Assembly: GCA_017694885.1 (NCBI GenBank)
Contig: JADIMH010000006.1
Location: 62,001 to 126,000, forward strand
Source of the DNA: Candidatus Cryptobacteroides faecipullorum
Lineage (GTDB): Bacteria > Bacteroidota > Bacteroidia > Bacteroidales > UBA932
Direction of reading: 5' to 3'
DNA length: 64,000 nt
Of this stretch, positions 1-64,000 are shown piece after piece. The notes below the pieces were generated by a model that worked only from the letters and a program-made list of their open reading frames with translations, was not told the DNA's origin and ran no database searches. The translations under genes and the position numbers were made by a program. Positions within the stretch are counted from its first letter, which is position 1, and the number at the start of each line of letters is the position of its first letter.

Positions 1-1
1 A

Positions 2-106
2 TATGTAAGTTACAGCTGTCCTTCATGCGGTCTGACTGTCGGCCGTGGAGACGGTTTTTTCATTCTTCCCAACGATATTATGGTTTCACTCTCATATGTG
101 TTCTGA
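2..106 (+). CDS. C-terminal end of a DUF3575-like outer-membrane protein (truncated by window edge)
   Basis: Frame 2 is open from the window edge to a TGA at 104-106 and encodes about 34 residues containing a CPSCG-like Cys pair, an aromatic/glycine stretch and a terminal SLSYVF. DUF3575 proteins, which form small beta-barrels next to Bacteroidales fimbrial genes, commonly end with a Cys pair, a short linker and a final strand with an aromatic terminus; this is from memory of the family. The next gene's ATG at 96 overlaps the stop by 11 bases, as expected in an operon. The ORF track misses it because the start lies outside the window. The family call is tentative; the fact that this is a coding end is better supported. 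Confidence 0.5.
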   Translation, partial: YVSYSCPSCGLTVGRGDGFFILPNDIMVSLSYVF

Positions 107-1949
107 TATTATAAGGTGGTGTGCCGTGTCTGTCCTGATCTTCACGGTTTCATGCACTTCGTCCAGACAGCTGGCCAGAATCAGCCGGACGGAAACGGAT
201 GTGGATGTTTCCATACCTCCATTTGTGGAGGAAGAAGATGTAACGGAGATTCTAAAGGAAGAGGAAACACCGAAAAATGACGGAGGGCCTCTCATCATGA
301 ATGCCGTAAAGGACCTTGAGACAGGTGAGATGGTGGCTACCGATGTGATCGGAGCATCGAAAGTCGTGGCAAGATTCCGCAATGTCGCGGAAAGGTCAGG
401 AAAAGTGACTGTCGAATTCGACGTCTCCGTACCGTCATCTTTGGTGGCTTCTAAATGGCAGCTCAGGCTTTTTCCCGAAGTGAGCATGCCGGACGGCTCT
501 TTCCGTCTTGATCCCATACTGGTGACAGGTTCGAAGTACAGGACGAGACAGATACGGGGATATGAACGCTACAGGGAATTCATTGCATCCATAATAAGGG
601 ACAGTTCGGTTTTTGTCCAGCTGCGACCGCTTGAGATTTTCCTTGAGAGGAATTACCCTGATATCTATGCCATGAAGAATGATACGTCATTCGTTTCAGA
701 TCCGCAGGCTGCGAACATATTCGGTGTGACACAGGAAGAAGTACTGAGCCACTATACCAGGCACGGACTGGCCCTGCGCAACAGACGGAAGGAGATCAGG
801 TCGGAAATGATGCTCGAGAAGCTTACCGGAGGTTTGAAAGGCAGGATAAGGCTTGATACGGTGATAGTTTCGGGTACAGATATACATTACAGGTACGTCC
901 AGATGATCGAATGCCGTCCCGGTGTGAAAAAGATTCCGGTAAAGCTCGCAGGAGGCCTGTATGAAGACGGAAGACTCATATATGAGATACCCGGAAAAAA
1001 CGGGATAGACTTTTATGTGAGTTCTCTTTCCTCCCTGGTCGATTCATCTCCGCATTACAGGTCGGTAATAGTAGAGAGGAACGTTTATGACTACACGAAT
1101 GCCATACTGGATTTCCGGCAGGGGTCGGCAGATCTGGACACCGCTTCAGGTCCCAATGCCGCAGAGCTCTCCAGAATCAGGAAAAACATGGAAGGCATGC
1201 TGGGAATGAGCGAATACGTAATGGATTCGGTTGTCGTATCCGCATCCTGTTCGATGGAAGGAAGCTACAGGTACAATGCATCTCTGGCCTTGCGAAGAGC
1301 GGAGACAGTCATCGGCCTTCTTGAAAAAGGCACAGACAAAGGCCATGAGGAAATCTTCCGGAAGGCTGCGGTGCCGGAAAACTGGGAAATGTTCCTCACT
1401 GTCATATCGCACGATCCGTCGGTATCACGGGAATCTCGCGACAGGATACTTGAGTTGCCGTACAGAGAGTGTCCTGACAGTTCCGAGACGGTTCTGCAGA
1501 GTCTGCCGGAATACAGGTATTTCAGAGAGAAAGTATATCCGAGGCTCAGAACGGTAAGGCTCGGTTTCCATATGCACAGGAAAGACATGGTAAAGGATAC
1601 CGTATATACGTCAGAGATAGATACGGCCTATATGGCCGGTGTCGAAGCCTTGAAGAACCTTGAATACCCGAAGGCCGTAGAGCTGCTTGGGAAATACAGA
1701 GACTACAATGCCGCCCTTGCATATCTTTCTGCCGGGTATGACAGCAAGGCTTTGGAAATCATATGTACTCTCGGCCATTATTCTGCCAGAGTGCTTTACC
1801 TGAAGGCAGTAGCCTTGTCGAGGTTGGGCAGGGACGGTGAAGCGGAAGCGGTTTATGGAAAGTGCGTGGAATTGGACCCGGCATTGCTGCATCGCGGCCG
1901 GTTGGATCCGGAAATTCAAAAATTCACATTTAAATATGATAAGTTATGA
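96..1949 (+). CDS. Fimbria-associated lipoprotein with OmpA-like segment and TPR-like C-terminus
   Basis: The ORF track begins at a GTG at 45, but the ATG at 96 (617 aa) gives a proper lipoprotein signal: a short hydrophobic run and the lipobox FTVSC. The middle has beta-rich sequence. A segment ASCSMEGSYRYNASLALRRA resembles the OmpA peptidoglycan-binding motif (GYAS.EG...N..LS..RA). The C-terminal ~100 residues (LKNLEYPKAVELLGKY, KALEIICTLGHYSARVLYLKA) look like TPR helices. Such proteins (DUF3868-type) sit upstream of FimA/Mfa1 fimbrillins in Bacteroidales and probably anchor or assemble the fimbria at the outer membrane. The stop overlaps the fimbrillin start (ATGA), so translation is probably coupled. 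The role is inferred from family and context. Confidence 0.65.
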   Translation: MCSDIIRWCAVSVLIFTVSCTSSRQLARISRTETDVDVSIPPFVEEEDVTEILKEEETPKNDGGPLIMNAVKDLETGEMVATDVIGASKVVARFRNVAERSGKVTVEFDVSVPSSLVASKWQLRLFPEVSMPDGSFRLDPILVTGSKYRTRQIRGYERYREFIASIIRDSSVFVQLRPLEIFLERNYPDIYAMKNDTSFVSDPQAANIFGVTQEEVLSHYTRHGLALRNRRKEIRSEMMLEKLTGGLKGRIRLDTVIVSGTDIHYRYVQMIECRPGVKKIPVKLAGGLYEDGRLIYEIPGKNGIDFYVSSLSSLVDSSPHYRSVIVERNVYDYTNAILDFRQGSADLDTASGPNAAELSRIRKNMEGMLGMSEYVMDSVVVSASCSMEGSYRYNASLALRRAETVIGLLEKGTDKGHEEIFRKAAVPENWEMFLTVISHDPSVSRESRDRILELPYRECPDSSETVLQSLPEYRYFREKVYPRLRTVRLGFHMHRKDMVKDTVYTSEIDTAYMAGVEALKNLEYPKAVELLGKYRDYNAALAYLSAGYDSKALEIICTLGHYSARVLYLKAVALSRLGRDGEAEAVYGKCVELDPALLHRGRLDPEIQKFTFKYDKL

Positions 1950-2959
1950 TTTGTAAAAGAAAATTCTGTTTTTTTGCCGCAGGCCTGGCAGCGCTGCTGG
2001 CAGTAGGTTGTTCAAAGGAAAATGTTTCAGCGGATTGTATCGATGAGAGCCCGTTCATGTTGGAGATTTCAGTTCCGGAGTCTGCCACCAAGGTCACCCA
2101 AATACCTGAAGAATCGAAAGTAAATTCATTGCAGATTTATGTCTTTCGGGAAAACGGTGCGCTGGAAGCATATGGAAATGCGTCTTCGAATTCTCTGAAA
2201 TTGGAGTGCCTTCCAGGGAAAAAGACCGTAGTGGCATTGGCCAACGCCCCGGAAATCAAGAATGTCCTGATCAAGGATTCCATTGATGTCAAAATCTCGG
2301 ATCTGCAGGATAATTCTTTAGGCTCGTTTGTCATGTACGGCTCATAGTCCACGTCGGTAACTTCATACACAAGGAGGATTTCGGTTCCTGTGACCAGACT
2401 CGTGGCAAGGATATCCATCAAAAAAATAACTAACAAACTGTCCATGTCGCAGTATGAGAATACGGCGATACATATCAAGCGCATGTATATTATGAATGCC
2501 GCAGGCGATTTTCCGTATGGAGATACGCGGTATGAGACGGGCGGTAAAACGGGAAGTACTTATGCACCGAAGAAATGGTATAATCTGACCAAGCCGCAGG
2601 AAGAAGGGGATTTGCCGTCTTTCCTTAACAGCGGAGAGCTTTCGGATGCAGTGGCTTCAAGCAAGCTTTCGTATGAAAAGTCCCATTATTTCTATTGCTA
2701 CCCGAATCCGACCGGAACGGCTTCTTCAGATGCACATGTGACCAGGCTTGTAATCGAGGCGCTCATTAATGATAATATCTATTATTACCCTCTTGATATC
2801 AAAGGAATTGAGAATAACCATACGTATAATATCAACGAACTTGTAATCACCCGGTTGGGATCTGAGAGTCCGGAGATTCCGGTAAGTTACTCTCAGGTGA
2901 CCTTTACGGTGTATGTCAATGGCTGGCAGGACGGTTCCGATGAGAGCGTTACCATTTGA
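1946..2959 (+). pseudogene. FimA/Mfa1-like fimbrillin interrupted by one in-frame amber codon
   Basis: Two ORFs in the track (1946-2347 and 2390-2959) lie in the same frame and are separated by a single TAG at 2345-2347 plus 14 open codons. Read through, they give one protein of 337 sense codons: lipoprotein signal (LAVGC), an N-terminal beta domain (VNSLQIYVFRENGALEAYG, PGKKTVVALANAP), an FVMYG motif where fimbrillins usually have (L/V)M.G, then VPVTRLVARISIKKI matching the conserved RlvAKv strand, and a C-terminal TVYVNGWQDG strand. This is the fimbrial subunit fold (FimA/Mfa1 family). There is no frameshift and no second lesion. A nonsense mutation, an assembly error or readthrough are all possible. 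The gene is coupled upstream (ATGA) and ends 3 nt before the anchor gene. Confidence 0.8.
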
Positions 2960-2962
2960 TGT

Positions 2963-3733
2963 ATGAGAAATATATTGTTTCAGTGTGCCTTGATTATGGC
3001 CCTTGCAGGGTGTTCAGTAAAGGAAGACAGGAGCAGCTGTCCGTGTACTGTAATGATTGACTTCACGCAGATGGACGCTGTCAGGCACAGTGCCGCTGAT
3101 GTGCTTGCAGTCACGGACGGGACCCCTGTCCTGTATGAAACGGTTCCTTCTGAAAGATACGGGGAACAGTATTCATTCAGGGTAAAGAGAGTTTCCACCG
3201 TCGTCGATATTTCCAGCGGATGGCCCGAAAGGAATGGTGCGGAAACGGGCTTTACCGTAAGGGAGGGGGAACAGTTTCCTGAACTTTATCTGGATACGGA
3301 GTTTCTTGCAACCGACAGGGAGTCGGTGACTGTAACGGCGGATCTGCACAAGGTTTACTGTAATGTTACCATAGACGTCAGGTCGGAGGGCGTTTATCCC
3401 TATTCCCTTGCCGTCAGGGGAAACGTTTGCGGGTATGATGAAGAAGGGAATCCTGTGCCGGGTAACTTCATATATCAGCTTGTTCCTGATGAACATGGCT
3501 TGTGCAGTGTCAGGATTCCGAGGCAGTCTGATGCATCTCTCATATTGAGCATAACGGAGAACGAGGATGTCCTGCGTGAATTCGCTTTGGGCGAGTATAT
3601 CATCAAAAGCGGCTATGACTGGACTGCAGAGGATCTTGAAGATGTTGAGGTTGTAGTGGATTATACTAAGGTAGACGTTACTTTCAGGGTCAATGATTGG
3701 CAGGATACCGTTTCGTTTGATGTAATAATTTGA
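2963..3733 (+). CDS. FimB/Mfa2-family fimbrial anchor lipoprotein
   Basis: 256 aa. The N-terminus is a lipoprotein signal with lipobox LAGC, followed by the family hallmark SSCPCTVMIDF (R..CPC.L..DF in FimB/Mfa2 proteins). The rest is beta-rich, with a transthyretin-like first domain and a second domain ending in VTFRVNDWQDTVSF, which parallels the C-terminus of the fimbrillin upstream. Proteins of this family cap the fimbrial base, tether it to the outer membrane and limit its length. It follows the interrupted fimbrillin by 3 nt and is the last gene of the fimbrial operon; a tRNA with its own promoter follows. The gene itself is intact. Confidence 0.8.
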   Translation: MRNILFQCALIMALAGCSVKEDRSSCPCTVMIDFTQMDAVRHSAADVLAVTDGTPVLYETVPSERYGEQYSFRVKRVSTVVDISSGWPERNGAETGFTVREGEQFPELYLDTEFLATDRESVTVTADLHKVYCNVTIDVRSEGVYPYSLAVRGNVCGYDEEGNPVPGNFIYQLVPDEHGLCSVRIPRQSDASLILSITENEDVLREFALGEYIIKSGYDWTAEDLEDVEVVVDYTKVDVTFRVNDWQDTVSFDVII

Positions 3734-3742
3734 AAAAAATAG

Positions 3743-3772
3743 TTTCAAATTCAAAAACCTTTTATATCTTTG
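3743..3772 (+). promoter_or_regulatory. Bacteroidota-type promoter for tRNA-Leu
   Basis: TTTC at 3743-3746, an 18-nt spacer and TATCTTTG at 3765-3772 match the Bacteroidota sigma-ABfr pattern TTTG-N19-TAnnTTTG. The predicted start falls about 7 nt downstream, just before the tRNA at 3786. Confidence 0.65.
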
Positions 3773-3785
3773 CACCACTTTTGAG

Positions 3786-3869
3786 GCGCAGGTGGCGAAA
3801 TTGGTAGACGCGCTACTCTCAGGAGGTAGTGCCAGAAATGGCGTGTCAGTTCGACTCTGATCCTGCGCA
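3786..3869 (+). tRNA. tRNA-Leu, anticodon CAG
   Basis: An 84-nt class II tRNA. The acceptor arms GCGCAGG and CCTGCGC pair fully, with discriminator A. It has a D loop containing TTGGTAGA, an anticodon stem CTACT/GGTAG with loop CTCAGGA (anticodon CAG, reads CUG), a long variable arm TGCCAGAAATGGCGT as expected for leucine, and a T arm with TTCGA. CCA is not encoded. The ORF track start at 3829 lies inside this tRNA and is not a real gene start. Confidence 0.95.
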
Positions 3870-3874
3870 CGTAG

Positions 3875-3920
3875 AAGAGGATGAGCCTGAAGTACAGGAA
3901 ATCATCCTCTTTTCGTTTTT
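3875..3920 (+). terminator. Rho-independent terminator of tRNA-Leu
   Basis: A perfect 10-bp stem AAGAGGATGA / TCATCCTCTT with a 17-nt loop is followed by TTCGTTTTT. It lies directly after the tRNA and before the dehydrogenase start. Confidence 0.8.
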
Positions 3921-3933
3921 AACGGATATGGAT

Positions 3934-4863
3934 ATGAAAATAGTTTTTCTCGATGCCGCCACCATGGGCAGCGATGTTTCATTTGCTCCGATAGAGGCTC
4001 TCGGACAGCTTGTATGTTATCCGACGTCGACTCCGCAGGAGGCCGTAGAGCGTGTGGCAGACTGCGATGTGCTCATCATCAATAAAGTCAGTGTCACATC
4101 CGGACTGATAGATTCAGCCCCATCCCTGAAGCTCATATGCGAGGCCGCTACAGGAGTCAACAACATTGATATGGACTATGCTGCATCCAAGGGCATTCCG
4201 GTGAGGAATGTGGCAGGTTACTCTACGGATTCTGTAGTTCAGACTACATTCATGCATATTCTGAACCTTGCCGGGAAATGTGCGTATTTCGATAGCAGCG
4301 TCAAGTCGGGAAAGTACAGCCGTGGAGGCATTTTCACTGATGTTACTGTTCCTTATCATGAACTTTCGGGAAAGAAGATGGGGATTGTCGGCATGGGAAA
4401 TATCGGAAGCCGCGTAGCTAAGGTCGCGGAGGCTTTCGGGATGGAGGTAAGCTATTTTTCCACTTCCGGAACCTCTCACTGCAAGGAATATCCGAGCATA
4501 CCGTTGCAGCGGCTGATGTCTGAGTCGGATGTCGTTTCCATCCATGCCCCTTATAATGATAGGACTGCCGGACTGATAGGAAAGGAGGAACTGGGATGGA
4601 TGAAAAGCTCGGCCATTATCGTGAACATGGGCCGGGGAGGCATTGTCGATGAATCGGCGCTTGCAGAAGCCGTTGACGGCGGACGGATAGCCGGAGCCGC
4701 TCTGGATGTCTTCTCGTCGGAACCGCTTCCGGAAGACAGCCCGCTTTTGGCTGTTAGCCATAAGGAACGTCTGAGTCTTTCGCCTCATGTGGCGTGGGCT
4801 TCAGTCGAGGCCAGAGAACGTCTTGTGGCGATGATTGCCGACAATATTGCAAAAGGCTGGTAA
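3934..4863 (+). CDS. D-isomer-specific 2-hydroxyacid dehydrogenase
   Basis: 309 aa from ATG 3934 (an alternative ATG at 3928 adds two residues; the longer ORF-track start runs into the tRNA). The N-terminal substrate domain carries AATGVNNID. The Rossmann domain has the NAD motif GMGNIGSRVAK. The catalytic trio is visible: Arg in VNMGRGGIVDE, Glu in LDVFSSEPLP and His in LSPHVAWAS. The family interconverts 2-oxoacids and D-2-hydroxyacids with NAD(P)H (hydroxypyruvate/glycerate, lactate or similar); the substrate cannot be told from the sequence. It is a single gene flanked by terminators on both sides. No clear promoter was seen, so it may depend on readthrough past the tRNA terminator. Confidence 0.88.
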   Translation: MKIVFLDAATMGSDVSFAPIEALGQLVCYPTSTPQEAVERVADCDVLIINKVSVTSGLIDSAPSLKLICEAATGVNNIDMDYAASKGIPVRNVAGYSTDSVVQTTFMHILNLAGKCAYFDSSVKSGKYSRGGIFTDVTVPYHELSGKKMGIVGMGNIGSRVAKVAEAFGMEVSYFSTSGTSHCKEYPSIPLQRLMSESDVVSIHAPYNDRTAGLIGKEELGWMKSSAIIVNMGRGGIVDESALAEAVDGGRIAGAALDVFSSEPLPEDSPLLAVSHKERLSLSPHVAWASVEARERLVAMIADNIAKGW

Positions 4864-4871
4864 AATGAATC

Positions 4872-4908
4872 AAGCGGGTGTCCCTCAGCTTCGGGTCACC
4901 CGCTTTTC
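4872..4908 (+). terminator. Terminator after the hydroxyacid dehydrogenase
   Basis: Stem AAGCGGGTG (4872-4880) pairs perfectly with CACCCGCTT (4897-4905) and is followed by TT. It lies between convergent genes and could act in both directions, since hpf ends at 4930 on the other strand. Confidence 0.7.
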
Positions 4909-4929
4909 CGATTTATTGAAACCTATATA

Positions 4930-5220
4930 TTAGCTGTTCCTTTTCTCCTTTGCCCTGACAAGTTTGTCTTTGAGGATATCGACGCAATCTACGAGCGCGT
5001 CCTCGAATGTTTTTGCGTTTCTCTCGATTACAACGTCATTACCAGGAATCTGCACATGCACCTTGACGTTCTTGTTCTGGTGCTCCGCCAGTAATGAAAG
5101 TGCTACATCTACCCCTATGATACCGTCATGGAATTTCTCCAGTTTCGAAACTTTCTTCTCTACGAAATCAAGGAGTTTCTGGTCTGCGTTAAACTTGATG
5201 GATTGAATTCTAATCTCCAT
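4930..5220 (-). CDS. hpf: Ribosome hibernation-promoting factor (short HPF/RaiA)
   Basis: 96 aa from the ATG at 5220; the 109-aa ORF-track start is an upstream in-frame codon inside xerC. The sequence MEIRIQSIKFNADQKLLDFV, followed by a beta strand with VHVQIPGNDVVIER and a helix DALVDCVDILKDKL, is the S30Ae/RaiA fold without the long C-terminal dimerisation domain. It binds the decoding centre of idle 70S ribosomes in stationary phase. It overlaps the xerC stop by 11 nt, so it is the translationally coupled last gene of the minus-strand block. Confidence 0.88.
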   Translation of the reverse strand: MEIRIQSIKFNADQKLLDFVEKKVSKLEKFHDGIIGVDVALSLLAEHQNKNVKVHVQIPGNDVVIERNAKTFEDALVDCVDILKDKLVRAKEKRNS

Positions 5221-6316
5221 GTTTACCTCCGCTTTTTGCCCGTGGATGGGCAGTTTCATATACTTTCTTAAGTTTGGCGATGGTGTTGTGGGTATAGACC
5301 TGTGTGGCAGCGAGTGAGGAGTGACCGAGAAGCTCTTTTATGGAATTGAGGTCTGTCCCGTCTTCAAGCAGCTCTGTAGCTAATGTATGTCGTAGGACAT
5401 GCGGGGATTTCCTTGCAGTGAACCCCTCTGCTTCTCCAAGTTCGCTTTTGACTGCCCTGTCTGCATATTCGGGATAGATCGCCTTTCCCTTCGATGTGAC
5501 AAACAGCGGCGAGTCCCACCCCTGGTTTTCACAAACAGTCGCTTCAACTGCTTGTAAATATAATGAAATTTCTTTACAAAGCGAAGGAACTATCGGAATT
5601 TCTCTTGTTTTGTCACCCTTGCCTGTAACCTTCATGATCCTTCTGTTGAAATCGATGCTGCTCCTTTTGAGCGATACAAGCTCGGCCCGCCGGATCCCGG
5701 TCGCATACAGAGTGGCGACAATAACCCTTTTCAGACGTTTGCCGAACAGCCATGCGGCGAATTTTTCAGGTTTGTCCGACAGTTTTGACATCTGGGAATA
5801 GACCGGATCGTTTTCAGGCCTGTATCCAGGCGAGGATCTGTCCTGAAGATACATTTCCATGAATCTGCCTGGAGACGGTGCGGTTTCTTCACCGGCGAAG
5901 ATGTCGCTTTTCCGGAAATATCCGTTCATGTCGTCTTTCCTGTAGAAGACCGGAAGCCTTTTTTCCTGTTTGGGACGCAAAACCGTCTTTGCCGGATTTG
6001 AGGTTATAATGCCCTTTTTGAGAAGGAACCTGCAGAATCCGCTAAGGACAGAGATGTGCATGTTTACGGTTGCAGGATTGAGTTCCTTGTCTTCAATCAG
6101 ATGCATTTCATATCCCCTGATCATCAGAGGAGTGAGCGATTCCGTGATTTCTTCATCCGTCATATTTCCCTGACTTCCGTCCCCGCCTTTTGCGAATTCC
6201 GTAAAATCCTTCAGGACATCGGAGTATATTTCCGTTGTCCTCGGTGAATACCGGTGGATGGCGGAAATATATTCCAGATATTTGTCTGTCAGGGACATTT
6301 CGGGACTATTTTTCAT
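5210..6316 (-). CDS. xerC: Tyrosine recombinase XerC/XerD-like, with a long internal insertion
   Basis: 368 aa, longer than the usual ~300 for Xer recombinases. The N-terminal SAM-like core-binding domain (YLEYISAIHRYSPRTTEIY) is followed by the catalytic domain with all expected residues: Arg in ATGIRRAEL, Lys in GKGDKTREIP, HVLRH, the LLGHSS His and the tyrosine in QVYTH. Between PVFYRKDD and the first catalytic helix lie about 55 extra residues (around 140-195). The role is presumably resolution of chromosome dimers at dif. It starts within the last codons of cca (an alternative ATG is at 6298) and overlaps hpf. XerC versus XerD cannot be decided. Confidence 0.82.
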   Translation of the reverse strand: MKNSPEMSLTDKYLEYISAIHRYSPRTTEIYSDVLKDFTEFAKGGDGSQGNMTDEEITESLTPLMIRGYEMHLIEDKELNPATVNMHISVLSGFCRFLLKKGIITSNPAKTVLRPKQEKRLPVFYRKDDMNGYFRKSDIFAGEETAPSPGRFMEMYLQDRSSPGYRPENDPVYSQMSKLSDKPEKFAAWLFGKRLKRVIVATLYATGIRRAELVSLKRSSIDFNRRIMKVTGKGDKTREIPIVPSLCKEISLYLQAVEATVCENQGWDSPLFVTSKGKAIYPEYADRAVKSELGEAEGFTARKSPHVLRHTLATELLEDGTDLNSIKELLGHSSLAATQVYTHNTIAKLKKVYETAHPRAKSGGKHGD

Positions 6317-7811
6317 TGAAGCCGAGTTCGGCGGCCTTTTCTCTCATCAGCCTGTCCGCTTCTTCGAACCTGTTTTCGATTATTCCGTCCAGAATGGCGT
6401 TCTTTACATATTCCTTGATGATTCCTATCTCACGGCAAGGAGGAATTCCGTAGACGTTCATGATGTATTCTCCGGTAATCGGGTTCTTGAAATTCCTTAT
6501 GGCGTCCTTGGCTTCTACGTCTGCAAGTTTCCGCTTTACCAGATCGAAGTTCTTTTTCAGCCGCTCGACTTTTCTGGGATTCTTGGAAGTGATGTCTGCG
6601 TTGCACAGCAGCATCAGGTCGTCTATGTCGTTGCCTGCATCGAAGAGGAGCCTCCTGACTGCGGAGTCGGTCACTTCTTCTGTTACCAGAGCTATGGGCC
6701 TGAGGTGCAGCCCTACGAGTTTCTGGACGTATTTCATCTTTTCGTTCAGTGGAAGCTTCATCTGCTGGAACAGTTTCGGGACCATCCTTGCCCCTACGAC
6801 TTCGTGTCCGTGGAATGTCCAGCCGGCCTGCGGAGAATAGCGCTTGGTGGCAGGTTTCCCTATATCGTGCAGCAAAGCCGCCCATCTGAGCCACAGGCAT
6901 GGTTCCGTGCGGGGGCTGGCCGTTTCTGTCCCGTCGACATATTCATAGTCGTTGAGACTGCCTCCGGCAATGGCTGCGTTCTCGTATTCCGCGACATTGT
7001 CGACTACCTCCAGAGTATGGCTGAAATTTTCCTTATGTCCTTTGCCTTCGACGGTTTCCACTCCTTTGAGTTTTGTGATCTGAGGCAGGATGTATTCCAG
7101 AAGACCGGTCTGGTCGAGCAGCCGGAAACCTATTGAAGGTTTCTCGCATACGAGAATCTTGTTGATTTCTTCCGTTATCCTTTCTTTTGACAATATCGAC
7201 AGTCTGTCCCTGTTCCTTTTTATCGATTCGAGCGATTCAGGAACGATCCTGAATATCCTTTCACCTGATGTCAGCTTTGTGGCGAACCGTATCGCCCTTA
7301 TCATTCTCAATGGGTCATCGCTGTAGGTGGTATCGGGATCCAGAGGAGTCCGTATTATTCCTGAAGCCAGATCCCGGATACCGCCGAAAGGGTCTACGAG
7401 AGCTCCGAAATCCTCTTTCTGCAGGCTGAATGCCATGGCGTTTATGGTGAAATCCCTTCTGAGCTGGTCGTCTTCAAGCGTTCCGTCTTCCACTATCGGC
7501 TTGCGGGAATCCCTTCTGTAGGATTCTTTCCTTGCTCCGACGAATTCGACTTCCATGCCGTGATATTTCAGCATTGCAGTCCCGAAGTTCTTGAATACGG
7601 AGACATTGCTTTTTACGGTCTCACCTACGGCCCGGGCCAGTTCTATGCCGCTTCCTTCTACCACTATGTCAATATCCTTACACGGCCTGCCCAGAAAGCA
7701 GTCCCTGACGTATCCTCCTATGACGAAGGCTCTTACGCCCATCCGCTGCGCAGCGGTGGAGACTATGTCGAATATCTTGTGGTCGAGAAATCCTTCTGTA
7801 ATGGTGCTCAT
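6306..7811 (-). CDS. cca: CCA-adding tRNA nucleotidyltransferase with HD domain
   Basis: 501 aa. The N-terminal class II nucleotidyltransferase head has GGYVRD and the metal-binding DIDIVV, then the RRDFTINAMAF motif and the ExxR region (DPLRMIRAIRFA). The C-terminal part contains an HD phosphohydrolase motif (LLHDIGKP). It adds or repairs the 3' CCA of tRNAs, which matters here because tRNA-Leu in this window lacks an encoded CCA. The HD domain is typical for Bacteroidota versions. Its stop overlaps the xerC start by 11 nt. A -7-like element lies about 50 nt upstream. Confidence 0.92.
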   Translation of the reverse strand: MSTITEGFLDHKIFDIVSTAAQRMGVRAFVIGGYVRDCFLGRPCKDIDIVVEGSGIELARAVGETVKSNVSVFKNFGTAMLKYHGMEVEFVGARKESYRRDSRKPIVEDGTLEDDQLRRDFTINAMAFSLQKEDFGALVDPFGGIRDLASGIIRTPLDPDTTYSDDPLRMIRAIRFATKLTSGERIFRIVPESLESIKRNRDRLSILSKERITEEINKILVCEKPSIGFRLLDQTGLLEYILPQITKLKGVETVEGKGHKENFSHTLEVVDNVAEYENAAIAGGSLNDYEYVDGTETASPRTEPCLWLRWAALLHDIGKPATKRYSPQAGWTFHGHEVVGARMVPKLFQQMKLPLNEKMKYVQKLVGLHLRPIALVTEEVTDSAVRRLLFDAGNDIDDLMLLCNADITSKNPRKVERLKKNFDLVKRKLADVEAKDAIRNFKNPITGEYIMNVYGIPPCREIGIIKEYVKNAILDGIIENRFEEADRLMREKAAELGFNEK

Positions 7812-7857
7812 ATCCTGTTCCAGGTTTGTAAATTTTAGTATGTCCGGATCCGAAATG

Positions 7858-7865
7858 CAAATTTA
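7858..7865 (-). promoter_or_regulatory. Candidate -7 element for cca
   Basis: On the minus strand TAAATTTG matches TAnnTTTG and sits about 47 nt before the cca start, just downstream of the aroK fusion stop. No good TTTG is seen 18-20 nt further upstream, so support is partial. Confidence 0.3.
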
Positions 7866-7870
7866 GCAGT

Positions 7871-8854
7871 TTATTTCAGCATTTCTTCATATTGAGGAGC
7901 CGTCTGTTCCGCCCTGTATCCTTCCGGTCCCTTGCGGAAAATGACGGTACGGGCGCCGTTTGTGATAATGATGTATTTGACAGACAGTACCATGTTGTAT
8001 CTTATGGCCTGTTCGAGGACATTCCTGTCCAGTCTGACCTCAGGCCGTTTGCATTCTACTACGGCCAGCGGCCTTGCCTGTCTGTCATATACCAGTATGT
8101 CTGCCCTGAACTGCTTGTCTCCGAGTCGGAATCCTGTCTCGCTCATCATCATGTGCATGGGTATTTTCATCTGTCCGTGCAGCAGTTCATTGATACACCA
8201 CTGTCTTACGGCTTCTTCCGGCGTCAGGGCGACTTCCTTTTTCCTGAGAGGGTCCCGGACGGTCTTCTGCCGGCGGACGGCTGTCGGATTTCCGTGCTGT
8301 GAAACGGCTCCTTTCAGTAATCCGGCAACTTCCGATGCGACTTCATCGGATTCTTTTCCGTCGGTATCTATGATGTACCGGGCCGTGTCTTCATATGTTT
8401 GTTCTCTCTGTTTCATCAGCTGCTCTATCCTGGCGCGTAATTTTCCGGTGTCTGCACCGGCGGTATTGAGCATCGGCCTGCCTTCGAAGTCGTTCTCAAG
8501 GTTATGTACCAGGGTTTCGACCGAGGCCTTGAGATAGATGCAGACGGTTCTGTCTTTCACAAGTCCGGCGCACTGCGGTGTAGTGAGCGTTCCTCCGCCA
8601 AGAGATAGGACAAGCAGGTTTTCCGCTCCCGGCATGTCCGGATGTCCGGCTTCAACTATCTTTCCGAGGGCGAGCTTTTCGATCCTTCTGAACTCTGTTT
8701 CTCCGTCTGTTCCGAAAATATCGGGAATTTTCCTTCCCTCGCGTTCTTCTATGAATGCATCAAGGTCCACGAAAGGGCAGTGCAGCATCATGGCAAGTGA
8801 TTTGCCGACCCTGCTTTTGCCGCATCCCATAAATCCTGTCAATGATATGATCAT
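7871..8854 (-). CDS. aroK: Shikimate kinase fused to an HsdR_N (type I restriction R-subunit N-terminal) domain
   Basis: 327 aa in one uninterrupted frame. Residues 1-175 are shikimate kinase: P-loop GFMGCGKS (7-14), substrate aspartate in DLDAFIEER, Arg in EFRRIE, LSLGGGTLT and the lid Arg in EGRPML, so it should phosphorylate shikimate with ATP. A basic linker (around 180-210) leads to residues 211-327: TPEEAVRQW, RADILVYD (Asp252), VVECKRP (Glu268, Lys270), RYNMVLSVKYIIITNG. This matches the HsdR_N-type PD-(D/E)XK fold, which in Bacteroidales is usually a small stand-alone protein. No hsdM or hsdS is nearby, so a restriction role is unlikely. The fusion may be physiological or a joined pair of neighbouring genes. 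Confidence 0.85.
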   Translation of the reverse strand: MIISLTGFMGCGKSRVGKSLAMMLHCPFVDLDAFIEEREGRKIPDIFGTDGETEFRRIEKLALGKIVEAGHPDMPGAENLLVLSLGGGTLTTPQCAGLVKDRTVCIYLKASVETLVHNLENDFEGRPMLNTAGADTGKLRARIEQLMKQREQTYEDTARYIIDTDGKESDEVASEVAGLLKGAVSQHGNPTAVRRQKTVRDPLRKKEVALTPEEAVRQWCINELLHGQMKIPMHMMMSETGFRLGDKQFRADILVYDRQARPLAVVECKRPEVRLDRNVLEQAIRYNMVLSVKYIIITNGARTVIFRKGPEGYRAEQTAPQYEEMLK

Positions 8855-8899
8855 AACTGTAGGTAAGCTTCCGGATGCAATCCGGCTGGTTCTGATCCG

Positions 8900-11617
8900 T
8901 CAGAACAGGCTGAGCTGTTCATCCATTTCTTCTCCGTCGGCGTCATCATGTCCTTCGGCAGTGTCATTGCCGGAAATCTCATCTTTATCGGACCGGTCTG
9001 TGTCCTGTACGCCAGCGGTTTCTTCCAGATCGTCTTCAGGCTTGTGCAGCGGTTCTATGAACCTGATTTCCTTTATTTCGTACTGGCTGGCTTTTTTCCC
9101 TTTGGCCTGAAAGCCTTTCTTGCCTATGAATTCTTCCGCATCGATGTGTTCGGCAGGCCTGTATTCGTGCTTTCCTCCGAATACGGCTTCGATCTGAGGG
9201 TGCCTGTCATCGCTTACAGCCACCAGATATGAGCCTTTTTCTTCGGAGATGAAAGACTGCAACGTGTTTTCGCTCACTTCGAAGGAGAATCGCTTGATGT
9301 AGAAGCATTCCTGTTTTCCGTCGTAGTAGATGGCCGTATATGTTTTCCCGGGGTCGAACTTTTCGACTTTCAGAAGATTGTCCTGATATCTGTTGCTCAG
9401 GTCGAACGAAGTGGTGTAATATGTTCCGTCATTGAATATCGCCAGAATGTGTTCTCCGGTATTGAACTGACCCAGATACAGGCCTCTTCCGTCTTCGTTC
9501 AGCCTGTTGATGTCCTGGTCGAACCAGATGTCTTTTCCGCCGATGGTCGATATGCCTTTGGATTTGAGCGATATCCTCTGGATAGGATTCTTGGAGACGA
9601 GGTTTCCTCTGGAAGCACGTCCTTTTATCGCAAGCTGCGAGAAATCGTATTCGAAGGAAGACTTTTTCAGTTTCGGGCGCGGCCTGAGGTTGATGCGGAC
9701 CGTTTCCGCCTCACCGTTCCCGTTGGCCGTGAACCACAGGACGGCAGAACCGGGAGTGCCCATTGTAAGGTCATATTCCTTGTCTCTGGTAATGCTGGTG
9801 ACGGCGAACCTTTTGGCGTATGTCACGCTGCTTTTCCCGTCGCGGTAGATGGCATTGTAGATGGTCCTGGAGTCGTTTCTGTCGAACAGTCCGACATACA
9901 GGAGGTCTTTCCCGAAGAAAGCCTTGTCGCTGACTTTAGTGACGCTGTACTTACCGTCCTTACGGAACACGATGATCTCTGAAAGGTCGGAGCAGTCGCA
10001 GATGAAATCCGCATTGTCCTCTTTCTTGAGATTGATCCCGACAAAGCCTTCCGACATGTTTGCATACAGCTTGGCGTTGTTGTTCACTACCCGGGAAACT
10101 GTGATGGATTCGAAGTTTACGATTTCCGTCTGTCTCGGGAACTCACCTCCGTATTTTTTCTTGAGGTTCTTGAAGTAGTTGATGGTGAATTCGGTAAGGT
10201 GCTCCAGGTGGTTGGTGACCTCGTCTATTTCCGCTTCTATGCCTTTAAGCTTCTCATCCAGTGTCCTGACGTCGAATTTGGATATTTTCCTTACTGGCTT
10301 TTCCACCAGACGGCTGATGTCCTCCATTACGATCTCTCTCTTGAACAGGCCCTGATAGGTCTTCATGGTAGCGAACACCTCATCGAGCTGTTCCTCCCAG
10401 CTGCGGGAATCCTTTTCCAGGATCTTATAGACCTTGTTCTCGAAGAATATCCTTTCCAGCGAACTGTAATGCCATTCGTTCTCCAATTCATCCATCCTTA
10501 TCTGCAGCTCCTGACCGAGAAGGTCTCTGGTGTGCATCGTGTCATAGACCAGTATGTCGTTGACATTCAGGAACTGGGGCTTGTTGTCTACGATTACGCA
10601 GGCATTAGGCGATATGGAAACTTCACAGTCTGTGAACGCATACAGAGCATCGATTGTCTTGTCCGGTGAGACATCGTTGGGAAGATGAATCACCAGATTG
10701 GCCTGGACAGTAGTCAGATCGTCTATTTTCTTGATTTTGATTTTGCCCTTGTTCTTGGCCTTTATGATGGATTCGATTACCATATGGGTGGTCTTTCCGT
10801 AAGGGACTTCGGTGATGGCTATGGTATTCTTGTCGATCTTTTCGATTTTCGCGCGGACCTTGACAGTCCCTCCTCTCTGGCCTTTGTTGTACTTAGAACA
10901 GTCGGCATACCCTCCGGTAGGAAAGTCCGGCAGAAGCTCGAAATCTTCTCCTTTGAGAATGGATACCGATGCGTCGATCAGTTCATTGAAGTTGTGCGGG
11001 AGAATTTTTGATGCAAGGCCTACGGCAATACCTTCGGCTCCCTGGGCAAGGAGCAGAGGAAATTTTACAGGCAGTTCTACAGGTTCCTGGTTCCTGCCGT
11101 CGTAGGAGGTCATCCAGTTGGTGATTTTCGGGTTGAAGACAACTTCTTTTGCAAATCTGGAAAGGCGGGCTTCGATGTAACGGGCTGCTGCATTGGGATC
11201 ACCAGTGATGATGTTTCCCCAGTTTCCCTGGCAGTCTATCAGGAAATTTTTCTGCCCCAGCTGTACCAGTGCCCCCAGAATGGAAGCGTCTCCGTGAGGA
11301 TGGAACTGCATGGCTTCTCCGACCAGATTCGCGACCTTGGTGTAATGTCCGTCGTCTTTCCTGAACATGGCATGGAGTACTCTCCTCTGGACCGGTTTGA
11401 GTCCGTCGATGATGTGGGGGACGGCTCTTTGGAGAATGACATATGAGGAATAGTCCAGAAACCATTCCTTGAACATTCCGGAAAGCTTGTATTTCCGGCT
11501 GTTCTCGCTGAGCAGTTTGTCGAATCTGCCGGTAGACGGTGTCCCTTCGTCTACCGGAGTGTCGCTGTAGTCATCCTCCTGCCCTTCTACGGGCAGATCC
11601 ATGTCGTCCATCTCCAT
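8900..11617 (-). CDS. parC: DNA topoisomerase IV subunit A (Bacteroidota type)
   Basis: 905 aa. After an acidic N-terminus, the breakage-reunion domain starts with YVILQRAVPHIIDGLKPVQRR and holds the catalytic tyrosine in AARYIEARL (Tyr147). The GyrA-box/tower region has a coiled coil (IEAEIDEVTNHLEHL). The C-terminal half is a beta-pinwheel-like wrapping domain, ending in an acidic tail and DEQLSLF. The sequence LKGEDFELLPDFPTGG is typical. It relaxes and decatenates DNA with ParE, which is not in this window; the gyrB at 59 kb is a different subunit. It lies between era (18 nt upstream) and the aroK fusion (45 nt downstream). Confidence 0.9.
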   Translation of the reverse strand: MEMDDMDLPVEGQEDDYSDTPVDEGTPSTGRFDKLLSENSRKYKLSGMFKEWFLDYSSYVILQRAVPHIIDGLKPVQRRVLHAMFRKDDGHYTKVANLVGEAMQFHPHGDASILGALVQLGQKNFLIDCQGNWGNIITGDPNAAARYIEARLSRFAKEVVFNPKITNWMTSYDGRNQEPVELPVKFPLLLAQGAEGIAVGLASKILPHNFNELIDASVSILKGEDFELLPDFPTGGYADCSKYNKGQRGGTVKVRAKIEKIDKNTIAITEVPYGKTTHMVIESIIKAKNKGKIKIKKIDDLTTVQANLVIHLPNDVSPDKTIDALYAFTDCEVSISPNACVIVDNKPQFLNVNDILVYDTMHTRDLLGQELQIRMDELENEWHYSSLERIFFENKVYKILEKDSRSWEEQLDEVFATMKTYQGLFKREIVMEDISRLVEKPVRKISKFDVRTLDEKLKGIEAEIDEVTNHLEHLTEFTINYFKNLKKKYGGEFPRQTEIVNFESITVSRVVNNNAKLYANMSEGFVGINLKKEDNADFICDCSDLSEIIVFRKDGKYSVTKVSDKAFFGKDLLYVGLFDRNDSRTIYNAIYRDGKSSVTYAKRFAVTSITRDKEYDLTMGTPGSAVLWFTANGNGEAETVRINLRPRPKLKKSSFEYDFSQLAIKGRASRGNLVSKNPIQRISLKSKGISTIGGKDIWFDQDINRLNEDGRGLYLGQFNTGEHILAIFNDGTYYTTSFDLSNRYQDNLLKVEKFDPGKTYTAIYYDGKQECFYIKRFSFEVSENTLQSFISEEKGSYLVAVSDDRHPQIEAVFGGKHEYRPAEHIDAEEFIGKKGFQAKGKKASQYEIKEIRFIEPLHKPEDDLEETAGVQDTDRSDKDEISGNDTAEGHDDADGEEMDEQLSLF

Positions 11618-11635
11618 ATATGTTCTCCAAAAGTT

Positions 11636-12526
11636 TTAGTATTCGTATCCGAACCTTTTAAGTTCTTTCTTGTTTTCCCTCCAGTCCGGGTCTGTCTTGA
11701 CGAAAAGTCTCAGGAAGACCTTTTTCTGGAAGAAATCCTCCATTTCCAGGCGGGCCTGTGTCCCTACCTTTTTCAAGGAGGCGCCGCCTTTGCCTATGAT
11801 TATCCCTTTCTGGGATTCTCGTATTACATAGATTACGGCGCTTATCTCATAGCGTTCAGCCCCTTCCTTGAATTCCTCGACGGCTACTTCGCAGCTGTAC
11901 GGGATTTCCTGACTGTAGTTCAGCAGGATTTTCTCTCTGATGATTTCGGAAGCGAAGAACCTCAGGTTCTTGTCCGTAAAGACATCCTTGTCGTACCATG
12001 GCGGAGCAACGGGCAGATGCTCGATTATGGCATCGAAGATATTCTCGAGATTGAATTTTTCCTGAGCTGACGCCGGGTAGATGACGGCCTGCGGCAACTG
12101 TTCGTGCCACCAGTCCATCAGCTGGTGTACCTTTTCCTGGGTGCTGATGTCTATCTTGTTGATTACCAGGATTACGGGGCATTCGATATTGCGCAGTTTT
12201 CCGATATATTCGGCATTCTTGTCGCTTTTCTCCACTACATCGGTCACATACAGGATAATGTCTGCATCGCCGATGGCGGTGTCCACGAAGTTCATCATGC
12301 TCTGCTGCAGCCTGTAATTCGGTTTCAGGATACCGGGAGTGTCGGAGTAGACTATCTGATAGTCTTCCCCGTTCACTATTCCCATTATCCTGTGCCGCGT
12401 AGTCTGTGCCTTGGCTGTCACGATGGACAGTTTCTCTCCCACCAGGGCATTCATCAAAGTGGATTTGCCGACATTCGGGTTGCCGATGATGTTCACAAAT
12501 CCTGCGCGGTGTTTCTTTTCACTCAT
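11636..12526 (-). CDS. era: GTPase Era
   Basis: 296 aa. G1 GNPNVGKST, G2 region TTRHRIMGI, G3 DTPG, G4 NKID and G5 SAQ are all present. The C-terminal KH domain carries GIIIGKGGASLKKVG. Era binds the 3' end of 16S rRNA and assists 30S maturation. It sits 9 nt after rluB and just before parC in the same direction, linking rRNA modification and assembly genes. The length is normal for the family. Confidence 0.95.
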   Translation of the reverse strand: MSEKKHRAGFVNIIGNPNVGKSTLMNALVGEKLSIVTAKAQTTRHRIMGIVNGEDYQIVYSDTPGILKPNYRLQQSMMNFVDTAIGDADIILYVTDVVEKSDKNAEYIGKLRNIECPVILVINKIDISTQEKVHQLMDWWHEQLPQAVIYPASAQEKFNLENIFDAIIEHLPVAPPWYDKDVFTDKNLRFFASEIIREKILLNYSQEIPYSCEVAVEEFKEGAERYEISAVIYVIRESQKGIIIGKGGASLKKVGTQARLEMEDFFQKKVFLRLFVKTDPDWRENKKELKRFGYEY

Positions 12527-12535
12527 AATGTACGG

Positions 12536-13894
12536 CTAAACGTAAGCTCCCATTTTCAGGATATTCACTTCCCCCTGCGAGAGATATCTCCAGGCTCCTC
12601 TCTTGAGTCCCTTTTTGGTGAGTCCGGCAAAATATACCCTGTCAAGACCTTTTACGCTGTATCCGAGCGATTCGAATATCCTTCTTACGATACGGTTCTT
12701 GCCGGAGTGTATCTCTATGCCGAGTTTCCTGTGGTCCTTGTCATCGATGTACTCGAGTTCGTCTGCGGCGATAACGCCGTCGGCAAGTTCGATTCCGCTC
12801 ATGATGCGGTCATAGTCATCCTTAGCGAGATCCTTGTCGAGGGTTACCTGGTAGATCTTCTTCTTGTCGTATGAAGGATGTGTGAGCTTTTCGGCTATTT
12901 CACCGTCGTTAGTGAACATGAGCACTCCGGTGGTATTCTTGTCCAGGCGACCTACAGGGAATACCCTTGCCGAACAGCTTTTCAAAAGGTCCATGACTGT
13001 CTTGTCCGCGTGAGGGTCGCTTGCCGTTGTGACGAAGCCCTTAGGCTTATTCATTACGATATATACCTTTTCTTCACCTCTGAGCTTTTCACCGTTGAAC
13101 CTTACGTCATCCGTGTAGATGTTGACTTTCGTACCGAGTTCGGTGACAAGTTTGCCGTTGACGGTCACCACTCCGGCAAGTATGAGATTATCGGCTTCCC
13201 TGCGGGAACATACTCCGGAATTGGCTATGAATTTGTTGAGCCTTACTTCTTCCTTTACCGGAATATTCACCATATCGTTGTCCGAGAACCTGATGTCGTC
13301 AAGCTGCGGTTTCCTGCTGATCATCCTGTTTATGCCGGCGGCAGCGGCATCCGGCTGTCTTTTCATGCTGTTCCTTCCGGCAGGGGCGCCAGGCCTTCTG
13401 TTCCTTCCTGCTGCAGGGCCGCCTTTCCGCGCTCCCTGGAAACCCTTCCTTCCGGCAGGTCTTCCTGCAGAAAAGCTTCTTCTGTCATCGGTCTCTCCTC
13501 CGAAGAACCTTCTTCCTTCATTGCCGTTTTCGCCGTAGGAGCGCCGGCCTTCACTGTTTTCTCCATATGGCCTTCTCTGCGCCGGTCTTCTTGATCCGAA
13601 TCCGCTTCTTTCAGACCTTTCTCCGAAGTTTCTTTCTCCGTATCCGCGGTTCCCGTCAGAATACCTGCCGCTGCCATAGCTCCTGCGTTCGCCGTATCCT
13701 GAACTTCTCCTGTCCTGGAATGTGCGTCCGCTGCGCTCTTCGTCTGATCCTCCCGTGTAATTCTTTCTGTGGCGGAGTTTCCGCCCGGCCTGAGAATAGC
13801 CGCTTGTGTAGTTTTTTTCCGAATGTCTTTCGCTTCCGTAATCCCTACGGTCGCTGAACTGGCTGTCGAAGCCGTCGTTTTTGTAGTTTTCCAT
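12536..13894 (-). CDS. rluB: rRNA pseudouridine synthase (RsuA/RluB family) with Arg/Gly/Tyr-rich N-terminal tail
   Basis: 452 aa. The first ~200 residues are low complexity, rich in R, G, Y, S and E, with repeats such as YGERR, RRSYGE and GRNRRPGAPAGR. They are followed by an S4 domain (RLNKFIANSGVCSRREAD) and a catalytic domain with VMNKPKGFVTT and GRLDKNTTGVL, whose Asp is the nucleophile. It probably isomerises a uridine in 23S rRNA near the peptidyl transferase centre. Such basic, disordered tails occur in Bacteroidota RluB proteins and probably bind RNA. The gene starts a minus-strand run through era and parC. No strong promoter was recognised in the AT-rich spacer upstream. Confidence 0.88.
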   Translation of the reverse strand: MENYKNDGFDSQFSDRRDYGSERHSEKNYTSGYSQAGRKLRHRKNYTGGSDEERSGRTFQDRRSSGYGERRSYGSGRYSDGNRGYGERNFGERSERSGFGSRRPAQRRPYGENSEGRRSYGENGNEGRRFFGGETDDRRSFSAGRPAGRKGFQGARKGGPAAGRNRRPGAPAGRNSMKRQPDAAAAGINRMISRKPQLDDIRFSDNDMVNIPVKEEVRLNKFIANSGVCSRREADNLILAGVVTVNGKLVTELGTKVNIYTDDVRFNGEKLRGEEKVYIVMNKPKGFVTTASDPHADKTVMDLLKSCSARVFPVGRLDKNTTGVLMFTNDGEIAEKLTHPSYDKKKIYQVTLDKDLAKDDYDRIMSGIELADGVIAADELEYIDDKDHRKLGIEIHSGKNRIVRRIFESLGYSVKGLDRVYFAGLTKKGLKRGAWRYLSQGEVNILKMGAYV

Positions 13895-13966
13895 TGTCTT
13901 TACCCCTTCGCGGGGCGTGTTAAAATTTTATAAATATTAACGTATAAATGGCTCACGCCATACTTT

Positions 13967-14755
13967 TTATTTTTTTGTCAACCTGAAGATATAAGTTATC
14001 GTCCCTTCCTGGACGGCCGGAGCATCGCTGCTCATATTGAAAGAGGCTTTCAGGGCTGCTGTTTTTGCTGCCTCCCACAGCGTCTTGTCGGTTACGGTCG
14101 TTCCTTGGACGCCCGGCACAGCTTCAAGTACCTTGCCATATTGGTCCACTTTAATTCTCACCACTACCTTTCCTGCTTGCTGGACTGTAAAATCAGGTTT
14201 CTGGAGCCCTCCTAAAACCTGTCTTCCGGCAAGGTGGGCTACAGGCTCGTCGTCTGTGTTTCCTGTCCGGATGTTTCCACGGGCGTGTCCGGCTTTCAGG
14301 GCTTCGGAGACTTTGGCGGCTGTCTGGGCTGCCAAAGTATCCTTTTCCGTCTTGTTGTCCGCCGCATGGAAAAGCGCCCTTCGGTCTATTTCCTTTTTGC
14401 GCGGAGGCTGGGGTTTCTCGACGTCCCCGAAATCGTCATTTACCGCTTCCGGCGCTTCGTTGGTTTTTGTCCCCTGTTCCTGGGCCTGGGATGCCTGTAC
14501 CAGCTTTATGTCCTCGTCAAGGTTTGCCTCCGGTGCACTGGGCTGGCTTGATATTTCCTGTTCAGGTATTTCTGCGACATCTTCCGAGAAATCGATCAGC
14601 ATGGCCTGTTCTTCGGGAGGCGGATACATGTATTTGAGGCCGGATACGAAACCCGTTACGGTGATCCCTATGTGTACGACCACCGTAAACACGATACCGA
14701 TAAGATCCGGTATCTTTGCCTTCAAGTCCGTCTTGTTCTGATTCTGATCAGCCAT
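13967..14755 (-). CDS. tonB: TonB-like energy transducer
   Basis: 262 aa. A short cytoplasmic start is followed by one membrane segment (IGIVFTVVVHIGITVTGFV), a Pro/Glu/Gln-rich periplasmic linker with PQPPRKKEID, and a C-terminal TonB/TolA-like domain (VVVRIKVDQYGKV, AALKASF, EGTITYIFRL). It transmits proton-motive force from ExbB-ExbD to outer-membrane TonB-dependent receptors. It is the third gene of exbB-exbD-tonB, 23 nt after exbD. The gene may equally serve a TolA-like role; sequence alone does not separate the two. Confidence 0.85.
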   Translation of the reverse strand: MADQNQNKTDLKAKIPDLIGIVFTVVVHIGITVTGFVSGLKYMYPPPEEQAMLIDFSEDVAEIPEQEISSQPSAPEANLDEDIKLVQASQAQEQGTKTNEAPEAVNDDFGDVEKPQPPRKKEIDRRALFHAADNKTEKDTLAAQTAAKVSEALKAGHARGNIRTGNTDDEPVAHLAGRQVLGGLQKPDFTVQQAGKVVVRIKVDQYGKVLEAVPGVQGTTVTDKTLWEAAKTAALKASFNMSSDAPAVQEGTITYIFRLTKK

Positions 14756-14778
14756 GCCTTTGATTATAAAAACTGTCC

Positions 14779-15192
14779 CTATTCGGGTGAAGTGGCCAGA
14801 ATTACCTTATAGTGGTTGCGTTTGGCGATATTCATTACCTGTACCACTTCCTTTATCGGAACGCTTTCGTCTGCATATATGGAAAAGGTAGGATCCGGCT
14901 CGTTCTGCAACAGTTCTACCAGATCGTCTTCTATTTCCGAGAACCTTACGGGTTTCGGGTCACCGTTTATATGGTAAGAGAAAGTATCCGTCTCCAGATA
15001 GTGCTTTATTGATACGCTTACGGTCGCCTTGGCTGCTACCTGGCCTGTGCTTTTAGGCAGCAGAAGCTTGAGCGCATTAGGGTTTACGAGAGTGGAAGTC
15101 ACCAGAAAGAATACAAGCAGCAGGAACACGATGTCTGTCATGGATGACATCGAGAATTCCGCTGTGATACGAGTATTTCTTTTAATAGCCAT
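14779..15192 (-). CDS. exbD: ExbD/TolR biopolymer transport protein
   Basis: 137 aa. A single N-terminal membrane helix follows a short basic start (MAIKRNTRI) and contains the functional Asp in MSSMTDIVFLLLVFFLV. The periplasmic part ends with VPIKEVVQVMNIAKR and VILATSP, typical of ExbD/TolR. It forms the proton channel with ExbB and drives TonB. It lies 8 nt after exbB and 23 nt before tonB. Confidence 0.92.
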   Translation of the reverse strand: MAIKRNTRITAEFSMSSMTDIVFLLLVFFLVTSTLVNPNALKLLLPKSTGQVAAKATVSVSIKHYLETDTFSYHINGDPKPVRFSEIEDDLVELLQNEPDPTFSIYADESVPIKEVVQVMNIAKRNHYKVILATSPE

Positions 15193-15200
15193 GGTCTGAC

Positions 15201-15905
15201 CTATTTGTTTTCAGAAGATTCGTTGAGGACGTCCATAAAGTCTATCGTGACGCTCTCCATCTTGAAAACGATGTCCGATATCTTGGATGTGAGGTAGTTG
15301 TATCCGAAGTATGCGGGAATGCCCACAATCAGTCCGCCCACTGTCGTTATCATTGCAGTGTAGATACCTCCCGAAAGCAGGGTGATGTCGATGTTGTTCC
15401 CTGCATTGGCCATGTTGAAGAATGCCTGGACCATGCCGGTTACTGTTCCCAGGAATCCGATCATAGGTGCCCCTCCTGCTATCGTAGCCAGGATAGGAAG
15501 CCCTTTTTCGAGTCTGGACACTTCTACATTGCCCGTGTTCTCTACTGCAGTCTGGATGTCCTGGAGCGGACGGCCCATCCTGTCGATGCCTTTTTCTACC
15601 ATTCTTGCCACAGGGGTGTCGTATCTCTGGCACAGGGCTGTGGCCGACCTGGTCTTCCCGTCTATGATAAGATCCTTGATGTCCTTCATGAAATTCGGAT
15701 CTATCTTTCCTGCGCCACGCAGTATCCACCATTTCTTTCCGAAAATGTATATGGCAATGACGGACAGTGCCAGCAAAACCCACATCAGCGCCCCTCCCTT
15801 GAGGAACAGGTCAAATAGGGACATTGTCATCTCCTGCTGCTGGGGTACTGCCTCTCCGACGGTCTCCAGCGCATCGATACCGGATTGTAAAAGATTGAAA
15901 AGCAT
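15201..15905 (-). CDS. exbB: MotA/TolQ/ExbB proton channel protein
   Basis: 234 aa with three membrane segments: one near residues 35-55 (LMWVLLALSVIAIYIFG), and two in the conserved C-terminal region (IAGGAPMIGFLGTVTGMVQ and ITTVGGLIVGIPAYFGYN). The GFLGTVTGM motif is diagnostic. It is the first gene of the exbB-exbD-tonB operon. A TAATTTTG -7 element with TCTG 19 nt upstream precedes it. Confidence 0.92.
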   Translation of the reverse strand: MLFNLLQSGIDALETVGEAVPQQQEMTMSLFDLFLKGGALMWVLLALSVIAIYIFGKKWWILRGAGKIDPNFMKDIKDLIIDGKTRSATALCQRYDTPVARMVEKGIDRMGRPLQDIQTAVENTGNVEVSRLEKGLPILATIAGGAPMIGFLGTVTGMVQAFFNMANAGNNIDITLLSGGIYTAMITTVGGLIVGIPAYFGYNYLTSKISDIVFKMESVTIDFMDVLNESSENK

Positions 15906-15966
15906 ATCTTCCTTATGTTTTTATTTCAATATATGGGCGGTTCTGCACATTGGCGCAAAATCGTGG

Positions 15967-15997
15967 CAAAATTAGATAAAAAAAACGGGAATTCAGA
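15967..15997 (-). promoter_or_regulatory. Candidate promoter of exbB-exbD-tonB
   Basis: On the minus strand: TCTG (15994-15997), a 19-nt spacer and TAATTTTG (15967-15974). It is close to TTTG-N19-TAnnTTTG with one deviation in the -33 box. The start codon is about 60 nt downstream. Confidence 0.5.
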
Positions 15998-16006
15998 AAA
16001 ATTTAC

Positions 16007-16780
16007 TCAATAAGACACTTCACTCAGGAACAGGGCCTTTCCCGGGACTGATTCCCCTGCGTCGGAACGGCTGCCGTTCATGATAAGGTTCCCGAACCAT
16101 TCCGTTTCCCTTTTCCCCCTTCCGACATCTATCAGGGAGCCGACGATGGCCCGGACCATGTTGCGCAGGAACCTGTTGGCTCTGATCGTGAATACAAGAT
16201 AGTCCCCGGACTCGGCAGTGTACCCCATTAAGGATACGTGTGCGGGAGAATAGTATTCCCACTTCGCTTCGTACACTGTGCAGAGCGAGGTGAGGTTGTT
16301 CCCTCCGGTCTTTTCAAAGCATTTGAAATCGTGTTCGCCTATAAGCATGGCCGCGGCTCTGTTCATCCTGTCGATATCCAGAGGGTATACGCAGAAATAG
16401 GAGAAGTTCTCCATGAACGGGTCTTTTTTCCTGTGCAGGAAATAACGGTATTCCCTTGAAACGGCAGAGAACCTTGCGTGGAAATCCCCGTCTGTCGGGG
16501 CGATTTCGTGTATGGCAATCGCTTTGGGCAGGATGGCATTCAATTTGTATTTCAAAAATTCCGGGTCTGCCTGAATCCCGTCCGGCACATCGAAATGTGC
16601 GATGTAGTTCACGGCATTGACTCCGGCATCTGTCCGGCCGGCTCCGGTGACGGAAATATCGCATCCCAGAAGCATTGAAAGCGTTTTTTGCAGTTCGCTC
16701 TGGACGCTTGTGCCGGTCTTCTGCAGCTGCCATCCGCAGAAAGGGGCCCCGTTGTATGAAAGCCTTAGGGTAAATCTCAT
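16007..16780 (-). CDS. truA: tRNA pseudouridine synthase A
   Basis: 257 aa. The N-terminal LRLSYNGAPFCGWQ and the catalytic GAGRTDAGVNA (nucleophilic Asp) are unambiguous. YFLHRKKDPF and ANRFLRNMVRAIVGSL complete the family pattern. It converts U38-U40 of the anticodon stem-loop to pseudouridine. It is transcribed alone on the minus strand from a well-formed promoter and is divergent from the moxR/bat operon. Confidence 0.95.
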   Translation of the reverse strand: MRFTLRLSYNGAPFCGWQLQKTGTSVQSELQKTLSMLLGCDISVTGAGRTDAGVNAVNYIAHFDVPDGIQADPEFLKYKLNAILPKAIAIHEIAPTDGDFHARFSAVSREYRYFLHRKKDPFMENFSYFCVYPLDIDRMNRAAAMLIGEHDFKCFEKTGGNNLTSLCTVYEAKWEYYSPAHVSLMGYTAESGDYLVFTIRANRFLRNMVRAIVGSLIDVGRGKRETEWFGNLIMNGSRSDAGESVPGKALFLSEVSY

Positions 16781-16800
16781 GATAATTCTTTGAAAATTTG

Positions 16801-16808
16801 TATCTTTG
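16801..16808 (+). promoter_or_regulatory. Candidate -7 element for the moxR-bat operon
   Basis: TATCTTTG fits TAnnTTTG and lies 53 nt before the moxR start. No convincing TTTG occurs at the expected distance upstream, so only the -7 half is supported. It overlaps the expected start region of truA transcription on the other strand. Confidence 0.35.
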
Positions 16809-16821
16809 AAAGATTTATCTG

Positions 16822-16851
16822 CAAAAATAGATAAAGAAGTTAAAAAGCAAA
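16822..16851 (-). promoter_or_regulatory. Promoter of truA
   Basis: Minus strand TTTG (16848-16851), 18-nt spacer and TATTTTTG (16822-16829) match the Bacteroidota consensus closely. The truA start codon is about 40 nt downstream. Confidence 0.65.
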
Positions 16852-16861
16852 CAGATATTTT

Positions 16862-17854
16862 ATGGAGAGCGTAAACATTAAAGAACTTAATGACCGCATT
16901 CAGAAGGAAAGTTCATTTGTCGACCTCCTCACGATGGAGATGGGGAAAGTGATTGTGGGACAGAAGTCTCTGGTCGAGAACCTTCTTATCGGGCTTCTTG
17001 CGAACGGACATATCCTTCTCGAAGGTGTTCCGGGACTTGCAAAGACATTGGCCATAAACACATTGGCTTCAGCCGTAGACGCGAAGTTCAGCCGTATCCA
17101 GTTTACTCCGGACCTGCTTCCTGCCGATGTTATCGGTACTCTGATATACTCTCAGAAGAGCGAGCAGTTCCAGATAAGGAAAGGTCCGATCTTCGCGAAT
17201 TTCGTACTTGCCGATGAGATCAACCGTTCCCCGGCCAAAGTGCAGTCCGCACTTCTCGAGGCCATGCAGGAAAGACAGGTGACAATCGGCGACGAGACCT
17301 TCAAGCTTCCCGAGCCGTTTCTGGTAATGGCTACCCAGAACCCTATAGAGCAGGAGGGTACCTATCCTCTTCCAGAGGCCCAGGTCGACCGTTTTATGCT
17401 GAAGGTGGTCGTGGGCTACCCTAAAAAGGAGGAGGAAAAGCTGATTGTCAGAATGAACAATACCGGGGAGTTCCCTAAGGCGAACCCGATCCTCAAGCCG
17501 GAGGATATCATCCGTGCAAGGCAGGTGGTTCGCGATGTCTATATGGACGAGAAGATCGAGAGGTATATAGTGGATATAGTATATGCCACCAGGACTCCTC
17601 AGGATTATAGTCTTGGAAAACTTTCGAATCTTATCTCCTACGGGGCGTCTCCTCGTGCAAGCATTTCCCTTTCAATGGCATCCAAGGCCTATGCGTTCAT
17701 AAAAAGGAGAGGTTACGTGATACCTGAGGACGTGAGGGCCGTCTGCAATGAGGTGCTCCGCCACAGGATCGGCCTGACTTACGAGGCTGAAGCCGAGAAT
17801 GTAACGACCGAGAATATCATAGCTGAAATAATCAATGCGGTAGAGGTTCCATAA
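16862..17854 (+). CDS. moxR: MoxR-family AAA+ ATPase
   Basis: 330 aa. Walker A is GVPGLAKT and Walker B VLADEINRSP; LLEAMQERQVTIG and MATQNPIEQEGTYPLPEAQ are the MoxR signatures. A C-terminal lid domain follows (YIVDIVYATRTP). MoxR ATPases act as chaperones for VWA-domain partners, and here two VWA proteins are encoded a few genes downstream. Its stop overlaps the DUF58 start by one base. It is the first gene of the seven-gene aerotolerance-type operon. Confidence 0.92.
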   Translation: MESVNIKELNDRIQKESSFVDLLTMEMGKVIVGQKSLVENLLIGLLANGHILLEGVPGLAKTLAINTLASAVDAKFSRIQFTPDLLPADVIGTLIYSQKSEQFQIRKGPIFANFVLADEINRSPAKVQSALLEAMQERQVTIGDETFKLPEPFLVMATQNPIEQEGTYPLPEAQVDRFMLKVVVGYPKKEEEKLIVRMNNTGEFPKANPILKPEDIIRARQVVRDVYMDEKIERYIVDIVYATRTPQDYSLGKLSNLISYGASPRASISLSMASKAYAFIKRRGYVIPEDVRAVCNEVLRHRIGLTYEAEAENVTTENIIAEIINAVEVP

Positions 17855-18741
17855 TGGAAAGCAGAAGTGCAAACGACCTGCTCAAGAAGGTCAGGAAGAT
17901 AGAGATCAGGACCCGTGCCCTTTCCCACCAGATTTTCGCCGGAGAGTATCACTCCGCTTTCAAGGGACGCGGAATGGCTTTCAGTGAAGTGCGCGAGTAC
18001 CAGTATGGGGACGATGTGCGCAATATGGACTGGAATGTCACCGCGCGTCTGAGATCTCCGTATGTGAAGGTCTTTGAAGAGGAAAGGGAACTCACCGTTG
18101 TCCTGCTGATCGATGTCAGCCGCTCCGGTCTGTTCGGGACGGCCGGAATGACCAAGAACGATCTGATAGCGGAGATTGCAGCCGTACTCTCGTTTTCTGC
18201 CATCATCAATAACGATAAGGTGGGTGCACTTTTTTTCAGCGATAAGGTGGAGAAGTTCATCCCTCCGAAAAAAGGACGCAGCCATCTGCTCCATATCATC
18301 CGGGAAATCATCGAGTTGAAACCGGAATCGAACGGAACCGACATAAGTGCGGCCCTTCGTTATCTGACGAACGCCATAAAGAAGAAATGCACGGCTTTCC
18401 TGCTGTCGGACATGCTGGATGTGGACAGGGACGGCTCTCCGAGGTACGAAGACGCCCTCAAGGTAGCGGCCAACCGCCATGACATTTCAGTGATAGAGGT
18501 GTATGATCCGCGGGAGCGGGAACTGCCTGATGTCGGTCTGGTACATATAAAAGACTCGGAAAGCGGTGCTTCATCATGGGTGAATACCTCGAAAAAGATG
18601 CGGAGAATGTATTCCGAATGGTTCGACAACGTTTCCAGATGTGCCGTTAACCTGTTCAATAAGTACAGTATCGACAATGTGAGCATTTCTACGGATGAGG
18701 ATTACGTCAGGGGACTGATGTCCTTTTTCCAGAAAAGATGA
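17854..18741 (+). CDS. DUF58 family protein of the bat operon
   Basis: 295 aa without membrane helices. The DUF58 core is plain: FSEVREYQYGDDVRNMDWNVTAR, followed by a VWA-like half with LTVVLLIDVSRSG (a DxSxS-like MIDAS), ISAALRYL, and SVIEVYDPRERELP. DUF58 genes follow moxR in most bacteria and are thought to be its client or adaptor; the biochemical role is unknown. It is coupled to moxR by a 1-nt overlap and followed after 31 nt by the anchored accessory protein. Confidence 0.88.
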   Translation: MESRSANDLLKKVRKIEIRTRALSHQIFAGEYHSAFKGRGMAFSEVREYQYGDDVRNMDWNVTARLRSPYVKVFEEERELTVVLLIDVSRSGLFGTAGMTKNDLIAEIAAVLSFSAIINNDKVGALFFSDKVEKFIPPKKGRSHLLHIIREIIELKPESNGTDISAALRYLTNAIKKKCTAFLLSDMLDVDRDGSPRYEDALKVAANRHDISVIEVYDPRERELPDVGLVHIKDSESGASSWVNTSKKMRRMYSEWFDNVSRCAVNLFNKYSIDNVSISTDEDYVRGLMSFFQKR

Positions 18742-18772
18742 CTCTACGGTTTTTAACTGTTAATAATGTAGT

Positions 18773-19801
18773 ATGAAGATATTTGCTTGTTTGCCGGCTG
18801 TGTTGTTGGGCCTGGCTTCCTTTGCGGCCTATGCGGACGGAACCGAGGGGCGGGACATACGCCCCGGTACGGTTACCGGACTTGAAGGGTCGTTCCTTCT
18901 GCCCTTGCAGGAAAGGGATTCCGTCCTGATAGCGGACCAGCTCAGATACGGCTTCCGTCTTGAGGATGTGAAGGAAGGTACGGGATTCGCGTTCCCTGAT
19001 TATTCGAAAGGGTTCAGGGACAGCGTCGAGGTGGTTTCCCCATGGAAACTGGATACCCTGGATTTCAGAAAAGGCAGGAAAGGGGAGCCCGGTGTCTTTA
19101 CTCTCGAAGGAAGCATAGTCATAACGTCGTTTGACGAGGGCAGGTATCCCCTTCCTCCGATCTCTCTTCTCCGGCAGGGAACGGACGGGAGCATAGACAC
19201 CCTGGTGTTCAATGCCCGGACTCTGGAAGTGAAGACGATACCGGTAGACACGGCTACTTTTGAACTGCATGACATAAAAGGGCAGATACGTTATCCTGTG
19301 ACCTTTAAAGAGATTCTTCCTTATCTTGCGGCAGGGATAGCCGGAGCCGCCCTTATCGCCCTTGTCGTGTACCTGATAATAAAAAGGCGCAGGAAAGGCC
19401 TTCAGGGACTGCTTCATAAAGAGCCGGCCCATATCGTCGCTCTCAGAAAGCTCGACCATCTGCGCGGCAGCAAGCTCTGGGCTCCGGAAAAGCAGAAGCA
19501 GTTCTATTCCGGAGTTACCGATGCCCTGCGTGAATACATCGTTTCCCGTTATGGCGTATCGGCGATGGAAATGACTACCAAGGAGATATTTGACGGACTT
19601 TCGGGAAAGGACATCCCGGCAGATCTGTATGACGAGGCCAAGTCCCTGTTTGAACGTGCCGATTTCGTGAAGTTCGCCAAGTATGTCGCTACCGATGAAG
19701 AAAATTCCTCTGCGGTGCCTGTCGCAGTCCGGTTCGTGACGCAGACCTACCAGAGTGAAATAGATACAGAAAGCAAAGAGGAAGAAGCGGAAAGCAAATA
19801 A
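18773..19801 (+). CDS. Membrane-anchored accessory protein of the bat operon
   Basis: 342 aa. It has a signal peptide (MKIFACLPAVLLGLASFAAYA), a periplasmic beta-rich domain of about 160 residues that resembles one unit of BatD (DTLVFNARTLEVKTIPVDT), one membrane helix (ILPYLAAGIAGAALIALVVYLI) followed by RRRRK-type positive charges, and a cytoplasmic helical domain (LREYIVSRYGVSAMEMTTKEIFDGL) similar to the C-terminal part of BatD proteins. It occupies the position of a commonly unnamed gene between DUF58 and batA in Bacteroidales. Its role is unknown; the topology suggests it links periplasmic and cytoplasmic parts of the complex. Confidence 0.6.
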   Translation: MKIFACLPAVLLGLASFAAYADGTEGRDIRPGTVTGLEGSFLLPLQERDSVLIADQLRYGFRLEDVKEGTGFAFPDYSKGFRDSVEVVSPWKLDTLDFRKGRKGEPGVFTLEGSIVITSFDEGRYPLPPISLLRQGTDGSIDTLVFNARTLEVKTIPVDTATFELHDIKGQIRYPVTFKEILPYLAAGIAGAALIALVVYLIIKRRRKGLQGLLHKEPAHIVALRKLDHLRGSKLWAPEKQKQFYSGVTDALREYIVSRYGVSAMEMTTKEIFDGLSGKDIPADLYDEAKSLFERADFVKFAKYVATDEENSSAVPVAVRFVTQTYQSEIDTESKEEEAESK

Positions 19802-19812
19802 GTTGATGGAAT

Positions 19813-20799
19813 ATGTACTTTGAATATCCGAAATTACTTTTTCTTGAGATAATACCGGTATTGCTTATATTGCATTACCTATATATAGAGCTGGCCGGCA
19901 GAAGACCGCATCTGAGGGTGTCGGTCTCTGCTCCGTGGAAGCTTTCCGGAGGGTCTGTCTTCGGCTGGCTGCGGCATTTCCCGTTCGTACTGAGGATTTT
20001 TGCGCTTTCCATGATAATCGTAGCGATTGCAAGACCCCGTTCATCGGAGGCAATGGAGAGAATAGATACCGAAGGCATAGACATAATGCTTGCGATGGAT
20101 GTTTCTACCAGTATGCTGGCCAGGGATTTCAAGCCGGACCGTATCAGTGCGGCCAAGGACATAGCCATAGAGTTCATTTCCCAGAGGCCATCGGACAGGA
20201 TAGGCATAGCGGTCTTTGCCGGCGAAAGTTATACGCAGTGTCCGCTCACTACTGACAGGTCCACTCTTATCAACCTTATGAAAGAGGTTCAGACAGACCT
20301 TATAGAAGACGGTACGGCCATAGGCAACGGACTTGCTACAGCGGTAGCGAGGCTTAAGGACTCCAATGCCAAAAGCCGCGTCGTGATCCTGCTTACGGAC
20401 GGAGTGAACAACCGCGGAGAGATTACTCCCCAGACTGCGGCCGAGATAGCCAAGACGTATGGGGTGAGAGTATATACCATAGGCGTGGGGGCAATGGGCA
20501 CTGCCCCTTATCCGGTCATGACCCCTTGGGGCGTGGATGTCCAGAATGTGAAGGTGGAGATAGATGAAGACCTGCTTTCTGAAATAGCGGAGATGACAGG
20601 AGGACGTTATTTCAGAGCTACCGACAACACCAAACTTATGGAAATATACAGTGAGATCAACAAGATGGAGAAGGATCGTACTACCATCGACAGTTTTCCT
20701 GTCTATAAGGAACTTTTCGGAAGATACGCTCTCGCAGCCCTTATTGCCCTTATGCTTGAGCTGATATTCAAGTTGTTTGTTATCAGAAGGCTGCCATAA
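19813..20799 (+). CDS. batA: BatA, VWA-domain membrane protein
   Basis: 328 aa. An N-terminal membrane segment (YFEYPKLLFLEIIPVLLILHYLY), a second one (FPFVLRIFALSMIIVAIARP), then a VWA domain with the MIDAS motif LAMDVSTSMLARD, TTDRSTLI and VILLTDGVNNRGE, and a C-terminal helix (YALAALIALMLELIFKLFVI). BatA is part of the Bacteroides aerotolerance system, where loss affects survival in oxygen; the molecular role is unsettled. It lies 11 nt after the accessory gene and ends 16 nt before batB. Confidence 0.9.
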   Translation: MYFEYPKLLFLEIIPVLLILHYLYIELAGRRPHLRVSVSAPWKLSGGSVFGWLRHFPFVLRIFALSMIIVAIARPRSSEAMERIDTEGIDIMLAMDVSTSMLARDFKPDRISAAKDIAIEFISQRPSDRIGIAVFAGESYTQCPLTTDRSTLINLMKEVQTDLIEDGTAIGNGLATAVARLKDSNAKSRVVILLTDGVNNRGEITPQTAAEIAKTYGVRVYTIGVGAMGTAPYPVMTPWGVDVQNVKVEIDEDLLSEIAEMTGGRYFRATDNTKLMEIYSEINKMEKDRTTIDSFPVYKELFGRYALAALIALMLELIFKLFVIRRLP

Positions 20800-20815
20800 T
20801 GAGGGAGGAAATGAT

Positions 20816-21817
20816 ATGATCAATTTTGCACAGGCACAATACCTTTTTCTGATTCTGCTGATCCCGTTTTTCTTTGTCGCTTATGCCCTTTTGCTGCATA
20901 TGAAAAAGAAAAAGATCCGCAAGCTGGGCGACCCTGTCCTGATATCCGCACTGATGCCTTCCGTTTCCCGCCCGAAAGGATGGTGGAGGCTGGTCATGTT
21001 TTCTATCGGATTCTTTTTCTTCGCAATAGGCATGTCGAGACCGCAGATCGGGGCGAAACTGAAAGAGCACAGGACGGAAGGGGTAGAGATAATGATTGCT
21101 TTGGACGTATCGAATTCCATGCTTGCAGAAGATTATTCCCCGGACAGGCTCGACAGGGCGAAACTGGCTATATCCAGACTTGTCGACAGGCTCAGGGATG
21201 ACCGTATCGGGCTGATAGTCTTTGCCGGAAGTTCATTCGTCCAGCTTCCTATCACGACAGACTACGTTTCCGCAAAGATGTTCCTGAATTCGATTTCGAC
21301 CGAATCGGTGCCGATCCAGGGAACTGCGATGGGAGACGCCATCAATACCGCCATAAGGAGTTTCAGCGCCCAAAGCGAGAAAAGCAGGGCCATAATAGTC
21401 ATTACCGATGGAGAAAACCATGAGGATGATCCGGTCGCTGCCGCAAAGCAGGCTTTCGATATGGGGATAAGGGTATATACCATAGGCGTGGGGTCTCCGG
21501 AGGGCGAGCCGATCCCGATGGAAGGAGGACTTCTCAAGGACAAGGATGGAAACATCGTGGTGACGAAACTTGATGAAAAGACCCTCCGGGAAATAGCCAA
21601 TGCCGGCGGCGGAGTCTATGTCAAGGCCGGGAACAGCGAGTTCGGCCTGAATCCCATTGTCGACAGCATAAAGAAGATGGACGAAGAGCAATTCAGTTCC
21701 GTGGTGTTCGAGGAGTTCGATGAACAGTATATGTATTTCTTCGCTATCGCACTTGTATTCTTCATAATAGAGATGCTGATAGGAGAAAGGAGGTCCAAAA
21801 GGCATTTGTTCAATTAA
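20816..21817 (+). CDS. batB: BatB, VWA-domain membrane protein
   Basis: 333 aa from the ATG at 20816, which has a good GGAGGA site 7 nt upstream; the ORF-track start at 20777 lies inside batA. The architecture repeats BatA: MINFAQAQYLFLILLIPFFF, a second helix, and a VWA domain with ALDVSNSMLAED, ITTDYVSA and VITDGENHEDD. The C-terminal helix (YFFAIALVFFIIEMLIG) is followed by a basic tail. BatA and BatB are paralogues and probably form a hetero-complex acted on by MoxR. Confidence 0.9.
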   Translation: MINFAQAQYLFLILLIPFFFVAYALLLHMKKKKIRKLGDPVLISALMPSVSRPKGWWRLVMFSIGFFFFAIGMSRPQIGAKLKEHRTEGVEIMIALDVSNSMLAEDYSPDRLDRAKLAISRLVDRLRDDRIGLIVFAGSSFVQLPITTDYVSAKMFLNSISTESVPIQGTAMGDAINTAIRSFSAQSEKSRAIIVITDGENHEDDPVAAAKQAFDMGIRVYTIGVGSPEGEPIPMEGGLLKDKDGNIVVTKLDEKTLREIANAGGGVYVKAGNSEFGLNPIVDSIKKMDEEQFSSVVFEEFDEQYMYFFAIALVFFIIEMLIGERRSKRHLFN

Positions 21818-21832
21818 AAACGACTGGCGATT

Positions 21833-22591
21833 ATGACTGCATCAATCAGATATATTTTTTTAACGGCTGTCTTTTCAGTCATTGCTTGTGTATATGCATC
21901 CGCCCAGAATCCGGACCGCAGGGACGTGCGGAGGGGGAACCGTGATTTCAAGAAAGAGGATTATAAGGCGGCCGAGATAGACTACCGCAAGGCGCTCGTA
22001 AAGGATTCGGCTTCATTTGCGGCCGGCTACAATCTCGGAAATACACTCTACAGGATGGGGGACAATGAGCAGGCCGGAAAAATCTATGACAAACTGCAGG
22101 AAACGGCTCAGACCTCACCATATGCAGCCGATTATTATTACAATGTAGGAAATGTAACGGCAGGAGCCGAGAACTGGCAGTCTGCAGTGGATGCCTACAG
22201 GCTCGCTCTTTTGAAGAATCCTTCGGATATGGATGCCAAGGAGAATTACATTTACGCAAAGAAGAAGCTGGAAGACCAGCAGAATCAGCAGAATCAACAG
22301 AACCAGCAGAACCAGGATAATCAGGACAAAGATAAAGATCAGAACCAGGATAATCAGGATCAGGACCGGAATGAAGATCAAAATCAGAATCAGAATCAGA
22401 ATGACCGGAACAACGATGATCAGAACCGTAATTCCCAGGATCAGCAGCAGGGCCAGCAGCCGAAGATAACCCCTCAGGCTGCCCAGCAGATGCTCCAGGC
22501 AATACAGGCCAAGGAGAAAGAGACCCAGGATAAGGTGAATAAAGAGAAGGCGCAGATCCTCAAATCAAGACAGAAAGAGAAGAATTGGTAA
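21833..22591 (+). CDS. batC: BatC, periplasmic TPR protein with Gln/Asn/Asp-rich tail
   Basis: 252 aa. Signal peptide (IFLTAVFSVIACVYASA), then two to three TPR repeats (FAAGYNLGNTLYRMGDNEQAGKIYDKL, YYYNVGNVTAGAENWQSAVDAYRLAL), then about 60 residues of almost pure Q/N/D with some K/R, and a final helix (AAQQMLQAIQAKEKETQDKV). The TPRs presumably bind other Bat proteins; the hydrophilic tract is typical of BatC. It lies 15 nt after batB and 12 nt before batD. Confidence 0.88.
   Translation: MTASIRYIFLTAVFSVIACVYASAQNPDRRDVRRGNRDFKKEDYKAAEIDYRKALVKDSASFAAGYNLGNTLYRMGDNEQAGKIYDKLQETAQTSPYAADYYYNVGNVTAGAENWQSAVDAYRLALLKNPSDMDAKENYIYAKKKLEDQQNQQNQQNQQNQDNQDKDKDQNQDNQDQDRNEDQNQNQNQNDRNNDDQNRNSQDQQQGQQPKITPQAAQQMLQAIQAKEKETQDKVNKEKAQILKSRQKEKNW
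22272..22445 (+). repeat. CAGAAYCAG-type codon repeat inside batC
   Basis: A degenerate tandem array of CAG/AAT/CAA/AAC/GAT codons (for example CAGAATCAGCAGAATCAAC) encodes the Q/N/D tract of BatC. It is a possible site of length variation between strains by slippage. Confidence 0.7.
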
Positions 22592-22603
22592 AGGAGAATA
22601 TAT

Positions 22604-25240
22604 ATGAGAAGGCTGATAGCTATATTGTTACCTGTATTTTTCGCGGCAGTGTCCCTTTCCGCCCAGACTTCAATGAGGGTGGAGGCTCCGAATGTGGTGG
22701 CTGCAGACGAGCAGTTCAATGTCACATTCATTCTTGAAGGAGACGATTCTCCTTCGGATTTCCAGTGGAGTCAGGGAGATGATTTCCAGCTTGTGTGGGG
22801 ACCGCAGGAAGGGCGTTCGACAAGCGTACAGATCATCAACGGCAAAAAGTCCAGGTCATCGCAGTTCACTTACACTTATATCCTGATGCCTAAGAAGACA
22901 GGTACGTTTACCCTTCCGAGGGCGACTGCCAAGGTCAAAGGCAAGGAAATAACTTCATCGGGAGTGACGATAGAGGTTGTCTCTGATTCATCGTCCGGTT
23001 CCGGAAACGGCAGCCGGCCGGCTTCTTCCGCAGGAGGGGCTTCTTCCGACAATGTGACAGGAATCCAGGATGAGGACATTTTTCTCCGTCTGACCCTGAG
23101 CAGGACGAAAGTAGTGGTCGGAGAACCCATTACGGCTACGCTCAAGCTTTACCAGCGGGTCAACATAGCAGGATTCGAAGATGCAAGATTCCCGTCTTTC
23201 AACGGTTTCTGGAGCCAGGAGGTCGAAGCTCCGACAAATATCGAATTCAGACGTGAAAGCTACGACAACAAGATCTACAACACTGCCGTTCTCAGAAAAT
23301 ATGTTCTGATCCCGCAGCAGACGGGTACCATCACCATTGATCCGGCGGAGCTTGTCTGCCTGGTCAACATACGGGTTTCCTCAGGAGGAGGGGTAAGCAT
23401 ATTCGACGGCTTTTTCGATGAATACAGGACTATCCGCAAGAGGGTGTCGTCTTCTTCATACAAGGTCAATGTTTCGCCTCTTCCGGCCGGAGCTCCGGCA
23501 TCATTCGGCGGCGGAGTGGGTGATTTCTCCATCTCGGCAAGGATGAGCAAGGATTCCCTGACCACCCATGAGGCTTCTTCTCTGGTGGTGACCATTACCG
23601 GAAAAGGAAACGTATCCCTTCTTGAAGCGCCGGATGTCGTTTTTCCTCCGGATTTCGAGGTTTATGACACGAAGTCGTCCGAGAATACATCAAAGCCGTC
23701 GGGCGGGACTTCCGGCAGCAAGGTATATGAATTCCCGTTCATACCGAGAAGTCACGGAGATTTTACGATCGGTCCTATAGAATATTCCTACTACGACATA
23801 AATGCCGGAAAGTACGTGACACTTTCCACAGACCCGATAAGGCTGCATGTGAAGAAAGGCAAGGTCCAGGATCAGGATACGGGCGGAAGCATTGCAGCGC
23901 TTCCTTCAGTAAACCGTCAGGGTGTAAAGAGCCTTGGAGAAGATGTCAGATATATCCATACCAAGCTTCCTGTCCTTTCTTCCAAGGGTGACTTTTTCGT
24001 AAGCTCTTCTTTGTTCCGGATACTGGCCGTTGCCATACTGCTTGCAGGCGCTTTGTTATGGGCTGTTCTTGCAAGAGCGGCGGCAAGAAGGGCGGACATA
24101 GCCGGTACCAAGACCAGAAGGGCGACAAAGATGGCGATGAAACGCCTCAAGTCGGCCGAGAACTATCTGAACCAGAATCTTTATTCCGCATTCTATGAAG
24201 AACTCCACAAGGCGATTGTAGGTTTCATTTCAGACAAGCTGAACATGTCGGCGGCAGACTTCTCCAAGGAGAAGATTTCCAGCACGCTCGTTTCAGGTGG
24301 AGTCGACAGCACGCTGGCGGATTCCCTCATAGAGGTGATCGATGCCTGCGAATTCGCACGCTATTCGCCTGATGCCGGGCATGAGGCGATGAAAAAACAT
24401 TATCAGCAGGCATTGGATGTCATATCATCAATAGACTCAAGCATGAAAAACAGGAAAAGCCATAAGGCTGCGGGAGGAGCGGCCGTCGCCGTCATACTCA
24501 TGATGTCGCTGCCGTCCGTTTCACAGGCGGCCAATGACAGCTATGTCGATTCGCTCTGGACGAGCGCCGGTCAGTCCTATGCTGCCGGAAACTGGGAGAA
24601 TGCGCTTTCGGTGTATGCCTCGATCGACAAGTTGGGACTCGAGTCCCCGTATCTGTACTGCAATATCGGAAATTCATATTTCAAGCTGGCGGATTATCCG
24701 CATGCAATACTGTATTATGAAAGGGCGCTGAAACTTGACCCGTCATGTTCGGATGCAAGATACAATCTGCATATAGCGTCGGGACTTGTCCAGGACAAGA
24801 TCGACCCCGTTCCCGAATTCCTTCTTAAAAGCTGGACCAGGTCCATATGCTATATTCTGGATTCCGATGCATGGGCATGGCTGTCTTTGGCATTCTTGGC
24901 GGTTACAGTGGCCATGGTGCTGCTGTTCATCCTGTCCGGGACTTCCGCTGCGAGAAAGACCGGATTTTCTCTGGCAATAGTATTCTTCCTGCTTGCGGCA
25001 TCCTCATTCTCTTTTTCCATATGGCAGAAAAATGACTATATGAGGGCGGACGGAGCCATAGTCATGTCGCCTGTCACTTCAGTCAAGAGTTCTCCGTCAG
25101 AAGAGGTGTCCAAGGACCTGTTCATACTTCATGAGGGTACGAAGGTGACCATCCTCGATGCCGTAGGGGACTGGAGGAATATCGAACTTGCCGACGGCCG
25201 TCAGGGGTGGATACATACGGAGGATATCGAAGTGATTTGA
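22604..25240 (+). CDS. batD: BatD-BatE fusion protein
   Basis: 878 aa, one frame. Residues 1-613 are BatD: signal peptide (IAILLPVFFAAVSLSAQ), repeated beta-domains (EDIFLRLTLSRTKVVVGEPI, YVLIPQQTGTITIDP), a membrane helix near 470 (FRILAVAILLAGALLWAVLA) and a cytoplasmic helical part. Residues 614-878 are BatE: a second signal-like start MKNRKSHK + hydrophobic AAVAVILMMSLPSVSQA, TPR repeats (YLYCNIGNSYFKLADYPHAI), two membrane helices and an SH3-like end (EGTKVTILDAVGDWRNIEL). In most Bacteroidales these are two genes. The ATG at 24443 could still start a separate BatE. It ends the operon; nnrD converges 18 nt later. Confidence 0.85.
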   Translation: MRRLIAILLPVFFAAVSLSAQTSMRVEAPNVVAADEQFNVTFILEGDDSPSDFQWSQGDDFQLVWGPQEGRSTSVQIINGKKSRSSQFTYTYILMPKKTGTFTLPRATAKVKGKEITSSGVTIEVVSDSSSGSGNGSRPASSAGGASSDNVTGIQDEDIFLRLTLSRTKVVVGEPITATLKLYQRVNIAGFEDARFPSFNGFWSQEVEAPTNIEFRRESYDNKIYNTAVLRKYVLIPQQTGTITIDPAELVCLVNIRVSSGGGVSIFDGFFDEYRTIRKRVSSSSYKVNVSPLPAGAPASFGGGVGDFSISARMSKDSLTTHEASSLVVTITGKGNVSLLEAPDVVFPPDFEVYDTKSSENTSKPSGGTSGSKVYEFPFIPRSHGDFTIGPIEYSYYDINAGKYVTLSTDPIRLHVKKGKVQDQDTGGSIAALPSVNRQGVKSLGEDVRYIHTKLPVLSSKGDFFVSSSLFRILAVAILLAGALLWAVLARAAARRADIAGTKTRRATKMAMKRLKSAENYLNQNLYSAFYEELHKAIVGFISDKLNMSAADFSKEKISSTLVSGGVDSTLADSLIEVIDACEFARYSPDAGHEAMKKHYQQALDVISSIDSSMKNRKSHKAAGGAAVAVILMMSLPSVSQAANDSYVDSLWTSAGQSYAAGNWENALSVYASIDKLGLESPYLYCNIGNSYFKLADYPHAILYYERALKLDPSCSDARYNLHIASGLVQDKIDPVPEFLLKSWTRSICYILDSDAWAWLSLAFLAVTVAMVLLFILSGTSAARKTGFSLAIVFFLLAASSFSFSIWQKNDYMRADGAIVMSPVTSVKSSPSEEVSKDLFILHEGTKVTILDAVGDWRNIELADGRQGWIHTEDIEVI

Positions 25241-25258
25241 CTGTGTGCCGTCAGGCTG

Positions 25259-26242
25259 TTATCTGATGCATATGTGCTCCAGAATATCGGATGCGCACAT
25301 TGATTCCATACCGGTTCCTGCCGCTGCGTCATCGCCTGCCTTGCCGTGAAACCATACCGCCAGAACAGATGCTTCAGTCGTTGTATAGCCTCTGGCGCAT
25401 ATTCCGGCAAGCAGGCCGGTGAGGATGTCCCCGCTTCCTCCTTTGGCCATGCCCGGATTGCCGGTAGTGTTGAAATGAAGTTTTCCTGACGGCGGACATA
25501 TCATGGTATTACAGCCTTTCACTACGATGACCGAGCCTGTGGCTGAGGCCAGCCGTCTTGCCAGCAAGGTCAGTTCCGCCGGGTTTTTCCACGGATATCC
25601 GGCTCTCGGGTTTCCTGTTGTTCCTTTCCACTCGATTAGTCCTGACGATACGGCTCCAGATATGAGTCTTGAAAGTTCTCCTGCGTGCGGAGTCAGCACT
25701 GACATTTTCGGGATCAGGCCGAACATTTCAGGATGGGAGGATATGATGTTGAGGGCATCGGCATCCAGAATCACGGCAGGACTCCCTTCCTGCCAGGCAT
25801 CCGTATCGGATTTCTCTGATTCCATGAGTGAAATCCTTTCTAACGTGGATTTCAGGGCAGAAATGCATTCCTGCGACTGCCCAAGACCGCTGCCTATTCC
25901 TATGGCCCTGTATTTCATAAGATTAGCTGGAACTTCGGAAAATGATGTCCCGTGGTCGCAGTCGACTATTGCCGAAGGATGGGCTATGTGGATGACATGC
26001 CTTTCCTGAAACGGGACATGTACTGTCACCAGTCCGCATCCGGACTTCAGCGCCCCGCCGGCAGACAGTACTGCCGCTCCCATCATTCCTGTAGAGCCCG
26101 TTATCAGCAGGACGTGGCCGTAGGTTCCCTTGTGACTGTCTTTCTCCCGGCCTTTGAGCATTCCTGCTATTGTATCTCCGGTGATGAGTTCATAGTCTTG
26201 GCCGCCTGCACGTTCCTTTATTTCAGAAATATCCGTTTTCAT
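25259..26242 (-). CDS. nnrD: ADP-dependent (S)-NAD(P)H-hydrate dehydratase
   Basis: 327 aa with the ribokinase-like YjeF_C domain: GTYGHVLLITGSTGMMGAAV, LDADALNI, LTPHAGELSRL, VVVKG and NTTGNPGMAKGGSGDILTG, which holds the catalytic Asp. It repairs hydrated NAD(P)H. In many bacteria this domain is fused behind a YjeF_N epimerase; here the N-terminus is only about 45 residues and no epimerase is visible in the window. It follows the SpoU methylase by 13 nt on the same strand and converges with the bat operon. Confidence 0.9.
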   Translation of the reverse strand: MKTDISEIKERAGGQDYELITGDTIAGMLKGREKDSHKGTYGHVLLITGSTGMMGAAVLSAGGALKSGCGLVTVHVPFQERHVIHIAHPSAIVDCDHGTSFSEVPANLMKYRAIGIGSGLGQSQECISALKSTLERISLMESEKSDTDAWQEGSPAVILDADALNIISSHPEMFGLIPKMSVLTPHAGELSRLISGAVSSGLIEWKGTTGNPRAGYPWKNPAELTLLARRLASATGSVIVVKGCNTMICPPSGKLHFNTTGNPGMAKGGSGDILTGLLAGICARGYTTTEASVLAVWFHGKAGDDAAAGTGMESMCASDILEHICIR

Positions 26243-26255
26243 TTAAATGTTGTGT

Positions 26256-26807
26256 TTATCTGTTGTCTTGGCCTGCTTTCCTGTGGGCGGCCCAGAGAAT
26301 TATGCCGATGGAGACAGAAACATTCAGCGAGTGTTTGGTCCCGTACTGCGGGATTTCTAAGGAGAAGTCCGATGCGTCGACTGCATCCTGGGACACGCCT
26401 GAAACCTCATTGCCGAAGATAAAGGCATATTTTTCCCCGTCTTGCGGCCGGAAAGAATCAAGCGATACCGACCGGACTGTCTGTTCGACGCTTATTATCG
26501 TATATCCCTGCTGTCTGAGCCGGCCGATGACAGAGAGCGTACTGTCCGAATATTCCCATCCTACGCTGAATTCAGCGCCGAGGGCCGACTTGTGTATTTC
26601 CGCAGAAGGGGGAGTGGCGCATATCCCGCACAGGTATACCTTGTCGACTTTGAAAGAATCGGCTGAACGGAATGCGGATCCGATGTTGTGTGCACTGCGT
26701 ATGTTGTCAAGAATGATGACGATGCCGGATTCGGGGGATTCCCTGTACTGTTCGGGAGTCATCCTTCCGAGTTCGATATTGAGAAGTTTTCTGTTGCCTG
26801 TTTCCAT
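26256..26807 (-). CDS. SpoU/TrmH-family RNA 2'-O-methyltransferase
   Basis: 183 aa. The three SPOUT motifs are clear: NIRSAHNIGSAFRSAD, IFGNEVSGV and IPQYGTKHSLNVSVSIGI, which together form the knotted SAM site. There is no extra N-terminal RNA-binding domain, so it is a minimal member of the TrmH type. The target is probably a tRNA or rRNA ribose but cannot be specified. It sits upstream of nnrD in a two-gene operon and is divergent from glyA. Confidence 0.88.
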   Translation of the reverse strand: METGNRKLLNIELGRMTPEQYRESPESGIVIILDNIRSAHNIGSAFRSADSFKVDKVYLCGICATPPSAEIHKSALGAEFSVGWEYSDSTLSVIGRLRQQGYTIISVEQTVRSVSLDSFRPQDGEKYAFIFGNEVSGVSQDAVDASDFSLEIPQYGTKHSLNVSVSIGIILWAAHRKAGQDNR

Positions 26808-26866
26808 TTATGTGCGATTTCGGAAAAAGTTATCAACACAAAGTTACGGAAAAATAAAAAATTGAC

Positions 26867-26874
26867 TACTTTTG
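26867..26874 (+). promoter_or_regulatory. Candidate -7 element for glyA
   Basis: TACTTTTG fits TAnnTTTG in an AT-rich spacer, 48 nt before the glyA start. The -33 region reads TTAC rather than TTTG at 19 nt, so confidence is moderate. Confidence 0.4.
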
Positions 26875-26922
26875 CCGTGTGTGTAGTTCTTGACCTTGAC
26901 TTGCGAAATTTAATTAATATAT

Positions 26923-28251
26923 ATGAAACACGATCTTCAGATTTTCAATCTTATCAAAAAAGAGGAAGAAAGGCAGACTAACGGCATCGAACTGATAGCA
27001 TCTGAGAATTATGTCAGCGATCAGGTCCTTTCGGCGCTGGGGTCTGTATGTACCAATAAATATGCTGAGGGGTATCCGGGTGCAAGATATTATGGAGGAT
27101 GCGAGGTGGTGGACCGGATAGAGCAGCTTGCCATTGACCGTCTCTGCCAGCTTTTCGAGGCTGAATATGCCAATGTGCAGCCGCATTCCGGAGCACAGGC
27201 TAACATGGCTGTGATGATGGCATGTCTGAAGCCCGGCGATACTTTCATGGGACTTGATCTTGCCCAGGGAGGCCACCTTACCCACGGGTCTCCGGTCAAC
27301 ATGTCCGGAATACTTTACAATGCTGTGCCTTACGGCCTGGATGAAGTGACCGGAATGGTCGACTACAACAGAATGGAAGAAATAGCGCTCGAGTGCAGGC
27401 CTAAACTTATCATCGGCGGTGCATCAGCCTACTCGAGGGAGTGGAACTGGGCCAGAATGAGGGAGATAGCAGACAAGGTAGGGGCACTCCTCATGGTAGA
27501 TATGGCTCATACCGCAGGCCTGATTGCGGCCGGCCTGTTGAGCAATCCTGTCAAATATGCCCATATAGTCACTTCGACTACCCACAAGACGCTCCGCGGG
27601 CCTCGCGGCGGCGTCATCCTCATGGGAAAGGATTTCGATAATCCGTGGGGGCTGACTACTCCTAAGGGTGTAGTGAAAAAGATGTCACAGATACTTAATT
27701 CCAGTGTCTTCCCAGGAGAGCAGGGCGGACCTCTGGAGCACTGCATAGCGGCAAAGGCCGTTTCATTCTACGAGGCTCTCCAGCCTGAGTTCAAGGAGTA
27801 CCAGAAACAGGTGGTGGCCAATGCTGCTGCGATGGCGGAGGCATTCTCTTCACGGGGCTACAAGGTGGTTTCTGGAGGTACCGATAACCATTTGCTGTTG
27901 ATAGACTTGCGTACCAAGTTCCCGGACCTTACAGGAAAAGTGGCCGAAAGGGAGCTTGTCAAGGCGGATATCACAGTCAACAAGAACATGGTACCGTTCG
28001 ATTCCCGTTCCCCTTTCCTTACATCGGGCATAAGGGTCGGAACTCCTGCCATTACTTCCCGCGGGCTTCTGGAGAAGGATATGGAGTTTATCGTCGATCT
28101 GATAGATACGGTGCTTACCAGTGCTGCTGCACATCTCGATTTTGTTACGGGCAAGTCCGAGGAGGGCAAAGCCGAGCATGAGGCGGCACTCGAATCGGTC
28201 CGCAAGAAAGTCCGCATGAAAATGAGCGGCATGCCATTGAACCGGTGGTAG
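26923..28251 (+). CDS. glyA: Serine hydroxymethyltransferase
   Basis: 442 aa. [28 protein letters not shown] and the PLP lysine in [13 protein letters not shown] identify GlyA. It converts serine and tetrahydrofolate to glycine and 5,10-methylene-THF, feeding one-carbon metabolism; folC lies 6.6 kb downstream on the same strand. It is a single-gene unit, with a TAnnTTTG element upstream and a 14-bp inverted repeat after the stop. It ends in TAG, which shows that amber is used as a normal stop here. Confidence 0.96.
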
Positions 28252-28287
28252 CGATACGCTCCCTGCTCTGTGACCGGCAATAAATTA

Positions 28288-28321
28288 GGTAATGTTGCCA
28301 AAAATAGTTGGCAACATTACC
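28288..28321 (+). terminator. Inverted repeat after glyA
   Basis: A perfect 14-bp stem GGTAATGTTGCCAA / TTGGCAACATTACC with a 6-nt loop, 37 nt past the glyA stop. A T-run is absent on the + side (CGATTCTATC), so it may be a stabilising 3' hairpin or bidirectional terminator between convergent genes. Confidence 0.6.
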
Positions 28322-28380
28322 GATTCTATCTTATTCAGCAGGAAAGAAAATATCCTACCATAGCGGAAAAGTCTATACAA

Positions 28381-29022
28381 TCATTCATACACCCACAGCA
28401 TCAGCGGCTTGCAGCTGGATTCCACTGTTTCCACTACTTTTGAATACTTTCTGAAAGGGATTGTAATGCAGCCCTCACTCTTTGGTCTTATCTTGTGTCC
28501 AAATACCTTATGCACCTTGACTGGTATCATAAGAGGATATATCGAAAAGTTCGGCAGACTGACAGGATGAATCAAAATTCCTCTCTGAAGTGCGTTGCTG
28601 TTGGTCTTGTCCCTGCCATACAGCAAAAGTGCCTTTCTTCCCTTCGGCTTGCTCATGGTCTTCTCCTTTCCTATCCTGTAATGCCCCAGTGATGAACAGA
28701 AACTGCCAGATTCATTGCTGAAAACAGGTTTCCTTGCCGTACTCCCTTTCCCATATCCGTGGGCACACAGGCTTTTCAGAACAGGTTTCCCACTGTCAAA
28801 GTCATAGAGGAAGAACCTCACCCTTCCGGAATGCCTGCCATAGTCCACCAGCAGACAATACTCAGTGCTGTATCCGTTTCCCTTGCAGTATTCCAGTGCT
28901 TCCTCAGCCCTTTCATCAAGGTCTTTAGGCGTTGCGTGGCCTATGATGAGGAACAGGAGAAGCAGGAATGCTGCGGAAGCGGTCAATATAATCACAGATC
29001 TCTTAATAACTGAAAAATTCAT
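28381..29022 (-). CDS. Murein L,D-transpeptidase catalytic domain protein (YkuD_2 type)
   Basis: 213 aa from the ATG at 29022 (the ORF-track start at 29040 adds six residues). One N-terminal membrane helix (VIILTASAAFLLLLFLIIG), then a domain with CLLVDYGRHSGRVRFFLYD, FSNESGSFCSSLGHY and a C-terminal SEGCITIP whose Cys is the likely nucleophile. These are the hallmarks of the YkuD_2 family, which is related to L,D-transpeptidases that crosslink or edit peptidoglycan. The gene stands alone in an AT-richer stretch between glyA and ppdK, and its codon choice (ATA, AGA, TTT) is less GC-rich than its neighbours. Confidence 0.72.
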   Translation of the reverse strand: MNFSVIKRSVIILTASAAFLLLLFLIIGHATPKDLDERAEEALEYCKGNGYSTEYCLLVDYGRHSGRVRFFLYDFDSGKPVLKSLCAHGYGKGSTARKPVFSNESGSFCSSLGHYRIGKEKTMSKPKGRKALLLYGRDKTNSNALQRGILIHPVSLPNFSIYPLMIPVKVHKVFGHKIRPKSEGCITIPFRKYSKVVETVESSCKPLMLWVYE

Positions 29023-29040
29023 TATACCGACCTGAAACAT

Positions 29041-29328
29041 TATCGATTTTTAGTGAACACTATTTAAGTTCAGCATTATGTAGAAAATTTATCTGTTTCG
29101 CCTATGGCGAAAGTCCCTGAAGCACTTGTCTAATGCCTGATAACGGATAGTTGCATTTTTTGTATTCGGCATAAGAAGTTGTATTGAAGTGAACCTGTGT
29201 TATGGAGTATTGAATGTCAAATTTCTATTTTAATTTTTTTCTGACAAATTTAGTCTTTTATAGATGTTAAGAACACTGTAATTCATTGCTTTCCAAATCC
29301 AGTGTAGCTGGTTTCGCATTGTAAAGCA
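29041..29328. other. AT-rich non-coding spacer
   Basis: No ORF of note in this stretch. It contains a short palindrome TTTCGCC-TAT-GGCGAAA (29096-29112) upstream of the YkuD_2 gene and long A/T runs. No TAnnTTTG element was found on the minus strand. Confidence 0.5.
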
Positions 29329-29362
29329 AAAAGGGATTCACTCCGTTGAGCAAATCCCTTTT
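29329..29362 (-). terminator. Terminator of ppdK
   Basis: A 10-bp stem AAAAGGGATT / AATCCCTTTT with a 14-nt loop. Read on the minus strand it ends in a T-run (CCCTTTTTGC), 18 nt after the ppdK stop. Confidence 0.75.
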
Positions 29363-29380
29363 GTTGCGCTGATTTACAGG

Positions 29381-32110
29381 TTACTTTTCTGCTTCTGCCT
29401 TTATCGCAGCCTGCGCCGCAGCAAGGCGGGCGATAGGCACGCGGAACGGTGAGCAGGAAACATAGTTGAGCCCGATCTTGTAGCAGAACTCTACGGACGC
29501 AGGGTCGCCGCCGTGCTCGCCGCAGATGCCGACCTTCAGGTCAGGGCGGGTGCTGCGTCCTCCGTTGACACCGATTTCGATAAGTTTTCCGACAGCCTTC
29601 GTGTCGATGGTCTGGAACGGATCCGCATCGAGAATCTTGTTGCCGAGGTAGTCGCCCATGAATGTTCCGACGTCATCGCGTGAGAACCCGAATGTCATCT
29701 GGGTCAGGTCATTGGTGCCGAATGAGAAGAACTCTGCAGTACGTGCCATCCTGTCTGCGATAAGGGCGGCGCGAGGAATTTCGATCATCGTACCGTACTT
29801 GTAGTCGATAGGCCTTCTGATAGTAGCCCCTTCAACCTCAGCCTTGACTTTGTCGCAGATGGCTTTCTGGAAGTTCAGCTCCCTGTCGGAAATGGTCACA
29901 GGTATCATGATTTCAGGCATAGGGTGGAATCCCTCTTCGATAAGTTCTGCCGCAGCAGTGAAAATGGCCCTGAACTGAGTCTCTGAAATCATAGGGTATG
30001 TAATGTGCAGACGCACGCCCCTGTGTCCCATCATAGGGTTGACCTCATGGAGGGATTCGCCTCTCTTTTCGATATCGGTCTCGGAGATGCCGAGTTCCTT
30101 GGCAAGTTCCTCCCTCTTTTCAGTGGTCTGCGGCACGAATTCGTGGAGAGGAGGGTCGAGAAGACGGAACGTGACAGGTTTTCCGTCCATCACTCTCATC
30201 GTACTCTTGACGGAAGCCTTGATGAACGGTTCCAGTTCGGCAAGCGCACTGCGTCTCTCGTCATCGGTCTTTGAGAGGATCATCTTACGGAGTTTTGCAA
30301 GAGGAGTTTCGGAGTTCTTTCCGTAGAACATGTGCTCGATACGGAACAGTCCGATACCTTCCGCTCCGAAACTGAGAGCCCTTTCTGCGTCTTCAGGAGT
30401 ATCCGCATTGGTCCTGACTCCGAGCTTGCGGAACTTGTCCACCATTTTCATGAACTGGATGAAACGAGGGTTCTCGGTTGCGTCCATAGTGTCGATGGCG
30501 CATCCGTAGACAAGGCCCTTGGATCCGTTGAGGCTGAGGACGTCTCCTTCATGGAACTCAGCTCCTTTGAACTTCAGTACCTTGTTTGCCAGGTCGATGG
30601 TCATGGTATCGCATCCTACGATACAGCATTTTCCCCATCCGCGGGCTACGAGTGCGGCATGTGAAGTCATACCGCCTCTGGCAGTGAGGATACCTGCGGC
30701 AGCCCTCATTCCTTCTACGTCCTCAGGAGAAGTCTCTTCCCTGACGAGGATGGCCTTTTCTCCCTTGGCGTTCAGGTCCATCGCGTCTTCAGAAGTAAAG
30801 ACGAGTTTTCCTACAGCTCCGCCCGGACTTGCAGGAAGGCCTGTAGCCACGGCCTTTGCCTTCTTTTCCGAAGCCGGGTCAAGGATAGGATGAAGGATTT
30901 CATCGAGCTGGGACGGAGAGATTCTCATTACGGCCGTTTTCTCGTCTATCATCCCTTCTTCGACCATGTCCATTGCCATATTCAGGGCTGCAAGACCAGT
31001 CCTCTTTCCGATACGGCACTGGAGCATCCAGAGTTTGCCGTCCTGGATGGTGAATTCGATGTCCTGCATGTCCTTGAAGTGGTCTTCAAGATGCACGCGG
31101 ATAGCATCGAGCTCCTTATATACTTCAGGCATGGCTTTCTCGAGAGATTCGAGATGGGCGTTGTGTGGGTTCTTTGTCGCCTCGTTAAGAGGGTTCGGGG
31201 TGCGGATGCCGGCTACGACATCCTCTCCCTGGGCGTTGATAAGCCATTCGCCGTAGAATTTATTGTCGCCGTTTGCAGGGTTGCGGGAGAAAGCGACTCC
31301 TGTCGCAGATGTGTTGCCCATGTTTCCGAATACCATTGACTGGACGTTCACTGCAGTACCCCAGTCGTCAGGAATGCCTTCGATTTTCCTGTAGGCGATT
31401 GCTCTTTTCCCGTTCCAAGATTTGAACACGCCTCCGATACTTCCCCAAAGCTGGGCTTCCGCAGAGTCAGGGAAGTCTACTCCGAGTACTTCCTTTACCT
31501 TTGCCTTGAACAGGTCGCACAGGTCCTTGAGTTCGTCTGCGGTGATGTCGGTGTCGGATGCATAGCCTTTCTCTTTCTTGAGGTTTTCCATCATCCTGTC
31601 GAGCTGCTGGCGGATTCCCTGTCCGTCTGCCGGTTCGATGCCTTCAGCCTTTTCCATTACCACATCCGAGTACATCATGATAAGACGGCGGTATGCATCA
31701 TAGACAAAGCGCGGGTTGCCGGTCTTCTTGATCATTCCCGGGATTGTTTCAGAGCAAAGACCGATATTCAGGATGGTGTCCATCATTCCCGGCATAGAAC
31801 TGCGCGCACCTGAGCGGCAGCTGACCAGAAGAGGATCGTTCTTGTCTCCGAATTTCTTGCCCATTATGGCTTCAGTGGCCTTGAGGGCTTCGGCTACCTC
31901 CTCTTTCAGAGCATCGGTGTAGCCTCCGCAAAGCTCATAGTATTCTGCACAGCATTCTGTTGTTATCGTGAATCCGGCCGGGACAGGAATGCCCAGTCTG
32001 CACATTTCAGCCAGATTGGCTCCTTTTCCTCCCAGGAGGTTTCTCATTGTTCCATCGCCTTCAGCGTCTTTTCCGCCGAAACGGTAGACTCTTTTTTTCT
32101 TGGTATCCAT
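29381..32110 (-). CDS. ppdK: Pyruvate, phosphate dikinase
   Basis: 909 aa, standard length. The N-terminal ATP-grasp part begins with KRVYRFGGKDAEGDGTMRNL and LGGKGANLAEM. The central phosphohistidine domain has GGMTSHAALVARGWGK, with the catalytic His. The C-terminal PEP/pyruvate TIM barrel has GAEGIGLFRIEHMF and ends with CGEHGGDP and NYVSCSPFRVPIARLAAAQ. It interconverts PEP + AMP + PPi and pyruvate + ATP + Pi, giving a PPi-linked glycolytic or gluconeogenic step common in anaerobic Bacteroidales. It is monocistronic, with its own terminator. Confidence 0.97.
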   Translation of the reverse strand: MDTKKKRVYRFGGKDAEGDGTMRNLLGGKGANLAEMCRLGIPVPAGFTITTECCAEYYELCGGYTDALKEEVAEALKATEAIMGKKFGDKNDPLLVSCRSGARSSMPGMMDTILNIGLCSETIPGMIKKTGNPRFVYDAYRRLIMMYSDVVMEKAEGIEPADGQGIRQQLDRMMENLKKEKGYASDTDITADELKDLCDLFKAKVKEVLGVDFPDSAEAQLWGSIGGVFKSWNGKRAIAYRKIEGIPDDWGTAVNVQSMVFGNMGNTSATGVAFSRNPANGDNKFYGEWLINAQGEDVVAGIRTPNPLNEATKNPHNAHLESLEKAMPEVYKELDAIRVHLEDHFKDMQDIEFTIQDGKLWMLQCRIGKRTGLAALNMAMDMVEEGMIDEKTAVMRISPSQLDEILHPILDPASEKKAKAVATGLPASPGGAVGKLVFTSEDAMDLNAKGEKAILVREETSPEDVEGMRAAAGILTARGGMTSHAALVARGWGKCCIVGCDTMTIDLANKVLKFKGAEFHEGDVLSLNGSKGLVYGCAIDTMDATENPRFIQFMKMVDKFRKLGVRTNADTPEDAERALSFGAEGIGLFRIEHMFYGKNSETPLAKLRKMILSKTDDERRSALAELEPFIKASVKSTMRVMDGKPVTFRLLDPPLHEFVPQTTEKREELAKELGISETDIEKRGESLHEVNPMMGHRGVRLHITYPMISETQFRAIFTAAAELIEEGFHPMPEIMIPVTISDRELNFQKAICDKVKAEVEGATIRRPIDYKYGTMIEIPRAALIADRMARTAEFFSFGTNDLTQMTFGFSRDDVGTFMGDYLGNKILDADPFQTIDTKAVGKLIEIGVNGGRSTRPDLKVGICGEHGGDPASVEFCYKIGLNYVSCSPFRVPIARLAAAQAAIKAEAEK

Positions 32111-32197
32111 AATATATGTTTGTTTTGTTGATTAAATATTCAGGTTATAAGAAATCGCGGCGAATTTACTAAAAAAATTCGTTGTTTGCCGAATTTA

Positions 32198-33580
32198 TCA
32201 TAACAATCTGCTTGCGATTTCAGACAATTCGCTTCTTTCTCCTTTTTTCAGGTTGATGTGCGCGAACAGTGCCTGTCCGGACATTTTCTCTCCCAGATGC
32301 GTCAGCCCGTTGGAATACATGTCCAGATAAGGCTGGTCGATCTGGAATATATCCCCTGTGAACACCATTTTCGTACCTTCCCCGGCGCGGGTGATGATGG
32401 TCTTTACCTCGTGCGGAGTCAGGTTCTGGGCTTCGTCCACTATGAAATACACTTTCCCCAGGCTGCGGCCTCTTATATAGGCCAGAGGGGATATCAGAAG
32501 TTTCTCGTCATTGATCATGGCATCGATCCTGTCTGCCTGTCTGCTGCCTTCCTTGAAACAACCCCGGATTACGTTGAGGTTGTCCATGAGCGGCTGGATG
32601 AATGGCCCCATTTTGCTTTTCTGGTCTCCGGGCAGGAATCCTATTTCCTGATTTCCGAGTATTACTGTCGGACGGGACAGGATTATCTGGTCATAGTCCT
32701 TTTCCTGTTCCAGGGCTGCGGCCAATGCGATCAGAGTCTTTCCTGTACCGGCCCCTCCGGTGAGCGAAACCAGCCTGATATCAGGGTTCAGGCATGCGTC
32801 GAGAGCGAATTTCTGTTCATCGTTGCGCGGGGAAATACCGTAGGCGCGGCGTTCCTTGACCAGGACGATGCGGCGGCTTGCCGCGTTGTATCTTGCGCAA
32901 GTGCAGTATGAGTTTTCCCCCTTTTCCCATCTGAACTTGTAGAGCTGGTTCGGTTTAGGCTCTTCCCTGCTGACATCCCGGTAGTCCAGTCCTCCCTGGC
33001 CGTAAGCCAGACTCTGGACCTTTTCCTGAGGGAGGTCTGAAATTATATTGACTTCATTACGGGTATATTCCACTTTGGACTCGTCGATCCTGTCGGTAAG
33101 GTAGTCCTGGGCCTCCATTCCTACGGCCTTGGCTTTCATCCGGAGGTTTATGTCCTTGGTCACTAAGGCTACGAACCTGCCCGGATGCTCTTTCTTCACC
33201 CACATGGCAGTGGCGAGGATACGGTGGTCCTGGGTGTCGTCCTGGAAGCAGTTCTTCAGTTCGTCAGGGAACGGATGGTAGAGTTCTACCTTAAGGTTCC
33301 CCAGATGCGGGCCGATCGGAATGCCTTCCTTGCCGAACATCCTCCTGTCGGAGAGCCGGTCTATTTCTCTCATGAAACCTCTGGCATTGAAGCTGAGGGC
33401 GTCGTTGCCTTTCTTGAATTTGTCAAGTTCCTCCAGAACTGCAACAGGAACGACTATGTCATTTTCCTGGAAATGCCTTATGGCCCTGTAGTCATGCAGG
33501 ATAATGTTTGTGTCCAGCACGAATATCTTCGGCAGTTTGCCTTTCTGCCCTTTTTCGGGAATATTTGCGTACTGTGTCAT
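32198..33580 (-). CDS. phoH: PIN-PhoH (PhoH2-type) ATPase/ribonuclease
   Basis: 460 aa. The N-terminal PIN domain (KIFVLDTNIILHDYRAI, with further acidic residues in DTQDHRILATA and VTKDINLRMKA) is joined to a C-terminal PhoH ATPase domain with Walker A LTGGAGTGKT and Walker B YFIVDEAQNLTP, plus SRPTVILG. PhoH2 proteins combine RNA unwinding and cleavage. It lies 22 nt downstream of the AIR-synthase-like gene and 87 nt upstream of ppdK. Confidence 0.9.
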   Translation of the reverse strand: MTQYANIPEKGQKGKLPKIFVLDTNIILHDYRAIRHFQENDIVVPVAVLEELDKFKKGNDALSFNARGFMREIDRLSDRRMFGKEGIPIGPHLGNLKVELYHPFPDELKNCFQDDTQDHRILATAMWVKKEHPGRFVALVTKDINLRMKAKAVGMEAQDYLTDRIDESKVEYTRNEVNIISDLPQEKVQSLAYGQGGLDYRDVSREEPKPNQLYKFRWEKGENSYCTCARYNAASRRIVLVKERRAYGISPRNDEQKFALDACLNPDIRLVSLTGGAGTGKTLIALAAALEQEKDYDQIILSRPTVILGNQEIGFLPGDQKSKMGPFIQPLMDNLNVIRGCFKEGSRQADRIDAMINDEKLLISPLAYIRGRSLGKVYFIVDEAQNLTPHEVKTIITRAGEGTKMVFTGDIFQIDQPYLDMYSNGLTHLGEKMSGQALFAHINLKKGERSELSEIASRLL

Positions 33581-33602
33581 GATTATGCGGTGTTACTTGG
33601 TG

Positions 33603-34799
33603 TCAATCTTCTCCTTCGGATGCGGTCGGACTGTTCAGAAGCGCCTCCAGGATGGAGAACACGTCCGGTCTTCCTCCTTCGGATATCTCTATTCCGCACT
33701 TTCCCGTGTCCGGATGCCCGAGCGGATAATATGCGATTTCCTGAAGGAGCAGCTGAGCATCTACATAGTCATAGTCGCTGTCCCGGATCTGGATGAGCAC
33801 TCCCGGCACTTCGGCAAACAGTATGCGTACGATATCCTTTTCCCGATAGGCGTTTTCGAGTCCTTTCACATCAATGGTACAGCCGGTCCTGCGGCACAGG
33901 AAGCCGGCAGCGGAAGCCAGTCCTCCTCCGGATACCGTAATGCCGCTGATGACGACTCCGTCTTCCACCAGCTCCCGCAATACTTCGTAACAGTCGATGA
34001 AATAATCGGGATCCTGGATTTCGGGGGCGTTGTCCCCGTTACTGCCGAACCTTTCGGCAAGCATCGACCCTCCGAGCTTGAACGGGCAGGTGTCGAAAGG
34101 AATGTAAATGATCCAGCTTCTGTTGTCCGCAACCAGGGTCTCAGGGCATTTCCTCTTCATGGAGATATCCTGTTCGCTTCCGGTATATTCCGGATAGTCT
34201 TCCGCTGCATCGCGGCAGCCGTCTTCGATAACAGGTTCCGGGTCTTCCGCCACGGCGGCGGTAAACAGGGAATCCTTCCTGACTTCCAGCCGGTCCATAT
34301 ATATCCTGTTTCCTTCGGAAGATTCCGTAATGGAATATCCCGACAGCCTTATTCCCAAATCATAAAGGTACTTGCCGGCGGCTTCCGCAGAGAAATAAAG
34401 TGCTGCCATATTGCCCACCGGAGTGCAGTCCCATTCCCATCTGATTCTCGCCTCGATGTTTTCCAGAGAAAAATGCCCTTCTTTCCAGAGGGTCTCCAGA
34501 AGGGTCCTTGCAATGGCCAGTCTGGTCAAAGGACCGGAATATTCTACCGGAATGTCTCTTTTCATGTGGGGAGCATCGCCGAGGGCGGACAGATAGCCCT
34601 TTATCTTGTCGGGACTGTACCTTACATATCCCGGAGCCGGGTCGGACGGTTCGTCGACGATAGGAGGGTAGCCGTTCTTTTCAGGGAGCGGCGGATTGTC
34701 TGCCGGCATGCATTCGCTCAGCATCTGCGCAGGCGTGGCCTCCATCCTCTGCCCGTCTATGATATACTCAGAATGCAGGATGACGTCGATGTCTTTCAT
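33603..34799 (-). CDS. AIR-synthase (PurM/PurL)-like domain protein of unknown function
   Basis: 398 aa. The C-terminal half contains VVISGITVSGGGLASAAGFL and IVRILFAEVPGVLIQI, and ends in YYPLGHP. These resemble the AIRS_C domain of PurL/PurM, where (D)VSDGGL and LFSE.PGR..V occupy the same order. The N-terminal half (YVRYSPDKIKGYLSALG, YSGPLTRLAIARTLLETLWKEG) has no assigned fold but is characteristic of a conserved Bacteroidales family. An acidic, variable stretch (around 185-210) separates the halves. It is probably not a purine-pathway enzyme, as the nucleotide-binding half is missing. It is in an operon with phoH. Confidence 0.5.
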   Translation of the reverse strand: MKDIDVILHSEYIIDGQRMEATPAQMLSECMPADNPPLPEKNGYPPIVDEPSDPAPGYVRYSPDKIKGYLSALGDAPHMKRDIPVEYSGPLTRLAIARTLLETLWKEGHFSLENIEARIRWEWDCTPVGNMAALYFSAEAAGKYLYDLGIRLSGYSITESSEGNRIYMDRLEVRKDSLFTAAVAEDPEPVIEDGCRDAAEDYPEYTGSEQDISMKRKCPETLVADNRSWIIYIPFDTCPFKLGGSMLAERFGSNGDNAPEIQDPDYFIDCYEVLRELVEDGVVISGITVSGGGLASAAGFLCRRTGCTIDVKGLENAYREKDIVRILFAEVPGVLIQIRDSDYDYVDAQLLLQEIAYYPLGHPDTGKCGIEISEGGRPDVFSILEALLNSPTASEGED

Positions 34800-34866
34800 A
34801 TCAAAAGATAAACTCCGGTAAATTTAACTAAATTTGACATCATTTTAGAAATTGTATCGAAATTTT

Positions 34867-36276
34867 ATGGAAAATCTTGCAGTCGGAACGGTATTCTCCG
34901 AGGACGCTTACGAAAAGATGGTCGAAGCGCTGTTTGTCCGCTTCCCTTCTTTCCAGAAAATAGGGGCCGGAGCCTACAAGCCCGGGCTCGACAGGATGGA
35001 GTTCTTTGATTCCCTTGCCGGTCATCCCCATAGACGATATAGGACAATACATATAGCCGGCACTAACGGTAAGGGATCTGTGGCCAATATGCTGGCTTCA
35101 GTCCTTGCCGCTTCCGGGGAGAAGGTGGGGCTTTACACTTCGCCTCATATACTCGATTTCCGGGAGCGTATCAGGGTAATAGGAACGCCGGGGCATGAAT
35201 CGGCGGTGGAACTGATACCGAAAGAATACGTATGGAATTATGTGAATCGGTGGAGCGAGACTTTCGACCATCTGGAGATGTCTTTCTTCGAGATAACGAC
35301 GGCTATGGCCTTCAGCTGGTTCGCCGACCGCGGCGTGGATGTCGCCGTCATAGAAACCGGTCTGGGAGGCCGGCTCGACAGTACCAATATCATAACTCCG
35401 CAGCTGTGCGTAATTACCAATATCGGTCTGGACCATTGCGACATACTCGGGGAAACTCTCCCGGAAATCGCTTTCGAGAAGGCAGGGATCATAAAGCCGG
35501 AAGTTCCTGTGACGATAGGGGAGAGCAATCCTGAAACGGATCCGGTATTCGAACGCAAGGTGCTGTATACCAATCTTTCTTCTCCTGTTTTTATGGGTGA
35601 CCGGGCCAGGATCATGTCTCTTCTGTCCTTCGCGGACAAGGCAGAACCTTCTTTATGGAAAGACAGCGAAGAGATATTTCAGGCAATGGACCTTAAAGGC
35701 GAATATCAGAAAATGAATCTCAGGACCGCCATGTCTGCCCTGGACAGGCTCGGTCTGCGGATGGAGGAGCCCGGGATCAGGGATGCACTCATTCATACAG
35801 CGGCAAGGACCGGTTTCCATGGCCGGTGGGAGACTCTTTCCGATGATCCGCACATCATATGCGACATAGGGCATAACGCCCACGGTCTCAAATACAATTT
35901 CCATCAGCTGGGACGGATGCTTTCTGACGGAGAATGCACTTCCCTGATAATAGTTTACGGATCCGTGTCTGACAAGGATTATGAGTCTGTGTTCCCTCTG
36001 ATGCCTGAGAATGCCGCATATGTCTTTACCAACGCTTCCGGCAGACGGGCCCTTCCGGCCGGTGACCTGAAACAGAAGTATACGGATTTCTGCGGATGGT
36101 CAGGCAGACCGTCGGACAATACATATTGTGCCTCTACTGTAGGAGAGGCCGTAGATCTTGCACTTGACCTTTATCGGAAAGAATGTTCCGGAAACGGCAC
36201 GAAACCTTTGATCTATATAGGCGGCAGCACTTATGTCGTTTCCGAAGCTGTCGATAGACTTCGACTCCGCAGATGA
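34867..36276 (+). CDS. folC: Folylpolyglutamate synthase / dihydrofolate synthase
   Basis: 469 aa from ATG 34867 (the ORF track uses a TTG five codons upstream). ATP site GTNGKGSVANML, SPHILDFRERIRV, then FEITTAMAFSWFA, ETGLGGRLDSTN and NIGLDHCDILG are the Mur-ligase/FolC signatures. The C-terminal domain has CDIGHNAHGL. It attaches glutamate to folates and probably also makes dihydrofolate. The gene starts 67 nt from the divergent AIR-synthase-like gene and is followed after 30 nt by the macroglobulin-like gene. Confidence 0.93.
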   Translation: MENLAVGTVFSEDAYEKMVEALFVRFPSFQKIGAGAYKPGLDRMEFFDSLAGHPHRRYRTIHIAGTNGKGSVANMLASVLAASGEKVGLYTSPHILDFRERIRVIGTPGHESAVELIPKEYVWNYVNRWSETFDHLEMSFFEITTAMAFSWFADRGVDVAVIETGLGGRLDSTNIITPQLCVITNIGLDHCDILGETLPEIAFEKAGIIKPEVPVTIGESNPETDPVFERKVLYTNLSSPVFMGDRARIMSLLSFADKAEPSLWKDSEEIFQAMDLKGEYQKMNLRTAMSALDRLGLRMEEPGIRDALIHTAARTGFHGRWETLSDDPHIICDIGHNAHGLKYNFHQLGRMLSDGECTSLIIVYGSVSDKDYESVFPLMPENAAYVFTNASGRRALPAGDLKQKYTDFCGWSGRPSDNTYCASTVGEAVDLALDLYRKECSGNGTKPLIYIGGSTYVVSEAVDRLRLRR

Positions 36277-36306
36277 GTCCCGAAAACAATCGAATACGCA
36301 AAAACT

Positions 36307-39300
36307 ATGGGAAAGATGTTGATGAAAATAGCTGCGGTTCTGTCAGTCATGGCTGTGACTGCTTTGTCGTCCGGTACGGCGGCATACGGAAAGGGTGCAA
36401 AGGCGGACATTGACGGTCACGAATTGGTGTCGCTCTGGAAAGAGTACGGAAGGCTTCAGGATGAAGATCGTCCAGATAAGGAGGAGGAAGTGCTGGAAAG
36501 GATAATTTCCCAGGCGGAAAGACGCCATCTTCCATGGGATTTCTACGATGCATGGAGAGAATACAGGGATGCCGTGCTTTCCAGGGACTGGAAGAGGCGG
36601 GAAGCGGTGGATTCGGCCCTGATGGAGTCTGTCCGTAAATTCGACGAACCGGTGGTGACTTATGCCGTTGCCTGCAATGTCCTGTACGCTGGTACTGACC
36701 TGGCCGTAATTAAGGAAAGCCTGAAGGAGGATTCAGCCAGACTGAAATCCTCACGTAACGGCATGTTTTACAGAGAAGGGTACAGTACTGTAATGAGCAG
36801 CGTCGCGGGCCGTCTTCCGGAATCCGTAATAAAGGATATCGCCAATGATTATGAGTATATACTCTGGTCCATGCTTTTCAGATCGCAGGGAAAGGATGCG
36901 GAAATTCCCGACATGCTTTCAGAATCCCTTTCGGGCAGATATCCTTCCGCTCCATATATGGAATACCGTATGGCGGCGTATAAAGACCGGGGCGGCAGAC
37001 AGGAGGCCCTCGAGTCGTTTGCTGAAAAATACTCCGGCAAGGCGGTTTCGTGCTATGCCGTTCAGGATCTTTTTTCGCTCCGCATGGAAGATATGCTTTC
37101 GGGCAAGTCCTCTTGCGGATCCGTGGATTTCCTGGAATTCAGGAGAGAGTGCGCGGATTTCGAAAAAATGCGGAAGGGTTTTTCCGGAAGCGAAAAAGAG
37201 ATTGCGCAAGAGTGTACGCTCGTTAAAGGTATTATCGCAAGACTTGATGCAGAAAGTATAAGACTGGAAAGCCGCGGCGATACTGTCCTGGTACTGCTGA
37301 AAAATATCGGCAGCTGCAGGCTGGAAATCCTTCCTGATGCAGGAAAAGATGCCGTTCCCGTGTTTACCGCAGACCCGCTCGACAGTAAGGGCAGCTATTA
37401 TGTGACGGACACTGTAAGGGTCCTTGTCCCGGATATGGATGACGGTACATATCTGTTGAAATGCAGTGCGGGAAAGACGTTTTCATCCGCAGACTATGTG
37501 CGGAACAGAATATCCGTGGCTTACCGTAAGGCGGAAGGGGGAATAGCCGTTTTCGCGGCTGACATGGAAAGCGGCCGCCCTTTGGAAAAGGCCGATGTAG
37601 AATTCTTCTTGGGAGACAGTCTTGTATGCAGTTTCGGTGATGTCTCGTTTACCGGCGGATTCACCCCATTTCACGCAGATTTCACAGACGGGATTGAAAA
37701 GAATGGCAGGATATATTCTCTGAAATGTTCGTTCAGGGACGGGAACGGCAGGCTGCACAGTTCAGGAAGGGCAGGCATAGACTACAGGGCATTCCGCCGT
37801 TACGGAAACCATGACAATGGCGTCCGTGCGGAGATATTCAAGGACAGGGCAGTATATGATTTCGGGGATACTCTCCGGTTCAAGGCAGTCCTTTACCGTC
37901 CATCAGACACGGCTACCGGACTGGAGCCCCTTCCTGCCGGGGAAACAGTAAAGGCGGTGCTTACCGGACCGGGAAATGCCGTATCGGATACTTTGGTTAT
38001 GGCTTCCAATGAATTCGGATCCGTTTCCGGTTCCTTTATCATTCCCGAAAAGGGTCTTGGAGGAAGATATATGCTTGATATCCGTTACGCGGACGGGACG
38101 GTAGCTTCTTCATCTTTGGTTGCCGGAGCGATAGATACACCGACTTTCGATCTTGAGTTCGACAGGGATTCGCTGTTGCATTTTCCCGGAGACAGCATTA
38201 CGGTCAGCGGAACGGTATCCAGCTATACTGGCCACCAGCTTTCTTCAGCATCGCTTTCGTGGAAAGTGACCGGAACTGCGGCACCGTTGGAAGGTACATC
38301 GGCTATAGGCAGCGACGGAAGGTTTTCGTTCTCTTTCAGGGACAGTGCCGTCCTGTCCTCTTCATACTCGTATTATTCGATAGCTGTGACGGTCACGGAC
38401 CTGACAGGGGAGACATACCGGTTCCACAAAGGCCTGACGGCAGCTCCAAGACTTTTTCTTGATATGGAAATGACCGATGCGCCGGAGGCTATGGTGACTC
38501 CTTCGTCTCCATGGGATTATTCCCCGGTATCGGGATACGGCATTTCCATGGTCGGGGATGAACCGGTACAGCTGGCCTTTACGGTCAGAAACTCTGATTA
38601 CCAGCCTGTAAATTCCGTTCCTGTCAGGTATTCCCTTTATCATGGGAACGAACTGCTACAGGCAGGAGAAGCCGTTTCCTGCGATACCCTGGACATCGAT
38701 CTGTCCGGAAGGGAATCAGGACTTTACAGGCTGGAGGCCGAGGCTTCGGCAGCAATGAAACTGGAAAACGGCGAGGATTCTCTGATTGTATACGGATATA
38801 CATATGATCTTATAAAGACAGCGGAGAGCGATACGGTCCTGAATTCCGATGTGGAGAACCTGTTCAAAGTGATAAGGGACGGAGACATAACCCTTCAGAT
38901 CGGAACTGGAAACGGTCCGATGTGGGCGGTTGCCGAACTGTGGGGTGAAGAGGATTCTCCGCTTCGCACCGGGCTTGTGTATCTGGACGGGGAAAAGAGA
39001 CGGCCGGGTTCCATAACCACTCTCAGATACAGCTACGAGGACAGTTATCCTGATGATGTAAGGCTGGTGGTCCTGTATTTCCGTGACGGAAAGGATTACA
39101 GGTACAGTGCGGATTACCACAGGGAGGCCGCCGGCCTGGATCTGCCTGTAGCTTTCAGTTCCTTTACCGCCGGTGCCGGGCCGGGAGAAGAAGTTACCAT
39201 GACTCTGAAGACTGTCCCGGACGCGGAGGCCGTCATATCGGTATTCGATATCGGCACGGAAAGGATAATGCCCAATTTCTGGAATGCCGTGTATCGCCGT

Positions 39301-41670
39301 ATGTACGTGCCGGATGTCAGGATTCAGACTGACAACGGTTTTGTCGGCTGCCGCCGGATGCTTTTCCGGGGAGGGGCAAACGGTTTTATGGCGGCTAAGG
39401 CGGCCGTTCCGGAGTCTGATGCCACGGCTTCCGATGGCATGACTCTGGAAGAAGACGAGGCGGTATCTTCCGGCACGCAGTCCTATGGAAACGCCGGAAT
39501 CAGGTCCGATTTTGCAAACACGCTCGCTTTCATTCCTTTCGCCAGACCGGAAGCCGACAGTACACTGACTTTTTCTTTCAGGACATCGGATAAACTGTCC
39601 ACCTATAAGGTCTCGGTTTTCTCCCATGACAGGACAATGCGTAACAATGCTGTCAGCAGGAATATGACTGTTACGAAACCTGTTATGGTGTCAGTCCTGC
39701 AACCTCGTTTCCTCAGGGAAGGCGACAGATACGTCCTTTCTGCATCCGTAGCCAACGGGACGCCGGAGAATATTTCAGGAGTACTGGAGATGTTCGTCTA
39801 TGACTCCGAAGATTATGATGGCTCTGTTCCCATGCTGGTAAAGAGCCTGCCTGTCGGGGTGGCTGCAGGAGGGGCTTCTCCTGCAGACTTCAGCCTGGAA
39901 GTTCCGGAAGGCCTTGATGTCATCGGTTTTAAGATTGTATATGAAGGGGTGCCGGAAAACTGCTGCATGAAAGACGGCACAGAGTGCGTATGCTGGTCTG
40001 ACGGTGTCTTTGTCACGGTACCGGTACTTCCTGATACCCAGGTCCTGACGGAAACCCATTCTGCAGCCCTGCTTCCGGGAATGTCTGCGGATTCATTGGA
40101 GGCTGAGCTTTCGGGACAGTTCGTGAATACTCTCCCGTACGGGGCGGAAACCCGGGAAATCTCTTTGCTGGACATGGTCAAGTCCGCCATTCCCCTTAAG
40201 TCCGAATTGAAAGGCAAGGATGCTGTATCCGTTTCGGATGCATTGTTTGTCAGAATGCTTTCGGGGTGTGCATACGGACAGTGCGTGGATTCTTTGGTGG
40301 CCAGGCTGCTGGACTGTCGCAACGGAGACGGCGGATTCGCGTGGTTCAGCGGTATGGAGTCCTCACCTGCGGTGACGGCCCTTGTCCTTGAGCGTGCCGC
40401 CGGAATATACGGACGTACGCATGTCAGGATTTTTACCGCCGGACAGGAAGAAAATGCACTGTCATACCTTGACAAGGCTGTCTTTTCCTCTGATCCGGCA
40501 GTCTTGTTCCCTGAAAAGACCGTATGGACTGCAGGAATTTCGCTTCCGGAGTATCTCTATGTCCGCAGCATGTATCCTTCTGTGCCGGCAGTCCCGGCTG
40601 CGGATTCCGGATTGTCCGGAAAAGAGAGGAAGGCTTTGTTGAAGGCCGTGAAGTCATGGCTTGTATCTCCGACCGGGTCGGAAGGCTTCGAAGGCAGACT
40701 TATAGACAAGGCGCGGAGGGCATCGGTCATAATGAATCTTATTAAGGACGGGGAGGATGCAGCCTTTGCCGAAAGCCTGGGCATAGGACGCTCTTTCATA
40801 AAGAAGCTCTCCCGCACGCTGCGGGCCGATATCCGTTCCCTGTGCAGTTATTCGGTGGAACATGGCTCTGGAGGAATGTATTTTCCTAATGCGGTTATGC
40901 CTTTCAGAGGTCTTCTTGACAGTGAACTGTATGCACATTCTCTTATTTGCGATGTACTTGGCGGGTATGCATCGGATCGTTCCCGCAGCTCTTCCGGGCA
41001 GGACGATGCCTCTGTTGCCTGTGCAGTAGCAGATGGAGTAAGGCTCTGGATGATGATCCAGAAAGAAACGCAGCAGTGGGAAAACGATCCCGCCTTTGTC
41101 CGTGCGATGGCATCGGTGCTCGACGGTTCGCCGGATGTGCTTGCGACGAGGATAGTCGTAATGTCCAAAAGGTATGAGAAGCCGTTTGACGATATTATGG
41201 CATCCGGCAACGGTTTCGAAGTAGCCCGGCAGTTTCTGGTCAGCCGCAGCGGCGGGTCAGCCGGAGTTTCGGACGGGCTTTCCGTCCTGCACGCCGGAGA
41301 TTCCCTTTCCATTGGTGACAGGATTGTCTGCAGATATACCGTAAAAAGCGGCGACAACAGGAGTTTCGTGAAACTTACTGTTCCGCGCTATGCCTCCTTC
41401 AGGCCTGTCGACCAGGTTTCCGGCATGACCGGATGGTGGAGGAGCCCCTTGCCTTCCGGGCGGCGTCCAGGAGTCGGATCATACAGGAACGTACTGGATG
41501 ACAGGACTGAATACTATTTCGATGTATTGCCTGAAGGCGTCACGGTGATTGATGAGGTATTCTATCTTTCCCAGGATGGGGTGTATCAGTCTCCAGTGCC
41601 TGAAGTCGAATGCATGTATGCCCCTCATTACAGGGCAAACGCCGGGGCGTCCCCGTATCCTCTTCGTTGA
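36307..41670 (+). CDS. Alpha-2-macroglobulin family protein (MG2-domain, without thioester motif)
   Basis: 1787 aa. A signal peptide (AAVLSVMAVTALSSGTAAYG) leads to an all-helical N-terminal domain of about 300 residues, then repeated macroglobulin beta-domains. The MG2 unit is seen in RAEIFKDRAVYDFGDTLRFKA with VKAVLTGPGNAVSDT. The central A2M region has RSDFANTLAFIPFARPEADS and LSTYKVSVFSHDRTM with VTKPVMVSVLQPRFLREGD. The C-terminal helical toroid has NGDGGFAWFSGMESSPAVTA. The CxEQ thioester is absent; the equivalent helix reads LSGCAYGQCVDS. Family members trap proteases or guard the envelope; without a thioester, trapping would be non-covalent. It ends 13 nt from a convergent gene. Confidence 0.85.
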   Translation: MGKMLMKIAAVLSVMAVTALSSGTAAYGKGAKADIDGHELVSLWKEYGRLQDEDRPDKEEEVLERIISQAERRHLPWDFYDAWREYRDAVLSRDWKRREAVDSALMESVRKFDEPVVTYAVACNVLYAGTDLAVIKESLKEDSARLKSSRNGMFYREGYSTVMSSVAGRLPESVIKDIANDYEYILWSMLFRSQGKDAEIPDMLSESLSGRYPSAPYMEYRMAAYKDRGGRQEALESFAEKYSGKAVSCYAVQDLFSLRMEDMLSGKSSCGSVDFLEFRRECADFEKMRKGFSGSEKEIAQECTLVKGIIARLDAESIRLESRGDTVLVLLKNIGSCRLEILPDAGKDAVPVFTADPLDSKGSYYVTDTVRVLVPDMDDGTYLLKCSAGKTFSSADYVRNRISVAYRKAEGGIAVFAADMESGRPLEKADVEFFLGDSLVCSFGDVSFTGGFTPFHADFTDGIEKNGRIYSLKCSFRDGNGRLHSSGRAGIDYRAFRRYGNHDNGVRAEIFKDRAVYDFGDTLRFKAVLYRPSDTATGLEPLPAGETVKAVLTGPGNAVSDTLVMASNEFGSVSGSFIIPEKGLGGRYMLDIRYADGTVASSSLVAGAIDTPTFDLEFDRDSLLHFPGDSITVSGTVSSYTGHQLSSASLSWKVTGTAAPLEGTSAIGSDGRFSFSFRDSAVLSSSYSYYSIAVTVTDLTGETYRFHKGLTAAPRLFLDMEMTDAPEAMVTPSSPWDYSPVSGYGISMVGDEPVQLAFTVRNSDYQPVNSVPVRYSLYHGNELLQAGEAVSCDTLDIDLSGRESGLYRLEAEASAAMKLENGEDSLIVYGYTYDLIKTAESDTVLNSDVENLFKVIRDGDITLQIGTGNGPMWAVAELWGEEDSPLRTGLVYLDGEKRRPGSITTLRYSYEDSYPDDVRLVVLYFRDGKDYRYSADYHREAAGLDLPVAFSSFTAGAGPGEEVTMTLKTVPDAEAVISVFDIGTERIMPNFWNAVYRRMYVPDVRIQTDNGFVGCRRMLFRGGANGFMAAKAAVPESDATASDGMTLEEDEAVSSGTQSYGNAGIRSDFANTLAFIPFARPEADSTLTFSFRTSDKLSTYKVSVFSHDRTMRNNAVSRNMTVTKPVMVSVLQPRFLREGDRYVLSASVANGTPENISGVLEMFVYDSEDYDGSVPMLVKSLPVGVAAGGASPADFSLEVPEGLDVIGFKIVYEGVPENCCMKDGTECVCWSDGVFVTVPVLPDTQVLTETHSAALLPGMSADSLEAELSGQFVNTLPYGAETREISLLDMVKSAIPLKSELKGKDAVSVSDALFVRMLSGCAYGQCVDSLVARLLDCRNGDGGFAWFSGMESSPAVTALVLERAAGIYGRTHVRIFTAGQEENALSYLDKAVFSSDPAVLFPEKTVWTAGISLPEYLYVRSMYPSVPAVPAADSGLSGKERKALLKAVKSWLVSPTGSEGFEGRLIDKARRASVIMNLIKDGEDAAFAESLGIGRSFIKKLSRTLRADIRSLCSYSVEHGSGGMYFPNAVMPFRGLLDSELYAHSLICDVLGGYASDRSRSSSGQDDASVACAVADGVRLWMMIQKETQQWENDPAFVRAMASVLDGSPDVLATRIVVMSKRYEKPFDDIMASGNGFEVARQFLVSRSGGSAGVSDGLSVLHAGDSLSIGDRIVCRYTVKSGDNRSFVKLTVPRYASFRPVDQVSGMTGWWRSPLPSGRRPGVGSYRNVLDDRTEYYFDVLPEGVTVIDEVFYLSQDGVYQSPVPEVECMYAPHYRANAGASPYPLR

Positions 41671-41683
41671 GGGGAGGGATGCC

Positions 41684-42976
41684 CTACGCTTCGGGCATAT
41701 CGTATCTTTCCGTTATTATCAGGTATTCGGACCCGAAGATATGATATCTGTCACTCGGCCTTACGCCTAATTTCAGGCGCAGACGCTCGCTGGTCATGTG
41801 CGTGTTTCTGGCAGTCACTTCCGCTTCAGGATATGCAGAAGCGGCTTGGCGGATGCCGCGTCCGTTCATCGGGAAGACATCCAGGATGCGGAATACTTTC
41901 CCGAAATATTTCAGGACATCGGCCTGCCCCGGATCGTTGAAAAGGTAGAGATGCGTGTTGCGGGATATCTTGACGGTATCGAATCTGCTTGAGATCAGGT
42001 TGTAAGCTCCGGATTTGAGAAGTGATTTCCCCGGTTCGAAAAGATATGAGGCATTTTTTGCCTCTTCTTCAGATGCGGGGCAGGCGGCTCTGGCGGTCTT
42101 TTCTTCCGACTGGAAGAATGTGAAACTGCCGTTCATTCCGTCCGGGGCCCCCGCTTCATTGACCGATGTGATTCGGCATTCCCCGTCGTATTCCCGGTCC
42201 AGTACGGCCAGAAGTTCTTTGCACTCTCCTCCGGAAGAAACCGCATGCACTTCGCGGCAGACCGCACCAAGCCTGTCTGTGACCATCGATATGTCTGCCA
42301 TCGGAGAAAGCTTCAGCATCAGGAACCGGGATACTGAAAGCAGTTCGTCTTTCAATTCCAGTACGTCCGGCCGGCAGTCTTCCAGAAGGAACACCTTTTT
42401 GCCGGCTGAATCCCTCCTTGCAGGATCGAGAAATATGATGTCCGGTGCGAACTCTTCCTTGCGTTCCGTTCCGTTTCCTGACTGAATCCGAAGGATATCC
42501 CTGAGCGAACCGGAAACGAGCTCCCTGCATGAAACATGTATGTTCACTGCACCGAGAGCGGCGAAATTATGTCCGGCGGCACGTGCAAGGGCAGGGTTCA
42601 TTTCATTGTATAGCACCTCGCCGGCTATTCCGGAAAATGCCCAGCTGTCTACCCCGAGACCTCCGGTGAGGTCGGCGATACGTCCTTTTCCCTCCGGAAG
42701 GCCTGCTTCGGACAACAGCCTTGCGGCAATTCCCGCCTTATATGCTGCTGTATCCTGCGAACTGCACTGTTCGGCTGACAGTTTCGCCGGAAAGACGAGA
42801 GCAGGTTCGGAGTACCATGCCGGAACCTTGTTTTTGAGTTTTTTCCTTGAAAGTATGGTATTGACCGCCAGGTCAATATCTATCCCCTTCCACTTTCCCT
42901 TAGAGAGCAGAAGCCTTGAGGTATCGTCATTTTCATGCTCCAGAACGAATCCGGAGAATCCGCTGTCCCTTTCCAT
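41684..42976 (-). CDS. Class I SAM-dependent methyltransferase with THUMP-like domain
   Basis: 430 aa from the ATG at 42976; the ORF-track start at 43228 runs across the promoter and start of the divergent lipoprotein. The methyltransferase core has IADLTGGLGVDSWAFSG (motif I), YNEMNPALARAAGHN, and DIIFLDPARRDSAGKK (motif IV, DPAR). The C-terminus (RNTHMTSERLRLKLGVRPSD) is the THUMP-like domain of this Bacteroidota family. The substrate is unknown but probably RNA. Minus-strand TATATTTG at 42983-42990 lies almost against the start codon, so a leaderless message is conceivable. Confidence 0.82.
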   Translation of the reverse strand: MERDSGFSGFVLEHENDDTSRLLLSKGKWKGIDIDLAVNTILSRKKLKNKVPAWYSEPALVFPAKLSAEQCSSQDTAAYKAGIAARLLSEAGLPEGKGRIADLTGGLGVDSWAFSGIAGEVLYNEMNPALARAAGHNFAALGAVNIHVSCRELVSGSLRDILRIQSGNGTERKEEFAPDIIFLDPARRDSAGKKVFLLEDCRPDVLELKDELLSVSRFLMLKLSPMADISMVTDRLGAVCREVHAVSSGGECKELLAVLDREYDGECRITSVNEAGAPDGMNGSFTFFQSEEKTARAACPASEEEAKNASYLFEPGKSLLKSGAYNLISSRFDTVKISRNTHLYLFNDPGQADVLKYFGKVFRILDVFPMNGRGIRQAASAYPEAEVTARNTHMTSERLRLKLGVRPSDRYHIFGSEYLIITERYDMPEA

Positions 42977-43019
42977 CGGGGGCAAATATAGCCAATAACA
43001 TCTGAAATCGGACGGAAAG

Positions 43020-43050
43020 TTTGCCGTTATGGAAGAATTCACTAATTTTG
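43020..43050 (+). promoter_or_regulatory. Consensus Bacteroidota promoter for lipoprotein gene
   Basis: TTTG (43020-43023), exactly 19 nt, then TAATTTTG (43043-43050). It is the best-matching promoter in the window. The expected start site is near 43057, 38 nt before the lipoprotein ATG. Confidence 0.75.
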
Positions 43051-43094
43051 TCTGAAATTCAAACAAATCCCAATCAATTAAAATCAAGTGAGTT

Positions 43095-43607
43095 ATGAAA
43101 AAACTTATTTTCCCGCTCCTCGTCCTCTGGGGTGGGCTGCTAATGACCGGATGCAACAAGGATGACGGAGCGAGAGGCAAAGTTTCCTTCAGCGGTGTAT
43201 CAAATGATGTGTCAAGCGCTGTCATCAACGTCTATGAAAGAACAGCAACGGAAACGAATTTCGAGATTTATCTTATGCTGGAAGGCTCGGACATTGAACA
43301 GTTGCATGTCGGAGGAGTCTATTTCGACCTTTATTTTGAAGGTTCGCTCGAAGAATTCCCTGCCGGGACTTATACGATGGAAGACGGTATTCTGGAAACC
43401 GGTGAATACAATTCAAATCTGAGCGGTGTTACCGAAGAAGTGGAAATCGTTTCCGGAACCCTGACTGTCGGACGGAAAGGCAATGACTATTCATTCGAAT
43501 TCAACGGCACTGCATCCCGGTATGATTCCGAAGCCGGAAATTATCTGGCTCCTGAACCGTTCAGCTGCAGTTATTCTGGACCGGTGACATATACGTATGA
43601 ATTTTAG
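43095..43607 (+). CDS. Small lipoprotein of unknown function
   Basis: 170 aa. Lipoprotein signal MKKLIFPLLVLWGGLLMTGC, followed by a mostly beta-strand domain (FEIYLMLEGSDIEQLHVGGVYFDLYF, YSFEFNGTASRY, VTYTYEF). I do not recognise the family; the pattern suggests a single beta-sandwich exposed at the outer membrane. It has its own strong promoter and terminator, so it is an independent transcription unit. Confidence 0.7.
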   Translation: MKKLIFPLLVLWGGLLMTGCNKDDGARGKVSFSGVSNDVSSAVINVYERTATETNFEIYLMLEGSDIEQLHVGGVYFDLYFEGSLEEFPAGTYTMEDGILETGEYNSNLSGVTEEVEIVSGTLTVGRKGNDYSFEFNGTASRYDSEAGNYLAPEPFSCSYSGPVTYTYEF

Positions 43608-43640
43608 CTTCTAAGAAAGTCTTTTTTAAGAATAGGTTTT

Positions 43641-43675
43641 GAGGGTGGTTCATTATGGGCCATCCTCGATTTTTA
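43641..43675 (+). terminator. Terminator of the lipoprotein gene
   Basis: GAGGGTGGTTC pairs with GGGCCATCCTC (with G-T pairs) around a short loop and is followed by GATTTTTATT. It begins 34 nt after the stop codon. Confidence 0.65.
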
Positions 43676-43786
43676 TTGTTAGGATATGTCGCTCGTGTCC
43701 GATAATTTTATAAATTTGTAAGATTTGTAACTGAAAGGGTTACATTCGAACAGAGAAACAGATAAATTAACTTAAAATAACACACG

Positions 43787-45457
43787 ATGGAAACTACAAG
43801 AGATTTCAGACAGGTTGCCCAGAGCTGGCTCGAAGGAAATTATGACGAGCAGACCAAAAACGAAGTCAAGGCACTTATGGAAAATGACCCTGCGGGTCTT
43901 GAAGACGCATTCTACCGTAACCTGGAGTTCGGTACGGGAGGACTTCGCGGAGTGATGGGAGTCGGAACCAACAGAATGAACAAATACACTGTAGGAATGG
44001 CTACACAGGGCCTTGCGAACTATATCAGGAAGCATTGCACCGGCGATGACATAAAGGTCTGCGTTTCATATGACTGCAGGAACCACAGCAAGGAATTCGC
44101 GAAGATTACCGCCGATGTCTTTTCCGCAAACGGCCTTCATGTGTATCTTTTCGAAAGCCTCCGCCCTACGCCTGAACTCAGTTACTCTATAAGGAAAAAA
44201 GGAGCGCAGTCTGGAGTGATGGTTACGGCATCCCACAATCCGAAGGAATACAACGGTTACAAAGTATACTGGTCAGACGGGGCACAGATCACATCTCCTG
44301 TCGACAAGGACATCGTAGCCGAGGTGAATGCCATTTCTGACCCTTCAATGGTAAAATTCGTGCCTGGGGAAGGAGCCGGCAGGATCGAGATCATGGGAGA
44401 GGAGGTCGACAACTCATACCTTGACGACATCCTTTCCCTCATGCTTTCTCCTGAGGCAAGGGAAAAGCACAAGGACCTCAAGATAGTCTATACCCCGCTT
44501 CACGGTACAGGTGTGCGTCTGGTGCCTATGGCACTCAAGAGACTCGGGTTCGAGAACATTATCCATGTTCCCGAGCAGGATGTGAATGACGGGGACTTCC
44601 CTACGGTCATGTCTCCTAACCCTGAGGAGCCTTCAGCCCTGAAGATGGCCGTCGAGGCTGCGGACAGGGAGCATGCGGATATCGTTCTCGCTACCGACCC
44701 CGATGCCGACCGTATGGGAATCGCCGTACGCGACAATGACGGGAAGATGGTACTTTTCAACGGAAACCAGACCGGTTCGATGCTTACCTATTATATATTG
44801 AACCGCTGGAAAGAGCTCGGGAAACTGGATCCTTCCAAATATGTTGTCAAGACTATCGTCACTACGGAACTTATCCGTGCCATTGCAGAGAAATTCGGGG
44901 TGAAGGTCTACAATGTGCTCACCGGATTCAAGTATATTGCAGAAATCGTAAAGCAGAATGAAGGCAAGGGAGAGTTCATCTGCGGCGGCGAAGAAAGCTA
45001 CGGTTTTAATGTAGGTGAATTCGTGCGCGACAAGGATGCAGTCATCGCTTGCTCCATGGTAGCTGAATGCGCGTGCTGGGCTGCAGAGCAGGGACTTACT
45101 CTCTATCAGCTCATGCAGAAGATATACAAGGAATTCGGCTATTACAGGGAGTCCCTTACCTCACTTGTACGTAAAGGAAAGGCCGGAGTCGAGGAGATCG
45201 CTGCCATCATGACGGACATGAGGAACAATCCTCCTAAGGACCTTGCAGGCTCTCCTGTAGTGAAAGTCGTGGACTACAACAAACCGGAAGAAACCGGACT
45301 GCCTAAGTCGAACGTACTCCAATTCTTCAGCGAAGAAGGCGATGTCGTTTCCGTAAGGCCTTCAGGAACTGAGCCTAAGATCAAATTCTATTTCGGGGCG
45401 AAAGGGGATTCAGCCGATGCCAAGATAGAGAAACTCCGCGGTCAGTTCATTAAATGA
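43787..45457 (+). CDS. Phosphoglucomutase/phosphomannomutase family (phosphohexomutase)
   Basis: 556 aa. Four-domain alpha-D-phosphohexomutase: sugar-phosphate Ser loop TASHNPKEYNGYKVYW, FGTGGLRGVMGVGTNRMN at the N-terminus, metal loop DPDADRMGI, sugar-binding GGEESYGF and phosphate-binding VRPSGTEPKIKFY. It interconverts glucose-1- and -6-phosphate (or the mannose equivalents, or phosphopentose substrates). TAAATTTG at 43711 is a possible -7 element. Its TGA overlaps the ATG of the following DUF1080 gene (ATGA), so both are translated from one message. Confidence 0.92.
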   Translation: METTRDFRQVAQSWLEGNYDEQTKNEVKALMENDPAGLEDAFYRNLEFGTGGLRGVMGVGTNRMNKYTVGMATQGLANYIRKHCTGDDIKVCVSYDCRNHSKEFAKITADVFSANGLHVYLFESLRPTPELSYSIRKKGAQSGVMVTASHNPKEYNGYKVYWSDGAQITSPVDKDIVAEVNAISDPSMVKFVPGEGAGRIEIMGEEVDNSYLDDILSLMLSPEAREKHKDLKIVYTPLHGTGVRLVPMALKRLGFENIIHVPEQDVNDGDFPTVMSPNPEEPSALKMAVEAADREHADIVLATDPDADRMGIAVRDNDGKMVLFNGNQTGSMLTYYILNRWKELGKLDPSKYVVKTIVTTELIRAIAEKFGVKVYNVLTGFKYIAEIVKQNEGKGEFICGGEESYGFNVGEFVRDKDAVIACSMVAECACWAAEQGLTLYQLMQKIYKEFGYYRESLTSLVRKGKAGVEEIAAIMTDMRNNPPKDLAGSPVVKVVDYNKPEETGLPKSNVLQFFSEEGDVVSVRPSGTEPKIKFYFGAKGDSADAKIEKLRGQFIK

Positions 45458-46746
45458 CCGGTGTTATGTCCATAAAGAAAAGATCATTCATTGCAGGTGT
45501 CATGATAGGGGCATCTGCAATGCTTGTTTACTGCTGCACAGGCAGGGACAACGCCCTTACAAACAAAGAAAAAGAGGAAGGCTGGGAACTTTTGTTCAAC
45601 GGGGAGAACCTGGACGGCTGGCGTGATTATAACGGTACTGGACTTACTGTCCCGTGGCATGTCGTGGACGGTTGCATCCAGGCCAAGGGATCCGGAAGCG
45701 ATGCGAGCGGCTATATAGTCACAGACAAGGAGTACGAGAATTTCATCCTTTCCTGGGACTGGAAACTTTCCAAAGGCGGCAACAGCGGTATGCTCTATCA
45801 TGTAGTGGAGAGACCGGAATTCGATGTCCCATACGTGACAGGTCCGGAATATCAGCTGATCGACGAGCCGAATTTCCCTGAAAAGCTGGAAGAATGGCAA
45901 AAACTCGGAGTGGACTATGCAATGTACCTTCCGGACAAGTCGAAAATGAAGGTAAACCCTTACGGAGAGTGGAACAATTCCATGATTGTCTTCGACAACG
46001 GCCATGTCGAGCATTGGCTCAACGGGGAGAAGATCCTGGAGTTCGAGGCATGGACCGATGACTGGTTCGCCAGGAAAAACAGCGGCAAATGGGCGCATGC
46101 CCCTGAATACGGGCTTGCCCGCAAAGGAGTGATCTGCCTGCAGGATCATGGCTATCCCGCTTCTTTCAAGAACATCAAGATAAAGGAACTTCCGCGCAAG
46201 GCGGGAAAGACCGTGGATCTGTTCAACGGCAAGGACATTTCAGGATGGGAAGCATACGGCACCGAAAAATGGTATGTCGAGAACGGTCTGCTTGTCTGCG
46301 AAAGCGGTCCGGACAAGGGATATGGCTATCTTGCTACCCGGGAGTACTATGATGATTATGACCTTACTGTGGAATTCAGGCAGGAGGCCAACGGCAACAG
46401 CGGAGTATTCATCCGCTCTTGGGTGGAGCCGGTGGCCAGAGTGCATGGATGGCAGGTGGAGGTGGCTCCGGTCAACTGCGATACCGGCGGTATCTATGAG
46501 TCCTATGGCAGAGGATGGCTTGTCCGGATTCCTGACGAGAAAGAGAACATACTGAAGTTCGGCGACTGGAATACCCTCCGTATAAAAGTGCAGGGAGACA
46601 ATGTCCGGACATGGCTCAACGGTCAGGAGATGGTAAACATCAATGATTCTGAAATCGGTAAAGGCAAGGGCCGGATCGCTCTTCAGATACATGACGGCGG
46701 AGGCATCAAGGTCTACTGGCGGAATCTCCGTCTCACGACATTGTAG
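45454..46746 (+). CDS. Lipoprotein with two tandem DUF1080 (3-keto-disaccharide hydrolase-like) domains
   Basis: 430 aa (a second in-frame ATG at 45466 may be used). The signal ends in a lipobox-like MLVYC. Two LamG-like DUF1080 units follow: the first opens with WELLFNGENLDGWRDY and contains GNSGMLYHV and the DQ-like GPEYQLID; the second opens with VDLFNGKDISGWEAY and contains GNSGVFIRS. DUF1080 enzymes hydrolyse 3-keto-glycosides formed by glucoside dehydrogenases. The two copies have diverged clearly, so the duplication is old. It is translationally coupled to the phosphohexomutase, hinting at a sugar pathway. No 3-dehydrogenase partner is in the window. Confidence 0.82.
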   Translation: MTGVMSIKKRSFIAGVMIGASAMLVYCCTGRDNALTNKEKEEGWELLFNGENLDGWRDYNGTGLTVPWHVVDGCIQAKGSGSDASGYIVTDKEYENFILSWDWKLSKGGNSGMLYHVVERPEFDVPYVTGPEYQLIDEPNFPEKLEEWQKLGVDYAMYLPDKSKMKVNPYGEWNNSMIVFDNGHVEHWLNGEKILEFEAWTDDWFARKNSGKWAHAPEYGLARKGVICLQDHGYPASFKNIKIKELPRKAGKTVDLFNGKDISGWEAYGTEKWYVENGLLVCESGPDKGYGYLATREYYDDYDLTVEFRQEANGNSGVFIRSWVEPVARVHGWQVEVAPVNCDTGGIYESYGRGWLVRIPDEKENILKFGDWNTLRIKVQGDNVRTWLNGQEMVNINDSEIGKGKGRIALQIHDGGGIKVYWRNLRLTTL

Positions 46747-46793
46747 GACAATATTATCAACAGCTAAACTAACTTTAATAAAACCACTTGATT

Positions 46794-47255
46794 ATGGAAA
46801 GGACACTTGTAATACTGAAACCTGGGACCCTGCAGAGGGGACTTGTAGGTGAAGTCATTTCACGTTTCGAGAAAAGGGGGCTCAAACTGGTTGCCCTCAA
46901 AATGAAACAGCTCGACCAGGCTATTCTTGACGTGCACTATGCCCATCTTAAGGACAAGCCGTTTTTCCCTTGGCTGTGCAGCGGTATGATGGCTGCCCCT
47001 GTAATCCTCTGCTGCTGGGAAGGTTTCGAGGCGGTGAAGGTTGTCCGCGAAATGGCGGGAGCTACCAATGCCCGCAAGGCTGTACCTGGTACTATCCGCG
47101 GCGACTATGCCCTCAGCGCCCAGGAGAACATCGTCCATACGTCTGATTCAGTGGAGAATGCCAGGATAGAACTTGACAGGTTCTTCTCTTCGGAGGATTA
47201 CTGCGAGTATCCGTCTCCGTTGAATCAGTATCTTTATGCTCCCGACGAGAAATAA
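46794..47255 (+). CDS. ndk: Nucleoside diphosphate kinase
   Basis: 153 aa from ATG 46794 (the track starts two codons earlier at TTG). RTLVILKPGTLQRGLVGEV, PFFPWLCSGMMAAPVI, AVPGTIRGDYAL and ENIVHTSDSVENA contain the ATP-site residues and the phospho-accepting His. It transfers the gamma phosphate between NTPs and NDPs. It lies 47 nt after the DUF1080 gene, and its stop codon forms the base of a long structured terminator. Confidence 0.95.
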   Translation: MERTLVILKPGTLQRGLVGEVISRFEKRGLKLVALKMKQLDQAILDVHYAHLKDKPFFPWLCSGMMAAPVILCCWEGFEAVKVVREMAGATNARKAVPGTIRGDYALSAQENIVHTSDSVENARIELDRFFSSEDYCEYPSPLNQYLYAPDEK

Positions 47256-47325
47256 AAAAACCAAATAGGACGGCTATTTCTGCGTTAAGCTTGACCTGAA
47301 ATACCTCGTCCTATTTGTTTTTTTA
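47253..47325 (+). terminator. Structured element / terminator after ndk (copy A)
   Basis: TAAAAAAACCAAATAGGACG (47253-47272, beginning at the ndk stop) pairs with CGTCCTATTTGTTTTTTTA (47307-47325) with one bulged C. Inside, a second stem TATTTC/GAAATA is separated from the first by short bulges. The T7 run makes it an efficient terminator; the A-run on the other side makes it work in both directions. The same architecture recurs after gyrB. Confidence 0.8.
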
Positions 47326-47471
47326 CATAATCTCTATCCGTGGTTTATGCAATTTCGGAATTGAACTCCGAAATTACATAAAATTCCTATACCTTTCAAG
47401 AAATAATCGTATCATCATCAATATTGTCCGGTATAAGTCATTAGTTTATACCGATCGTTATATTTATAGTT

Positions 47472-47587
47472 ATTGCCTGCCATAATCAGTTCGGGACAGT
47501 AAATCCCTCCCACACTTTCAGTGCGGGCCCCTCCCGTTCACGAGGCCACGGGCGGCCACGCCGTCCGAACCGATTACGGCAGGCAAT
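47472..47587. repeat. Inverted-repeat element with 23-nt arms
   Basis: Arms 47472-47494 and 47565-47587 are complementary at 21 of 23 positions (ATTGCCTGCC..., ...GGCAGGCAAT). The enclosed ~70 nt are GC-rich and contain further short complementary stretches (GCGGGCCCCTCCCG, GGCCACGGGCGGCC). The surroundings are AT-rich. It may be a mobile intergenic repeat or a structured RNA; no transposase is present. Confidence 0.65.
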
Positions 47588-47677
47588 CATCTCTCAGGTA
47601 CGACTTGGGAATACATCATACGGGCAAATTTTTGATTACTGGATTCCTGCAAATGCGGATGCTAACGTTCCTCTCCC

Positions 47678-47915
47678 GCACACCTGCGGTTGGGTAAAAT
47701 GGATAAATGTCTGAATATTAGGATATTGCTGAGGTTCTTATTTTGCAGGTAAGACATAATGGAGCACACCCGCAGTAGCAGAATGGCTTTCTACGGTCCT
47801 CAGAGGCATCTCCGTTACCGCAGGTGTGCCTGAAAATGTTACACCTGGGATTGAGTGTGGTGTGTAATGTATTGATAATCATCTATATCCAAGAAAATAC
47901 CAACTGCAGGTGTGT
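47678..47915. repeat. Cluster of CACACCTGC-type words in both orientations
   Basis: GCACACCTGCGG at 47678-47689 is the exact reverse complement of CCGCAGGTGTGC at 47818-47829. A third, degenerate copy (GAGCACACCCGCAG, about 47762-47775) lies between them, and a fourth inverted copy (CCAACTGCAGGTGTGT) at 47900-47915 matches the first over CACACCTGC(G/A)GTTGG. Function unknown. Confidence 0.55.
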
Positions 47916-48103
47916 AAGTGTTTTTAATGGTTTATCGGAGACCTGCAACCTTTTTGTCATTTCGACCGACCGGAGTGAGTTGATAATTACAATTAATCGC
48001 CAAAACTGTATTTCGATCTGGCATATCGGCATAAAAGTCTTGGCGTCTTAATATCTTAACACTTTCCCTTTTGAGTCGCCGAATGTCGTTCCCCAAAAAG
48101 TTG

Positions 48104-48140
48104 TTTGTATGTTACATTTCGTTTGGGCTATACAAACACA
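48104..48140 (-). terminator. Possible terminator of the NERD gene
   Basis: TGTTTGTAT / ATACAAACA form a 9-bp stem with a 19-nt loop, followed on the minus strand by ACTTTTTGG. It lies 40 nt past the stop. Confidence 0.45.
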
Positions 48141-48179
48141 GGATAGTAGAATTGCTGAGAAGCACAATAGAATTTGTTC

Positions 48180-48920
48180 CTATAATTGTTTCAGTGTATA
48201 TCTACACCTCGGATAGTTTGAACATCCGTAGAATGTTCCATATCTGCCGTTACGAAGTACCAGGCTTCCGCCACATACCGGACATTTTCCGGATGCGACT
48301 GCAGTGTCTCTTTTCTGTTCGTTTGAACGGACATTGCGGATATGTTCTTTTCTGGTTTCTTTTGAGTCCGTGTTGGATTCAATCAGTTTGTTGTAGATTG
48401 CGACTACCTGAATATGTGATATGCGTTTTTCTTCGAATTGGTTGATGATTGCTAGTATCTGGTCCCAGTAGATAACCGGAGAATTTGCCGTTACGCCCAG
48501 ACTTGCCTGCCTTGAAAAGGCTACTATCGATATGTATGGGATATTTCCGTAGTCTTGTAACAGGGACTTTAAGGCTCTGATGTGTCCATGGTTCTGGATT
48601 ATAGGGTTGCGCAGCTGATATTTGTTGCCGAAGATGTTCTGTGTCCAGTATTCGCTATATTCGCTTCCATGGACCATCCCTTGATAGTTTTTGGTTTCTA
48701 TAACGAATATGGCATATTCTGATATGACTATATGGTCTATCTGTGTCGTATTCCCGGATGGAGTCCGGATAAGCAGGTCATTTATTATCCGGTATTGGTC
48801 TTTGGGAAGCCGGGTCAGGATATGTGCGACTTTCTTTTCTCCGATTTTCCCTTTTGTCTTACGGAGACGAAAGACAAATATCAGAAGGCAAAGGAAGATC
48901 GCTATTATGATGAGTGACAT
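48180..48920 (-). CDS. Membrane-anchored NERD-domain protein with topoisomerase-type zinc ribbon
   Basis: 246 aa. An N-terminal membrane helix ([17 protein letters not shown]) precedes a NERD domain ([34 protein letters not shown], with the Asp and Glu-x-Lys of a nuclease-like fold). The C-terminus is a C4 zinc ribbon of the topoisomerase I type ([27 protein letters not shown]). This combination suggests a DNA-binding, possibly DNA-cleaving protein held at the membrane; some family members are found near defence genes, but none is seen here. It is divergent from the small lipoprotein gene. Confidence 0.85.
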
Positions 48921-49008
48921 ACTGCTATTTTTGATACAACTGCTAATATACAGACATTATTTTGAGATTTTATTTACTTTTGTAAGAATACTATTATTGG
49001 ATGTGGTT

Positions 49009-49509
49009 ATGAAACCGATGAAATTTATTGCAATTCTACTCTCTTTGTTTACATTAAGCAGCTGCGCATCATTAAGACCTGCAACTTATGCAGGGAATAC
49101 ATCTTTGGTCGGATATAAGTATGCGTATATTACTCCGACTTCCGGGCTGTCTTCGTCTTCCGGAGGGGTCTATGGAAATGAATTCGGCATATACGACACT
49201 ACCGTAAGCAAGAGTATTAACCCTTCTGATGTGATTTCCGGCATTCTGATGAAAAACGGATATATACTTCTTCCTGAGATCGAAGATAATATACGGGACA
49301 GGACTGTAATCGTAAATTATGGAGAAACAGGACGAAGATATATTTTAGGCGGTCTGTTCGGATATATGATAGAAGTCACTCTCCAGATTCTTTCTGCTGA
49401 CACACATGAGGTTCTATGTACATGCACGGCAGAGGGGCAAGGTGAGACTGAAGCTGATGATATAAGGATTGCAATTACAAGAGCTTTAGCTATGGTCTTT
49501 CCTGATTGA
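49009..49509 (+). CDS. Small lipoprotein of unknown function
   Basis: 166 aa from the ATG at 49009; the 272-aa ORF-track version starts inside the divergent NERD gene and is not credible. Lipoprotein signal MKPMKFIAILLSLFTLSSC. The mature part has YKYAYITPTSGLSSSSGGVYG, a helix NPSDVISGILMKNGYILLPEI, and VTLQILSADTHEVLCTCTAEG with a terminal helix. This pattern resembles small periplasmic lipoproteins that bind a partner by a mixed alpha/beta domain, but I do not recognise the family. TACTTTTG at 48975-48982 could be the -7 element. Confidence 0.65.
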   Translation: MKPMKFIAILLSLFTLSSCASLRPATYAGNTSLVGYKYAYITPTSGLSSSSGGVYGNEFGIYDTTVSKSINPSDVISGILMKNGYILLPEIEDNIRDRTVIVNYGETGRRYILGGLFGYMIEVTLQILSADTHEVLCTCTAEGQGETEADDIRIAITRALAMVFPD

Positions 49510-49547
49510 CTGGGTTATACCCTTTTCTGGTAAATGTCCCTTCGGTA

Positions 49548-51248
49548 TCAGAATTCCGGACAGGATGCCAATTCCATCGGGAGGCCCGTGGCAGGGTGAC
49601 GGAATTTTATGAGGGAGGCGTGCAGGCATAGCCTGCCGGCTGAATCCGCGCTGCCGTAGAGCCTGTCTCCTTTGATAGGGGAACCGAGTCCCATCGGGTG
49701 TGCCGCGTGGACTCTCAGCTGGTGGGTGCGTCCTGTCAGAGGGCGGAACAGTACTTTCGCCCATCCTTTACCGGTTCCTGTGATATTGTATTCGGTTACG
49801 GCCTTTTTCCCGTGTCCGGAATCCACTTTCTGACGGGGCCGGTCGTGATAGTCAGGTGCAAGGGGCAGGGATATGGTCCCGCTTAGGGCCGTTGCCGCCT
49901 GCCGTGAAACCGTCAGGCGGCTTACGGCATCAGGAGTGCCATTGCCGGCAGTGTCCAGAAGCGCGATGTATTCTTTTTCTACCTGTCCTGTTTCGAACTG
50001 TCTCTGCAGGTTTTTCTGGGCACCGGGATTTTTCGCAAAGACAATCACTCCGGAAGTATCCATGTCCAATCTGTGGACACCGAACAGACTGATTCCGAGC
50101 ATTTCCGACAGTATCTCCAGCAGGGATTTTCCTCCTGTTTTCCCGGGTACGGAAAGCATGCCCGAAGGCTTGTCTGCCGCAATGATGTCGCTGTCTTCGT
50201 ATATTATAGCCGGGATGGCAGTGCTGCAGTCCGCAGTTCCTGAAACAGGTTCCGGATGCTCCGTTTCCACATCCAGACCCTGCATCATGAATTTCAGAAG
50301 CGGTCCGCATTTGCCCTTGCATGATGGATAGAACCTTCCGTGCTGCCTGACTTCGTTTCCGAGGCTTTTTCCGTACCAGAATTCGCCCATGGCTACAGGT
50401 TCCAGTCTGTGAGTATAAGCGTAATGCAGCAGCTTGGGAGCGGCGCATTCTCCTGTCCCGCCGGGCGGGACAAGTCCTTCACCGGAAAAGATATCCCATA
50501 CGCTTTTCTGTTCACCCAGCGCATTCTCTACCACCATGTTCCTGGATATCCATTCCTGCAGTGCCTCAGACTTTTCCTGTCTCAGCCGTTTCAGTGCGGC
50601 AATCCTGGCGGAAAACTTCCTGTATTCGGATTCTGCATCCTCCATGGCGGCCTTGCACTCTGCGGAAATCCTTTTCAGCTGGGCCTTTTCAAACTGGCTC
50701 TCCTTTATCAGGGACGCAAGTGTCATCTTGTCCGCTCCTGAGAGGCGCAGAGCATCCCGCCTGGCCTTCGATTCTGCCATCCTCTCTTTCCACTGCCTTA
50801 TCTTCTCTTCGCATCCTGCCTTTACAGCCTCTGCATTCCGGATGGCCGACCCGAATTCCGGGTTCTCTTCTGCTTCTTTTATCAAAGTACCGATGCCGTT
50901 TATCCGGGCTTCTTCCTGTCTGAAATACCCGGACGGGTCAGTCAGGTCCAGTACCGGGGGCACGAAATACGGCAGCACGCCCCGCCCTCCGGCAAGGCCG
51001 GAGAATCCGGCCAGAAAACCGAGTTTCCCGTCAGGATCCCTTACGGTCAGCACACCCAGCATTTTCCCTTCTGAAAAGACCTGCCTGAGCCCTTCCGAGA
51101 CCGAGATATATCCGAGTACCGTTTTCGCTGCTTCAGCGGTGACGGGAGCGGGAGTGTATCTGAACGGATCATTGAACCTTTCCGGTATCGGCAGACTGCT
51201 CTCCCGGGTATCAAACCTGTGTATCAGAGGGTCATCAGTCCTCGTCAT
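49548..51248 (-). CDS. RluA-family pseudouridine synthase with extended coiled-coil N-terminus
   Basis: 566 aa, much longer than the ~220-320 of typical RluA enzymes. The catalytic C-terminal part has IIAADKPSGMLSVPG, GVHRLDMDTSGVIVFAK (nucleophilic Asp) and RPLTGRTHQLRVHAA. The N-terminal ~330 residues contain a domain with FLAGFSGLAGG, a charged coiled coil (about 115-245: KRISAECKAAMEDAESEYRKF) and a Cys-containing segment FYPSCKGKCGPLLKFMMQG just before the catalytic domain. This long form occurs in Bacteroidota. It probably modifies rRNA or tRNA. Its start overlaps the nhaP2 stop by 14 nt. Confidence 0.85.
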   Translation of the reverse strand: MTRTDDPLIHRFDTRESSLPIPERFNDPFRYTPAPVTAEAAKTVLGYISVSEGLRQVFSEGKMLGVLTVRDPDGKLGFLAGFSGLAGGRGVLPYFVPPVLDLTDPSGYFRQEEARINGIGTLIKEAEENPEFGSAIRNAEAVKAGCEEKIRQWKERMAESKARRDALRLSGADKMTLASLIKESQFEKAQLKRISAECKAAMEDAESEYRKFSARIAALKRLRQEKSEALQEWISRNMVVENALGEQKSVWDIFSGEGLVPPGGTGECAAPKLLHYAYTHRLEPVAMGEFWYGKSLGNEVRQHGRFYPSCKGKCGPLLKFMMQGLDVETEHPEPVSGTADCSTAIPAIIYEDSDIIAADKPSGMLSVPGKTGGKSLLEILSEMLGISLFGVHRLDMDTSGVIVFAKNPGAQKNLQRQFETGQVEKEYIALLDTAGNGTPDAVSRLTVSRQAATALSGTISLPLAPDYHDRPRQKVDSGHGKKAVTEYNITGTGKGWAKVLFRPLTGRTHQLRVHAAHPMGLGSPIKGDRLYGSADSAGRLCLHASLIKFRHPATGLPMELASCPEF

Positions 51249-52707
51249 CGTTCTCGGATATTATAAGGAGCCTGTCGCCGGCATGCAGTTCTACGCTTCC
51301 GTTAGGGACGATGAACTTTTCCCCTCTTTTTATCATCATCACCAACATACCTTTAGGGAGTTTTACTTCCTTGAGGGTATTGCCGAGATGCAGCGCTTCT
51401 TCCGTCAGGGTCACTTCTACCAGTTTTCCTGCTTCTTCCGGGACTTCTACTCCGAATTTGTTGTCGTCATCAGGTATGGGAAGGCTCAGGTTGAGCTTCC
51501 TTGCGGCAGATGTGATGGTGCTGCCCTGTATGATCAGGGACATCAGTGTAATGAAGAATACGATGTTGAATATGAGGCCGGAGCCTTCGACCTCCGCAAT
51601 TACCGGATAAGTCGCGAAAATTATCGGAACGGCCCCGCGGAGTCCTACCCAGGAAATATATATCCTTGAGGGGAGAGAGACTTTTCTGAACGGGATCAGG
51701 GTCAGGAATACCGACAGCGGCCTGCCGACAAGAATCATGAACAGACCGATCAGCAGCGCAATGGGGGCTACCTGCAGCATTTCGTGCGGATTGACCAGAA
51801 GTCCGAGCGCCACGAACATCACTATCTGGACCAGCCATGTCATTCCGTCCAGAAAAGAGAATATTTCCTTTTTGAAAGTTATCTTGTGATTTCCTATGAT
51901 GACTCCTGCCAGATATACTGCAAGATAACCGTTGCCATAGAGTTTTGTCGCTACGGTGAAAGTGAAGAATACGATGCTGATTAGCAGGATGGCATAAAGC
52001 GGGGCGTTGGTCAGATGCACTTTGTTGAGCACCCATACGGCAAAGTAGCCCATGATTATGCCGGAGATTATGCCGACTCCGAACTGCAGGACGAGTGTCT
52101 TGAGTGCATCTGCCGTGATTGTCCAGGCATCGATGCTTCCGGCTCCGGATATGGTGTTCGCTATCTGGATCAGGACTATTGTAAGTATATATGCCATCGG
52201 GTCGTTGCTTCCGCTTTCGAGTTCCAGAAGGGGCTGAAGGTTGTTCTTCAGTTTCATCCTGCTGTTTCTCAGAATGTTGAATACCGAAGCGGAATCCGTT
52301 GAAGACATTGTGGCGGCCAGAAGGATGCATGTTACCAGAGGCAGGGAGATAGGAGCCATGTCCCACTCCGAGAGCAGGAAAATGAAGAGACCCGTAAATA
52401 CCGTTGTCAGCAGGACGCCAATTGTGGAAAGTGCCAGGCCTTCTCCGAGTACCGGTTTGATTTCCTTGAATTTGGTTTCCATACCGCCGGTGAACAGGAT
52501 GACGCACAGGGCTATCATTCCGATGAACTGAGCGTGGTTCATATTGTTGAACTGCAGTCCGAGCCCGTCGCTGCCGAACAGCATTCCCGCTATCAGGAAC
52601 AGGAGCAGGGACGGAAGCCCGAATCGGTATCCGGCCTTGCTTATGAGTATGCTGCAGAAAATAAGTACCGAACTGATGAGGAGGATGTTTTCTGATGTGA
52701 AATGCAT
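51235..52707 (-). CDS. nhaP2: Potassium/proton antiporter (CPA1, NhaP2/CvrA type)
   Basis: 490 aa. About twelve membrane helices form a CPA-type exchanger: FGLPSLLLFLIAGMLFG, CVILFTGGMETKFKEIKP, ATMSSTDSASVF, ELESGSNDPMAYIL (ND motif), WVGLRGAVPIIFATYPV. The cytoplasmic C-terminus is a TrkA_C domain (VEVTLTEEALHLGNTLKEV..AGDRLLII). It exports K+ (or Na+) in exchange for protons. It sits between nth (27 nt upstream) and the RluA gene (14-nt overlap). Confidence 0.88.
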   Translation of the reverse strand: MHFTSENILLISSVLIFCSILISKAGYRFGLPSLLLFLIAGMLFGSDGLGLQFNNMNHAQFIGMIALCVILFTGGMETKFKEIKPVLGEGLALSTIGVLLTTVFTGLFIFLLSEWDMAPISLPLVTCILLAATMSSTDSASVFNILRNSRMKLKNNLQPLLELESGSNDPMAYILTIVLIQIANTISGAGSIDAWTITADALKTLVLQFGVGIISGIIMGYFAVWVLNKVHLTNAPLYAILLISIVFFTFTVATKLYGNGYLAVYLAGVIIGNHKITFKKEIFSFLDGMTWLVQIVMFVALGLLVNPHEMLQVAPIALLIGLFMILVGRPLSVFLTLIPFRKVSLPSRIYISWVGLRGAVPIIFATYPVIAEVEGSGLIFNIVFFITLMSLIIQGSTITSAARKLNLSLPIPDDDNKFGVEVPEEAGKLVEVTLTEEALHLGNTLKEVKLPKGMLVMMIKRGEKFIVPNGSVELHAGDRLLIISENDDED

Positions 52708-52734
52708 TGTTTTGCCTGTTGAAAATCTTATTGT

Positions 52735-53391
52735 CTATTGTATCTTTACATTTGCAGTCTTGTATTCCGTACACCATTCTTTCAGCCCGCATTCCCGGCA
52801 TTTGGGCTTTCTCGCAGTGCAGACATATCTCCCGTGCAGTATAAGCCAGTGGTGCGCTGTCGCCCTGAGTCTTTCCGGGATGTTCTCAGTCAGGTCTTTT
52901 TCTACGGCTTCCACTGTCTTTCCGTCAGACAGTCCCAGCCTGCGCGATACTCTGAACACATGTGTGTCTACTGCGATCACCGGTTTGTCATATACGACGG
53001 ATGCGATGACATTGGCAGTCTTGCGTCCGACCCCGGGAAGCTTTACCAGTTCGTCCGGGTCCTCCGGGACCCTGCTTCCGAAGTCGCGGACCAGCATCTG
53101 TGCCATTCCGATGAGGTGGCGGGCCTTGTTGTTCGGAAACGATATCGATTTGATGAGGCCGTACACTTTCTCGAAAGAAGCTGAGGCCAGATCTTCAGGT
53201 TCAGGGAATTCCCTGAATATTTCCGGAGTATACATGTTCACCCTTTTGTCCGTGCATTGTGCCGAAAGGATGACTGAAACCAGCAGATGGAAAGGAGTGT
53301 CATAATGAAGCTCTGTGGTCGGAGCCGGGACATTGTCGCTGAACCATGACAGTATGTCCGAATACAGTTTTTCCCTGTCGTTACCGTTCAT
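52735..53391 (-). CDS. nth: Endonuclease III
   Basis: 218 aa. The helix-hairpin-helix LPGVGRKTANVIAS is followed by the catalytic Asp in VDTHVFRVSRRLGL, and the Lys lies in SAQCTDKRVN. A C-terminal [4Fe-4S] cluster is formed by C.......C..C.....C (CTARKPKCRECGLKEWC). It removes oxidised pyrimidines and nicks the abasic site. It overlaps the ftsE stop by 11 nt. Confidence 0.95.
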   Translation of the reverse strand: MNGNDREKLYSDILSWFSDNVPAPTTELHYDTPFHLLVSVILSAQCTDKRVNMYTPEIFREFPEPEDLASASFEKVYGLIKSISFPNNKARHLIGMAQMLVRDFGSRVPEDPDELVKLPGVGRKTANVIASVVYDKPVIAVDTHVFRVSRRLGLSDGKTVEAVEKDLTENIPERLRATAHHWLILHGRYVCTARKPKCRECGLKEWCTEYKTANVKIQ

Positions 53392-54148
53392 TTCCTTCAG
53401 GATTGTTTTCCGGTTCTTCTACGCATCCGGTGTCTTGTCCGTCCGGAGACTTCCGGACAAGTTCCTTGCATTCTTCATTGGAACATACGAATACCCGGCC
53501 GGGATAACGTTCCACTATCGATTTATTGTGGGTGACCATCACTATTGCCGTCCCCCTTTCCCTGTTGATGCCTGTCAGAAGCTGCATTATGCCTTCTGCC
53601 GTGTCAGGGTCCAGATTGCCGGTAGGCTCGTCCGCTATGATTACTTCCGGACTGTTGAGCAGGGAACGGGCTATCGCTATCCTCTGCTGTTCCCCTCCTG
53701 AAAGCTGGTGCGGCATTTTGTGCGCCTTGCTTGACATCCCTACGGCTTCGAGCACTTCCGATATCCGGCAGGATATCTGTCTGCGGTCTTTCCAGCCTGT
53801 GGCATTGAGTACGAAAGAAAGGTTGTCTTCCACGCTTCTGTCCATCAGCAGCTGGAAGTCCTGGAATACCACCCCCATTTTCCTGCGCAGGTACGGTATG
53901 TCTTTTTCCCGGATTGTACCGAGGTCGAAACCGCAGGCGCGGCCTTCTCCGTAGCAGAGAGGATTTTCAGCTATGATTGTCCTTATGATAGATGTCTTTC
54001 CGGAGCCTACCCGTCCGACTATGTAGACAAAGTCTCCTTTACGGACGTCCATGTCGAGTCCGTAGATGACCGGATTTTCCCCGTTGACTATTTCGGCATT
54101 TCTGAATGAGATGATGATATCCCTGCTGTCTTCCATCTGTAAATGCAT
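53381..54148 (-). CDS. ftsE: FtsE-type cell-division ABC ATPase
   Basis: 255 aa. Walker [11 protein letters not shown]-loop VFQDFQLL, signature [15 protein letters not shown], Walker [13 protein letters not shown] and the switch His in [20 protein letters not shown] and [14 protein letters not shown] fit FtsE of Bacteroidota better than other LolD-type ATPases. With FtsX (absent here) it controls peptidoglycan hydrolases at the septum. The C-terminal ~25 residues are an acidic, Pro-rich tail. It is the first gene of the ftsE-nth-nhaP2-rluA operon. Confidence 0.82.
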
Positions 54149-54156
54149 TTAACTTC

Positions 54157-54185
54157 CAAAGTTAATCATTAAATTGCTACATTTG
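54157..54185. promoter_or_regulatory. Overlapping divergent -7 elements (ftsE and TPR gene)
   Basis: Minus-strand TAACTTTG (54157-54164) and plus-strand TACATTTG (54178-54185) both match TAnnTTTG, only 13 nt apart. No good TTTG -33 boxes are seen. Two promoters this close could interfere with each other. Confidence 0.4.
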
Positions 54186-54203
54186 CAGAAAAATTTCTGG
54201 AAG

Positions 54204-57200
54204 ATGATGAAAAAGGTTTTTGCAGCTCTGTGTCTGACGGCATTGCTGCTTCTCTCCGGCACCGGTCCGGATGCATCTGCGACCTCATGGAAAACGGATC
54301 GGGAGGCCAGGAAGGAATTCAGGACGGCAGTCTCTCTGTTCGACCGCGGAATGTATGACAGGGCACGGCACCTGTTCAGTTCCATTGCCGGAAGGTACGG
54401 CGACTACGAGGCTGAAGGATATGCTGTCCTGTGTTCGGCAAACCTTAGGACCGAAGGTTACGGGAGTCTTGTGGAACAGTATATCGGGGATTATCCGTAT
54501 TCATGGCTGATACCTGCTATCAGATACCGGTATGCGCTGAACCTTTTCGATGATGACGACTATGCCGGAGCGCTGTCTCAGTTCGATGCCATCTCCAGAC
54601 ACGGGATAGCAAGGGAAAAGGTACCCGAGTTCCTTTTCAAGAGGGCCTATTGCGATTTCAGTCTCGGAAACTATGAGCGGGCGCTTCTCAGGTTCAAGGA
54701 GTTCGAGACTCGGAAGGACTCTGACTATACGGCTCCGGCACGATTCGCTTCAGGGTACATCCTCTACAGACAGAAGGATTTCGGGAAGGCACTTGAATGG
54801 TTCAGGCTTTCTGCCGTGGATTCCAGGTTCACTTCGATGTCGGACTATTACATAGTGGAATGCCTCTATATGCTCGGAGACCATGAGGCCGTATGCAGTC
54901 AGGCTCCTGCCTTGATGGAATATATTCCGCAGGAACGCAGGCCTCATGTCATAAGGATGATTTCCGAATCGTGGCTCGTGCTCGGCGATGCGGACAAGGC
55001 CAGATACTGGTTCGACCGGAACCAGGATTCTTCGGAATTGCGTTCACGCGGCGATTATTTCTATGCCGGATCGGTCCTCTATGCAGTGGATGACTATCAG
55101 GGTGCCATAGACAAATATTCCATGATGACGGAGCGTACCGATTCAATCGGGCAGATAGCCAATTACCATCTCGGATACTGTTATATCCAGACCAAGAACA
55201 AAGTGGCTGCGATGAAGGCTTTCCAGGATGCTTCCATGGTAGAATATGATCCTGACATTACGGAAGACGCCTATTTCAATTATGCGAAGCTGGCTTTCGA
55301 CCTCAACAATGACTCTTCTGTCTTCAATGATTACCTGAAGAAGTATGCGGATATGGAGAGAGGGGACAAGATAAACAGCTATATTGCCGTGGCAGCTCTC
55401 TACAACCATGATTACGAAACGGCAATAGACGCCTACGGCAGGATCGATGACATGGATCCGGACATGACGTCCAATTATATGAAGGCCAATTATCTCAGGG
55501 CCGCCCAGCTCATTTCGAGCGGTTCATACAGGGATGCCGTACCGTATCTCAAGGCTGCGTCATATTATTCTGACAGGCTGTCGATGTTCAACCAGTTGTC
55601 CCGTTTCTGGATTGCGGAGTCATATTACAGGAACGACCAGTACGGCGAGGCGATAGACCTTTATACCGAACTCTACAATATTTCGGCCCTGTACCGTATG
55701 AAAGAGGGCTATCTTATTCCTTATAATATCGCCTATTGCTTCTTTAAGGAAGAGAACTATCAGAAAGCCGCCGTATGGTTTAAGGAGTACCTTTCCGGAG
55801 ATTCCGTATTATACAGGAAAGAGGCTGCCCTGAGGTATGCCGACTGTTTTTTCATGATGTCGGACTATGCCGGTGCAATCAGTGCATACAACACTGTCCT
55901 CAAGGACTATTTCGATGTCAATGATATCTATCCTTATTATCAGGCTGCCATTTCATACGGGCTGGAAGGAGATAATGAAAGGAAAATTTCCCTGCTTGAC
56001 AATGTAAACAAGGCTGACCCTTCGTCCGCTTTCTATCCGGAAGCGCTTTTTGAACTCGGCCGCTCGTATGTCGCGGCGGATGACCCTGCAAAGGCCGCCT
56101 CTACATTCAACAGACTTATAGGGACGGTCAAGGACAGCACGTTCATAGCCAGATCAATGATCGAGCTCGGGATGATCTGCAGGAATGCCGGAGACGGGCA
56201 GAAGGCTTTGGAGTATTTGAAGAAGGTGGTCGAGGAATTTCCTTTTTCCGGATATGCCGACGATGCCCTTCTGGCTGTAGAGTCCGTTTATCAGTCCGCC
56301 AACGAGCCTGAAAAATACCTTGCATACATAGACAGTATAGGAAAATCTTCGCTCAAGACCGAAGATGAGAAGGAAATGATGATCTTCAATGCTGCCGAGC
56401 AGATATATCTTTCTGAAAACTATCAGAAGGCTGTGGTTTCTCTGCAGTCCTATATGGACAAATACCCTTCGGGGACCAAAGTCAGCCAGGCGGAGTTCTA
56501 TCTGGCAGAATGTTTCAGGAATATCGGACAGATGGAAAAGGCATGCGATTATTATGCAAAGGCGGCTGACGACGGAACAGGCTCTTTCAGGGAGCTGGCA
56601 ATACTCAACTATGCGAGGATTTCCTACGACCTCCAGCGCTATGAAGACGCTTTGGGCGGGTATGCGTCCCTGCTGGATTCGGCACGTCTCGAGAACAACA
56701 GGTATGAAGCCATGCTGGGCATGATGCGTTCCGCCTATATGGCCCATCGCTATGACGATGCCATAAAGTATGCTTCGGATGTCAGGTCCGACCGCCGCAG
56801 CAATGGCGATACGGTCCGGGAGTCCGACTGGATAACAGCCAAATCCTATCTGGCTACAAGCCGCCGTGACGAAGCTTTTGCCATTCTGGACACCCTGTCG
56901 GCGGATCCGTATTCTTCCGAAGGGGCCGAGGCTGCATGGCTGCTGATCCAGGACTGCTATGACAGAGGCGTTTTCGATGAAGTGGAAACCAGGGTATACA
57001 GCCTTTCGGATACTGGCACGGGACAGACATACTGGCTTGCAAAGTCCTTTATCGTCCTCGGTGATGCGTTTGCAGAGAGGGGTGAGTTAGAGCAGGCCAA
57101 GGCTACATTCCAGAGCATAGCCGACGGGTATACTCCGCTTCCTGGCGGAGACGATGTTCTCGACAATGTCAGAATGCGGCTTTCCCGGATAGAGGAAATG

Positions 57201-57263
57201 ATGTCCTCCACGGAGACAGAAACTGGACAGGAGCCTGCGGCTGACAGCATCGGAACACTATGA
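54204..57263 (+). CDS. Large periplasmic/exported TPR-repeat protein
   Basis: 1019 aa from ATG 54204 (ATG 54207 is equally possible; the ORF track uses a TTG at 54174). Signal peptide VFAALCLTALLLLSGTGPDASA. The rest is a continuous superhelix of TPR units with Tyr- and Asp-rich loops (RKEFRTAVSLFDRGMYDRAR, RYALNLFDDDDYAGALSQF, GRSYVAADDPAKAASTFNRL, AEFYLAECFRNIGQMEKA). It resembles YbgF/BamD-like scaffolds but is much longer. It is followed by an outer-membrane barrel gene 52 nt downstream and then gyrB. The order suggests the TPR protein and the barrel act together at the outer membrane; the function is not known. Confidence 0.75.
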   Translation: MMKKVFAALCLTALLLLSGTGPDASATSWKTDREARKEFRTAVSLFDRGMYDRARHLFSSIAGRYGDYEAEGYAVLCSANLRTEGYGSLVEQYIGDYPYSWLIPAIRYRYALNLFDDDDYAGALSQFDAISRHGIAREKVPEFLFKRAYCDFSLGNYERALLRFKEFETRKDSDYTAPARFASGYILYRQKDFGKALEWFRLSAVDSRFTSMSDYYIVECLYMLGDHEAVCSQAPALMEYIPQERRPHVIRMISESWLVLGDADKARYWFDRNQDSSELRSRGDYFYAGSVLYAVDDYQGAIDKYSMMTERTDSIGQIANYHLGYCYIQTKNKVAAMKAFQDASMVEYDPDITEDAYFNYAKLAFDLNNDSSVFNDYLKKYADMERGDKINSYIAVAALYNHDYETAIDAYGRIDDMDPDMTSNYMKANYLRAAQLISSGSYRDAVPYLKAASYYSDRLSMFNQLSRFWIAESYYRNDQYGEAIDLYTELYNISALYRMKEGYLIPYNIAYCFFKEENYQKAAVWFKEYLSGDSVLYRKEAALRYADCFFMMSDYAGAISAYNTVLKDYFDVNDIYPYYQAAISYGLEGDNERKISLLDNVNKADPSSAFYPEALFELGRSYVAADDPAKAASTFNRLIGTVKDSTFIARSMIELGMICRNAGDGQKALEYLKKVVEEFPFSGYADDALLAVESVYQSANEPEKYLAYIDSIGKSSLKTEDEKEMMIFNAAEQIYLSENYQKAVVSLQSYMDKYPSGTKVSQAEFYLAECFRNIGQMEKACDYYAKAADDGTGSFRELAILNYARISYDLQRYEDALGGYASLLDSARLENNRYEAMLGMMRSAYMAHRYDDAIKYASDVRSDRRSNGDTVRESDWITAKSYLATSRRDEAFAILDTLSADPYSSEGAEAAWLLIQDCYDRGVFDEVETRVYSLSDTGTGQTYWLAKSFIVLGDAFAERGELEQAKATFQSIADGYTPLPGGDDVLDNVRMRLSRIEEMMSSTETETGQEPAADSIGTL

Positions 57264-57315
57264 TGGACGGGATTATCCTGCCGGAGAAAACAATGGACCT
57301 GAAAAACGAAAAGAT

Positions 57316-59085
57316 ATGCACCGTATTGAATTATATATAATGCCTGCCTTCATGCTGGCCGCACTTTCCGCCTCGGCTCAGGACATAGATCCTACCGTCG
57401 AGGTTTCCCGCATCTATCAGGGAAAAATGATAGAGGTACATAAGCCGATGATAGAGATGCAGGTGCCGGACAGCGTGACGCGTTTTGACCTGGATTTCGA
57501 CTATTCGGTATTCGACAATCCGTATAAGGGCACTTATGAATTCAACCCGTACGTACAGAACATGAAGCCGCAGCCTGATGCCGGATCCGGGCGACGGCTG
57601 TTTATAAAAGCGGGCGCCGGATATCCGTTGCATCCCGTCTTCGATCTTGTCTGGTCTCCTGGTCTCAAAGGCAGGTTCCGTATGAGCACGTATGTCACCC
57701 ACCGGTCATATGTCGGCAGATACAGGAACATTTCTCCTGTTTCGGACCAAGCTGCAGGAAAGGTGTATCTGGATTCTTTCCAGGACGGGACAGGCCCTGA
57801 CAAAGGGTGGAAAGGCCATGATCTTTCTACCAGGGCTGGGGTAGACGGCAGTGTCAGCTGGGGCAGCGGCGTTTTTTCCTTCGATGTAGGCTATTACGGT
57901 CTTGCCACGGGGGACACTCTGACCACAAGAGGGTACAATGCCCTGGATGCCAGGGTCCGTGTCCGTTCAGAGGAAAACAGGGAGCGTTATTTCCTTTATG
58001 ATATAGATGCGGCATACAGGTATGGGGCCGACCGTCTGGACCGTTCCGGATTTTCCGGCCAGGCTGATCTGTCGGGCCATGAATTTTCTTTTAAATCCGC
58101 ATTGGGCCCGGTATTCTCCAAGGAACAGCGCCTGACGGCGGCAATAGGGTTCGATATGGTGTCTTACGGCAATGTATTCGGGACCATGGCCGGAAAGGTA
58201 TCTCTCAATCCGAAATACTCCCTTGACAAGGGCAGATGGCGGCTCGGGCTCGGCGTGCTGTTTTCCGCTATGTTCAACAGCGGTGCAGACGGTCTCCTTC
58301 CGTCTCAGTACTCCAAGAAAGGCCAGTATGTCTATCCTGACATTTCTGTCGGATATGAACTCGTCCGCAATTATATGGAGCTGTATGCGGCCCTTGGAGG
58401 CGGCGACAGGTTGGGAAAGTATTCCGATATGCTCGGACGCTTCCATTTCATTACCCCGCTTTACACTTACGGCGTGTCGGGGCCTTTGCTTGACAATACC
58501 GTAGAACGCATTTCGGCGTCTGCCGGTCTGCGTGGAAATATCGCATCGCGCTTCACTTATGACCTGAGTGCCGGTTACAGGAATTTCTCCAGTGTTCCCC
58601 TTTATGCTGTCGTTTCAGGATCCGGAAGGCTTGAACCCGGGTATTTTATGACACTGGCATATACCGGAATGCAGATGTTCTATGCATCCCTGGATTACGG
58701 ATGGAAATCCGATGCGTTCTCTTTAGACGGGAATTTCACTTACAGGAACACCGCTATCCGGGACAATGGAGTCAGGTCTGTCGGACAGGAGGGAGTCATG
58801 GCGTTTTTCGCCCCTGCTTCATTCTCGGGCAATGTCAGAGCCATGTATAACTGGCACAGGCGTGTCTATGCCGGTGCAGACTGCGATTTATCGCTGGCAA
58901 GGCACAGCAGTCTGTGCAGTATCGGAAGCTATGCCGATCTCGGAATCTATGTCGAGGTCAGGACGGCAGGGATTTTTTCCTTCTGGCTCCGCGGCGGAAA
59001 CATGTTGAATATGACTGTCCAGAGGGCACCTGCATATGCCGAGAGCGGAATCAATTTTACGATGGGAATCTGCTTGAATTTGTGA
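57316..59085 (+). CDS. Outer-membrane beta-barrel protein (TonB-receptor-like barrel without plug)
   Basis: 589 aa. A signal peptide (IMPAFMLAALSASAQ) is followed by a short N-terminal region and then alternating amphipathic strands rich in Tyr, Gly and aromatic residues to the end (FRMSTYVTHRSYVGRYRN, DLSAGYRNFSSVPLYAVV, FWLRGGNMLNMTVQRAPAYAE, terminal MGICLNL). No plug domain or TonB box is seen, so it is not a full TonB-dependent receptor. It lies 52 nt after the TPR gene and 39 nt before gyrB. A specific substrate cannot be named. Confidence 0.7.
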   Translation: MHRIELYIMPAFMLAALSASAQDIDPTVEVSRIYQGKMIEVHKPMIEMQVPDSVTRFDLDFDYSVFDNPYKGTYEFNPYVQNMKPQPDAGSGRRLFIKAGAGYPLHPVFDLVWSPGLKGRFRMSTYVTHRSYVGRYRNISPVSDQAAGKVYLDSFQDGTGPDKGWKGHDLSTRAGVDGSVSWGSGVFSFDVGYYGLATGDTLTTRGYNALDARVRVRSEENRERYFLYDIDAAYRYGADRLDRSGFSGQADLSGHEFSFKSALGPVFSKEQRLTAAIGFDMVSYGNVFGTMAGKVSLNPKYSLDKGRWRLGLGVLFSAMFNSGADGLLPSQYSKKGQYVYPDISVGYELVRNYMELYAALGGGDRLGKYSDMLGRFHFITPLYTYGVSGPLLDNTVERISASAGLRGNIASRFTYDLSAGYRNFSSVPLYAVVSGSGRLEPGYFMTLAYTGMQMFYASLDYGWKSDAFSLDGNFTYRNTAIRDNGVRSVGQEGVMAFFAPASFSGNVRAMYNWHRRVYAGADCDLSLARHSSLCSIGSYADLGIYVEVRTAGIFSFWLRGGNMLNMTVQRAPAYAESGINFTMGICLNL

Positions 59086-59094
59086 TAAAATTAT

Positions 59095-61224
<2,130 letters not shown>

Positions 61225-61261
61225 CATACTGAACAGAAAATAGTACTAAAATTTAAATATT

Positions 61262-62524
61262 ATGGATATTTTTGACAGAATAGCAAGAGATTCCGGCGGA
61301 CCTCTCGGCCAGTACAGACAGAAGGCGTTCGGATATTACATGTTTCCGAAGCTCGAAGGTGAGCTCGGCCCGCACATGAAGTTCAGAGGCAAGGAAGTCC
61401 TGAACTGGAGCCTGAACAACTATCTCGGTCTGGCGAACCATCCGGAAGTGAGAAAGACGGATGCCGAGGCTGCGGCCAAGTGGGGTCTCGCATACCCTAT
61501 GGGCAGCCGTATGATGACAGGCCATACTTCTCTCCATGAGAAATTCGAGAGGGAGCTTGCTGATTTCGAGAAGAAAGAGGATGCTTTCCTGTTCAACTTC
61601 GGCTACCAGGGAATCATATCGACCATAGATGCACTGATGGACAGGCATGATGTGATAGTCTATGATTCAGAGGCCCATGCCTGCCTTATCGACGGGGCAC
61701 GTCTGCACATGGGAAAGAGAATGACCTACCGTCACAACGATATAGAAAGCTGCGAGGCTACGCTCAAGCGGGCTACCAAACTTTGCGAGGAGACCGGAGG
61801 CGGCATACTCCTGATTACCGAGGGTGTATACGGTATGACCGGAGCATTGGGCAACCTTGACGAAATCGTGGCGCTCAAGAAAAAATACAAATTCAGGATA
61901 CTTATAGATGATGCGCACGGATTCGGTAATATGGGACCTACCGGCAGGGGTACATCGGAGCATTTCGGCGTGATGGACGAAGTTGACCTTTATATCGGTG
62001 CATATGCGAAATCCATGGCCAGCATCGGCGGTTTCGTGGCAGGACCTAAGGTCATCATCGACTATCTCCGCTACAATCTCCGTTCCCAGATCTACGCGAA
62101 ATCCCTCCCGATGGCTTTCGTTGAGGGCGGTCTCAAACGGCTTGAGATCATCCGCAGTGCCGAAGGCGATGAGCTCCGCAAGAAGCTGTTTACCATCACA
62201 CGTACCCTTCAGGACGGTTTCCGCAACCTGGGTTTCGACATCGGGCCGGCACAGGCATGCGTCACTCCGGTGGCTATCAAGGGCGGTGTCGGACAGGCTA
62301 CCCGCATGGCTGTGGATCTGCGTGAGAACTACGGGATTTTCTGCTCTATCGTGGTCTATCCTGTCATTCCTAAGGGTATGGTTATTTTCCGCATCATATC
62401 TACGGCGGCCCATTCCATGGAAGATGTCGAATACACTCTGAAAGCTTTCACCGAGATGCGTGACAAGCTCAACAGGGGAGAGTATGACGGGGATGATGTT
62501 ATAGATATGGCAGACAAAGACTGA
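61262..62524 (+). CDS. spt: Serine palmitoyltransferase-type alpha-oxoamine synthase
   Basis: 420 aa. PLP-dependent alpha-oxoamine synthase: NWSLNNYLGLANHPEV, PMGSRMMTGHTSLHEKFE, stacking His in DSEAHACLIDG, ILIDDAHGFG, and the Schiff-base lysine in YAKSMASIGGFV. It condenses serine with an acyl-CoA, releasing CO2, to give 3-ketosphinganine, as expected in Bacteroidota that make sphingolipids. AONS/Kbl members are close relatives, but the absence of biotin genes and the adjacent SDR and acyltransferase-like genes favour SPT. It starts 37 nt after element B and runs into the SDR gene with a 2-nt gap. Confidence 0.82.
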   Translation: MDIFDRIARDSGGPLGQYRQKAFGYYMFPKLEGELGPHMKFRGKEVLNWSLNNYLGLANHPEVRKTDAEAAAKWGLAYPMGSRMMTGHTSLHEKFERELADFEKKEDAFLFNFGYQGIISTIDALMDRHDVIVYDSEAHACLIDGARLHMGKRMTYRHNDIESCEATLKRATKLCEETGGGILLITEGVYGMTGALGNLDEIVALKKKYKFRILIDDAHGFGNMGPTGRGTSEHFGVMDEVDLYIGAYAKSMASIGGFVAGPKVIIDYLRYNLRSQIYAKSLPMAFVEGGLKRLEIIRSAEGDELRKKLFTITRTLQDGFRNLGFDIGPAQACVTPVAIKGGVGQATRMAVDLRENYGIFCSIVVYPVIPKGMVIFRIISTAAHSMEDVEYTLKAFTEMRDKLNRGEYDGDDVIDMADKD

Positions 62525-62526
62525 TT

Positions 62527-63354
62527 ATGAAAAGAGATTACTTTAAAGATAAAGTAATGATTATAACGGGAGCCAGCTCGGGAATCGGGTTGGCTTCTGC
62601 CAAATTATTCGCATCGCTCGGCGCAAAGCTGGCTCTGGCGGCAAGGTCGGAGGACAAACTGCAGGCCCTGGCGGCGCAGATTTCCAGGAATCCTGAGGAT
62701 GACATTCTGTGCGTGAAGACGGACGTTTCTGTTGAGGAAGACTGTAAGAAGTTGATCAACAAGACTGTAGAAAAATTCGGACGGATAGATATCCTGGTCA
62801 ATAATGCCGGGCTTTCGATGAGGGCAATGTTCAGGGATCTGGATCTGTCGGTAATCAGAACGCTCATGGATGTGAACTTCTGGGGAACAGTATATTGTAC
62901 GAAATATGCTTTGCCTTATCTTCTGCATGCCAAAGGGTCGGTAGTGGGAGTGATTTCCATCGCCGGATTCGCGGGCCTTCCGGGCAGGACGGGATACTCG
63001 TCTTCCAAGTATGCTATCAGGGGATTCCTTGATACCTTGAGGATAGAGCATCTGTACGACGGCTTGCATGTGATGGTTTTCGCTCCGGGATTCACCGCCT
63101 CCAACGTCCGCAACGCGGCCCTTACGGCCGACGGACACCAACAGGGCAAGACCCCGAGGGATGAAGGCAAGATGATGACTGCCGAAAAAGTGGCGGAATA
63201 TATGGCCAAAGGTCTGGTGGAACGCAAGTCGGAAATGATACTGACTCCGATAGGAAAACTTACGGTTTTCATGCACAATATACTTCCGCGTTTGACGGAC
63301 AGGCTGGAATTCAGCTATATGGCCAAGGAACCAGACAGTCCTTTCCATAAATGA
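62527..63354 (+). CDS. Short-chain dehydrogenase/reductase, probable 3-ketosphinganine reductase
   Basis: 275 aa. Classical SDR: cofactor motif TGASSGIGLASAK, LVNNAGLSMRA, catalytic Ser in ISIAGFAGLPG and YSSSK (YxxxK). The basic residue after strand 2 (AARSEDK) suggests NADPH. A C-terminal hydrophobic patch (GKLTVFMHNILPRL) could associate with membrane lipid. Position 2 nt after spt makes reduction of 3-ketosphinganine to sphinganine the natural proposal; this is inferred from context, not from a specific motif. Confidence 0.7.
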   Translation: MKRDYFKDKVMIITGASSGIGLASAKLFASLGAKLALAARSEDKLQALAAQISRNPEDDILCVKTDVSVEEDCKKLINKTVEKFGRIDILVNNAGLSMRAMFRDLDLSVIRTLMDVNFWGTVYCTKYALPYLLHAKGSVVGVISIAGFAGLPGRTGYSSSKYAIRGFLDTLRIEHLYDGLHVMVFAPGFTASNVRNAALTADGHQQGKTPRDEGKMMTAEKVAEYMAKGLVERKSEMILTPIGKLTVFMHNILPRLTDRLEFSYMAKEPDSPFHK

Positions 63355-63362
63355 TTTAGACG

Positions 63363-64000
63363 ATGTCTATGCCGAATAACCTTACACCCGGTACGGCCGG
63401 AGAAATATTCCTTTACCAGGATAGCAGGAAATCCGGGTCGGTGCACCGTTTTGTCGTGACTCTGACAATGCACATCCACAGGACGCAGCTCGAGAAGACC
63501 CTGGATGAACTCATGCCGAGGTTTCCGCAGTTCGCTGCCGGCATCAGGAAAGAAGGCCAGAAACTCGTGTTTTTCCCGTTGACGGCTAAAGTCCCTGTTT
63601 TCCGGTCTTCGGAAGATTTTGCTTCGGACAGGCTGCCAGACATAGGCAGCAAGGAACTGGGGGGATACCTGTTCCGTATTTCATATTCGCAGAAGACGAT
63701 ATTCTTTGACTGGCATCTTTCCCTTTCAGACGGGAAAGGAATGCTCGAGTTCATAAAGTCCGTAATATTCAGGTATATCGAAATGAGCGGTTTTCCGGTG
63801 AAAAATGACGGTACCGTAAAGGAACCTGATGAACCGGCAAATGCGATAGAGGGCGCAGATCCGTATGAAAGACTTGATGACATACCTGCTTCCAGGCCGG
63901 TGTGGTATATGGATGCCAAAGCGTTCAACGCTCCCAAGCCGGACGATGCTGTATCTTCAGGACTGGTGTATGTCCGTCAGATAAGAGTACCTGTATCCAA
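63363..64000 (+). CDS. Condensation/alcohol-acyltransferase-like protein, 3'-truncated by window edge
   Basis: The frame from ATG 63363 is open to the window end (212 codons) and is missing from the ORF track. The start (LTPGTAGEIFLYQDSRKSGSVHRFVVTLTMHI) and the order of strands match the first lobe of condensation-fold acyltransferases (AATase/WS-DGAT-like). Where family members carry HHxxxDG or xHxxxDG, this protein reads WHLSLSDGKGM, so the second (catalytic) His is Leu. It begins 8 nt after the SDR gene, so an acyl-transfer step in lipid assembly is plausible if it is still active. Confidence 0.6.
   Translation, partial: MSMPNNLTPGTAGEIFLYQDSRKSGSVHRFVVTLTMHIHRTQLEKTLDELMPRFPQFAAGIRKEGQKLVFFPLTAKVPVFRSSEDFASDRLPDIGSKELGGYLFRISYSQKTIFFDWHLSLSDGKGMLEFIKSVIFRYIEMSGFPVKNDGTVKEPDEPANAIEGADPYERLDDIPASRPVWYMDAKAFNAPKPDDAVSSGLVYVRQIRVPVS

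Follow-up and report, generated by a model that had tools for sequence, protein, structure and literature searches.

The window, that is, the whole stretch of 64,000 nucleotides analysed here (Candidatus Cryptobacteroides faecipullorum, contig JADIMH010000006.1), carries a reverse-strand gene in which a shikimate kinase continues in frame into a nuclease-fold domain. The features at this locus are:

4930..6316, minus strand: hpf (S30AE) and an xerC-type integrase gene, the remainder of the downstream block (Pfam, synteny)
6306..7811, minus strand: cca-type tRNA nucleotidyltransferase, the downstream neighbour, preceded by hsdRN in relatives (Pfam, synteny)
7871..8854, minus strand: the fused gene, 327 aa, shikimate kinase plus HSDR_N_2 PD-(D/E)XK domain (ORF, Pfam, relatives)
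7928..8221, minus strand: HSDR_N_2 PD-(D/E)XK nuclease-fold domain, residues 212-309 (Pfam, invariant columns, Foldseek)
8246..8314, minus strand: linker, about residues 181-203 (poorly conserved, low model confidence, no in-frame ATG/GTG/TTG)
8324..8830, minus strand: shikimate kinase domain, residues 9-177 (Pfam SKI, active-site residues, Foldseek)
8813-8836, minus strand: P-loop of the kinase domain
8900..11617, minus strand: parC (topoisomerase IV/gyrase subunit A), the upstream neighbour, which precedes aroK in relatives (Pfam, synteny)
11636..13894, minus strand: era and rluB-type genes, the remainder of the upstream block (Pfam, synteny)

The rluB-type pseudouridine synthase (window 12536-13894) has a low-complexity N-terminal extension of ~200 residues, rich in Arg, Gly and Ser, before its S4 domain.

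The frame of the fused gene is uninterrupted from ATG to stop over 327 residues. Its first half matches Pfam SKI at residues 9-177 (126.2 bits, E 1.7e-36; cut-off 22.1) and carries the kinase landmarks, namely the P-loop GFMGCGKS, DLD, R56, GGG at 86-88, the lid residue R126 and R150; the window protein does not attain the NCBIfam full-length equivalog cut-offs for shikimate kinase. The second half matches Pfam HSDR_N_2 at residues 212-309 (84.2 bits, E 8.7e-24; cut-off 25) and shows the PD-(D/E)XK landmarks D252, E267-C-K269 and Q282xxxY286; HSDR_N likewise exceeds its cut-off, at residues 237-307. ORF, Pfam matches and landmarks thus bear out the sequence-only reading, which had described a complete shikimate kinase in frame with an HsdR_N fold and had proposed a search of the second domain against these two profiles. 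A loop within the kinase domain (window 8615-8650, residues about 69-80) has low confidence and is very variable in length among the fused relatives. AlphaFold modelled the whole fusion (mean pLDDT 91.8, pTM 0.63) with high confidence in both domains but a weak linker, where pLDDT dips at 191-193. Using Foldseek, we matched the first half to solved shikimate kinases (prob 1.00), including the enzyme of Bacteroides thetaiotaomicron, and the second half, modelled separately (pLDDT 94.3, pTM 0.87), to the nuclease domains of BsaXI, HsdR and BpuSI. A codon scan of the window gene revealed no in-frame ATG, GTG or TTG between residues 147 and 229, which rules out a canonical internal start yielding the whole second domain alone. 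The window gene is therefore predicted to make one polypeptide, and production of the second domain apart by ordinary initiation is unlikely.

We then assessed how widely the fusion occurs. Among 400 genomes of the same genus, the full-length fusion was found in seven, each a different species and including that of the window, with one match each; the gene is single-copy in all seven, which contain no other copy of either domain. The further occurrences that the sequence-only reading had suggested seeking do exist: six other species, represented by metagenome-assembled genomes, carry the fusion at 64-76% identity to the window protein, the most distant being G343 (64%). A separate search returned the fusion in 'Ca. 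Cryptobacteroides avicola', 'Ca. C. excrementipullorum' and an uncultured Bacteroidales bin, and it also returned 'Ca. C. faecavium', in two-part form. The 394 other genomes of the class yielded no further fusion at E <= 1e-29, a cut-off that distant fusions could miss. The fusion is lineage-specific, its carriers being a small cluster of gut Bacteroidales that have not been cultured. That it could be an assembly or sequencing artefact is scarcely conceivable: all named relatives were assembled from metagenomes, and the remaining ones look like assemblies of that kind, but seven genomes have a full-length open fusion with purifying selection on both sides of the junction. A frameshift or assembly error in the window, named beforehand as a way in which the fusion could prove false, is excluded by the open fusion common to the seven species.

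Both parts of the protein are strongly conserved. Ten kinase sites (K13, S14, D30, D32, R56, G86-88, R126 and R150) are identical in all seven fusions and, when 25 kinase rows were aligned, all were invariant except S14, replaced once by T. In the nuclease domain, D252, E267, K269, Q282 and Y286 are identical in 7/7 fusions, and the D, E-x-K, Q and Y positions never vary among 33 second-domain sequences, of which 17 come from other Bacteroidales families. Pairwise dN/dS came to 0.11-0.21 in the kinase and 0.00-0.11 in the second domain, against 0.31-0.66 in the linker; these ratios are rough, many synonymous distances being near saturation. Among the fused relatives the linker varies in both sequence and length and is the fastest-evolving part. 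Judging from these alignments, purifying selection acts on both halves, the linker is drifting, and both halves look active. In G098 and G410 (L090:2573-3604 and L091:7913-8881), the branch of the kinase half is long relative to that of the second domain, which suggests faster kinase evolution in these two.

The gene order in relatives points to how the two halves met. In unfused relatives, aroK closes the block rluB-era-parC-aroK and hsdRN opens the block hsdRN-cca-xerC-hpf, the two blocks lying on different contigs. Directly downstream of parC and on the same strand, aroK is found in 15 of 18 unfused relatives; in the other three, a gap of 486 bases separates parC and aroK (one genome) or the two genes are convergent (two genomes). 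Similarly, hsdRN is directly upstream of cca in 14/15 unfused relatives, and the ends of the two genes often overlap. Eight genomes have the joined order rluB-era-parC-aroK/hsdRN-cca-xerC-hpf, and our trees place all eight in one clade (support 100/100). A single clade of joined genomes, together with separate blocks in the relatives, implies that a single rearrangement made aroK and hsdRN neighbours; synteny and tree show one block-joining rearrangement in the ancestor of the eight sampled Cryptobacteroides species. Of the two options offered by the sequence-only reading, the better fit is a fusion of neighbouring genes with no joint function, except that the two genes were not ancestral neighbours but belonged to separate blocks.

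The seam is read through in seven of the eight joined genomes. In the eighth, G101 ('Ca. C. faecavium'), the two-gene locus occupies the same joined position (L087:7941-8893): aroK stops at a TGA, and the ATG of hsdRN follows two bases on in another frame, and about 39 codons of that frame 5' of the ATG are free of stops as well. A stop and restart at the seam had been named beforehand as the observation that would speak against the fusion; it is seen in this one relative, and the fusion of the window stands, shared as it is by seven species. The two-gene form of G101 is possibly a frame error in its assembly or a recent split. We see about equal chances for and against a history in which the ancestor was already fused and the 'Ca. 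C. faecavium' form arose by a later split or a one-base assembly frame error, or in which fusion occurred twice. The branching of fused G343 before two-gene G101 in the larger tree (support 81/78) and the open stretch 5' of the G101 ATG favour it, but that support is below the usual threshold and the grouping of the seven fusions as a single clade is not rejected (p-AU 0.078). This early-fusion history is compatible with a passive fusion at an operon seam and bears on history only.

We also surveyed the rest of the window's genome, which is 91% complete, making absences likely but not certain. EPSP synthase-type (aroA) and dehydroquinate synthase-type (aroB) genes are present elsewhere, and no second shikimate kinase or HSDR_N_2 domain was found in this 91%-complete genome; hence the search left the fused kinase as the sole candidate for the shikimate kinase step. 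Methylase_S (HsdS) had no match genome-wide, whereas control genomes do give matches, so that the hsdS part of the earlier observation that neither hsdM nor hsdS lies nearby holds and extends to the whole 91%-complete genome. The PADLOC matches were all weak and lay in the nuclease part of type I proteins, and we dropped the candidate of a defence gene.

Taken together, a fusion at an operon seam with two independent activities kept is the likely reading, as judged from sequence comparison. The rearrangement joined the end of one operon-like block, rluB-era-parC-aroK, to the start of another, hsdRN-cca-xerC-hpf, placing aroK directly 5' of hsdRN in the same direction. In the seven species, the continuous frames would then yield one polypeptide, in which a linker of about 15-25 residues, flexible and variable, tethers the kinase to a small PD-(D/E)XK domain. 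Given its intact sites and the purifying selection on it, the kinase half would make shikimate-3-phosphate for chorismate synthesis. The second domain would act on nucleic acid, probably as a metal-dependent nuclease, in the manner of the widespread stand-alone protein of Bacteroidia. The other option of the sequence-only reading, a nucleic-acid sensor, gained no positive evidence; every PD-(D/E)XK catalytic residue is kept, and these intact residues point to cleavage no less than to sensing. The halves most likely keep separate jobs, as they do when they are separate proteins in relatives, the fusion being presumably tolerated and not required for a joint mechanism. One finding counts against a passive fusion: it has persisted through divergence down to the 64% identity of G343, which is compatible with some benefit. 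A fixed arrangement of the two domains is also possible.

Alternatively, the fusion could be functional, the kinase and the nuclease-fold domain regulating each other, for example if nucleic acid or metabolite binding at one altered the other. Seven species have kept the two domains together, no catalytic residue being lost, and there is a precedent for a shikimate-kinase fold recruited beside a DNA-binding domain (BzdR, PMC3602430). We nevertheless consider mutual regulation unlikely: the linker is the part that varies most, the junction falls exactly at the seam of the two joined blocks so that a mechanical origin suffices, 'Ca. C. faecavium' in the same clade has the two as separate genes, and no other fusion appeared among the 394 other class genomes at the cut-off given above. 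A two-way device in which a sole-copy biosynthetic kinase is coupled to a nucleic-acid-processing enzyme appears likewise unlikely; if true, it would link the supply of aromatic precursors to DNA or RNA processing in the fused clade.

Outside the fused clade, the second domain exists as a stand-alone HSDR_N_2 protein of 130-200 aa that is near-universal in the class Bacteroidia (examples L107-L126). PF13588 matches were found in 95 of the 98 class genomes at least 90% complete, a count that includes some type I proteins, and in nearly all of these genomes a short open frame matches. Twenty other Bacteroidales genomes, each from another family, were compared: in 15 the gene lies near a holA-group gene and is mostly divergent from it, and one holA-group representative proved to be DNA polymerase III delta. 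Elsewhere in the phylum, in other classes (L128-L132), the domain is present in proteins of ~300 residues with a different C-terminal extension, in which inspection by eye found no kinase motifs. Our search, which covered part of the literature, returned no paper on the function of the stand-alone protein or on the fusion. As far as we found, the domain pairing is new, while gene fusion at an operon seam is a known kind of event. Read as an operon-seam fusion, the locus offers a clean natural case of how a protein of two unrelated domains can arise, blocks being joined and the genes at the seam merged, and relatives still display the unfused and the two-gene arrangements. It cautions against taking every gene fusion as a sign of joint function, and it provides a handle for studying a PD-(D/E)XK protein that nearly all Bacteroidia carry and whose catalytic residues do not vary.

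Finally, we compared the window protein with known systems. Its closest counterpart is the stand-alone Bacteroidia HSDR_N_2 protein, which has the same domain (D, E-x-K, Q-x3-Y, E-E-x-V-R-Q and NG being invariant across the 33 sequences) but no kinase attached, and is usually encoded near holA in other Bacteroidales families or before cca in Cryptobacteroides. With the N-terminal domain of HsdR (EcoR124I, 2w00; 3h1t) it shares a PD-(D/E)XK core with Q-x3-Y, sequence and fold similarity being weak. Unlike HsdR, it has no SF2 helicase motor, ending after the nuclease fold, and we excluded an HsdR subunit of a type I system on the absence of both a motor domain and any HsdS in the 91%-complete genome. 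The HsdR label applies to the fold only; the real relatives are the stand-alone proteins.

For the kinase half, the fold and active site are those of AroK (for example of B. thetaiotaomicron, PDB 3VAA), but 3VAA and the other solved bacterial matches are single-domain proteins, whereas the window protein carries a C-terminal nuclease-fold domain. BzdR-type regulators (HTH plus shikimate-kinase-like) also join a shikimate-kinase fold to a DNA-contacting domain, and BzdR itself combines a DNA-binding domain with a shikimate-kinase-like domain lacking enzymatic activity (PMC3602430). On this precedent the kinase half might be a sensor steering the second domain, a reading to which we attach very little probability, since the BzdR kinase domain lost its activity while the site here is intact: all checked kinase active-site residues are invariant, and this is the only shikimate kinase found in a genome where other pathway genes are present. 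Moreover, the order of the domains is reversed, the DNA-binding domain of BzdR being N-terminal, and the partner is a nuclease fold, not a helix-turn-helix; Pfam found no HTH family in the window protein, which sets it apart from the BzdR type. Shikimate kinase likewise forms part of a larger protein in AroK-AroB and in pentafunctional AROM; these fusions join steps of one pathway, whereas in the window the partner of the kinase is unrelated to its pathway.

Follow-up and report, generated by a model that had tools for sequence, protein, structure and literature searches.

Comparative evidence for a batE start codon retained inside a fused batD-batE reading frame of Cryptobacteroides

Results

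The fused frame and its operon

The window analysed here is a stretch of 64,000 nucleotides from Candidatus Cryptobacteroides faecipullorum (contig JADIMH010000006.1, positions 62,001 to 126,000). A Bat (Bacteroides aerotolerance) operon on its plus strand comprises moxR, a DUF58 gene, a signal-peptide-bearing gene, batA, batB and batC, and ends with a single open frame of 878 codons at 22604-25240 (+), in which BatD comes first and BatE second. The features of the operon and of the fused frame are listed below, with the evidence for each in parentheses.

16862..17854, plus strand: moxR, AAA ATPase (Pfam)
19813..20799, plus strand: batA, vWA (Pfam)
20816..21817, plus strand: batB, vWA (Pfam)
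21833..22591, plus strand: batC, TPR, the upstream neighbour of the fusion (Pfam)
22604..25240, plus strand: batD-batE fused reading frame, 878 aa (open frame; BatD, TPR and SH3 matches; fused in nearly all same-genus genomes)
22604..22666, plus strand: putative N-terminal signal peptide of BatD, residues 1-21, ending SLSAQ (sequence; of one class with the BatD signal peptides on which the classifier was trained)
22685..23863, plus strand: predicted periplasmic Ig-like (DUF11-like) domains of BatD, about residues 28-420 (PF13584 in three stretches; beta strands in the structure model)
24008..24076, plus strand: predicted membrane helix of BatD, about residues 469-491 (hydropathy; model helix 469-523)
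24077..24448, plus strand: predicted cytosolic helical domain of BatD (model helices 527-615; conserved ISSIDSSMK tail)
24443..25240, plus strand: batE nested in the frame, 265 aa, with TPR, two membrane helices and an SH3-like domain (Pfam; model helices 754-777 and 781-813)

Pfam matches in the fused protein covered BatD (residues 28-125, in three stretches), TPR (683-715) and SH3_3 (826-875). The BatD match (PF13584) scored 159.5 bits over its three stretches against a curated cut-off of 24.1, and TPR_1 in the BatE part scored 37.8 bits against a cut-off of 27.8; the SH3_3 match at the C-terminal end of BatE was sub-threshold (23.1 bits, cut-off 27). The second part was recognized as BatE by its export signal, TPR, membrane helices and C-terminal SH3-like region, and by separate homologues that sit after batD in relatives. 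In the predicted structure the final BatD helix runs up to the Met614/Lys615 junction and stops at residue 615. When the full model was compared with solved structures, only weak Ig-like and adhesin matches came back, at TM-scores of about 0.1, too low to be informative.

Two further proteins were observed. Between the DUF58 gene and batA, positions 18773-19801 encode the signal-peptide-bearing protein, which has no Pfam match and is conserved in 68 related loci. Elsewhere in the same genome a second BatD-domain protein (L003, G000:C45:1410-4688) occupies an open frame of 970 aa, combining a BatD-like N-terminal domain with a C-terminal rhomboid-like membrane region.

Distribution and age of the fusion

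The earlier note, made from the window sequence alone, had placed BatD and BatE in one frame with no stop between them, and this was borne out by the 878 open codons and by the same frame in relatives. The fused protein was matched in 99 of 101 genomes of the same genus, nearly all in one frame, contig ends aside. A query spanning the junction was matched in 387 of 400 genomes and, among the matches listed, each was an open frame without a stop. Since these 99 of 101 and 387 of 400 relatives match, the fused frame is no assembly artefact. A search of relatives for a batD stop, proposed in that note as a check, found close relatives to be fused and outgroups mostly to have separate genes: in the rest of the family and order, batD mostly ends in a stop, and batE begins from a few to about 50 nt further on or overlaps it. 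With a single frame in relatives and separate genes in outgroups, the locus was classed as a gene fusion.

A phylogeny was built from 113 proteins with the junction columns left out. Nearly all fused genes fell in one clade spanning six genera, and further separate fusions were found in genus g12 and in L191, from another family; L143 was left out of the fusion count because an ambiguous base fills its junction. As reconstructed from this tree, the fusion is old and arose at least two more times separately in Bacteroidales. In ATG-bearing genomes the two genes would be separated once more by a stop right before Met614. Many codons there could become a stop by a single change (70 of 148 genomes at codon -2), yet among the sampled genomes a stop is seen there only in L078; this rarity favours, without proving, retention of the joined form.

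Stops were seen in two otherwise fused genes, L119 (G211), with a TAG inside BatD, and L078 (G061), with a TAA at the junction and with none of the usual starts after it. Either error or decay may account for them.

The junction start codon and its initiation signature

The features proposed at the junction are the following.

24443..24445, plus strand: ATG of Met614, proposed internal BatE start (ATG in 118 of 148 genomes; signature tied to the start codon)
24422..24457, plus strand: initiation-like stretch, codons -7 to +4 around the ATG (excess of AT-rich synonymous codons; weak mRNA folding)
24443..24532, plus strand: putative internal signal peptide MKNRKSHKAAGGAAVAVILMMSLPSVSQAA, residues 614-643 (length, hydropathy and c-region; low-confidence model linker 616-644)

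Residue 614 is encoded by the ATG at 24443-24445, and the sequence from there reads MKNRKSHKAAGGAAVAVILMMSLPSVSQA and then AND. Across 148 distinct Cryptobacteroides fusions, this codon is ATG in 118, GTG in 3 and neither in 27, and four losses of the start codon were counted in the tree. The nearest relatives with separate genes (for example L176) have the codons for IES, followed by TGA, gt and ATG; the query reads ATA GAC TCA AGC ATG, its ATG standing one codon past the corresponding Ser. By this comparison of junction DNA, the inner ATG and the site of the old batE start are 2-5 nt apart at most, so that the earlier claim of a signal lying exactly where BatE begins in genomes with separate genes holds to within about 2-5 nt of the start in the nearest separate relatives. 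Where relatives have a longer BatD, the column of Met614 is occupied by BatD's own C-terminal Leu, Ile, Val or Phe. Met614 may be the old batE start or its replacement.

To measure the initiation signature, the AT content expected for the encoded amino acid under the codon usage of that gene was subtracted from the observed AT content of each codon, in a 12-codon window. This window was picked after the first profile had been seen; the peak was also obtained with an 8-codon window and in genomes added later. In the 118 ATG-bearing genomes the AT excess was maximal on Met614 (z 1.78, rank 1 of 855 positions, 6.8 SD above the rest) and was positive in 85 of 88 clusters of near relatives, as against -0.32 in the 30 that lack it. 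In genomes that joined the set after the first profile, the values were 1.42 with ATG and -0.10 without, and the value in the present genome was 1.54. The true batD start carries the same signature in both groups. Plain codon identity across genomes gave no peak at the junction; it was the AT measure corrected for codon usage that did.

Among seven conserved Met columns in the fused gene, the signature was found at Met614 only, the others ranging from -0.82 to 0.07, including Met596, which is 99% conserved and followed by KK. For 29 conserved internal Mets in BatX, BatA, BatB and BatC the mean was -0.22 and the maximum 0.88, versus 1.3-2.1 at the true starts there, with which the Met614 peak is on a par. 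The single strong inner peak in BatA coincides with its last codons, which are the batB start region. Met614 was classed as a candidate internal start on this combination of a conserved start codon with a signature above those of other internal Mets.

Along the tree, the signature was present in 97 of 114 sequences with ATG or GTG versus 1 of 18 without. The GTG sequence L094 keeps it, and the adjacent L087 (ATC) is without it; a moderate signature is still there in the start-less L223 and L225 (TTA). A tree-based sign test alone could not reach 0.05 because there are only four independent start losses. Other fused genera were mixed and partly in agreement: in genus g17 the GTG or ATG sequences L111, L112 and L123 were high, and the CTG sequences L109, L110 and L120 low. 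In L123 a strong start-like bias (z about 3.5-3.9) accompanies an ATG four codons further on, which suggests that the inner start can move.

Predicted mRNA folding at the junction ATG was weak, at -4.5 kcal/mol versus -11.3 over gene windows and -8.4 in genomes without the ATG. The junction also folded less than synonymous resamples (z 0.75, versus -0.33 at other internal ATGs). Scored against a training set from the operon loci and the window, the start context was below average, at about the 19th percentile of true starts and the 90th of internal ATGs. An A at -3, a known positive feature, was not enriched in genomes with the ATG over those without, and Shine-Dalgarno-like elements were sought near the junction and not found. 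Bacteroidota starts have no Shine-Dalgarno sequences and rely on adenines and low structure (PMC6847099), and the computed pattern at the junction matches these known starts.

The junction segment and its predicted topology

The junction segment resembles signal peptides more closely than membrane helices. Its apolar run has a median of 17 residues versus 22-26 in membrane helices of the same proteins (17-18 versus 20-26 with the classifier data taken in), and its 19-residue Kyte-Doolittle hydropathy (KD19) is 1.8 versus 2.3-2.8; the corresponding values are 16 residues and 1.76 for BatD signal peptides, and 16 and 1.86 for signal peptides of separate BatE. The length and hydropathy that would mark an uncut membrane helix were thus not seen. 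Strict AxA matching separated signal peptides from membrane helices too poorly, and a classifier was therefore trained on BatD signal peptides versus membrane helices of the same proteins. The share assigned to the signal peptide class was 86% for segments with the ATG, 70% for those without it and 91% for separate BatE, and 9 of the 30 no-ATG sequences were helix-like. Signal-peptide-like h- and c-regions were present, with a proposed cut site after SQA (residue 642) or SQAA, and most fused sequences, whether or not they have the ATG, still look signal-peptide-like in this segment. The earlier reading of MKNRKSHK and the hydrophobic run after it as a signal peptide is upheld by the segment's length, its hydropathy and the small residues at its predicted cleavage site.

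Long, variable, low-complexity insertions were observed right after the predicted cleavage site in L084, L086, L089, L092 and L029-L034, mostly in the clade whose inner start was lost.

With the membrane side assigned from the BatD helix, the BatD part of the fusion would consist of a signal peptide, periplasmic domains and one membrane helix that leaves its C-terminal helical domain, and hence the junction, cytosolic. The old BatE signal peptide would therefore carry BatE from inside to outside again, and the two BatE helices would pass in and back out, so that TPR and SH3 would end up in the periplasm, just as they do in separate BatE. The change of topology that the earlier note had envisaged was thus not supported, as BatD has a single membrane helix before the junction and the old in-to-out direction is retained. 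In the fusion the old signal peptide may persist as an anchor; alternatively, signal peptidase I may cleave it, a plausible outcome.

Discussion

The explanation favoured here, with a probability of roughly 0.72, is that the locus yields both a fused 878-aa product and free BatE from the internal ATG at 24443. The batD stop would have been lost, and batE brought into frame, in an ancestor shared by six genera of Bacteroidales. Initiation at the batD ATG would then give the BatD-BatE fusion, and initiation at 24443 a free 265-aa BatE that brings a signal peptide of its own. The internal start is strongly supported by comparison of genomes, with the signature present alongside the start codon and absent where that codon was lost, in keeping with the proposal that this ATG is used. 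The batE start appears to have been kept by selection inside the fused frame, and the gene therefore probably makes both the fusion and BatE alone. The earlier note had set a real fusion and use of the ATG against each other; both are favoured, but not as exclusive choices, since the ATG is not preceded by a retained stop and start-less lineages stay fused. It had also named fusions without the ATG as grounds for rejection. These exist in 30 of 148 genomes, but as a group they are without the signature and can therefore serve as natural controls.

In the four lineages without the inner start, the fused frame and most signal-peptide features persist, and BatE would presumably be obtained only as part of the fusion. 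A tentative extension, possible but doubtful, is that free BatE arises by internal start and signal peptidase cleavage together, next to tethered BatD-BatE, with cleavage alone sufficing where the start was lost. If so, the locus would represent a stage of merging at which the second gene's start outlives its independence.

The alternative that survives best, though it is rather unlikely, is a polyprotein, in which the whole fusion is translated and signal peptidase I cuts the internal signal peptide to give separate mature BatD and BatE. Every fused sequence still has signal-peptide features, a permitted -3/-1 pair among them; these mostly persist in no-ATG genomes and are seen in the independent fusions as well; the predicted topology puts the cleavage site in the periplasm, and FbcH of Bradyrhizobium offers a precedent. 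The loose cleavage rule, however, is also passed by 89-95% of membrane helices and so discriminates poorly, and a polyprotein leaves unexplained both the start-like synonymous bias and its loss with the start codon.

It is improbable that the gene makes a single long protein only, with the old signal peptide now an uncut membrane helix and no free BatE. The frame retains no stop between its parts, and the n-region from Met614 to the hydrophobic core is longer and rich in Lys and Arg (11 residues, versus 4 in separate BatE), as would suit a tether. The short hydrophobic run and the assignment of most segments to the signal peptide class speak against it, and the start signature is not accounted for. 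The start-less lineages, with their 9 helix-like sequences among 30, are where such a protein could occur, if uncut.

There is similarly little probability that the AT-rich codons reflect ribosome slowing at a domain boundary, or an internal promoter, and not a start. The idea of slow codons at domain borders is familiar, but the bias tracks the start codon, peaks on it and is gone when the codon is lost though the domain border remains; the promoter element TAnnTTTG was found in 0 of 148 genomes in the 120 nt upstream. Finally, separate genes whose stop was missed through assembly or sequencing error, conceivable for a window from a draft assembly of 72 contigs, are refuted by relatives: the frame is likewise open in nearly all same-genus genomes that match, and five further genera share it.

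On the dual-product explanation, gene callers would list a single protein here and overlook BatE as a separate product. The locus also offers a natural experiment, with one fused gene in hundreds of genomes, most of which keep the inner start, and four losses of that start. Start-site use in Bacteroidota, where Shine-Dalgarno signals are absent, may be readable from synonymous codons alone, and the case suggests how a fused membrane-protein gene can go on supplying a free partner and still keep its topology.

Comparison with known systems

Gene order and domains agree with the Bat operon, MoxR-DUF58-BatA-BatB-BatC-BatD-BatE, and the signal peptide, TPR, two membrane helices and SH3-like domain of a Bacteroides-type BatE are kept. 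The difference is that BatD and BatE share one frame here and are mostly separate elsewhere in the order. FbcH, the cytochrome b/c1 precursor of Bradyrhizobium, likewise has one frame for two membrane proteins and a signal peptide in its interior, and is a single precursor that is cleaved; in the BatD-BatE gene an internal start is indicated in addition.

Fusions of bat genes are on record for batB-batC in Leptospira biflexa, with others in Borrelia burgdorferi, Spirochaeta thermophila and Francisella tularensis (PMC3557215). As described in the part of that report considered here, these resemble the present case in joining adjacent bat genes in one frame; the L. biflexa partners (batB-batC) differ from BatD-BatE, and that part describes neither an internal start nor retention of a signal peptide. 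The literature searches turned up no bat fusion for which an internal start is described. In-frame nested genes with an internal start are known from the SpaO short form (PMC13059759), Cas11b (PMC11899642) and two-polypeptide phage endolysins (PMC9430671). In these cases, and as proposed for this locus, a shorter second product comes from an internal in-frame start and shares the stop codon. The BatD-BatE gene differs from them in that its inner start, for which the evidence is comparative, lies within a few bases of the start of a once-separate gene, and in that the inner product would begin with an export signal. The BatD-BatE case combines two known kinds, bat gene fusions and in-frame nested genes.
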